From: Parashewanella hymeniacidonis
GTDB taxonomy: Bacteria > Pseudomonadota > Gammaproteobacteria > Enterobacterales > Shewanellaceae
Assembly (NCBI RefSeq): GCF_016900895.1
Contig: NZ_JAFEUN010000045.1
Location: 1 to 34,460 of the forward strand
DNA: 34,460 nucleotides
Direction: 5' to 3'
The stretch's first letter is position 1; each line of letters starts with the position of its first letter. Shown here in pieces: positions 1 through 34,460 of the stretch. The position numbers were made by a program, and so were the translations under genes. The notes below the pieces were generated by a model. The model ran no database searches. It saw only the letters and a list, made by a program, of their open reading frames with translations, and was not told the origin of the DNA.

Positions 1-217
1 AATTCTTTGAGGCGCATTAGCGAAGGAATATCGGGATTCTTTCGAGCTAATGTAACAAAGAAGAATTGGCGCTGAAAAGTCCACGCAGTGCGAGTTGCAC
101 AGCTTGTTACTCTTCGTTGCCAGCGCTAACAATAGCTCACTATTGCCGCACACCGTCGCCTTGATTAACAAGTTGTGCATTCTCGCTGAAATCGAGCATC
201 TTCAGGTATCATGGTAT
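1..217 (-). repeat. MITE-like inverted-repeat element, class 1, copy A (cut by window edge)
   Basis: This is a reverse-orientation copy of the element seen complete at 17278-17541 and 20503-20769. The end at 196-217 matches the other copies (gcatcttcaggtatcat, then ggtata), with one G fewer in the terminal repeat. The other end lies outside the window: about 48 bp are missing compared with the full copies. It contains the same internal palindromes, for example the caatag/ctattg hairpin near 130-155. It lies 28 bp beyond the stop codon of the sensor kinase gene. It has no transposase and is not considered coding. Confidence 0.85.
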
Positions 218-245
218 ATGGTTTTTTCGTCACGAGTAATCATGA

Positions 246-3200
246 TTAATTTTCTCGATTTCTTTCGTAATAATTCTTTTGATAATAGGTCATCACAGCT
301 TTTCCTATCTCGGCTCTTAACTCTTGAGAAACGCTGGATTTAGAGATAAAGCCAACCTCCATTTGTTTGGCTAATCGCTCTAATGGCTTTGCTAACGTTG
401 CAGTGACTAAAATTGCCGGAACATATCCAAAGCTGTCCCGAAGAATTTCAATAAGTTCAAGTCCGTTTTCTGGATCATCCAGTTGATAATCCACGAGCAT
501 GATATCAATTTCATCTTTGTACTTTTTCGTATTTATTTTAGCTTCAGCCACAGAGTTCGAAGTAATAATCTTGCACCCCCATTGAGAAAGCAGACTTTGC
601 ATCCCTTGTGTAACTTGCCTTTCATTGTCAATACAGTGAACAGTTACGTCTTTTAAGTTAGCAAATGAACTTTCTCTTTTTTCTTCAGAGATATAACTTA
701 ATGAAAGAGGGACTAATACGCTAAAGTTACAACCTCTATCAGGCTCTGATTTTAAAAACAGTTGATGACCGAGCAGCTCACAAAAACCTTTAGCAATATT
801 AAGCCCTAAGCCTAGCCCTTCAGAACCATTCTTTTGTAGTTGGGTAAACTGCTCAAAAACAATATTTTGTTTTTCAAATGGTATACCCGGACCAGTATCG
901 ATGACTTGGATCTCAATAAAATCACCTTTACGGCGGCAGCCAAGTAGCAATCTTGAGTTTGGCGCATAGCGACAGGCATTACTGATAAAGTTCTGCAATA
1001 TACGCTTCAATAACTTAGGATCTGATTCCGCATAAAGTTCAGTCGGGACGAACTTAAAGAATATATTGGCGTTTTCGCATATGAGTTCGAATTCGTTATA
1101 TAAAGATAAGAATAACTCTTGAAGACTGATATCAGAAATTTGAGGCGTTATGCTGCCAGATTCAATTTGTGAAACTTCGTTCAAATCTTTGATTAAATCA
1201 TTGGCACTACTGATTGATGATTCTATTTGGCGGACTGTCTGCTGTTGGTTTTCTGACAAAGTCCGATCATAAGCCAAAGCTGAAACGAATAATCGTGCGG
1301 CAGAAACTGGCTGCATCAAATCATGGCTACAAGCTTTAAGGTAATTTGTTTTTTGTTTATGAGCAGAATGAATTGCCTGGTTAGCAATAGCTAAATCATG
1401 ATTAGATTTTGACAGTGCCGAGTTCGCACTTTTTAACTCTTCAGTTCGTTGCGAGACTAAAGATTCCAAGTCGAGATTTTTTTCTTTAAGTAGCTTCTCT
1501 GCTTGACGATAAATCGTCACATCAGTAAATGACATAACAAAGCCGCCACCAGGAATTGGATTACCTCTAATTCGTATAATTGTGTCATCAGCAAGAGAGC
1601 GCTCCGTGTTATGTATTGAGCCTTGCTTGATAAAGCTTATGCGTTTTTCTACTTGTTCATTTACTTCTGAAAGAGGAACCTTTCCTTGGTAAATCAGGTT
1701 GTGCCTCATTAATTCAGTAACAGGGCAGCCAATGTATACAAGATCTTCAGGGTAGTTAAATAGATCGAGGTAGGCTTGATTCCAAGCTACGATTTTTAAC
1801 TCTTTATCAATGACCGAAATGCCATCAGTAGCGTTTTCAATTGCACTTTGAAGTACATTTTGACTAAATTTTTGTTGACGGTCTTCCGCATGTTGAACGA
1901 AATAAGCCATCTCAGCGAGATCAATCTGGCGCCCTTCGAATATAGAAGATAGAACCAGTCTTGCAGATGTCGACCCCATGACACTGGCAAGTACCATTTC
2001 AGTATGGTTAATCAATTTATGATAAAGCTCTGTTTTATCAGCTATTTCGTTCTCTAATATTTTAAAATCTATATGTGCTTGTTTGGCTTTTTCGCTACCA
2101 ACAAATTTAGAAATAATAAGCAATAAATCATCAATAGAAATTTTATTGATTCCAGTACCTTTCAGTTGCTTAAATTCACGCTTATCAAAGAAATGCTCAA
2201 GTTGTACTTGTTCCTGAATGCTTTGACGACTGAGATAAGATAACGCAATAACGAACAATAAATTTGCAGCTAAAGATATAAGTGTTGCTAATGTGGTATG
2301 GCTTACTGAAACATCAATGAAAGGGTGCTGATAGAAACCTAAAGTGGGCAGTAAATTGAGTAATAGCCAAAGTCCAAAACCAATAAACATCCCTGAAAAT
2401 ACAGCAGCGAAGTTTGCTTTACGCCAAATAAAAGCAGCAAAAAATGCAGGGCCGATTTGCGCTATAGCACCAAACGCAATTTCTCCTAGGGTTGCCAGTT
2501 TCTCAGGCGGTGAGGTGAAGTACATTAAAAAACTGAGCGTTAAAATCAGTAATACTAAAATCTTGCGTACTACCAAAAAGTTACTTTTGAAGCCTTCAAA
2601 TGAATGTTGTTTAAACTTGTTTCTTTTCAGAATGGTAGGAAAAACAACTTCATTACTCAGCATTGTACTGATAGCAATGGTTGATACCACCACCATGGCA
2701 CTTGCAGCGGAAATTGTGCCAATAAAGCCGACAAGACTCATAAGAGCATGACCATTGAAGGCTGGAAGGAAAAGGACATATGCGTCAGGATCTAGGGCAT
2801 CTGAATATAACAATTTCCCTGCTTGTCCAAGCGGAATTGCAAATAACGCAAACAATAAGATATAGATTGGGAATAACCATCTTGATGTAGAGGTGACATT
2901 GGTGTCTTTTGCTTCAACGATTAAGGTTTGAAATTGTCGAGGTAAACATAAGAATGCTGAGAAAACGATAATAGATAATCCAAACCATGAAAACCACTGT
3001 GACCCAGACATTTGTGTGCTTTGAGGTTGATTGCTCGTTGCTTGCTGCCAGATCTCGATTGGAGAATCGAAAAGATAAAAGCTTACAAATATCCCAATAG
3101 CTAGGAAGGCGAATAGTTTAAGTACAGATTCAAAAGCAATAGCGATCATAATGCCTAAATGACGTTCGGTTACATCAACATTCCTAACACCAAAAAGTAT

Positions 3201-3713
3201 CGTAAAACCGGCCAGTAAACCTGTAACGATTAGCCCTAAAAATTCAGCAGGTAAAATGCTGTCTTGTCTTAAGAGGGTATATGAGTTGACTATCGCCTTA
3301 ATTTGCAAAGCCAAGTATGGAAGCGTACCGATTAAAATTGAAAATGATATTAAAACAGCTAGCTTTTGAGACTTGCCGAAACGATTTGCAAGTAAGTCAG
3401 CTATAGAAGTTGAGTTGAGCTTTAAGCTGACACGAATGACACGTTGAATGAAGTGCCAGCCGAAGATAAAGATGAGAACTGGAACAATATATATGGGTAA
3501 GAAAGAAAAAGCATTATTAGCCGCTTGACCTGAAATGCCTAAAAAGCTCCAAGATGTACAATAAACACCTAATGAAAGGGCGTATATGAATTTTTGCTGG
3601 GTATAAGATATTTTGTGGCGATGCTTATTTCCCCAGATTGCTAGCCCACTTAAGAGAACTGCATAAATAACGCTAACGGTGATTAAAAGCCAATTTGAAA
3701 ACACGGTAAGCAC
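246..3713 (-). CDS. Hybrid sensor histidine kinase with N-terminal sodium/solute symporter (SLC5) domain
   Basis: This 1155-residue membrane signalling protein starts with about 500 residues of PutP/SLC5-type transmembrane helices. A PAS domain follows (about 625-740, PAS_7-like), then a coiled coil (about 745-790). The HisKA domain has the phospho-acceptor His at about 797 in ACSHDLMQP. The HATPase has its N-box near 908-912, DTGPG near 939 and GLGLGL near 966. A receiver domain ends the protein, with the predicted phospho-Asp at about 1075 (MLVDYQL) and the conserved Lys in FISKSS. The layout matches the CrbS/MxtR/NahK group of symporter-fused kinases, in which CrbS controls acetate use in Vibrio cholerae. 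Its receiver suggests a phosphorelay to a separate regulator, which is not in this window. It is divergent from the porin/ABC/ligase cluster and is probably its sensor. The start is GTG, with aagga just upstream. Domain calls are firm; the ligand and target are inferred. Confidence 0.92.
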   Translation of the reverse strand: MLTVFSNWLLITVSVIYAVLLSGLAIWGNKHRHKISYTQQKFIYALSLGVYCTSWSFLGISGQAANNAFSFLPIYIVPVLIFIFGWHFIQRVIRVSLKLNSTSIADLLANRFGKSQKLAVLISFSILIGTLPYLALQIKAIVNSYTLLRQDSILPAEFLGLIVTGLLAGFTILFGVRNVDVTERHLGIMIAIAFESVLKLFAFLAIGIFVSFYLFDSPIEIWQQATSNQPQSTQMSGSQWFSWFGLSIIVFSAFLCLPRQFQTLIVEAKDTNVTSTSRWLFPIYILLFALFAIPLGQAGKLLYSDALDPDAYVLFLPAFNGHALMSLVGFIGTISAASAMVVVSTIAISTMLSNEVVFPTILKRNKFKQHSFEGFKSNFLVVRKILVLLILTLSFLMYFTSPPEKLATLGEIAFGAIAQIGPAFFAAFIWRKANFAAVFSGMFIGFGLWLLLNLLPTLGFYQHPFIDVSVSHTTLATLISLAANLLFVIALSYLSRQSIQEQVQLEHFFDKREFKQLKGTGINKISIDDLLLIISKFVGSEKAKQAHIDFKILENEIADKTELYHKLINHTEMVLASVMGSTSARLVLSSIFEGRQIDLAEMAYFVQHAEDRQQKFSQNVLQSAIENATDGISVIDKELKIVAWNQAYLDLFNYPEDLVYIGCPVTELMRHNLIYQGKVPLSEVNEQVEKRISFIKQGSIHNTERSLADDTIIRIRGNPIPGGGFVMSFTDVTIYRQAEKLLKEKNLDLESLVSQRTEELKSANSALSKSNHDLAIANQAIHSAHKQKTNYLKACSHDLMQPVSAARLFVSALAYDRTLSENQQQTVRQIESSISSANDLIKDLNEVSQIESGSITPQISDISLQELFLSLYNEFELICENANIFFKFVPTELYAESDPKLLKRILQNFISNACRYAPNSRLLLGCRRKGDFIEIQVIDTGPGIPFEKQNIVFEQFTQLQKNGSEGLGLGLNIAKGFCELLGHQLFLKSEPDRGCNFSVLVPLSLSYISEEKRESSFANLKDVTVHCIDNERQVTQGMQSLLSQWGCKIITSNSVAEAKINTKKYKDEIDIMLVDYQLDDPENGLELIEILRDSFGYVPAILVTATLAKPLERLAKQMEVGFISKSSVSQELRAEIGKAVMTYYQKNYYERNREN

Positions 3714-3792
3714 CTATCCTTAGGTTTTTATTATTTTTCATTACCATACCAGAAAACACAATTTAGGTGTAAGAGGATAGTCATCGACCAAA

Positions 3793-3816
3793 GTCGTACG
3801 ACCTGAGTCGTACGAC
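3793..3816. promoter_or_regulatory. Tandem perfect palindromes in the divergent promoter region, candidate operator
   Basis: Two identical 10-bp perfect palindromes, GTCGTACGAC, lie at 3793-3802 and 3807-3816. They are separated by 4 bp (ctga), so their centres are 14 bp apart. They sit between the kinase gene (start 3713, minus) and the porin gene (start 3897, plus). This is a typical position and form for a dimeric regulator, plausibly the LuxR/NarL-type response regulator partner of such a kinase. The identity of the binding protein is inference. Confidence 0.6.
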
Positions 3817-3896
3817 GGATTGTCAATTGTTGATTGTTCACTTTTTCTTCAAGGTATATCTCAGATGGTATTAACCAATAAAGGGAAGACCTTGAA

Positions 3897-4928
3897 ATGA
3901 AAACTCTAACAAAAACGCTCATAGCGACTTCAATTCTTGCTGCAGGGAGCGCACATGCTGGTTTTAAGATTGACATCAACGATGACAGCAACATTACGTT
4001 TGGTGGTTACATAAAAGTAGATACACGCTTTGTCTCTGGTGACATTGAATATCGTGATTTTTGGATTGGTAACGGTGTTCGTATGGATGAGGACAAGAGT
4101 CAATTCCGTATTTTTGCCGACGAAACACGCTTTAATACTAAGTATGTTAATGGCGATTTAATGGGCTTCATTGAAATGGACTTCCTTGGTGGCGGCGGTA
4201 ACCAAATTGTTTCAAACTCTTCTAAACCTCGTATTCGTCATGCTTTTATTAAATACAAAGATTTTTTAGCAGGCCAAACTTGGACCACGTTCATGAATAC
4301 TTCCGCTATTCCTGAAACTGCAGATTTTGCGGGTGCTACAGTGGGACTCGCCTTTATTCGACAAGGTATGCTTCGTTACAGCACAAATGGCTTTCAAATT
4401 GCTCTAGAAAACCCTGAAAGCTGGGGCGGAGACACTTCAAAAGATTCAGTGCCAGATGTGATTGGTCGATACGATTTTAAAGGTGATTGGGGCACGGTTT
4501 CTTTTGCTGGTCTAGCTCGTGAGCTTGTGACAGAAATGGGCCATAAAGAAATGGCATTAGGTGGTTCTGTAGCCGGTAAGATAATGGTTGGCGAGAAGGA
4601 CGACTTTAAATTCCAAGCTCACTTTGGTGAAGTGGGTCGCTATATCGGTGTCGGTGCATCAAGAGATGTGATCGGTGAAGAAATAGAAGATGTGACTTCT
4701 TTCTTAGGTGCGTATCGTCATTTTTGGACGGATACCATGCGCTCCAATGTTTTTTACGGAAAAATCACTACAGATGTTCAAGATATTGACCGCGACCAAT
4801 GGGGCGTAAACATATTTGAGGACATTACAAAACAATTGACAGTAGGCTTTGAAGTTGGGCAATTCAAGATGAAAAACCCAGATGCTGATTCATTCTATGG
4901 GCAGCTCTCCCTTCGTTACATGTTGTAA
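3897..4928 (+). CDS. DcaP-like outer membrane porin
   Basis: This 343-residue protein has a clear Sec signal peptide ending ...AGSAHA, with cleavage before GFKIDIND. The mature part is rich in alternating beta strands and ends in an aromatic/Leu beta-signal (LSLRYML). The segments FGGYIKVDTRF, SQFRIFADETRF, RIRHAFIKYKDFLAGQTWTTF and DFAGATVGLAFIRQ resemble the DcaP trimeric porin family, whose Acinetobacter member passes dicarboxylates. It probably lets the ABC transporter's substrate cross the outer membrane. The start ATG has a gggaaga ribosome site. A strong terminator follows the gene, so much of its mRNA probably ends there while some transcription continues into the ABC genes. The family call is by motif resemblance; the substrate is unknown. 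Confidence 0.8.
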   Translation: MKTLTKTLIATSILAAGSAHAGFKIDINDDSNITFGGYIKVDTRFVSGDIEYRDFWIGNGVRMDEDKSQFRIFADETRFNTKYVNGDLMGFIEMDFLGGGGNQIVSNSSKPRIRHAFIKYKDFLAGQTWTTFMNTSAIPETADFAGATVGLAFIRQGMLRYSTNGFQIALENPESWGGDTSKDSVPDVIGRYDFKGDWGTVSFAGLARELVTEMGHKEMALGGSVAGKIMVGEKDDFKFQAHFGEVGRYIGVGASRDVIGEEIEDVTSFLGAYRHFWTDTMRSNVFYGKITTDVQDIDRDQWGVNIFEDITKQLTVGFEVGQFKMKNPDADSFYGQLSLRYML

Positions 4929-4937
4929 ATACAAGAT

Positions 4938-4973
4938 GCCTGAGGCAGTTGTTTTTGTCTCAGGCTTTTTTCT
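4938..4973 (+). terminator. Rho-independent terminator after the porin gene
   Basis: A perfect 7-bp stem, gcctgag/ctcaggc (4938-4944 and 4959-4965), is followed directly by a run of six T. It starts 10 bp after the porin stop codon. It would separate high porin expression from the downstream ABC/ligase operon. Confidence 0.85.
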
Positions 4974-4984
4974 GTAACTCAACT

Positions 4985-5024
4985 TAGATACTCAGTTTCC
5001 CCTGAATTTCTCGCTGAGTATCTA
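4985..5024. promoter_or_regulatory. 11-bp perfect inverted repeat upstream of the ABC operon
   Basis: TAGATACTCAG (4985-4995) and CTGAGTATCTA (5014-5024) form a perfect inverted repeat with an 18-bp spacer. It ends just before the aaaggag ribosome site of the first ABC gene (ATG at 5044). No T-run follows, so it is not a standard terminator. It may be an operator or an mRNA leader stem; the sequence does not decide which. Confidence 0.5.
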
Positions 5025-5043
5025 GGATAAAGGAGTAAAGCCA

Positions 5044-5853
5044 ATGTCAGAGTCCATTCTCCAAGTAGAAAATATATCCCTCGCTTTTGGCGGTGTTAAA
5101 GCATTAACTGACGTTAGTTTTGATGTACCCAAAGGTTCTGTTTTTTCAATTATCGGTCCAAACGGGGCGGGTAAAACCTCGATGCTGAATTGTATTTCAG
5201 GTCGATACCAACCTAATAGCGGTAACATTAAGTTTAATGGTCAAAATGTCACTCATTTAAAACCTAATGATCGTGCCGATCTCGGCATTGGCCGTACTTT
5301 CCAAAATTTAGCCTTATTCGGCCATATGACCGTGCTTGATAACATCATGGTTGGCCGTCATCACCTGATGAAAAACAACTGGTTAACAGGCCCACTTTAC
5401 TGGTTTTCTGGTGCACAAACTGAAGAATTAGCGCATCGTAATGAAGTCGAAAAAATCATCGATTTTCTAGAAATTACTCATGTCAGAAAATCAATTGCAG
5501 GTAATTTATCTTACGGTTTACGCAAACGTGTCGAGCTTGCACGTGCTATGGCGTTGAAACCAAAACTTATCTTGCTGGATGAACCTATGGCTGGGATGAA
5601 CCTCGAAGAAAAAGAAGACATGGCGAGATACATCCTTGAGCTCAATGAAGAGTTTGGCGTCACGATTGTGATGATTGAACATGATATGGGTGTTGTGATG
5701 GATATTTCACACAAAGTCATGGTGTTGGACTTTGGTAAAAAACTCATTTGTGATTTACCAGAAAAGGTCATGGATGATCCTCATGTGAAACAAGCTTACT
5801 TAGGCATAGAAGATGATGCCATTCTTGATAAAGAATTAGAGGAGGCATGTTAA
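5044..5853 (+). CDS. LivG-type ABC transporter ATPase
   Basis: This 269-residue cytoplasmic ATPase belongs to the branched-chain amino acid/HAAT transporter class. Walker A is GPNGAGKTS (38-46), the signature is LSYGL (155-159), Walker B is LILLDEP (175-181) and the H-loop His is at 213. The longer stretch between the Q-loop and the signature (about 105-140) is usual for LivG rather than LivF. The signature lacks the second Gly (LSYGL instead of LSGGQ), which is common in this subfamily. A strong aaaggag site precedes the ATG. The gene overlaps the ligase at TAATG, so the two are translationally coupled. It should pair with the LivF-like ATPase at 11218 to power the two permeases. Confidence 0.93.
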   Translation: MSESILQVENISLAFGGVKALTDVSFDVPKGSVFSIIGPNGAGKTSMLNCISGRYQPNSGNIKFNGQNVTHLKPNDRADLGIGRTFQNLALFGHMTVLDNIMVGRHHLMKNNWLTGPLYWFSGAQTEELAHRNEVEKIIDFLEITHVRKSIAGNLSYGLRKRVELARAMALKPKLILLDEPMAGMNLEEKEDMARYILELNEEFGVTIVMIEHDMGVVMDISHKVMVLDFGKKLICDLPEKVMDDPHVKQAYLGIEDDAILDKELEEAC

Positions 5854-7835
5854 TGAAACACAAGGACATGCTCAAAGAGCATAAAAGATACATAACCAGT
5901 CTAAATACTTTCCCTAAAATTTTGCGGTATAACGCCGCACACTGGCCGAACGATGTTGCCATGCGTGAGAAAGAGTTCGGGATTTGGAACGAATTCACCT
6001 GGAAAGATTACCATCACCGTGTGGAGTGGATGGCTCTGGGTTTAACACATCTTGGCATTCAAAAGGGTGAAACCATTGCGTTACTTGGTGATAATCGTCC
6101 TGAATGGGTATGGGGGGAGATTGCCGCACATGCAATGGGCTGTTATTCATTGGGTGTTTACCAAGATTCTATGCATGAAGAGGTAGCGTTTCTACTCAAC
6201 CACAGTAAAGCATCGGTCGTTATTGCTGAAGATGAAGAACAATGCGATAAGTTATTGGAACTCGGTGATGATGTTCCGACATTAAAATACATCGTTTATT
6301 GTGATCCAAAGGGGATGCGCAAATATGATGATGAACGTCTGATTGATATCGAAGATTTGTATCGTATGGGACGCGACTATGAATCTATGCACCATGATCA
6401 TTATGATCAAATGGTTGATGCAACAGATCCAGAAGAAATATCTATCTACTGTACTACGTCAGGTACGACTTCACGCCCTAAAATCGTTTTACTCAACAGT
6501 GGTAACTTTATTGAACATTGCTGTTCATACCTTCGTGCCGACCCTCGTCAAGCGGGTGATAATTATGTGTCTGTTCTGCCATTGCCTTGGATTATGGAGC
6601 AGGTCTATGTTGTCGGGCAATCACTGATATCACGTCAAATTGTTAATTTCGTAGAAGAACAAGAAACCATGATGGCTGATCTTCGTGAAATTGGACCGAA
6701 TTTTGTGTTGCTTGCTCCTAGAGTGTGGGAAGGCATTTTAGCGGATGTTCAAGCTAGAATGATGGATTCAACACGTCTAAAACGTTGGATATTTGAGTTC
6801 TCTCTTAATCGAGCTGCAAAAGCGTTAGATAAAGGTAAAAAGTCGTTTTTAGCTGAAGTCCTACTTAACAAAGCACTTAAAGACCGCCTTGGCTTCTCGT
6901 TCTTAACCTCAGCGGCAACGGGTGGCGCAGCAATGGGACCAGATACGTTCCGTTTCTTCCAAAGTATTGGTGTGCCACTTCGTCAACTTTACGGACAGAC
7001 TGAAATGGCGGGAGCCTACACCATTCACGAAGAAACTGACGTTGATTACGATTCGGTAGGTGTGGCATTCGATACAGCCAATCTGAAAGTCATTAATGCA
7101 GATGATCAAGGATTAGGTGAAGTTGTATCCAAAACCGTGGGTATGTTCAAAGGTTATTTGAATGATCAAGATTCGTATGATGAAGATGTAAAAGACGGTT
7201 GGATGCACACCGGTGATGCTGGCTATTTTAAAGATAATGGGCACTTGGTGGTGATTGACCGTATTAAAGATTTAGCTAAAACCAGTAACGGGTTGCAGTT
7301 TTCGCCTCAATATATTGAAAACAAATTGAAGTTTTCATCTTTCATTGGTGAAGCCGTCATCCTTGGTAAAGCACGACCTTATCTCTCAGCCATTTTGTGT
7401 ATTCGCTACAGCATTGTTTCTAAATGGGCGGAACAAGCTGGCTATGCGTTCACTAACTACACCAACTTATCTACGCTTCCTGAAGTGTATGAAAAACTTA
7501 TGAGCGAAGTGGAAAAGGTGAATGAAACGTTGCCAGAAGCTCAAAAAATCAGAAAATTTGTACTGCTTTATAAAGAGTTAGATGCCGATGATGGCGAGTT
7601 AACACGTACACGTAAAGTAAGGCGTGGTGTGATAGCCGATAAATACGGTGACATTATCGATTCGATTTATCAAGGCGATGAGCACGTTGATGTCGATACC
7701 ATGATCACTTTCCAAGATGGCAGTAAGACTCGAATTCACACTCAGTTAAAAGTAGCGAATGTTTTGCCTGTTGATGACTTTGAGCATTCTGAGATTGATA
7801 ACGCAGTAACTAGTGATACGAGGATTGCATCATGA
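5853..7835 (+). CDS. AMP-dependent acyl-CoA ligase (long-chain fatty acyl-CoA synthetase type)
   Basis: This 660-residue adenylate-forming enzyme should activate a carboxylic acid to its CoA thioester. The P-loop (about 198-212) reads CTTSGTTSRPKI, with Ser where Gly is usual. The A5 motif is YGQTEMAG (about 380), A7 is HTGDAGY (about 452) and A8 is DRIKDLAK (about 469). The likely catalytic Lys region LTRTRKVRR is near 586, as in the long-chain/bubblegum group. Two starts are possible. I chose the ATG at 5853 because the GGAGG at 5841-5845 lies 7 bp before it; the ATG at 5847 would be only 1 bp away. The gene is embedded between ABC genes, overlapping LivG (TAATG) and LivH (ATGA), so uptake and activation are probably linked. 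The exact acid is unknown. Confidence 0.9.
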   Translation: MKHKDMLKEHKRYITSLNTFPKILRYNAAHWPNDVAMREKEFGIWNEFTWKDYHHRVEWMALGLTHLGIQKGETIALLGDNRPEWVWGEIAAHAMGCYSLGVYQDSMHEEVAFLLNHSKASVVIAEDEEQCDKLLELGDDVPTLKYIVYCDPKGMRKYDDERLIDIEDLYRMGRDYESMHHDHYDQMVDATDPEEISIYCTTSGTTSRPKIVLLNSGNFIEHCCSYLRADPRQAGDNYVSVLPLPWIMEQVYVVGQSLISRQIVNFVEEQETMMADLREIGPNFVLLAPRVWEGILADVQARMMDSTRLKRWIFEFSLNRAAKALDKGKKSFLAEVLLNKALKDRLGFSFLTSAATGGAAMGPDTFRFFQSIGVPLRQLYGQTEMAGAYTIHEETDVDYDSVGVAFDTANLKVINADDQGLGEVVSKTVGMFKGYLNDQDSYDEDVKDGWMHTGDAGYFKDNGHLVVIDRIKDLAKTSNGLQFSPQYIENKLKFSSFIGEAVILGKARPYLSAILCIRYSIVSKWAEQAGYAFTNYTNLSTLPEVYEKLMSEVEKVNETLPEAQKIRKFVLLYKELDADDGELTRTRKVRRGVIADKYGDIIDSIYQGDEHVDVDTMITFQDGSKTRIHTQLKVANVLPVDDFEHSEIDNAVTSDTRIAS

Positions 7836-8725
7836 ATACGGATTTACTATTACAACTGATCACTAATGGCCTTATCGTCGGCTTGCTTTATGGTGTCGTC
7901 GGCATGTGTTTTGTGTTGGTTTATAAATCAACACAGATTGTCAACTTTGCACAAGGTGAGTTTCTACTTCTAGGTGCATGGGTTTGTTGGGCTTTCCTTG
8001 TCTATATGCAAATCCCATTCTTCTTAGGCTTTATTTTCACCATGATATTCATGGCACTGTTCGGTGTTTTACTGCAGATGATAGTGCTCAGGCCGATGAT
8101 TGGTGAGCCAATTATCTCCGTCATCATGGTGACGATTGGTCTATCTATTTTTTTCCAAGCACTCACAAAGTGGATATTTGGGGTTGCACCTCAAAGCTAC
8201 CCGAAAGTATTTGAAGCAGATTCAGTGAACATTCTAGGGCTGAACATTGAGCCTGCATACTTGATGAGTACGGTCATCGCTCTGATGATCATGGTTGGCT
8301 TTTACTTCTTCTTTAAACATTCAAAGCATGGATTAGCCATGCGTGCAACAGCATTTGATCAACAAGCGGCTCAAAGCCTTGGTATATCAGTAAAGCAAGT
8401 GTTTGCCATGAGTTGGGGAATTGCGGCAACCGTTTCTGCGACAGCGGGCGTTGTGATGGGAATGGTAAATGGTGTCTCTGACTCGCTATCTGTAATGGGG
8501 ATAAAAGTTTTCCCTGCGGTAATTCTTGGTGGTCTCGATTCAATTGTGGGTGCCATTGTCGGTGGTTTAACCATTGGTGTTCTCGAAAACTTAGCTGAGT
8601 TCTTTGACAGCCAGTATTTCCATATTGGCAACATGTATGACATTGCACCATTTTACGTATTACTGATCATTCTTTGGTTTAAGCCTTATGGCTTATTTGG
8701 TACCAAAGACATCGAACGTATTTAG
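7832..8725 (+). CDS. LivH-type ABC transporter permease
   Basis: This 297-residue inner membrane protein has about eight hydrophobic helices and belongs to the BPD_transp_2 family. Features typical of LivH are GLLYGVVGMCFVLVYKST near the N-terminus, NFAQGEF at about 35-41, and RATAFDQQAAQSLGI, the cytoplasmic coupling segment, near 170-185. The C-terminal VFPAVILGGLDSIVGAIVGG motif is also characteristic. Its ATG overlaps the end of the ligase gene by 4 bp (ATGA). It should form the channel with the LivM-like protein that follows. Confidence 0.93.
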   Translation: MNTDLLLQLITNGLIVGLLYGVVGMCFVLVYKSTQIVNFAQGEFLLLGAWVCWAFLVYMQIPFFLGFIFTMIFMALFGVLLQMIVLRPMIGEPIISVIMVTIGLSIFFQALTKWIFGVAPQSYPKVFEADSVNILGLNIEPAYLMSTVIALMIMVGFYFFFKHSKHGLAMRATAFDQQAAQSLGISVKQVFAMSWGIAATVSATAGVVMGMVNGVSDSLSVMGIKVFPAVILGGLDSIVGAIVGGLTIGVLENLAEFFDSQYFHIGNMYDIAPFYVLLIILWFKPYGLFGTKDIERI

Positions 8726-8745
8726 GGCATCGAAGGAGAAGAATT

Positions 8746-9819
8746 ATGTCAAGTTTAACTATGCGTCCTTGCGGTGACTTTAGAACCTCATATCGTCAGG
8801 ATAATACAATTTTTGAGACCCAGACCATTCGTTGGGTAACCATGTTTGCGATTGCGCTGGCGTGTTGCGCACCATTTATATTGGATGCGTATTATTTAAC
8901 TCTGTTCATTCAAGTGTCCTATTTAGGTATAGCAGCCTTAGGCCTGAACATTTTAGTTGGATTTACAGGGCAGATTTCACTGGGCCATGGAGCATTCTTT
9001 GGTTTTGGTGCCTTTGCCTCGGCTTGGTTAAATACCAGCTTTAATATTCCTGTTGTTTTTTGCATCCCATTGGCGGGTTTTTTAACCATGGCCGTAGGTA
9101 TGATGTTCGGAATGCCAGCAGCAAGGATTAAAGGATTATACCTTGCCATTGCTACCTTAGCGGCACAATTCATTATGGAAGACTTTTTTGCTCGTGCGGA
9201 CTGGTTTTCTGGTGGTAGTGCAGGGTCTTTAGCTGAGCCAATCAGTCTATTTGGTTTTGCATTTGATACTGATGAAAGCTTCTACTACGTCGCGCTATTT
9301 GCTTTGGTATTCATGTTTATTTGGGGCTGTAACCTCATGCGCAGTCGTGATGGTCGAGCTTTTGTCGCAGTTCGTGATCACTACCTCAGCGCTGAAATCA
9401 TGGGTGTAAAACTTAATAAATATCGTCTGCTTTCGTTTGGTATTTCAAGCTTCTATGCCGGTATTGGTGGAGCGCTATATGCTCATTATCTTGGGTATGT
9501 ATCTGCTGAAGGTTTCACAATCTTTATGTCGATTCAATTCTTAGCCATGATCATTATTGGTGGTTTAGGTTCAGTCAAAGGCACGATGTTTGGTGTGATC
9601 TTCATGGTGTTATTGCCTGAAGCGATGGAAAGTGGTGTCGGACTACTAAAAATGACAGATATAGGAAACAGTCCAATGCTGGTGGATGGTCTGGCTTACA
9701 TCAAAGAGATGTCTATCGGTCTTGTCATTATCTTATTCCTCATCTTTGAACCTGAAGGTTTAGCGCATCGTTGGAATCAAATTAAGAACTATTGGAAGTG
9801 TTACCCATTTGCATACTAA
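8746..9819 (+). CDS. LivM-type ABC transporter permease
   Basis: This 357-residue inner membrane permease is a BPD_transp_2 family member with multiple transmembrane helices. LGLNILVGFTGQISLGHGAFFGFGA (around 65-90) is the hallmark LivM segment. AVRDHYLSAEIMGVKLNKYRLLSFGISSFYAG carries the coupling helix, and IIGGLGSVKGTMFG is the conserved C-terminal loop. The N-terminus has about 25 polar residues before the first helix. A good ribosome site (gaaggagaag) precedes the ATG, 20 bp after the LivH stop codon. It is the partner of LivH in the same operon. Confidence 0.93.
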   Translation: MSSLTMRPCGDFRTSYRQDNTIFETQTIRWVTMFAIALACCAPFILDAYYLTLFIQVSYLGIAALGLNILVGFTGQISLGHGAFFGFGAFASAWLNTSFNIPVVFCIPLAGFLTMAVGMMFGMPAARIKGLYLAIATLAAQFIMEDFFARADWFSGGSAGSLAEPISLFGFAFDTDESFYYVALFALVFMFIWGCNLMRSRDGRAFVAVRDHYLSAEIMGVKLNKYRLLSFGISSFYAGIGGALYAHYLGYVSAEGFTIFMSIQFLAMIIIGGLGSVKGTMFGVIFMVLLPEAMESGVGLLKMTDIGNSPMLVDGLAYIKEMSIGLVIILFLIFEPEGLAHRWNQIKNYWKCYPFAY

Positions 9820-9903
9820 TTCGTCATGCCAGTGACTTTTGTTGTTCAGTTTTTAAAGCCACATGGATTAAAAATTAAAATAAATAAGTTAAGGGAAATA
9901 ACC

Positions 9904-11148
9904 ATGAAACTATCAAAATTAACACTCGCAACACTGACATCGATTGCAGCACTGTCGACGACAGTACAAGCAGCAGACAAAGTGTTTGTTGGCCATCTAG
10001 CTGATATGTCGGGCCCGACTGCATTTGTTGGGAAGGAATACGCTAACGGTATACGTGATGCACTGACCTACATCAACAAAAATGGCGGCATTAAAGGAAC
10101 CGGTTTAGAGTTTGAGACCATTGATTACGCTTATAAAGTGCCACAAGCGATTGCTTCGTATAAAAAATGGAAAACACGTAAAAAAATGGTCGCAATGCAA
10201 GGGTGGGGAACCGCTGATACCGAGGCATTAATCTCGTTTGTTGCAAGAGATAAAATTCCTGTTTTTTCAGCTTCATACTCTGGGCACTTAACTGACCCTC
10301 AAGGTAAAAATCCGCACACTAAAAAGCCTGCACCTTATAACTTCTTTTATGGTGCGTCATATTCTGATTCTTGCCGTGCGTTAGCGCAATGGGCATCGAA
10401 AGATTGGAAGGCAAAAGGTGGGCAAGGTAAACCTAAATTCACTCATATCGGTGCAAACCATCCATTCCCTAACGCACCTAAAAAAGCGTGTGCGGAATAC
10501 GCCAAAGAATTAGGGTTTGATGTGCAACCTCCTGTAGTTATTTCAATGAAGCCGGGCGACTTTAAAGCCCAGTGTTTAAGCCTTAAGAGTTCAGGCACGA
10601 ACTACGGTTACATTGGCAACTTAGGCGGTTCAGTAATGTCACTGGTTAAGTCGTGTAATACGGTTGGTACTGATGTTCAATTTATGTCGAATATCTGGGG
10701 AGGTGATCGCAAAATTTTTGAAGCGACGGGATCGGGTATTAAAAATTATATCTTCCCAACTATGACACCATTTTGGGATTCTAAAGCTCAAGGCATGGCG
10801 TTAGTTAAAGCGATTTCAAAAATGTCTGATGTATCTGGTGAAAAGCAGCGTCCTCATCATTACATTCGTGGTATTTGCTCTACGTATTACATGAAAGAAG
10901 CGATGGAGTGGGCAAAAGATAATGGTGGCATCACAGGTGCAAACGTTAAAAAAGGCATGTACGCCCGTAAAGATTGGGTTCCTTCAGGCTTAGAAGGCGT
11001 GTGTTTACCTGCAACCTGGTCAGCGGATGATCACCGTGGTATTGCTGAAGTTAATATCTACAAAGGTAATTACAACAAGGGTGACGTCAGCATTGAGCAA
11101 GTTGATACGGTAAGCCTTGAACGCCGTCCAGATTGGTTAGGCTATTAA
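9904..11148 (+). CDS. Periplasmic substrate-binding protein, LivK/Peripla_BP_6 type
   Basis: This 414-residue secreted binding protein feeds the LivHM-type channel. The signal peptide MKLSKLTLATLTSIAALSTT ends at VQA, with the mature protein starting ADKVFVGHLADMSGPTAFVG. This is the type I periplasmic-binding fold pattern with a conserved opening strand and GPTA loop. ANGIRDALTYINKNGGIKG is a typical early helix. I chose the ATG at 9904 because it has a taaggga site and gives a clean signal peptide. An upstream in-frame start at 9826 would add 26 residues that break the signal. Several Cys pairs (for example near SYSDSCRAL and IRGICSTYY) could form disulphides. The family member binds something other than a proven amino acid; the ligase neighbours suggest an organic acid. 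Confidence 0.92.
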   Translation: MKLSKLTLATLTSIAALSTTVQAADKVFVGHLADMSGPTAFVGKEYANGIRDALTYINKNGGIKGTGLEFETIDYAYKVPQAIASYKKWKTRKKMVAMQGWGTADTEALISFVARDKIPVFSASYSGHLTDPQGKNPHTKKPAPYNFFYGASYSDSCRALAQWASKDWKAKGGQGKPKFTHIGANHPFPNAPKKACAEYAKELGFDVQPPVVISMKPGDFKAQCLSLKSSGTNYGYIGNLGGSVMSLVKSCNTVGTDVQFMSNIWGGDRKIFEATGSGIKNYIFPTMTPFWDSKAQGMALVKAISKMSDVSGEKQRPHHYIRGICSTYYMKEAMEWAKDNGGITGANVKKGMYARKDWVPSGLEGVCLPATWSADDHRGIAEVNIYKGNYNKGDVSIEQVDTVSLERRPDWLGY

Positions 11149-11160
11149 TCTTTAGCTATC

Positions 11161-11180
11161 GCTCCCGTGTGAACGGGAGC
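11161..11180 (+). other. Intercistronic hairpin after the binding-protein gene
   Basis: A perfect 8-bp stem, gctcccgt/acgggagc, with a gtga tetraloop begins 12 bp after the stop codon. Only a weak T stretch follows later (actttt), so it is probably a partial terminator or a 3' mRNA-protecting stem. Such stems often let the binding protein be made in excess over the downstream ATPase. Confidence 0.65.
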
Positions 11181-11217
11181 CGAGAGACTTTTAAAACAGA
11201 TCAAGGAAGTAGTACTG

Positions 11218-12039
11218 ATGAGTAATGCAGCAGAACAAATTCAACCAGAAGAAATCGTACTGTCGATTAATAACATTGAAGTCGTTTACGACGAGGTGAT
11301 TCAGGTTTTAAGAGGCGTAAGCATTGATGTTCCCAAGGGTAAAATCATCACATTACTGGGCCCAAATGGTGCAGGGAAGTCAACCACACTTAAGTCAATA
11401 TCTGGGCTACTGAAAACTGAAAACGGTGAAGTAACGAAAGGTGATATCACCTTTTTGGGTAAGAGAATCGATAACACCAATGCCGCTGACATTGTGAGTT
11501 CAGGTCTTTTCCAAGTGATGGAAGGACGAAGGATTATTGAAGATATGACCATCGTCGAAAATTTACGTCTTGGTGCCTATACCCGAAGTGATAATGAAAT
11601 TAATCAAGATATCGAAATGGTATTTACCTATTTCCCAAGATTAAAAGAGCGCACGGGTTTAGCCGGATATCTTTCAGGTGGTGAGCAACAAATGTTGGCA
11701 ATTGGTCGTGCATTAATGGCAAGGCCGAAAATGATTTGTCTTGATGAACCGTCAATGGGACTGTCACCGCTGCTTGTTAAAGAAGTGTTCGGGATCATTG
11801 AAAAAATTAACCGTGAGCAAGGTATCACCATGCTGCTCGTCGAGCAAAATGCGAATTATGCACTGAAAGCCGCACACTACGGCTACATCATGGAATCAGG
11901 AAAAATTGTACTTGATGGAACCAGAGAGCAACTGTTGAATAATGAAGACGTTAAAGAGTTTTACCTTGGTGGAGGTAATGAAGAGCGTAAAAGTTTTAAA
12001 AATCTTAAGTCATACAAGCGTCGCAAACGCTGGTTATAA
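11218..12039 (+). CDS. LivF-type ABC transporter ATPase
   Basis: This 273-residue cytoplasmic ATPase is the second nucleotide-binding subunit of the HAAT-type transporter. Walker A is GPNGAGKST (48-56), the signature LSGGEQQ (152-158) and Walker B MICLDEP (172-178). The switch region reads LLVEQN, as is usual in LivF. The C-terminus carries a basic tail (SYKRRKRWL). The family form often used in acyl-CoA-ligase-linked operons has a similar tail, but I state this from memory of the family. A ggaagt site lies before the ATG. Together with the LivG-like ATPase it completes the transporter. Confidence 0.92.
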   Translation: MSNAAEQIQPEEIVLSINNIEVVYDEVIQVLRGVSIDVPKGKIITLLGPNGAGKSTTLKSISGLLKTENGEVTKGDITFLGKRIDNTNAADIVSSGLFQVMEGRRIIEDMTIVENLRLGAYTRSDNEINQDIEMVFTYFPRLKERTGLAGYLSGGEQQMLAIGRALMARPKMICLDEPSMGLSPLLVKEVFGIIEKINREQGITMLLVEQNANYALKAAHYGYIMESGKIVLDGTREQLLNNEDVKEFYLGGGNEERKSFKNLKSYKRRKRWL

Positions 12040-12081
12040 AGTTCTGAGCAAGGTTAAGACAGCTATTTAGGGAGAGAAGTT

Positions 12082-13356
12082 ATGGCTGAAGTTATATCAA
12101 ATCACAGTGAATGGGGCAGCACTTGCCCTTTAGTGAATTCAAAAGTGTCCTCTATTTTAGATAAAGAAAGCTTGCCCCACGAAGCTAGAGAAATCGAACT
12201 TTTTCATAAATTGAAACTGTTAACTAGCAAGTTAGTATCTGAAAGTGATTACTATAGCCAGGCATTTAAGATCTTAGGTTTACATGATGTTAATGTAGGA
12301 AATCGAATTGAGTTGGCAAAGCTTCCGTTGATTAGAAAGTCACAACTCGCCAAACTACAAGCCGAAAATGCGCCGTTTGGTGGCATTATCCCAGCCAATA
12401 CTCAGTTACAACGCTTGTTTCAGTCTCCAGGGAATATTTATGAAGGTGCGATGGATAGTTTTGATTGGTGGCGCATGGCACAAGCTTTTCATTCTGCAGG
12501 TTTCAAAAATGGTGATGTGGTTTTAAATACATTGTCTTATCACTTAACACCAGGTGGATTCATTATGGACTCTGGTGCTAGAGCTTGTGGTTGTAGTGTC
12601 ATTCCTGCAGGTCCAGGACAAACTGAACAACAGCTCGATGCTATGGAACACTTTAAACCTAATGGATACTGTGGGACCCCTTCGTTTCTAAACATTCTGA
12701 TTGATAAAGCAAAACAGCGTGGACACGAGGTGCCTTTTAAAAAAGCATTAGTGACAGGAGAAGCGCTTACACCTGAGTTACGCAAAAAATTCTTGGAAAA
12801 TGGTTTAAACGTAAAACAAGCCTATGCCACTGCAGATGTCGGCTTAATCGCATTTGAAGCCAATGATGATGAAGGTTGGGTGCTTGCCGAAGACATCATT
12901 GTCGAGATTGTACAGCCGGATACAGGAGAACCTGTTAATGATGGTGAAGTTGGTGAGCTGGTCGTCACCACGTTAGACGAGCGTTATCCATTGATTCGTT
13001 TTGCAACAGGTGATTTAACTGCGTATTACAATGATAAAAATTCATGTGGTCGAACGAATCGCCGTATTAAAGGTTGGTTGGGCAGAGCAGATCAAACATT
13101 GAAAGTGAAAGGGATGTTTGTTCATCCTTCACAATTACAAAAGATCATGTCGCTGTTTCCAGAAATCACCAATGCTCGTTTTGTGATTAGTAGAGAAAAT
13201 CATAATGATGTATTTACTTTCGAGTATACGGCTAAAACAGAACTGGGGAGCTACCTGAAGAACCTTATTAAAGAAATTACCAAGTTATCAGCTGTAATTT
13301 CTCGAGTCGATGGCGTTGATTCATCGTTTGAAAGCGAGATTTTGGATTTAAGGTAG
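12082..13356 (+). CDS. Phenylacetate-CoA ligase (PaaK)-like adenylate-forming protein with atypical P-loop
   Basis: This 424-residue protein aligns by eye with PaaK-type AMP-binding enzymes. It has YATADVGLIAFE (about 250-261), FATGDLTAYY (about 309-318) and GWLGRADQTLKVKGMFVHPSQLQ (about 333-355). These are the motifs around the adenylate, the hinge and the small C-terminal domain. The Ser/Thr/Gly-rich phosphate loop expected near residue 110-120 (SSGTTG-like) is replaced by FQSPGNIYEGAMDSFDW. Adenylation chemistry may therefore differ or be lost. The change appears to be a family trait rather than decay, since the rest is intact. It is the last gene of the ABC/ligase cluster, 42 bp after LivF, with a gggagag ribosome site, and it ends at a two-way terminator. 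Confidence 0.85.
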   Translation: MAEVISNHSEWGSTCPLVNSKVSSILDKESLPHEAREIELFHKLKLLTSKLVSESDYYSQAFKILGLHDVNVGNRIELAKLPLIRKSQLAKLQAENAPFGGIIPANTQLQRLFQSPGNIYEGAMDSFDWWRMAQAFHSAGFKNGDVVLNTLSYHLTPGGFIMDSGARACGCSVIPAGPGQTEQQLDAMEHFKPNGYCGTPSFLNILIDKAKQRGHEVPFKKALVTGEALTPELRKKFLENGLNVKQAYATADVGLIAFEANDDEGWVLAEDIIVEIVQPDTGEPVNDGEVGELVVTTLDERYPLIRFATGDLTAYYNDKNSCGRTNRRIKGWLGRADQTLKVKGMFVHPSQLQKIMSLFPEITNARFVISRENHNDVFTFEYTAKTELGSYLKNLIKEITKLSAVISRVDGVDSSFESEILDLR

Positions 13357-13363
13357 TAAAAGT

Positions 13364-13390
13364 CTAAGTCCCAGTTTAACTGGGCCTTAG
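13364..13390. terminator. Bidirectional terminator between convergent genes
   Basis: The stem CTAAG-t-CCCAG (13364-13374) pairs with CTGGG-c-CTTAG (13380-13390) around a 5-nt loop. It sits between the end of the PaaK-like gene and the end of the LysP-like gene, overlapping the latter's stop codon. T-rich DNA follows on the plus strand and A-rich DNA precedes it, so it could serve both directions. Confidence 0.7.
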
Positions 13391-14826
13391 TGTTCAATTT
13401 TTGTTAAGTCACAATCTTCAAGAGGAATGGTTTTAGTCTTTTTGATTAACCTATAACCGATAATCAAACCGATAAAAGTAAACACTCCTAAATAGGTCGC
13501 TAAAAATTTTTCGATTCCCATCGAACCAGAAGTTAAAGATTCGTACTCTTGGCCAAAAATAATCAATAAAATTAAAATCATGGCGATTATTGGGGCAATA
13601 GGAAACCACTTGGAACGATATGGGAGTTCATTTAGGTCTCTATTCTGTGCATAAAAGGCATTTCTGAAGCGATAATGGCTTAATGCAATGCCAAACCAAG
13701 CAATAAAACCAGAAAGGGATGATATATTTACGAGCCAAATAAAGACGGTTCCATTTCCCAATAAAGAAGTCAAAAAGAACAAACTTCCAATTGCAGCAGT
13801 GATGATTAATGCCGCAATAGGTAACCCTCTTTTATTTACATATTCCAGTGTTTTTGGGGCGTGGTTTGATTTAGCCAGATTCCACATTATTCTGGTTGCT
13901 GAATACATACTCGCATTAGCAGCCGACAAAATGGCAACTAATACTACAATATTCATTATGGTTGCCGCAGATGCAAACCCTGCATTACTCAATATTTGTG
14001 TGAAGGGGCTGGTCGTCGAATCTGAATTGCTGCTTATTAAAGTTGGACTGTTGAATGGGATCAAAAAGCTGATAACACCAATGGCAAGTACGTAAAAGAT
14101 GAATAAGCGCCAGAAAGTCTTTTTTACGGCTAAAGGAATCGCTTTTTGTGGTTCACGTGCCTCACCCGCAGCAACGCCAATGAGTTCTGTTCCTTGAAAC
14201 GAAAAACCCGCAACAAGAAAAACAGCCATAAACCCGGTAAATCCGTGATGAAAAGGCCCACCAGAAATTTGCCAGTTTTGGAACCCCACAGCTTCTTTAG
14301 TGCCAATCAGTCCAAAAATGGCGAGCGTACCCACAACAATAAAAATAACCACTGCTGAGACCTTAACAAAAGATAGCCAGTATTCGGTTTCTCCATATAC
14401 GTGAACTGCAAACATATTGAGAGCAAATATGGCTACAAAAAAAATAACACTCCAAATGATGATATTAACTCCTGGATACCAAAACTGCATGACGAGAGAT
14501 GCAGCTGTTATTTCCGCAGCAATGGTGATTGCCCAACTAAACCAGTAATTCCATCCCATGGCAAAACCAAATTCTGGGCTAACGTATTTTGTTGAATATT
14601 CACAGAAAGAACCTGTAGTCGGTCTAAATGCAGCCATTTCACCAAGGCTCGACATCAAAAAATAGACCATGATTGCTATCAATACGTATGCAAGGAGTGC
14701 TCCAGCTGGACCTGCAATTGCAATAGAACTACCACTGGCTAGAAAAAGACCTGTACCAATTGATCCGCCAAGAGCAATCATGATGAGGTGGCGGGGGAGC
14801 AGGTTTCTTTTTAAGGTATTTGACAT
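13387..14826 (-). CDS. lysP: LysP-like amino acid permease (APC superfamily)
   Basis: This 479-residue inner membrane transporter has about 12 helices. The N-terminal segment RHLIMIALGGSIGTGLFLAS and the loop FSFQGTELIGVAAGEAREP are the amino acid permease signatures. The stretch NYWFSWAITIAAEITAASLV, the QISGGPFHHGF region and the C-terminal SHYRFR...LPYRSKWFP closely follow E. coli LysP as I remember it. A proton-coupled lysine or related cationic amino acid role is therefore likely, but relatives with other substrates exist. It is transcribed leftward, convergent with the ABC/ligase cluster. The 165 bp upstream are AT-rich with TATAAT-like sequence. I see no room or motif for a lysine riboswitch. 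Confidence 0.85.
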   Translation of the reverse strand: MSNTLKRNLLPRHLIMIALGGSIGTGLFLASGSSIAIAGPAGALLAYVLIAIMVYFLMSSLGEMAAFRPTTGSFCEYSTKYVSPEFGFAMGWNYWFSWAITIAAEITAASLVMQFWYPGVNIIIWSVIFFVAIFALNMFAVHVYGETEYWLSFVKVSAVVIFIVVGTLAIFGLIGTKEAVGFQNWQISGGPFHHGFTGFMAVFLVAGFSFQGTELIGVAAGEAREPQKAIPLAVKKTFWRLFIFYVLAIGVISFLIPFNSPTLISSNSDSTTSPFTQILSNAGFASAATIMNIVVLVAILSAANASMYSATRIMWNLAKSNHAPKTLEYVNKRGLPIAALIITAAIGSLFFLTSLLGNGTVFIWLVNISSLSGFIAWFGIALSHYRFRNAFYAQNRDLNELPYRSKWFPIAPIIAMILILLIIFGQEYESLTSGSMGIEKFLATYLGVFTFIGLIIGYRLIKKTKTIPLEDCDLTKIEH

Positions 14827-14991
14827 AGAAAAATAAACTTAAAGTACAGTGTAAGTTAAACGTATTTTCTATTATAATTATAGTTGCTAGATGTGTGCTG
14901 AATGAGTGAATAAAAATACATTTTAAACTGTATATATCTATTCAAAAGTGAACTGGCGTTGTTTTTATTTAAACCTACTGGAAATTAAAGG

Positions 14992-15189
14992 CTATACAGC
15001 AATAGCTAAATCATAATTCAGATCCCCTTTTGTATTTTTAATCATTTTAGCAGCATAACAAACGCACTTTCCACACTGCGAACCTAAATCAAGTTTTTTC
15101 CTTAAATCACGGACACTTTCTGCTCCAGCGTCAATCGCTTGTTGAATATCTTTTTCTTTGATTCCGTGACAAATACAAACGTACATATT
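14992..15189 (-). CDS. bfd: Bacterioferritin-associated ferredoxin (Bfd)
   Basis: This 65-residue [2Fe-2S] protein begins MYVCICHGIKEKDIQQAI. The four cluster ligands are at Cys4, Cys6, Cys38 and Cys41 (CxC...GSQCGKCVC), the pattern of the BFD family. Bfd passes electrons to bacterioferritin so that stored iron can be released. I chose the internal ATG at 15189 because it gives the usual Bfd length and N-terminus. A longer in-frame reading to 15285 would translate the Fur box and add a hydrophobic leader foreign to the family. No bacterioferritin gene is in the window. The consensus-like Fur site directly upstream indicates expression under iron starvation. Confidence 0.93.
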   Translation of the reverse strand, partial: NMYVCICHGIKEKDIQQAIDAGAESVRDLRKKLDLGSQCGKCVCYAAKMIKNTKGDLNYDLAIAV

Positions 15190-15227
15190 TAATTGTGCTT
15201 GATAATCATTTTTAGAAAGACTACTAC

Positions 15228-15246
15228 AAATGATAATGATTATCAA
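15228..15246 (-). promoter_or_regulatory. Fur box upstream of bfd
   Basis: AAATGATAATGATTATCAA closely matches the classic 19-bp Fur site (core GATAATGATTATC). It lies about 40 bp upstream of the bfd start. A second partial half-site (gataatcatt, 15201-15210) lies between it and the gene. Iron-loaded Fur should repress bfd here. Confidence 0.85.
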
Positions 15247-15288
15247 ACACAGTGCGACATTCAAGTTAATAAAAATAGGCTCCATTAT

Positions 15289-16341
15289 TTAAAATGGTAA
15301 TGGCTTTATCTTGTCAAGGCTCTGCGTAGTTAAAAAGCGATCAAAATCCTCTGCGATACGCTCAGTTTCTTGTAATACCGTTTTCCAATATTTAATTCGT
15401 GCTTGAGGTTCAAGTGCCTTGAAATCATTTCGATCAGGAATTTTAGAGTAGGGCAATGAGGCAATGAATTCATCAGAAGGGACAAGCAAAACGACATTGT
15501 CGTAACTACTAGGTGAAACCAAACGCTTTAAGCTCTTGTCAAACCAACCCGCTTTAGGGTTTTTATTGAAATGAGGGTACAAAGTTAACCCATCATTTGG
15601 TTTTATTGTTATGTCAAAGTGGTAATCAAGAATGCCACCGTCACGATACATTCCGTAAGGGGCCCCGAGGATATCTTTGATACCTTGCATAACTAAAGGA
15701 ATTGAACCTGATGCGAGGAGGGCGCTTTTTAAATTTATATTAGATAAATTGATATAGGAGGTGTCAAAATTACATGGATCTTTAATGATTAACTTGCTGT
15801 TGGCAGGTCTAAAAACAAATCGTTCATATTGGTCTTTTAAACACTTTCTATCAATTCTGTTTAGCAAATAGCTTTTAGATAACCCGATAAGCTGAAAGAG
15901 TTTATGCTCTGATTCCAAAATACCATTTGTTTTATTAACTAAAAAATGTGCTTTGAATATAGGATTGTCAATAATTTCATATACACCAGTATCTCCGAGC
16001 ATATAATCCAATAACTCAACAGCTTTTTGGGTTATTTCCTGTGGTTGAGCATTTTTTGAATAGACTGTTTCAGAATATGATTTGGCCATTCTTGAAATTG
16101 CAGCAACTGGATCATTTTGCGCAAAACAAGCACTTCGGAATGCACCTGCAGATGAACCTATAAGATTGAGTTCGTCCTTTCTTTCACTAAAAAATTCACC
16201 AAATAAATACTTATCTAGACCAAATAAAGAAAACCATTTTGGACCTCCACTGGCGCCAAGAAAACTTGTAAAAAGATTCTGATTAAAACCTTGTTGGTGG
16301 ATGCTCTTAAATGCATTATTGCCTACGTAAATATTTAACAT
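15289..16341 (-). CDS. Patatin-like phospholipase family protein
   Basis: This 350-residue predicted serine hydrolase has the patatin catalytic pattern. The oxyanion-hole segment GASGGPKW lies at 29-36, the nucleophile elbow GSSAG at 62-66 (Ser64), and the catalytic Asp in DGG at 234-236. The Gly-rich loop is GASGGP rather than the common GGGxRG, which marks a divergent branch. No signal peptide or membrane helix is seen, so it is probably cytoplasmic. It likely cleaves acyl esters, but the lipid is unknown. It is upstream of and co-directional with bfd, but the Fur box between them implies separate control. Confidence 0.85.
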   Translation of the reverse strand: MLNIYVGNNAFKSIHQQGFNQNLFTSFLGASGGPKWFSLFGLDKYLFGEFFSERKDELNLIGSSAGAFRSACFAQNDPVAAISRMAKSYSETVYSKNAQPQEITQKAVELLDYMLGDTGVYEIIDNPIFKAHFLVNKTNGILESEHKLFQLIGLSKSYLLNRIDRKCLKDQYERFVFRPANSKLIIKDPCNFDTSYINLSNINLKSALLASGSIPLVMQGIKDILGAPYGMYRDGGILDYHFDITIKPNDGLTLYPHFNKNPKAGWFDKSLKRLVSPSSYDNVVLLVPSDEFIASLPYSKIPDRNDFKALEPQARIKYWKTVLQETERIAEDFDRFLTTQSLDKIKPLPF

Positions 16342-16469
16342 TTATTCTCTTTATTATGTTCATGAAATACTTGAACCGTTATTTCATATCTCAGTTAAAT
16401 GGAATGTCATTCAGAAGATTTTAAGGTTGTTCAGGTTAAAGTGTCAAAAAACCTTAAAGTCTCAATATT

Positions 16470-17259
16470 ATGTCTGTAAGTGAAGTAAATTTACCACCGT
16501 CCACCGTAGAGAGAGCAACATTTGATTCTAAAAAAGTTGAATCAGCGTTGCCAGTTATAGGCTTTCCAAATAGTCCAAACCATTTCAGGTTAAAATTGCC
16601 TCTCAACAATCCAAAAAACTGATTTTAGTTGGTACAGTCTATCAAAAGTCAGAGGGCGCTGGGATAGGCTTGATGAACGCAGCGGAATTGTCGACCGTTC
16701 TGCTAGAACGGGTAGGAGGCATGTAGATACGGTATCTACAGGGCAACCAGTGAAATTATCAGTGGCTCACAAGTATGATATTAGTTATAGAAGTGCCAAA
16801 GAGTTGGGGATCTCAGAAGACGAAAGACAGGCGTTGTTGCAAAACGGTGAACCTTACCTAGATAAACATAGAACCGTCGATTTATCAGGTGAGAAAGTTG
16901 AGCTAGAATTTAGCGCAAGCAAAAATACTGAACAGCATTCATTTAAAGTTGTTCCAGAAGATAAAATATCTTTTAAAACAACAAGGCTAGGTCAGTTGTG
17001 CGGCAGGAATGAAGTATCAATAAAAGTGATAAAGGAAAGTAAGAATTTGGGAGCTGATACTTTGAATGATAAACCTGTAGAAGTTGATCGTCGGAAAATT
17101 AATGCGGGTATATCCGGTTATGGTAGCTGCAACATCGGCTGGTTTAAGGTGGCGATTTCAGGTGAAAAAATATTGATGCTTACGAGTTCTTCATCTAGAA
17201 CTGATTTTATAAAAAGCTCTTATCAAACTGGAAATACACTAATGGTTGAATTGGCTTAA
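16470..17259 (+). pseudogene. Twice-frameshifted gene of unknown function
   Basis: Three overlapping open segments in three frames read best as one broken gene. The first runs from ATG 16470 and stops at 16622 after 50 residues (MSVSEVNLPPSTVERATFDS at the start). At the A6 run (16613-16618), one extra base would continue into KLILVGTVYQKSEGAGIG and LMNAAELSTVLLERVGG. That frame stops at TAG near 16724. A second single-base shift near 16715-16722 enters the long last segment (VDTVSTGQPVKLSVAHKYDI onward), which ends at 17259. Both lesions are consistent with one-base deletions. The intact product would be about 260 residues. I do not recognise the family. The last 169 codons could still be translated from GTG 16750, but no good ribosome site is seen there. 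Confidence 0.6.
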
Positions 17260-17263
17260 GCTG

Positions 17264-17571
17264 TTCCCGTTATTATATATACCCATCATACCTGAAGATG
17301 CTCGATTTCAGAGAGAATGCACAACTTGTTAATCAAGGCGACGGTGTGCGGCAATAGTGAGCTATTGTTAGCACTGGCAACGAAGAGTAACAAGCTGTGC
17401 AACTCGCACTGCGTGGACTTCTCAGCGCCAATTCTTCTTTGTTACATTAGCTCGAAAGAATCCCGATATTCCTTCGCTAATGCGCCTAAAAGAATTGGCG
17501 CTGAAAAAGTCCTGAAACATGCATCTTCAAGTATGGGTATATCAGCAACTATACTCATTTGATAACGGGAA
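17264..17571. repeat. Palindrome arms flanking MITE copy B (split hairpin)
   Basis: TTCCCGTTAT (17264-17273) and its exact reverse complement ATAACGGGAA (17562-17571) bracket the element at 17278-17541. Without the element the arms would lie about 25 bp apart, with ttat following, resembling a terminator or operator stem. The element thus appears to have inserted in the loop of an older palindrome. Confidence 0.5.
17278..17541 (+). repeat. MITE-like inverted-repeat element, class 1, copy B (complete)
   Basis: This 264-bp element has imperfect terminal inverted repeats: tatacccatcatacc then tgaagatgc on the left, and gcatcttcaa then gtatgggtata on the right. Inside are nested palindromes. Stem 1 is gcacaacttgtta (17319-17331) against taacaagctgtgc (17388-17400), enclosing a CAATAG/CTATTG hairpin. 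Stem 2 is ggacttctcagcgcc (from 17415) against ggcgctgaaaaagtcc (to 17511), enclosing cattagctcgaa/ttcgctaatg. A TA duplication at the ends is plausible. It is almost identical to copy C, so spread was recent. There is no transposase, so any movement needs an enzyme from elsewhere. Confidence 0.88.
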
Positions 17572-17589
17572 TTATGCTATTTGGTTTGG

Positions 17590-18132
17590 CTAGTTTTTAC
17601 AGTTTTCAAGTAAAACTTTGAAAAATGATTTCCCCTTTTTTTCAGCAAACGCCATATTCCTTTTAGGAATTGATTCAGGTTCACTATAGTGTTCTAACGC
17701 TCTTTCAACGCTCGCTTCTCTGATAATGTGAAGCGTTGGATACGGTGAGCGATTGGTATAGTTAGTAGGAGAATCATAATCTTCTCCGTCAAATAAATAT
17801 TCAGGGTGAAAACTCGCTATTTGATATTTACCTTCATAACCTAACTCAAAGATTAAGTCTTCCGCTAAAGCTACAGCATCAAGATATCGATTAAAGTCGT
17901 TAAACCCGTTGGGTAAAATGACTAAAGTCGTTTCTGTACCATCATGATTATCAAGGTATTGATACTCACTGATTAAAGCGTCAACAATTTTTGTCAATTT
18001 CGATCCTTTAATGACTGAATATCGAATTGTATCTTTTTCAACTTCCGGACGAGCAAAAGGACAGATGTTGTATTTCATAATGACATCTTTAACCCATCTC
18101 GCCGTGTGGCATATTAGTTCTGGTTGATTCAT
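17590..18132 (-). CDS. DUF1415 family protein
   Basis: This 180-residue soluble protein matches the DUF1415 family by eye. It has WVKDVIMKYNICPFARP (around 13-29), TLVILPNGFNDFNRYLD, and the late segment SPYPTLHIIREASVERAL. The family is widespread in gammaproteobacteria and its function is unknown. The conserved NxCPFA motif and a His/Glu-rich middle suggest a metal or cofactor site, which is inference. It starts 5 bp after the DUF2797 gene and is very likely co-transcribed with it. Confidence 0.85.
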   Translation of the reverse strand: MNQPELICHTARWVKDVIMKYNICPFARPEVEKDTIRYSVIKGSKLTKIVDALISEYQYLDNHDGTETTLVILPNGFNDFNRYLDAVALAEDLIFELGYEGKYQIASFHPEYLFDGEDYDSPTNYTNRSPYPTLHIIREASVERALEHYSEPESIPKRNMAFAEKKGKSFFKVLLENCKN

Positions 18133-18137
18133 ATGGA

Positions 18138-18995
18138 TTACACTAACGCCAATTGTTCGTTGCTGTCTGCTAACGGATTCACTTCTACATCTACTTCATA
18201 CGATGAAAATTTACGGATATTAATTACGCCAGTATCAAAGATAAGGTATTGACCTTTGATACCTTTGAGAGTGCCGATAACTTCCGGCGTTTTGTCAAAG
18301 TTGAATGATTTCACTTTTTTTGGAAATTCCAAAATAGGGAAATTAATTGATTGAATATCTTCATCTAAACGTTCAATTTTGTAATCGCCATTCTCCATCA
18401 GTAACTCATTCAAACGATCTTCAATTTGAGGAATTAATTCCGAAGCAACAGCTTTGAGGTCTTGATTTTCATTGTGACCCTTTAGCATGGCTTGCCAATG
18501 TGTTTTATCATTCACGAGTTTTGCTAACTCAACTTCAACTAGACCACTTAATTGACGTGTAGATACTCGGAAAATCAGTAATCCTTGAGTCGCACCTTGA
18601 TCAATCCAACGGGTTGGAATTTGACTATGGCGAGTAATGCCCACTTTGATTCCTGATGTGTTCGATAAATAGACATAGTGTGGCACAAAGCAATGCGTTT
18701 GAGCCCATTCAGGCTCACGACATGTACCTTCAGAGAAATGGCAAGTTTCAGGTTTCATTATGCACAAGTCGCAGCTTGCTAATTTTTGCATACAAACATA
18801 GCAATGGCCTTGTGAGTAACTTTTTTTGGTCTTTTTACCACAATTACTGCAAAGTATTTTACCAGAGTGAGTTAATTTGATTGTTTGGCCAATTAATTCA
18901 TTAAGAGCCAATTTTTCATCGCCAACTTTTAGTTGATACTGAGCCACACTTGCATCGTCTAAAGATGCCGCCATTTTTGAGAGCGTTCCAAACAT
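18138..18995 (-). CDS. DUF2797 zinc-ribbon protein with GIY-YIG-like segment
   Basis: This 285-residue protein of the DUF2797 family is of unknown function. The N-terminal third has a Cys-rich zinc-binding region: CSNCGKKTKKSYSQGHCYVC, then CDLC, then a CHFSEGTC cluster. Next comes HYVYLSNTSGIKVGITR, which resembles the start of GIY-YIG nuclease-like domains, followed by RWIDQGA. I chose Met at 18995 because it gives the family-like opening MFGTLSKM. The ATG at 19061 would add 22 residues not expected in the family. It is the first gene of a two-gene operon with DUF1415 and is divergent from the EamA transporter. Confidence 0.82.
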   Translation of the reverse strand: MFGTLSKMAASLDDASVAQYQLKVGDEKLALNELIGQTIKLTHSGKILCSNCGKKTKKSYSQGHCYVCMQKLASCDLCIMKPETCHFSEGTCREPEWAQTHCFVPHYVYLSNTSGIKVGITRHSQIPTRWIDQGATQGLLIFRVSTRQLSGLVEVELAKLVNDKTHWQAMLKGHNENQDLKAVASELIPQIEDRLNELLMENGDYKIERLDEDIQSINFPILEFPKKVKSFNFDKTPEVIGTLKGIKGQYLIFDTGVINIRKFSSYEVDVEVNPLADSNEQLALV

Positions 18996-19061
18996 AGTTT
19001 TGCGTTCCACACCTGAACGTAAGTCAGATTTAATTATTAATTGTTTTAGCCATAATATCAT

Positions 19062-19152
19062 TTTTATTCTAAGAGACCTTAGCCTTATTAATTGAAAATT
19101 GTATACAAAAAGGTAACAATTACGGCTTACTTCAATTTGTGGAATTTTAACA
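19062..19152. promoter_or_regulatory. Divergent promoter region between DUF2797 and EamA genes
   Basis: This short AT-rich gap must hold promoters for both directions. It contains a perfect 10-bp palindrome, TTGTATACAA (19099-19108), within further A/T-rich flanks. That could be a regulator site or overlapping -10 elements. No known box is recognised. Confidence 0.35.
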
Positions 19153-20034
19153 TTGCTTGCTAACTTATTATTACTCTTAACAGCGGCACTTTGGGGCTTT
19201 GGCTTTATTGCTCAAGTTTTGGGGATGGAACACCTTCAACCCTATGCATTTAACGGATACCGTTTCTTAGTTGGAGCAGTGAGTTTACTGCCTCTAATCT
19301 ATTACTTTCATAAGAAAAAACAGTTAAAATTTGGTGAGAGTAAATCTCTTATCATTGGCTCTGTTGCAATGGGGGTTGTTCTATTTATTGCGGCCTCGTT
19401 GCAGCAAGTGGGATTGTTATATACCACCGCTGCCAATGCAGGTTTTATTACTGGGTTGTACATCGTTATTGTTCCAATTATAGGTCTGTTGATTAAGCAT
19501 AAAACCGGAATGAATACTTGGGTTGGCTGTTTATTGGCGGTTATTGGTCTGTTCTACTTGAGCATTAAAGATGATTTTACGATTGGGTATGGTGACACTC
19601 TGCAGTTAATCGGTGCTTTTTTCTGGGCATTACACATTTTGATTATCGATCATTACAGTGAAAAACACTCACCGTTAATTTTGGCTTTTGTACAATTTTT
19701 AATTTGTGGCATTTTAAGTTTAGGTGTTTCTGGAGTCATAGAGACTACTGAAGTTGCAGATATTTTTGCTGCAAGTGGTGCATTACTCTATGGTGGTTTA
19801 GTGTCTGTCGGTATTGCTTATACCTTACAGATCATCGCGCAGAAAAAAGCACACCCAGCACATGCGGCGATTATTTTAAGTCTTGAAGCTGTGTTTGCAG
19901 CAATAGGTGGGATGTTGATACTGAATCAACACTTAGCTGAGCGAGAACTTATGGGCTGTAGTTTGATGTTAGCGGGGATGTTGGTGTCGCAAATACCTTT
20001 AAAACCATTCAAAAAATCCACATCAACAGCTTAG
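19153..20034 (+). CDS. EamA/DMT superfamily transporter
   Basis: This 293-residue inner membrane protein has ten predicted helices arranged as two EamA repeats (about 1-135 and 145-285). Family marks are AALWGFGFIAQ near the start, FNGYRFLVGAVSLLPL, the long TTAANAGFITGLYIVIVP segment, and SLEAVFAAIGGMLILNQ near the end. Members export metabolites or amino acids, and the substrate is not predictable here. The start is TTG, chosen because MLANLLLLLTAALWGFGF matches the family N-terminus and no ATG is suitably placed. The stop codon is 1 bp before the class 2 element, so the element has landed directly at the gene's end. Confidence 0.9.
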   Translation: MLANLLLLLTAALWGFGFIAQVLGMEHLQPYAFNGYRFLVGAVSLLPLIYYFHKKKQLKFGESKSLIIGSVAMGVVLFIAASLQQVGLLYTTAANAGFITGLYIVIVPIIGLLIKHKTGMNTWVGCLLAVIGLFYLSIKDDFTIGYGDTLQLIGAFFWALHILIIDHYSEKHSPLILAFVQFLICGILSLGVSGVIETTEVADIFAASGALLYGGLVSVGIAYTLQIIAQKKAHPAHAAIILSLEAVFAAIGGMLILNQHLAERELMGCSLMLAGMLVSQIPLKPFKKSTSTA

Positions 20035-20035
20035 T

Positions 20036-20234
20036 TAACCTGAACTCGGGATAATGAAATCACTAACGCATTTAAAATGATCAATATTTTGCCATATTGA
20101 TCAACAGTGTCTCTAGTTTTGTTTAGTTCAAGGCATGAGTGTGCAGCAATAGCCAGCTATTGTAAGCACTCAAAACGCAGAAATGAACAGAAATAGAGGT
20201 GCTGGTGAGGTTTGCTTATCCCGAGTTCAGGTTA
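20036..20234 (+). repeat. MITE-like inverted-repeat element, class 2
   Basis: This 199-bp element is bounded by perfect 19-bp terminal inverted repeats, taacctgaactcgggataa (20036-20054) and its reverse complement (20216-20234). Inside are TGATCAATAT/ATATTGATCA (about 20078-20103) and a long hairpin with CAATAG/CTATTG at its tip (about 20136-20171). It has no coding capacity. The ends are unlike those of class 1, but 20128-20177 matches class 1 at 40 of 50 positions without gaps. A target duplication is unclear; at most GT is repeated. Confidence 0.85.
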
Positions 20235-20356
20235 GTGAGTCGCCTGAATACGTACGCATTTGATCGACTCTAGTGTTAGTGAGATGTTAATTTTCTTTTT
20301 AGGTAGACAGAGATTTACCAAGGGAATCATCCCATTAATAGTAAGGGTCGATAATA

Positions 20357-21257
20357 ATGATAAAAATATCCATTCCGGCAGCGGTGATTGCTGCAGCATC
20401 TATCGTAAGTCAGACAGCCAATGCAGAGACTATTTTGCATGCTTTTAACTGGGAATACAGTGAAGTTGCAGAGAAAGCCAATGAAATTGCAGAGCTGGGG
20501 TATATACCCATGATACCTGAAGATGCTCGATTTCAGCGAGAATGCACAACTTGTTAATCAAGGCGACAGTGTGCGGCAATAGTGAGCTATTGTTAGCACT
20601 GGCAACGAAGAGTAGCAAGCTGTGCAACTCGCACTGCGTGGACTTCTCAGCGCCAATTCTTCTTTGTTACATTAGCTCGAAAGAATCCCGATATTCCTTC
20701 GCTAATGCGCCTCAAAGAATTGGCGCTGAAAAAGTCCTGAAACATGCATCTTCAAGTATCATGGGTATACAAGTCATCTGGAAATGAATGGTGGGCGAGG
20801 TATCAACCGCAGGACTATCGAATAATTGATAATCCGCTGGGTAATACCGCAGATTTTAAACATATGGTGAAAGCGCTAAAGATGGCTGGTGTTGAAACTT
20901 ATGCCGACATTGTTTTTAACCATATGGCTAATGAAGCACACAAGCGCAATGATTTACATTACCCGGGGACTGAAGTGCTGCAAGGCTACTCAAATGAAGG
21001 TGTTGATGGATTAGTGTTATTTGGCAATATAAATCAGAACCTTTTTCAAAATGCTGATTTTAGACCAGCTCAATGTATTTACAATTACACGAGTGTGTGG
21101 GATGTTCAACATTACCGACTTTGTGGTGCCGATCCTGATGTTGGGCTGCAGGATCTTGATGAAAACGACTGGATGATTTCGCAACAAAAAACGTATTTAA
21201 AAACGCTGAAAGACATTAGTGTCACGGGGTTCCGAGTTGATGCTGCTAAGCACATGA
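20357..21257 (+). pseudogene. Alpha-amylase (GH13) pseudogene, interrupted and 3'-truncated
   Basis: The product would be a secreted GH13 amylase like the intact copy at 22045. It opens MIKISIPAAVIAAASIVSQT and continues ANAETILHAFNW, a signal peptide plus family start. After ELGY (20503) a class 1 element intervenes. Coding resumes in the same frame at 20768 (YKSSGNEWWARYQPQDYRII). Conserved region I is canonical, DIVFNH, and region II is GFRVDAAKH with the nucleophile Asp. Homology ends at KHMT (about 21257), and unrelated sequence follows, so regions III and IV are lost. Compared with the intact copy, eight codons (KKVLVSPA) are also missing at the insertion point. The element brings in-frame stops, so no active enzyme can be made. 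Confidence 0.88.
20503..20769 (+). repeat. MITE-like inverted-repeat element, class 1, copy C (complete, inside amylase)
   Basis: This 267-bp copy has the best-preserved ends of the three: tatacccatgatac on the left and gtatcatgggtata on the right, with tgaagatgc/gcatcttca just inside. It differs from copy B at only a handful of positions. Taking TACCC...GGGTA as the true ends, TA flanks both sides, consistent with a TA target. It interrupts the amylase pseudogene between a Tyr codon and the next Tyr-Lys codons. Confidence 0.9.
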
Positions 21258-21626
21258 CCGGGGGCACTTGGCTCAACAACGTATCACTTTAAAAGTATCG
21301 AAGATTTTGTATTATCAGCTTTCGAGTATAGGTATAAAATGGAGGATGTTGGTAACAATTCTTATTTTGTTGTAATCGAGACCGATATTCAGAGTATCCA
21401 TAATTTTTCTTCTACAGTATTAGTAGACAAACTGGTTGAAGCGTGTGAGCGATATATTCGAAATCAAGTCGTTGATAGACGAGCAGATAGAGAAATTGAG
21501 CTTGCTTTTCATAATGAAGCGATAAGAAACAAACGACTCAGTTCATTACTTGTACACTCATAGCAATGTGAAATTAACCGTATTGAAAGTCTTTATCGAA
21601 TTATAGATTCGAAAACACCAGTTTAA
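21258..21626 (+). pseudogene. Unrecognised gene remnant fused to the broken amylase, with internal TAG
   Basis: An open frame different from the amylase frame begins right at the truncation point (about 21258) and runs to TAG at 21561-21563. It stays open after the TAG to TAA at 21624-21626. The sequence looks like real coding DNA: YHFKSIEDFVLSAFEYRYK, then VVIETDIQSIHNF, KLVEACERYIRNQ and, after the TAG, INRIESLYRIIDSKTPV. It is probably the C-terminal end of an unknown protein, joined to the amylase by a deletion or insertion and then hit by a nonsense change. An ATG at 21339 could start a 74-residue product, but no good ribosome site is evident. I do not recognise the family. Confidence 0.4.
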
Positions 21627-21636
21627 GATGCCGAGA

Positions 21637-21801
21637 TCACTTTTTCATTAATTCTCCATGTAGAAAAAAATTGATGATGCTCGAAACGTAAGCATTCACC
21701 AGAGGGGTATTGACAATCTCAAACTCCCGTTTATTGGCATTTATAACTACAAGCTTGCCATTGTTTTGTGATACAAGTACCACCCCGCAAGTAAGTTTCA
21801 C
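21637..21801 (-). CDS. Small unrecognised open frame (54 residues)
   Basis: This leftward frame reads from GTG 21801: MKLTCGVVLVSQNNGKLVVI, then NANKREFEIVNTPLVNAYVS, SIINFFLHGELMKK. The composition looks protein-like, but the ribosome site is weak, so it may be a C-terminal remnant rather than a whole gene. Its VNTPLVNAYV segment resembles VNTGLVNGYL in the rightward frame at 21813-21941, because both lie in the arms of an inverted repeat. No family is recognised. Confidence 0.3.
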   Translation of the reverse strand: MKLTCGVVLVSQNNGKLVVINANKREFEIVNTPLVNAYVSSIINFFLHGELMKK

Positions 21802-21843
21802 TGTTTATTTGAAAAGTCAATACGGGGCTGGTGAATGGTTACC
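21687..21843. repeat. 28-bp imperfect inverted repeat
   Basis: The arms are 21687-21714 and 21816-21843, matching at 22 of 28 positions without gaps, with GTCAATAC and CTGGTGAATG fully conserved. About 100 bp lie between them. Each arm falls in an outward-reading open frame. It could be an ancient inverted duplication or a recombination site. No recombinase gene is present in the window. Confidence 0.5.
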
Positions 21844-21941
21844 TCGAAACGGCTGAAAGCTTTGAGCAGGAATTTTCAAAATTAAGTGAAGTGCTTCGCC
21901 GTCACATTCACCTCGTTGTACGTGCAGTAGGTAATGCATAG
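21813..21941 (+). pseudogene. Short coding remnant (42 codons)
   Basis: An open frame without a usable start follows a TGA at 21810-21812 and ends at TAG 21941. It reads KVNTGLVNGYLETAESFEQE then FSKLSEVLRRHIHLVVRAVGNA. The composition resembles the helical C-terminus of a real protein. With the neighbouring remnants it fills most of the otherwise gene-free stretch 21627-22044. The family is not recognised. Confidence 0.3.
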
Positions 21942-22044
21942 TTAAGCTGAAAAATGAATAAGTGGACATGCGGTTTATTTGAGATAATTATCCTTCTTAG
22001 ACGGAATATCTAAGCAAGGAAGCATCTCTGAGAGGATAGAATTT

Positions 22045-23427
22045 ATGCTCAAAAATTACTTCCAAGCCGTTGCCTTAACATTTTCGTTTTTAATCATATC
22101 TTCTGCACATGCCGACGTAATACTTCACGCATTTAATTGGAAATACAGTGAAGTAGCCAATAAAGCAGAAGAAATAGCTCAATTAGGCTATAAGAAAGTG
22201 CTTGTTTCTCCAGCATATAAATCCACGGGTGATCAATGGTGGTCTCTCTATCAGCCACAAGATTATCGGGTGATTGATAACAGGTTAGGCGACACTAACG
22301 ATTTTAAAAATATGGTGAAGGCACTGAAGTCTGTTGGTGTTGAAACTTACGCCGACATCGTTTTCAATGATATGGCAAATGAATCACTTTTACGGTCAGA
22401 TTTAAATTATCCGGGTAACGATGTCTTAAATCAGTATGCGAGTGACCAAACAAAGTATCAATCATTAATATTGTTTGGTGATATCAATCAAAACTTATTT
22501 AGTGAAAACGATTTTTTCCCAGCGCAGTGCATTCACGATTACAATAATGTCGATGACGTTCAACATAATAGAATTTGTGGTACTCCACCTGATACAGGCT
22601 TACCTAAATTGGCTTATAACGACTGGGTTGTGAGTCAACAGCAATCCTATTTAAAAGCATTAAAGGCAATCGGTGTCACTGGTTTTAGAATAGACGCCGC
22701 AAAACATATGACTATCGAACATCTTAATAAAGTCTTTACTCCAAAAATTACAAAAAATATGCATATTTTTGGCGAATTAATCACATCAGGAGGTAAAGAA
22801 TCTATTGAGTACAAGCAATTCTTAGCACCATATTTAGACCGAACCGACTTTAGTGCTTATGATTTTCCACTCTTTAGCCAGATTAGAGAAGCATTCAGCT
22901 ATAATGGCTCGTTGAACTCTCTAGCTGAACCCAAAAATGATGGTCATGCACTTGATAATAGCAGGGCTGTTACATTTGTGATTACTCACGACATTCCAAT
23001 GAATGCTGGATTTCGGTATCAGATTATGAATCCGACCGATGAGACACTTGCTTCGGTCTATGTATTAGGTAGAGATGGTGGTGTGCCGTTAATTTACTCT
23101 GATCATAACGAAAGTCATGATAATGCTCGCTGGCAAGATTTCTATAAACGTAAAGATATAATTGGAATGATTAAATTTCATAATGCAACTCAGGGAACTC
23201 AGATGCATATATTAAGTCATGATGATTGTTCAATTGTATTTAGTCGAGGCAGTAAAGGTGTCCTAGCCATTAACAAATGTGCGCAAGACAAAACGGTGAG
23301 TTTAGATTTTCCATCGAGTGGCTTAAAGAATGGCGGTGTTTATCAGGATATGTTGTCGAGTGATTCGCAACCACTAAATGAATTTGTCATTCATGGGCGT
23401 GATGCGAGGATGTGGTTGTTAAAATAA
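22045..23427 (+). CDS. Secreted alpha-amylase-like GH13 protein with altered region I
   Basis: This full-length 460-residue glycoside hydrolase family 13 protein has a signal peptide ending SSAHA (residue 23). The catalytic nucleophile is Asp217 in GFRIDAAKH (region II), the acid/base Glu244 in IFGELI (region III), and His315-Asp316 lie in FVITHD (region IV). Region I reads DIVFND (104-109), whereas almost all GH13 amylases, and the broken paralogue next door, have DIVFNH. That His normally helps hold sugar at subsite -1, so activity may be changed. There is no extra starch-binding domain. It likely acts outside the cell on alpha-glucans. A gagagga ribosome site precedes the ATG. Upstream lie GATAATTATC (21983-21992) and CTTAGA/TCTAAG (21996-22014), possible regulator sites. 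A strong terminator follows. Confidence 0.88.
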   Translation: MLKNYFQAVALTFSFLIISSAHADVILHAFNWKYSEVANKAEEIAQLGYKKVLVSPAYKSTGDQWWSLYQPQDYRVIDNRLGDTNDFKNMVKALKSVGVETYADIVFNDMANESLLRSDLNYPGNDVLNQYASDQTKYQSLILFGDINQNLFSENDFFPAQCIHDYNNVDDVQHNRICGTPPDTGLPKLAYNDWVVSQQQSYLKALKAIGVTGFRIDAAKHMTIEHLNKVFTPKITKNMHIFGELITSGGKESIEYKQFLAPYLDRTDFSAYDFPLFSQIREAFSYNGSLNSLAEPKNDGHALDNSRAVTFVITHDIPMNAGFRYQIMNPTDETLASVYVLGRDGGVPLIYSDHNESHDNARWQDFYKRKDIIGMIKFHNATQGTQMHILSHDDCSIVFSRGSKGVLAINKCAQDKTVSLDFPSSGLKNGGVYQDMLSSDSQPLNEFVIHGRDARMWLLK

Positions 23428-23447
23428 TTTAAAAGAATTTGACTCAA

Positions 23448-23480
23448 GCCCATGCTTCGTGAGGAAGCATGGGCTTTTTT
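23448..23480 (+). terminator. Rho-independent terminator after the amylase gene
   Basis: An 11-bp perfect stem, gcccatgcttc/gaagcatgggc (23448-23458 and 23464-23474), has a 5-nt loop and is followed by six T. It isolates the amylase gene from the pst operon. Confidence 0.9.
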
Positions 23481-23508
23481 ATTGAATTTGTTTGTGAATT
23501 ATTACTGG

Positions 23509-23541
23509 TTGTAATACAACTGTCATCTTTCGGTCATAAAA
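23509..23541 (+). promoter_or_regulatory. Pho box (three 11-bp repeats) upstream of pstC
   Basis: CTGTCATCTTTCGGTCAT (23520-23537) fits the PhoB box CTGTCAT-N4-CTGTCAT with two changes. A weaker unit, TTGTAATACAA, precedes it at 23509, giving units at 23509, 23520 and 23531 in exact 11-bp phase. PhoB dimers bind such direct repeats and activate transcription in low phosphate. The box is about 80 bp upstream of the chosen pstC start. Confidence 0.85.
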
Positions 23542-23617
23542 TTCTCAACGTCAGAAAAGGCCAGTGTTTTCAGAAGCTGCGGAAGAAAACACAACAATAA
23601 AAAAACAGAGGTTTTTA

Positions 23618-25882
23618 ATGGAAAGTCAGGTCCAACAGCCTGGAAATAATTCTCAGTCGCTACTTACGAACAGTGGAACAACCCGCAGAGCTATCAAGGA
23701 TAAGGCTACACGTGTTGGTGTGTCTATCGGTGGTACTATGGTTTTTGTTGCCCTGTTACTTATTTTCTTCTATTTACTTTATGTTATAAAACCAGTTTTC
23801 GATGGTGCAAGCATCAAAGAATCTACAGTGGTTACAGAGCATAGTGATATTAGCACTGCTAAAACCTTGATGATTGGCAGTGATGAGCAAAATCAGGTCT
23901 TGTATAAAGTTTCTTCTACTGGCCATGTTCAGTTTTATGACGTTAATTCTGGAAGCTTAATCTCAAGTTTTGCACCAAGTCTCCCTCAAGGGACATCAGT
24001 TGTCAGCAGTTCGAAATCAATGCCAAGTCAGCAGATGTTTGCATTAGGTTTAAGTAACGGACAAGCAATGGTTTTTGGGATCAAATTTGGCGTTTCTTAC
24101 CCTAATAATGTTCGAACCATTACTCCTGAAGTTTCATACCCTGCTGGTGAAGAACCAATAACTATTGATTCTAATGGTGAGCCTCTGACTAACCTTGCGT
24201 TTAGCCTCGGGGAAGACAAAATCTCATTCGCTTACCTCACGCCCACCAATCAGTGGCGAATTGAGCGTCTTGAAGGCGAAGAAAACATGATGACTGAGGA
24301 AATAGAGTGGACACCAGAAAGTGCACTTGTCGAAGATGCTCCTATTCATGTCTCAAAGGTAATGATAACGCCTGATCAGCGTCAACTTCTTTTAAAAACT
24401 ACTGATAAAGTCTTTATCTATAACATCAACTATTTAGATGAGTTAAGCTTACTGCAAGTATTAAATCTTGAAATTAACGACACCAAAGTGAGCGATGTTG
24501 AGCTTCTGGCTGGCGCAAGTTCATTGATCGTTTCCTACGACTCAGGTTTAATCAGTCAGTACTTTCAAGTCAATAGTGATAAAGGGCGCCTATATCAACC
24601 GATTCGTAGCTTTGACGATATCGCTCCAGTCGGAGCAATGGCAACTGAGTTCTACCGGAAAAGCTTTGCAGTTATTAGTCCTGAAGGTCAACTTACTTTA
24701 TTGTATACGACCAGCCAACGTGAATTGTTAAGTGAAAAATTCGATATTCCTCAAGCTAAAGCGCTAAGCTTTAATCCTCGCTCTAACGGTTTAGTCGTTG
24801 AGTCACAAGGTAAACTTCACCTTTTCGCCGTGAATAACCCACACCCTGAAGTTTCATGGAGTGCATTGTGGGAAAAGGTTTGGTATGAAGGTTATCCTGA
24901 ACCAAAATACGTTTGGCAATCAACATCTGGTTCAGATGACTTCGAAGCTAAGTTAAGCTTAATGCCATTAGCATTTGGTACCATGAAAGCGGCATTTTAT
25001 GCCATGTTATTCGCAGTTCCAATTGCCATTGCAGGAGCGATATATACCGCTTATTTCATGTCTTCAACCGTTCGCGGTTTTATCAAACCAACCATTGAAA
25101 TTATGGAGGCATTACCGACGGTAATCCTTGGTTTCCTTGCTGGCCTTTGGTTAGCGCCACTGATCGAAGAAAATTTACCGGGTATCGTAATGTTGTTAAT
25201 TGCATTACCTGTGTCCATTCTCGTTTCAGCATTTTCTTGGAGCAAGTTACCAATTAGATGGAAGCAACGTTTACCTGATGTTTATCAAGAGTTGATGTTG
25301 ATCCCTGTTATATGCTTTGTTGGTTGGCTGTCTTTTGCTCTGAGTCCAACGATTGAACTTGCTTTCTTTGGCGGGGATACTCGTGCATTTATTACCAATG
25401 AGCTTGGCATTACTTTTGACCAACGAAATGCATTAGTTGTTGGTATTGCAATGGGCTTTGCGGTTATTCCAACTATCTTCTCAATCGCTGAAGATGCCAT
25501 TTTCTCTGTGCCACGTCACTTATCGAACGGTAGTTTGGCGCTGGGTGCTACACAATGGCAAACCCTTACTCGTGTGGTTTTACTTACTGCAAGCCCTGGT
25601 ATTTTCTCTGCAGTAATGATGGGCTTAGGTCGAGCTGTTGGTGAAACGATGATTGTGCTTATGGCAACAGGTAACACCGCAATTTTGGAATGGAGCGTAT
25701 TCGAAGGAATGCGAACGCTTGCGGCAAACATTGCTGTTGAAATGCCAGAGTCTGCAATAGGCAGTTCCCATTATCGAGTGTTGTTCTTAGCTGCATTTGT
25801 GTTGTTCATATTTACTTTCTTCTTTAACACAATTGCTGAAGTCGTTAGACAAAGATTGCGTGAAAAATATAGCTCGCTATAA
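23618..25882 (+). CDS. pstC: Phosphate ABC transporter permease PstC, large form
   Basis: This 754-residue inner membrane subunit of the high-affinity phosphate importer is more than twice the length of E. coli PstC (about 320). One helix (about 31-53) is followed by about 380 extra residues, probably periplasmic, with repeated beta-strand patterns such as VLYKVSSTGHVQFYDVNSGS. The transport domain starts near 445 and holds the coupling segment NGSLALGATQWQTLTRVVLL (about 636-655) and GRAVGETM. Large PstC forms are known in marine gammaproteobacteria. I chose the ATG at 23618, preceded by agagg; a GTG at 23564 would add 18 residues without a good site. It is the first gene of pstCAB-phoU and lies under the Pho box. 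No pstS is adjacent. Confidence 0.92.
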   Translation: MESQVQQPGNNSQSLLTNSGTTRRAIKDKATRVGVSIGGTMVFVALLLIFFYLLYVIKPVFDGASIKESTVVTEHSDISTAKTLMIGSDEQNQVLYKVSSTGHVQFYDVNSGSLISSFAPSLPQGTSVVSSSKSMPSQQMFALGLSNGQAMVFGIKFGVSYPNNVRTITPEVSYPAGEEPITIDSNGEPLTNLAFSLGEDKISFAYLTPTNQWRIERLEGEENMMTEEIEWTPESALVEDAPIHVSKVMITPDQRQLLLKTTDKVFIYNINYLDELSLLQVLNLEINDTKVSDVELLAGASSLIVSYDSGLISQYFQVNSDKGRLYQPIRSFDDIAPVGAMATEFYRKSFAVISPEGQLTLLYTTSQRELLSEKFDIPQAKALSFNPRSNGLVVESQGKLHLFAVNNPHPEVSWSALWEKVWYEGYPEPKYVWQSTSGSDDFEAKLSLMPLAFGTMKAAFYAMLFAVPIAIAGAIYTAYFMSSTVRGFIKPTIEIMEALPTVILGFLAGLWLAPLIEENLPGIVMLLIALPVSILVSAFSWSKLPIRWKQRLPDVYQELMLIPVICFVGWLSFALSPTIELAFFGGDTRAFITNELGITFDQRNALVVGIAMGFAVIPTIFSIAEDAIFSVPRHLSNGSLALGATQWQTLTRVVLLTASPGIFSAVMMGLGRAVGETMIVLMATGNTAILEWSVFEGMRTLAANIAVEMPESAIGSSHYRVLFLAAFVLFIFTFFFNTIAEVVRQRLREKYSSL

Positions 25883-25950
25883 GAATAAAAAGGATTAAAC
25901 AATGATTTTTTTACTAATTATTTCGAATCAGAGCTTAAGAGGTTCACGCA

Positions 25951-27603
25951 ATGGGTAAGTGGTTTAAATCAGGCTCACCATGGATCTGGATGACAGGTGG
26001 AGCGGTAAGTTTAAGTTTAATTGCCGTATTAGGTCTGTTGTTGTTGATTGCTTGGCGTGGTCTAAGTTACTTCTGGCCTGCTGAGATTTATCAATGGCAG
26101 TTGAAAGACCAGAATGGAGTAAAGTCTACGTTAATTGGTGAAATTTATGATCGTGAAGATGTTCCTACTGAGCGTTTAGAATCAGCCGGTCATAAATTTG
26201 AACATCATCCAGGTGAGACGGTTACTCGTTATTTAATCAAAACTGGTAACCGTGAGCGCGTAAGCTTAGACTTTCGTTGGGTTATGGCTACAGATATTGT
26301 GAGCCGTTCAACACCAGAAGGTATTGCGAAATTTGAACGTAGTAAAAATGGTAATTTTTATGGCTACCCAAAGGCCGTAATTGTTGATGGTAAGAAAGTA
26401 ACGGGTGATAACTTAGTTACTGTGCTTCAGCAACAAATTGAGCGTGCTGTTGAGCTCACAGGTAAAGCTCATTCACTACAAAAGAGTGAAATTGGTACAA
26501 TCAACTACCAACTTGAACAATTACGTTTATCAGCCCGTAAACTGGAGTTGGAAGATAAGTTAACGGAAGCGAAGAAATTAGAGTTTCAGCAGAAAAAAGA
26601 GCAGCTCAATAAAGACTATCAAGTGCTTGAAAAAGAGTTCTTTGACTTAAAGAAGAAGTCTGGACGCGATTCAGTACTTGTTGAAGATATGACTGGCGAT
26701 ACCATTAAATTGCCATTGGACACAGTACTCGATGTGACTTTTGTTAATAGCATGAGCACACTTGATAAGATCGGACACTGGTTTATTGGTGTTGGTAAGT
26801 TTGTTGCAGACGACCCACGAGAAGCAAATACAGAAGGTGGGGTATTTCCAGCGATTTTTGGTACGGTATTCATGGTTATGCTTATGGCGGTAATCGTAAC
26901 CCCATTTGGTGTTGTTGCTGCAATTTACCTACATGAATACGCTAAGAAAGGGCCAATTACCAAGATGATTCGCATTGCGGTGATTAACTTGGCTGGTGTT
27001 CCATCGATAGTATACGGTGTATTTGGTTTAGGTTTCTTCGTGTATATGGTTGGTGGTTCAATTGACCAACTTTTCTATCCAGAAGGGCTACCTTCTCCAA
27101 CCTTTGGTTCACCGGGGGTCATTTGGTCTGCATTAACGTTAGCGATTTTGACATTGCCTGTAGTTATTGTGTCGACCGAAGAAGGATTGAGTCGAATCCC
27201 GAGTTCAGTGAGGCAGGGTAGTTTAGCCTTAGGAGCAACCAAGGCTGAGACCTTATGGCGTATTGTCGTGCCTATGGCTAGTCCTGCAATTATGACGGGG
27301 TTGATTCTAGCGGTAGCCCGTGCAGCGGGAGAGGTTGCGCCATTAATGCTTGTAGGTGTCGTGAAGCTTGCACCAACATTACCAATAGATATGAACTTCC
27401 CATTTGTTCATTTAGAACGTAAGTTCATGCACTTAGGGTTTCATATTTATGATGTAGGCTTTCAAAGCCCTAATGTTGAAGCTGCAAGACCATTGGTATA
27501 TGCAACATCTTTCTTACTTGTTTCAGTCATTGTTGCACTTAATTTAACAGCAATTAGTGTGCGTAACCACTTACGTGAGAAATACCGTTCATTAGAGCAC
27601 TAA
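25951..27603 (+). CDS. pstA: Phosphate ABC transporter permease PstA, large form
   Basis: This 550-residue partner permease of PstC is also about twice the size of E. coli PstA (about 296). After one N-terminal helix comes an extra region of about 250 residues. It includes a charged coiled coil (about 160-235: LEQLRLSARKLELEDK, then KKEQLNKDYQVLEKEF). The transport domain (about 290-545) has the coupling segment QGSLALGATKAETLWRIVVP and ARAAGEVAPLM. The extra region probably faces the periplasm and may meet the PstC extension. The ATG follows an aagagg site, 68 bp after pstC in the same operon. Confidence 0.93.
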   Translation: MGKWFKSGSPWIWMTGGAVSLSLIAVLGLLLLIAWRGLSYFWPAEIYQWQLKDQNGVKSTLIGEIYDREDVPTERLESAGHKFEHHPGETVTRYLIKTGNRERVSLDFRWVMATDIVSRSTPEGIAKFERSKNGNFYGYPKAVIVDGKKVTGDNLVTVLQQQIERAVELTGKAHSLQKSEIGTINYQLEQLRLSARKLELEDKLTEAKKLEFQQKKEQLNKDYQVLEKEFFDLKKKSGRDSVLVEDMTGDTIKLPLDTVLDVTFVNSMSTLDKIGHWFIGVGKFVADDPREANTEGGVFPAIFGTVFMVMLMAVIVTPFGVVAAIYLHEYAKKGPITKMIRIAVINLAGVPSIVYGVFGLGFFVYMVGGSIDQLFYPEGLPSPTFGSPGVIWSALTLAILTLPVVIVSTEEGLSRIPSSVRQGSLALGATKAETLWRIVVPMASPAIMTGLILAVARAAGEVAPLMLVGVVKLAPTLPIDMNFPFVHLERKFMHLGFHIYDVGFQSPNVEAARPLVYATSFLLVSVIVALNLTAISVRNHLREKYRSLEH

Positions 27604-27675
27604 TCGATTAACGAATAATGGTGATTACTGTTGGTGATCACCCTATAGAATTACCTGATTTAGTTAGGAAAGAAA

Positions 27676-28500
27676 ATGATTTCAATAGACCAAGAAAAAT
27701 TAAACACGGATGCGGAAGTCATCGATTTAGCAACATTGACTGCGGCTGAGACGGCGCTTGAAATTCGTGATTTAAACTTACGTTATGCTGAAAAGCAGGC
27801 TTTGTTTGATGTTTCAATGAAAATTCCAAAGAAGCAAGTTACTGCATTTATTGGTCCTAGTGGTTGTGGTAAATCAACATTATTACGCTGTATCAACCGT
27901 ATGAATGATTTAGTCGACATTTGTCATGTTGAAGGTGAGATTCTGCTTCATGGTCAAAATATCTATGATAAAGCCGTAGATGTTGCAGCACTTCGACGTA
28001 ATGTAGGGATGGTATTCCAAAGACCAAACCCGTTCCCTAAGTCTATTTATGAGAATGTAGTCTATGGTCTACGCTTACAAGGGATTAACAATCGCCGCTT
28101 ACTCGATGAGGCTTGTGAACGTTCTCTACGTGGTGCAGCGATTTGGGACGAAGTAAAAGATCGACTTCATGATAATGCATTTGGTTTATCTGGCGGTCAG
28201 CAGCAGCGTTTGGTTATTGCAAGAGCCATTGCGATTGAACCAGAAGTGCTTTTACTCGATGAACCAACTTCGGCATTGGATCCAATTTCGACATTAACCA
28301 TTGAAGAACTGATTACTGAATTAAAATCAAAGTATACTGTAGTGATTGTAACCCATAACATGCAACAAGCGGCTCGTGTGTCAGACCAAACGGCATTTAT
28401 GTATATGGGTGAGTTAATTGAATATGCTGACACTAACACCATATTCACAACGCCAAAGCAAAAGAAAACAGAAGACTATATTACTGGACGTTACGGATAA
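27676..28500 (+). CDS. pstB: Phosphate ABC transporter ATPase PstB
   Basis: This 274-residue cytoplasmic ATPase drives phosphate import. Walker A is GPSGCGKST (60-68), the signature LSGGQQQRL (171-179), Walker B VLLLDEP (191-197) and the switch His 227 lies in [16 protein letters not shown] right after Walker A and [16 protein letters not shown] are PstB-specific. About 20 N-terminal residues precede the conserved domain. It is third in the pst operon and, with PhoU, takes part in signalling phosphate status to PhoR. Confidence 0.96.
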
Positions 28501-28574
28501 TAAATCTTCAAGACGGTGGCTGTTTATTGGAGGTCGTTTGAACAGCTGATCTTCTAGATTAAGGAAGTAGATAG

Positions 28575-29285
28575 ATGGAAAACATAAGTTTAAATAAACA
28601 TATTTCTGGTCAATTTAATGCTGAACTGGAAGATATCCGTAACCGCGTATTAGCAATGGGCGGGCTAGTCGAGCGCCAACTTGAGCAATCTTTAGATGCT
28701 TTAAGTGCATTAGATGCAGAACTCGCTAAAAAGATTATCGAGGGAGATCATAAAGTTAATGGAATGGAAGTTTCCATTGACGAGGAATGCACAAGAATTA
28801 TTGCAAAGCGCCAACCTGCAGCAAGTGACTTACGTTTGATTATCGCTATATCAAAAACCATTGCAGATCTTGAGCGTATTGGCGATGCTTGCGTACGTAT
28901 TGCGAAAGCAGCATTAGATAAACGTAATAAGAACGAAAAACCATTATTAGTAAGCATTGAAAGCATGGGCCGTCACGCAACACGCACTTTACATGCGACT
29001 TTAGATGCATTAGCTCGTATGGACGCCGATGCCGCATTTGAATTGCATAAAGAAGATGCGAAACTTGATAAAGAATATGAAGGCATTATTCGTCAATTAA
29101 TGACGTATATGATGGAAGATCCGCGTTCAATACCTGGGGTTCTTGACGTACTTTGGGCTGCACGAGCGGTTGAGCGTGTGGGCGACCGTTGTAAAAATAT
29201 TTGCGAATATGTCATTTATTACGTTAAAGGCAAGGATGTTCGCCATACATCTTATGAAGACATGGAGAAAGATCTGCAAAGTTAG
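28575..29285 (+). CDS. phoU: Phosphate signalling regulator PhoU
   Basis: This 236-residue all-helical cytoplasmic protein has two PhoU repeats (about 15-105 and 120-210). Metal-binding motifs are visible as [19 protein letters not shown] in the first repeat and [19 protein letters not shown] in the second. It restrains the PhoR/PhoB response when phosphate is plentiful and limits PstSCAB transport. The length equals E. coli PhoU. The gene ends the operon and is followed by a terminator. An ATG with an aaggaag site is used. Confidence 0.96.
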
Positions 29286-29309
29286 TCTTTTGACAGAATA
29301 ACAAACTAC

Positions 29310-29342
29310 AGCCTTGTTATTGAAAAGTAACAGGGCTTTTTT
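29310..29342 (+). terminator. Rho-independent terminator after phoU
   Basis: The stem agccttgtta (from 29310) pairs with taacagggct (to 29337), with one G-U pair. It has an 8-nt loop and is followed by a T-rich tail. It marks the end of the pst operon. Confidence 0.85.
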
Positions 29343-29404
29343 GTTTGTTACCATTATGATAAATTTCTGAAAAAGGAAGATAAGTATCGAAAAAGGAAAG
29401 CTGT

Positions 29405-29845
29405 GTGAAGAAATGGATATCTACAGGTTTTTTATTGCTTACGGGTTGTGCTCACTTTAGCCAATGGAAATATTTTGAACCCGTCAATGAGCCGACAAAC
29501 GTTCAATCTTTAGTTTACGTCTATCATGATTGTTCAAAAGGAAAAATTGAAGGGCAGGGTATCACAGTTGCTATCGATCAGAATGATAAAGCTTATATGC
29601 CTAAAGGGTCTTATTTTGCAACTTATCTAAATGTAGGAAAAACTCTGCTTACTTCCACTTTCACAGAAAAAAAATATCACTTCCAATTTAATACAAAACC
29701 AGCTCAGACTGTTTATCTTAAATTGCAATCCAACGACGATGAGTCCGTGACGACAAAACAAATACCTCATCAAATAGCAAAAAAAGAAATTAAGAATTGT
29801 AGATTAGCTAAGTCAGGCTATTACACAAGTACTGATGCTTCATGA
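29405..29845 (+). CDS. Small predicted lipoprotein
   Basis: This 146-residue protein has a lipoprotein signal, MKKWISTGFLLLTGC, with the acylated Cys at 15. The mature part includes SLVYVYHDCSKGK, a beta-rich core (ITVAIDQNDKAYMPKGSYFA) and NVGKTLLTSTF. This layout is reminiscent of DUF2846-type lipoproteins, but I am not certain. It should be anchored in the membrane on the periplasmic side. The start is GTG, with aaaggaaag nearby. It follows the phoU terminator and so has its own promoter or relies on read-through. Function unknown. Confidence 0.7.
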   Translation: MKKWISTGFLLLTGCAHFSQWKYFEPVNEPTNVQSLVYVYHDCSKGKIEGQGITVAIDQNDKAYMPKGSYFATYLNVGKTLLTSTFTEKKYHFQFNTKPAQTVYLKLQSNDDESVTTKQIPHQIAKKEIKNCRLAKSGYYTSTDAS

Positions 29846-29985
29846 CGCTCTGTTGTTAATTTTCTGGACTCAATAAAGCTATACTTCACAGAGAGAAAAG
29901 ATATCAAAACAAGTTATTATAAAAATATTGCAATCAAGACTATTATGCTTGCCATCAATATATTTATGATAAGTTTTGAGGAATT

Positions 29986-30261
29986 ATGAAAATATCAATT
30001 GTGGTTTTATTTGCGATTACTTCATTCCCAGTACTGGCCCAGAATGCTTATTTGTGCAGTAATGGGCATGCAAAGAGAAAGGTCGAGGTCGTGTACAAAG
30101 GGCAAAATGCAAAAGTACCCTGTGAAGTAAAGTATACAAAGTCAGGAAGTGCGGCCATTGTCTGGAGTGCGAGTCATCAAGTTGGTTACTGTGAATCAAA
30201 AGCTCAGTCTTTTAAATCGAAGCTGGAAAGCTTAGGTTGGCAATGCTCACCAAAAAAATAA
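29986..30261 (+). CDS. Small secreted Cys-containing protein
   Basis: This 91-residue protein has a clear signal peptide (MKISIVVLFAITSFPVLA, cleaved before QNAYLC). The mature chain has four Cys (YLCSNGH, VPCEVKY, GYCESKA, WQCSPKK), enough for two disulphide bonds in the periplasm. It is basic and has no recognised domain. A ttgaggaatt ribosome site precedes the ATG. It stands alone between the lipoprotein and ydiJ, and its role is unknown. Confidence 0.72.
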   Translation: MKISIVVLFAITSFPVLAQNAYLCSNGHAKRKVEVVYKGQNAKVPCEVKYTKSGSAAIVWSASHQVGYCESKAQSFKSKLESLGWQCSPKK

Positions 30262-30338
30262 CTTTAAAAAGGTAATTTGTTTTAATGTTCAATAACTACC
30301 TTTATCAAATTCTTAGCACATGTAGCAGTAAACTGAGG

Positions 30339-30344
30339 TATAAT
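30339..30344 (+). promoter_or_regulatory. Candidate -10 element for ydiJ
   Basis: A perfect TATAAT lies 31 bp before the ydiJ ATG. The -35 region is weak (ttagca or gcacat at roughly correct distances), so the assignment rests mainly on the -10 and position. Confidence 0.35.
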
Positions 30345-30375
30345 TTAAGGATAAGAATATACATTTAAAGTAGCA

Positions 30376-33375
30376 ATGTTACCTCAGTTATCCCACAAGC
30401 ACACGATTGAGCCTCTTTATTTAGAGTACCTATTAGAACTAGAAAAAAGCCATTTTAGTGGCGAGGTAGATAAGCGTTACAACGCTAGAGTTGTTCAAGC
30501 CACTGACAACTCCGTTTACCAGTTTCTACCTCAGGCTGTTATTTATCCTAAAACACAAGCTGATATACAGTTTGCTCTTCAATTGGCGAATCAAGATAAG
30601 TTTATCGATATTACCTTTAGTCCTCGAGGCGGCGGCACAGGTACCAACGGACAATCGTTAACGAACGGAATCATCATTGATATTTCTAGGCATATGACAA
30701 AAGTCCTTGAGGTAAATGTTGAAGAAGGCTGGGCTCGAGTCGAAACAGGTCTAGTTAAAGATAAGCTCAATGATGTGTTACGTCCTTACGGATTCTTTTT
30801 TAGCCCCGATTTATCTACTTCAAATCGTGCAACTATTGGTGGAATGATTAATACCGATGCATCTGGTGCCGGTTCATTAGTCTACGGAAAAACCTCCGAT
30901 CATGTTCTTGAATTATCAAGTGTATTGATGGATGGCACTGTACTTAATACTAAACCAGTAGAAAAAAATGCTGCACTAAATGGCAAACCACTGTTTTCAG
31001 CCATAGCTAATGATTCTTTAACTGAACGTAAGTTAATTCTAGAGCGCTTCCCTAAACTGAATCGTTTTTTGACGGGCTACGACTTAAAACATCTCTGGAA
31101 TGATGATCTAACCCAGTTTGACCTTACACGTATTCTGACTGGTTCAGAAGGGACATTAGCTGTTATCACTGAGGCGAAATTAAATCTTACGCCGATTCCT
31201 AAAAAACGATTTCTTGTTAACATCAAGTATGATTCTTTTGAGTCCGCTTTGAGACATGCTCCTCATTTGGTTGCAGCCAATGCAACCGTAGTTGAAACGA
31301 TTGATTCTAAGGTGCTGAACTTGGCTAAAGAGGACATCATTTGGCATTCAGTGTCAGATTTGATTTCAGAGGTTGAGGGTAAGGTGATTGATGGCATCAA
31401 TATGGTTGAGTTTGCAGGTAATGAAACTGATGTACAACATAGAGTTGATAAACTTCAGTTATTACTTGAACAGCAACTAACAACTGAAAAATCAGGGTTA
31501 ATTGGTTATCAGTACACCGACAATTTAGCGAGTATTGGTAAAGTCTATGCCATGCGTAAAAAAGCAGTTGGCTTACTTGGTGCGACGAAAGGTAACCGAA
31601 AACCATTAGCTTTTGCTGAAGATACTGCGGTTCCACCTGAAAACTTGGCCGACTTCATTATGGAATTTCGGGCATTGCTTGATTCACATAACCTTCAATA
31701 TGGTATGTTTGGCCACGTCGATGCTGGTGTTCTTCATGTCCGTCCAGCCCTAGATATGTGTGATCCAGCCGATGAAAAGTTACTTAGAGTTGTTTCAGAT
31801 GAAGTGAATGCACTCACTCAAAAATACGGTGGTTTAATGTGGGGCGAGCACGGCAAAGGTGTTCGTGGAGAATATGCTCCTGACGTATTTGGTCAGAAAC
31901 TATATCAACTTCAATGCAAGATTAAAGGGCTATTTGACCCACATAATAGACTGAACCCAGGCAAGTTATTTGCGCCTGATGCAAATGCACTAAAATATGA
32001 TGTTGATAGTGAAAAACGCGGCAGTTTCGACCGTCAGATTCGCATTTCTGTTCGTCAGGAGTTTCCTGATGTTATGAATTGCAATGGTAATGGCTTATGT
32101 TTCAATTATTCAGCCAATTCACCAATGTGTCCATCATTTAAAGCCACGGGAGATCGAATTCAATCTCCAAAAGGGCGCACCAGTGTGATGCGTGAATGGT
32201 TACGCTTACTCGAAAATAATCACGTTGATATTCAAAAGCTCGTAAATGAAAAAGGGCAAGGGCTGCTTAGCCGCATTAAGAACTCGGTTTCTAAAGAATA
32301 TGATTTCTCTCATGAAGTTATGGAGTCACTACAAGGGTGCTTAGCTTGTAAAGCTTGCTCAAGTCAATGCCCTGTAAAAGTTGATGTGCCAAAATTCAGA
32401 GCTCAATTTTACGATGTGTATTACAAACGCTATATGCGACCAGCTACAGATTATTTAGTTGCTGGTATAGAACAAAGCTTACCAATGATGGCAACCATGC
32501 CGAGACTCATTAATGCTGTTTCGCAGAATGGTTTCAGCCAGTGGCTAATTACAAAAACGCTAGGCTATATTGATGCGCCTGCGCTTTCTGTACCTACGCT
32601 AATGGAACAATTGAAAAAGCATAAAGCGATTACCTATTCGCTTGAAAAACTGAAGAGCATCTCAGAGATAGATAGAAAGCAATATGTAGCAATCGTACAA
32701 GACCCATTCAATAGCTTTTACGATGCGCAGTTGGTTTTTAAATTGATCAAACTTGTTGAGGCATTAGGGTTTAGCCCAGTTTTATTGCCATACAAACCTA
32801 ATGGTAAACCGATCCACATTAAAGGTTTTCTTGAACGTTTTGCTAAAACGGCGAAAGATAGCTCCGACTTCTTGAATCAAATTCATGAATTGAATATCCC
32901 TATGATTGGCTTAGATCCAGCATTAGTGCTGTGTTACCGCGATGAGTACAAACAGATATTAGGAAATGAGCGTGGGGATTATCATGTATTATTAGTGAAT
33001 GAATGGCTTGCCAACATTGAGGTTAAACAAGATCTCATACCTGATAATTCGCAATATACTTTGTTTAACCACTGTACAGAAGCAACAGCAAGACCAAACT
33101 CAGGAAAAGAATGGCAACAAATTTTCAGTGGTTTCGGATTAAATTTGCAGTTTGCAAGTATAGGGTGCTGCGGTATGGCAGGTACTTATGGTCATGAAAT
33201 CAAAAACTTTGAACGAAGTAAGAAGTTATTTGATTTATCATGGAAGCAGCCTGTAGCTGATAACTCGCCTGAAAACGTACTCGTAACGGGGTTTTCTTGC
33301 AGGAGTCAAGTGAAACGGTTTGCCAACTTTAGAAGTCAACACCCAATAGAAGTGCTGTTAAAGGCAATCAAATAG
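30376..33375 (+). CDS. ydiJ: FAD-linked, Fe-S dehydrogenase YdiJ (D-2-hydroxyacid type)
   Basis: This 999-residue enzyme is close to E. coli YdiJ (about 1018) throughout. YdiJ-type proteins oxidise D-2-hydroxyacids such as D-2-hydroxyglutarate. The FAD-binding domain (about 50-250) has FSPRGGGTGTNGQSL and STSNRATIGGMINTDASG. The oxidase C-terminal domain (about 270-540) has YGMFGHVDAGVLHVRPALD and WGEHGKG. Two Cys sets for iron-sulphur clusters follow: CNGNGLC...MCPS near 570-585 and CLACKACSSQCP near 655-666. A C-terminal half has CCGMAGTYGHE (about 932) and CRSQVKRF. It has no membrane helices and probably passes electrons to the respiratory chain. Followed at 13 bp by the DUF1285 gene, likely in one transcript. 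Confidence 0.95.
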   Translation: MLPQLSHKHTIEPLYLEYLLELEKSHFSGEVDKRYNARVVQATDNSVYQFLPQAVIYPKTQADIQFALQLANQDKFIDITFSPRGGGTGTNGQSLTNGIIIDISRHMTKVLEVNVEEGWARVETGLVKDKLNDVLRPYGFFFSPDLSTSNRATIGGMINTDASGAGSLVYGKTSDHVLELSSVLMDGTVLNTKPVEKNAALNGKPLFSAIANDSLTERKLILERFPKLNRFLTGYDLKHLWNDDLTQFDLTRILTGSEGTLAVITEAKLNLTPIPKKRFLVNIKYDSFESALRHAPHLVAANATVVETIDSKVLNLAKEDIIWHSVSDLISEVEGKVIDGINMVEFAGNETDVQHRVDKLQLLLEQQLTTEKSGLIGYQYTDNLASIGKVYAMRKKAVGLLGATKGNRKPLAFAEDTAVPPENLADFIMEFRALLDSHNLQYGMFGHVDAGVLHVRPALDMCDPADEKLLRVVSDEVNALTQKYGGLMWGEHGKGVRGEYAPDVFGQKLYQLQCKIKGLFDPHNRLNPGKLFAPDANALKYDVDSEKRGSFDRQIRISVRQEFPDVMNCNGNGLCFNYSANSPMCPSFKATGDRIQSPKGRTSVMREWLRLLENNHVDIQKLVNEKGQGLLSRIKNSVSKEYDFSHEVMESLQGCLACKACSSQCPVKVDVPKFRAQFYDVYYKRYMRPATDYLVAGIEQSLPMMATMPRLINAVSQNGFSQWLITKTLGYIDAPALSVPTLMEQLKKHKAITYSLEKLKSISEIDRKQYVAIVQDPFNSFYDAQLVFKLIKLVEALGFSPVLLPYKPNGKPIHIKGFLERFAKTAKDSSDFLNQIHELNIPMIGLDPALVLCYRDEYKQILGNERGDYHVLLVNEWLANIEVKQDLIPDNSQYTLFNHCTEATARPNSGKEWQQIFSGFGLNLQFASIGCCGMAGTYGHEIKNFERSKKLFDLSWKQPVADNSPENVLVTGFSCRSQVKRFANFRSQHPIEVLLKAIK

Positions 33376-33388
33376 TGAGAGACAATAT

Positions 33389-33820
33389 ATGAGTGAGCCA
33401 ACATCAGAATCGATTTTGAAGGATTTTTCATTAAGACAAGATGTCTGTGATAATAAGCCTTTATTTGATATTGATGTAGACGGTAATTGGTTTTATCAAG
33501 GCTCACCATTACCAAAGAAATTCGCTAAACTATTTTATTCAATCCTCTTTTATCAAGATAAACAACACTATTTAATCACCCCTGTAGAGAAGGTTAAAGT
33601 ATATGTTGTACAAGAGCCGATTAAGATAGTTGATTACCAATTGTTAGAAAGTGGGCAAGTAGAAATTACTACAAGCTTAGATACCCAATGCATGCTTGAA
33701 TCTTTAAATGCTATTACGGTATTAGATGACAAAATCACTTGTTTAATTCAGCATGGTTTAACAGCAAGTTTTAACCGTCCGACTTACTATCGATATATAG
33801 ATGAGGTGATTTTAACTTAA
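33389..33820 (+). CDS. DUF1285 family protein
   Basis: This 143-residue soluble protein resembles the DUF1285 family. It has PLFDIDVDGNWFYQGSPLPK (about 24-43), FYSILFYQDKQHYLITPVEK (about 49-68) and a C-terminal HGLTASFNRPTYYRYIDEV. The family is found near diverse genes and its function is unknown. It starts 13 bp after ydiJ with a gtgagagac site and is probably co-transcribed. Confidence 0.83.
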   Translation: MSEPTSESILKDFSLRQDVCDNKPLFDIDVDGNWFYQGSPLPKKFAKLFYSILFYQDKQHYLITPVEKVKVYVVQEPIKIVDYQLLESGQVEITTSLDTQCMLESLNAITVLDDKITCLIQHGLTASFNRPTYYRYIDEVILT

Positions 33821-33881
33821 CATCTTCATCATAATTGGATATGTTAGAGTTTACTTGGAATGTAATCTTGGTTGTTGTCAT

Positions 33882-34292
33882 ATGGATAAGTATCAAAATC
33901 TTGGTTCATTTTTTTCACAGCTGAATGGAGCTATTCAAAAAGAGCTCGATTGTCGATTGAAGAAATATAATCTTGATTCAAAACTCTATTATGTTTTGTT
34001 CTATCTTTGGGAAGAAGAAGGTGTAACTCAAACTGTCTTATCTGCTCGATGCGCTGTTGCTAACTACAGTATGACGAGAATGCTGGATCAGCTACAAGAG
34101 TTAAACCTTATCGTGCGCCAACAAGAAGAAGAGAATAAAAGAGCGTTTCATGTGTTCTTAACCGACTCAGCAAAAGCGCTTGAAAATGATGTTAATAAAG
34201 ATATTGAAGCAGTATATCGATCCTTTTTATCTAATTTGACCCTCGATGAAAAGAGTAATTTGCTTTCATTATTGAGCAAGCTCAAAATTTGA
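33882..34292 (+). CDS. MarR-family transcriptional regulator
   Basis: This 136-residue DNA-binding protein has the MarR winged helix. The recognition region is ARCAVANYSMTRMLDQLQELNLIVRQ (about 60-85), and the wing is QQEEENKRAFHVFLTDSAKAL (about 86-106). MarR proteins bind DNA as dimers and usually respond to small aromatic or phenolic ligands. I chose the ATG at 33882 (MDKYQNLGSFF); a TTG at 33855 would add nine residues. It is 61 bp after DUF1285 and may be in the same transcript. Its target is not visible in the window. Confidence 0.85.
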   Translation: MDKYQNLGSFFSQLNGAIQKELDCRLKKYNLDSKLYYVLFYLWEEEGVTQTVLSARCAVANYSMTRMLDQLQELNLIVRQQEEENKRAFHVFLTDSAKALENDVNKDIEAVYRSFLSNLTLDEKSNLLSLLSKLKI

Positions 34293-34406
34293 CCTGTGTG
34301 GAGTTATTTTCTATTGAAAGTTGTTCCGTCTAATAATTAGTCGGCTATGAAAAAAATCTAACATTATGATCGCTAATACAATATAGCTCTTTGATACATT
34401 CAATTT

Positions 34407-34450
34407 CGACCAGAAATGATATAGTGAACCTACGGTTTCTGGTCGTTTTT
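34407..34450. terminator. Hairpin with T-run at the right edge
   Basis: CGACCAGAAA (34407-34416) and TTTCTGGTCG (34436-34445) form a perfect 10-bp stem, with a 19-nt loop and five T after it. It is about 115 bp past the MarR stop codon, so it may end that transcript. The long loop also allows an operator role for a gene just beyond the window. Confidence 0.5.
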
Positions 34451-34460
34451 GGTGCTAAAA

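Follow-up and report, generated by a model that had tools for sequence, protein, structure and literature searches.

Two short repeat elements in the 34,460-nucleotide stretch of the Parashewanella hymeniacidonis genome analyzed here (hereinafter the window) pose the question of why elements with unrelated ends should have a common middle. The class 2 element (20036..20234, plus strand) is 199 bp long, has inverted arms and folds whole into one long hairpin. Class 1 copy C (20503..20769, plus strand; 267 bp) has the ends TATACCC..GGGTATA and lies within an alpha-amylase gene. The initial annotation had proposed that they share a 50-bp core, and on recomputation 20128-20177 (plus strand) and 20558-20607 indeed agree at 40 of 50 positions in an ungapped comparison, the match extending to 20181/20611 with 43 of 54 identical. 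Its statement that the terminal repeats are unrelated was also borne out (TAACCTGAACTCGGGATAA.. at 20036/20234 versus TATACCCATGATACC.. at 20503/20769). A local alignment between the complete elements reaches a score of 71, and no pair among 1000 pairs of dinucleotide-preserving shuffles exceeds 55. While the sharing stands, the proposed extent of the shared unit does not: the 50-bp core is only the inner, apical part of a hairpin domain of about 78 nt, and class 1 further contains a second, inverted domain absent from that account.

In covariance-model searches (models R1 and R2), the class 2 domain occupies 20117..20193 on the plus strand (R2, 75.8 bits, E 9e-21; also matched by R1), a copy included in both training sets. 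The first domain of copy C lies at 20547..20623 (plus; R2, 68.8 bits), with close relatives in the training sets, and the second at 20649..20726 on the minus strand (R2, 61.8 bits; R1, E 0.002, this match being L039:1647-1724); R1 was untrained on the latter, and R2 was trained on its relative from G001, another genome of the same genus. Class 1 copy A (17278..17541, plus), with 98% identity to copy C, contains domains at 17322..17398 (plus; R2, 68.9 bits) and, inverted, at 17424..17501 (minus; R2, 61.3 bits). A fourth element, a reverse class 1 copy cut by the contig start, retains one domain at 99..175 (minus; R2, 66.8 bits) and a second at 1..73 (plus; R2, 47.8 bits) that lacks its 5′ end.

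Locus comparison with G001 shows that class 1 is absent there from the sites of both copy A and copy C, with about 27 bp of the copy C target missing in the window. Copy A was inserted within a CCCGTTAT..ATAACGGG inverted repeat, separating its arms (17240-17300 and 17520-17580), a terminator-like spot that is unbroken in G001. At the class 2 site, G001 has another element of about 265 bp (L466, about 3119-3383) with GAGACCGTTCTTAATGA ends and two inverted domains (47.0 and 39.0 bits); two insertions thus took place at one intergenic position, of elements that differ in their ends but have the same kind of middle. The alpha-amylase gene broken by copy C (20380-21292) adjoins a second amylase gene (22045-23427), and just downstream, at about 21258-21265, the window lacks about 3.6 kb that is present in G001 (C37:49768-53417), which suggests decay of the amylase locus in the window genome.

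In the window genome (G000; 4.8 Mb in 307 contigs), a pattern for the core occurs 119 times with up to three mismatches, as against none for the reversed control. With up to two mismatches, there are 117 occurrences in G000, 11 in G001 and one each in two of 142 other genomes (G098 and G134), which were set aside as chance. Of 82 readable distinct contexts, three (L001, L002, L004) resemble class 2, and almost all of the rest resemble class 1. The 40 scored class 1 copies, full-length or nearly so, are 97-100% identical to copy C, indicating that class 1 spread recently. Bacterial MITEs are described, in the accessible parts of the sources, as short elements with terminal inverted repeats, target duplications, many copies and predicted stem-loop transcripts (PMC10969869, PMC2229807). 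Classes 2 and 1 are such MITEs, being short (199 and 267 bp, with 24-nt arms that are 92 and 96% complementary), multi-copy and non-autonomous. Many class 2 copies are flanked by target duplications of 6-7 bp (TATTTA, TAAGATA, TAAACTA, TAGTTA, TACTTA), others only by TA or by imperfect repeats, as is the window copy, which, taken as ACC..GGT, has the flanks TAGTTA and TAGTGA. For class 1, a repeat of at least 2 bp (TA) is seen at the TA|TACCC border in 65 of 71 rows, which is only consistent with TA duplication, since the TATACCC..GGGTATA ends themselves supply the TA. No plasmid copies of either element were found by blastn.

Cutting out class 2 by its ends gives 25 distinct intervals, of which two are longer composites and seven are shortened to 90-180 bp (180, 151, 145, 140, 108, 105 and 90 bp). 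Three of the shortened copies keep exact duplications (180 bp, TAAGATA; 151 bp, TATTTA; 145 bp, TACTTA), and thus an intact module is not needed for the element to persist, nor perhaps to insert. We considered from these short copies whether the core itself is a mobile insert; their differing lengths make ordinary deletions likelier. At two further loci (L129 and L150), class 1 copies end right after the apical hairpin and are followed by unrelated DNA, as if breaks had occurred at the hairpin, and at another (L029; G000:C31:4465-4609), two class 1 core hairpins lie in tandem 114 bp apart, for which a simple end search gave no left or right ends.

The domain consists of an outer stem, an internal loop with the strands CAAGGC and AACGCAGA, an inner stem and an apical AATAG-loop-CTATT hairpin. 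Whole-element folding renders class 1 as two such arms on a stem of paired ends. Class 2 relatives from G000-G003 have like ends and differing apical stems (GAGTG..CACTC, GTTTCAG..CTGAAAC, GTAATTT..AATTAC, AGAACAG..CTGTTCT, GCAATTT..AAATTGC). Across seven stretches, the fold z-scores are -8.3, -9.4, -1.9 and -1.7 for class 2 relatives, -3.3 for the window class 2 element and -5.4 and -2.1 for class 1. In alignment A1, with 21 sequences drawn from the two classes, both sides have changed at 12 of 21 pairs, giving a covariation score of 0.399 against a shuffle mean of 0.165, with none of 500 shuffles as high and slid registers at or below 0.135; at pair 22-57, AU, CG, GC and UA are all present. 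The signal recurs in A2 (103 distinct rows fitted with the covariance model), with 20 of 21 pairs changed on both sides and a score of 0.760 versus 0.220, and in A4 (62 of 72 representatives, a diverse set aligned with MAFFT), with 22 of 23 pairs and 0.825 versus 0.209 when shuffled and at most 0.245 when slid.

A sample chosen without selection on pairing comes from a loop-only pattern that fixes AAGGC, AATAG, CTATT and AACGCAGA (23 fixed bases). By our own estimate, about 0.02 matches to it would be expected by chance in 257 billion bases; at least 115 stretches matched, yielding 124 matches, of which 98 are distinct and 30 divergent. The 7-bp inner stem of these 30 has Watson-Crick pairs in 170 of 210 cells (81%), as compared to 27-37% in slid registers and 31% (maximum 41% of 200 trials) when the arms are dealt among the matches. 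The outer stem, taken in the best of 20 registers, is Watson-Crick paired in 304 of 390 cells over 39 representatives, the same search with arms dealt out giving 51% (maximum 55%). One fold with covarying stems is therefore common to many element families, and changes in the stem are compensated, both in the alignments and in the loop-only matches, as the initial annotation had anticipated for a selected structure.

Compensation in itself has a neutral explanation: template switching produces compensatory changes, and in elements that are imperfect palindromes, switching between the arms could make compensated stems, the core then being common by descent or recombination only. The truncated copies (L129, L150) would fit such a process. 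It would also fit the 15 class 2 rows excised on the basis of their ends within one genus, in which the loop is barely better kept than the outer stem (majority letter 0.77 versus 0.76, with the inner stem at 0.62), so that at genus level a clearly greater freedom is seen in the inner stem alone. Template switching should, however, pair the internal loop too, and it is the non-complementary loop strands that recur across ends and phyla. In 36 divergent domains found by the model outside the pattern collection, the majority letter reaches 0.84 in the loop against 0.42 in the two outer stems, and in 28 domains without training rows 0.85 against 0.45, figures that are inflated because the model favors the loop letters. 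A fairer test across taxa is offered by two-domain elements, where the partner copy is not what the search selected. Among elements with a B/C, D or G end type (defined below) in the upstream 75 nt, some of them truncated, AGGC and AAC stand with correct spacing at the unsearched mirror position in 23 of 35; a shifted position gives 1 of 35, and the opposite strand 4 of 35. CAAGGC and AACGCAGA hence recur with the module, unselected partner copies included. A strand-symmetric process such as template switching would further not be expected to leave more G-U than A-C mismatches (see below), and we consider it an improbable account. A fold common across families, covarying stems and recurring loop strands are the grounds on which we hold, with high confidence, that the shared module is under selection, in agreement with the initial suggestion that the middle itself is selected.

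The initial annotation left it to be seen whether the core occurs outside the two families. R1 finds the domain in 132 of 293 relatives (own genome included) and 17 of 69 genera, and R2, run on 398 sampled genomes of the phylum, finds it in 114, or 80 of 338 good ones, and in 54 of 213 genera. Among the 80 listed of the at least 115 loop-only matches, Pseudoalteromonas, Colwellia, Microbulbifer, Acinetobacter guillouiae, Agitococcus, Methylophaga and other Gammaproteobacteria are joined by Nitrosomonas, a Pelagimonas MAG and Gemmatimonadota/Longimicrobiales MAGs, a range covering Gamma-, Beta- and Alphaproteobacteria and Gemmatimonadota. The MAG matches could still reflect binning errors, but one of the Longimicrobiales records is a 4.47-Mb chromosome-level MAG with many domain copies. 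A class 2 element is also present in Shewanella sp. OPT22 (NZ_PGVH01000001.1).

Listing the end types from the covariance-model searches of related genomes, as had been proposed, shows that the module sits between several unrelated kinds of ends (at least seven by eye) in Pseudomonadota and Gemmatimonadota MAGs. The end search covered 202 of 214 domain groups, of which 183 gave arms, some plainly spurious, and the classes were named by eye. Single domains characterize end type A (class 2; TAACCTSARCTCGGGATAA, about 199 bp), type E (GGARSCTCTGATTRA, about 160 bp) and type F (CTAGTGGKCC, about 165-171 bp). Two domains are found in type B (class 1; TATACCC, about 262-270 bp, inverted in the intact ones), type C (ATACCAAT, sized as B), type D (CTAGGGYCTGTTGAC, about 270 bp) and type G (AGAGCRCCATATAGTTTA, 268 bp). 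Type I (GCAGTCCGTGGACA, 171-249 bp) comes from Gemmatimonadota and is partly tandem, as seen in three MAG loci (L361 7149-7893, L285 and L290), with a period of 249 bp in L361. Singleton ends also occur, for example CTAGTGCTCTATCAATATGA in Nitrosomonas. Most domain-bearing elements measure 160-270 bp, and where two inverted domains lie within 140 bp, their starts are 102-107 bp apart in 20 of 20 cases. Pairwise comparison of eight end consensuses reveals no convincing relation, the lowest chance values in 28 pairs being 0.02 for C/I and 0.09-0.11 for three others; B and C, both starting with TATACC, are counted as one kind in the figure of seven.

No autonomous partner of class 1 or 2 was found. 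The class 2 ends (ACCTGA) and 6-7-bp duplications fit the description of IS982-derived MITEs, for which AC ends and direct repeats of variable length are given in the accessible text (PMC7335449). A role of IS982 as the mover gained no support from a partner with these ends: in the loci surrounding ten PF13612 places in G001-G004, the class 2 end occurs nowhere with up to five mismatches, and likewise no class 1 end was seen near these places with up to six. One of the ten (L204 of G003) is an 858-bp insertion sequence of IS5 type (1402-2259; NF033580, 276.9 bits), whose CTAGGGGCTGTTGATCTTT ends agree at 16 of 19 letters with type D of the domain-bearing mini-elements (for example, in Agitococcus). 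Unlike the latter, it has no R1 match inside among the G003 matches listed. Type E copies have, in several cases, 4-bp CTAA duplications, which we take to be IS5-like, whereas other end types show TA borders or 6-7-bp duplications, which sets them apart from IS5 derivatives. A scan of the examined loci for longer elements with any of the eight end types (the same end type twice, 0.7-2.6 kb apart, around an ORF of more than 200 codons) returned two, namely the IS5-type element and the L361 tandem of mini-elements.

Three roles had been suggested initially for the shared middle: a structured RNA, a protein-binding cruciform, or a shared recognition site for a mobilizing enzyme. The last of these is disfavored because the classes differ in ends and target duplications, and the choice among the others turns on the mismatches within the stems. 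A symmetric process on DNA would equalize G-T and A-C mismatches once base content is corrected for. In the outer and inner stems of the class 2 rows of A1, we count 29 GT and 6 AC. The outer stem of the loop-pattern sample (39 representatives) has 40 GT and 6 AC (p 0.003 against an arms-shuffled GT share of 0.67 in 35 representatives), and its inner stem alone 16 GT and 8 AC (p 0.15). In A5, a set of 75 divergent representatives selected by the covariance model, there are 83 GU and 15 AC (p 4e-8, the shuffled share being 0.59). Given this excess, the fold is probably that of one strand by itself, RNA or ssDNA, and it is likely that the module acts as a single strand, the best-fitting of the suggested roles.

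The same asymmetry weighs against a role in duplex DNA, in which the palindrome would extrude as a cruciform or a host protein would bind the duplex. Long palindromes can extrude and the class 1 architecture is symmetric, but the nearly free stem sequence would leave a duplex reader little to see beyond the loop strands, and the prevalence of G-U over A-C mismatches speaks against a fold that is the same on both strands, such as a cruciform; we regard this reading as very unlikely. Between the single-stranded forms, the hairpins of IS200/IS605 and attC sites, which act as folded ssDNA in transposition or excision, provide the model for a domain folding on a replication or repair intermediate and aiding the movement of the element. 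The strand-specific fold would suit this, as would the inverted pair, which presents one sense copy per DNA strand, with class 1 folding as two arms on its paired-end stem. Against it stand the absence of an overall replication-strand bias, with counts of 68 versus 63 (12 of 16 genomes among the matches listed, with the origin assumed at base 1 and matches less than 140 bp apart dropped; individual genomes differ, examples being 17:6 and 4:13), and the several end kinds and target duplications, which make one common transposition enzyme unlikely. An ssDNA function is accordingly a possibility that we rate as rather doubtful.

We hold RNA to be likelier than ssDNA because of the one-strand G-U folding, the precedent of ERIC (see below) and the inverted copies, which would offer a sense copy in either direction, a preference that stands at about even confidence. 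Orientation to genes was assessed for 134 elements with simple ORF calls, single-domain elements being those with no second domain located within 140 bp. Relative to the gene upstream, these are oriented alike in 66 cases and oppositely in 54 (p 0.32), no clear bias; relative to the gene downstream, the counts are 50 and 73 (p 0.047), a weak bias. This lack of a clear orientation to genes and the 7 of 25 shortened class 2 intervals count against an RNA-level role.

Among known repeats, ERIC is the closest relative of these elements, not a tested member. It shares the TATACCC..GGGTATA ends with class 1, which class 2 lacks, and like the domain-bearing elements it forms a long imperfect hairpin. 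In the consensus, the same internal loop with one G-C pair (AAGGC / AACGCA) can be discerned, as a motif match only, in the consensus as given in the accessible text (PMC2759123); this motif with a closing stem arises in 10 of 20000 shuffles of the ERIC consensus. The architectures differ, ERIC having one long arm in 127 bp as against two inverted domains in about 267 bp for class 1, and 199 bp for class 2. One could regard both classes as mere ERIC family members and nothing new, for which the class 1 ends, the shared loop and the shuffle result speak. However, a search of G000 with the ERIC consensus gives no match at E<=0.001, and R2, when run over 30 ERIC-like loci, left ERIC unscored, its sole match (L417) being at a neighboring class-1-type element. 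Further, while AGGC and AAC are among the best-kept letters in these 30 loci, the A before AGGC, the first of AAGGC, varies, and class 2 and end types D, E, F, G and I have other ends. Simple ERIC membership is therefore highly improbable. ERIC nevertheless offers a functional lead by analogy, as ERIC hairpins in Yersinia transcripts are described as changing mRNA decay in the parts of these reports available (PMC2229807, PMC10969869).

Other known systems offer further comparisons. REP/RAYT palindromes, another class of repeats (PMC3733652, PMC2817692), are characterized by a GTAG or CGTC tag and a RAYT transposase. In searches of Rfam release 15, the domain has no match at or above threshold in the window, in 8 loci (E<=5) or in 13 loci (E<=1). 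At one locus (L442 1318-1480, genome G455), a cobalamin riboswitch above threshold (40.1 bits) adjoins a two-domain element, whose domains are overlapped by a sub-threshold match to the same family (19.4 bits, threshold 31.5); the other matches lie elsewhere. In eukaryotes, CORE-SINEs have a conserved middle common to elements with different heads and tails. These are, however, retroelements copied via RNA, whereas the elements studied here are DNA, have inverted ends and contain a hairpin that covaries. The accessible parts of general accounts of MITEs describe no structured core common to MITEs with unrelated ends (PMC10969869, PMC2229807), and the open literature, as far as its accessible text extends, gave no account of a covarying core with unrelated ends (including PMC2759123, PMC2229807, PMC2267715, PMC7335449, PMC5896051, PMC10969869 and PMC4853749). 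The initial remark that such modular sharing lacked a description agrees with this within the open literature. MITEs and ERIC are thus already known, and the structured core common to MITEs with unrelated ends is what we found without description in those sources.

Taken together, we favor as the likely explanation that these are MITEs with a common, structured and selected module, which acts as a single strand and is kept for the survival of the element. Under this proposal, different transposases would move the elements by their ends, the module being indifferent to which. The module itself would work as a folded single strand, most likely read-through RNA and possibly ssDNA. A two-stranded loop that is conserved while its stems change in concert is what one typically sees where a folded strand is recognized, and the internal loop may be bound by a widely conserved host factor, with our confidence in any particular factor being low. 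Two inverted copies would ensure one sense copy per transcript direction, or per exposed DNA strand. The module would be retained for raising the survival of the element, by lowering the cost of insertion or improving its spread, whichever transposase is at work. More tentatively, and at somewhat less than even odds in our judgment, it might represent a transferable, SINE-like module that folds as RNA or ssDNA and that mini-transposons from many unrelated transposase groups share in both Pseudomonadota and Gemmatimonadota, with the AAGGC / AACGCAGA loop bound by an ancient host factor and ERIC as an extended relative. In that case, bacterial DNA transposons would be using a parasitic strategy at the RNA level, overlooked so far because the stems are free in sequence.

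Bacterial MITEs are usually taken to be worn-out insertion sequences with unremarkable middles. A fold kept across phyla and unrelated ends suggests that something cellular reads the middle. This makes it possible to test why such repeats build up to 100 or more copies. It also connects ERIC, a tool of PCR typing for decades, with a far broader range of elements, and the covariance model can be used to annotate these repeats in many proteobacterial genomes.
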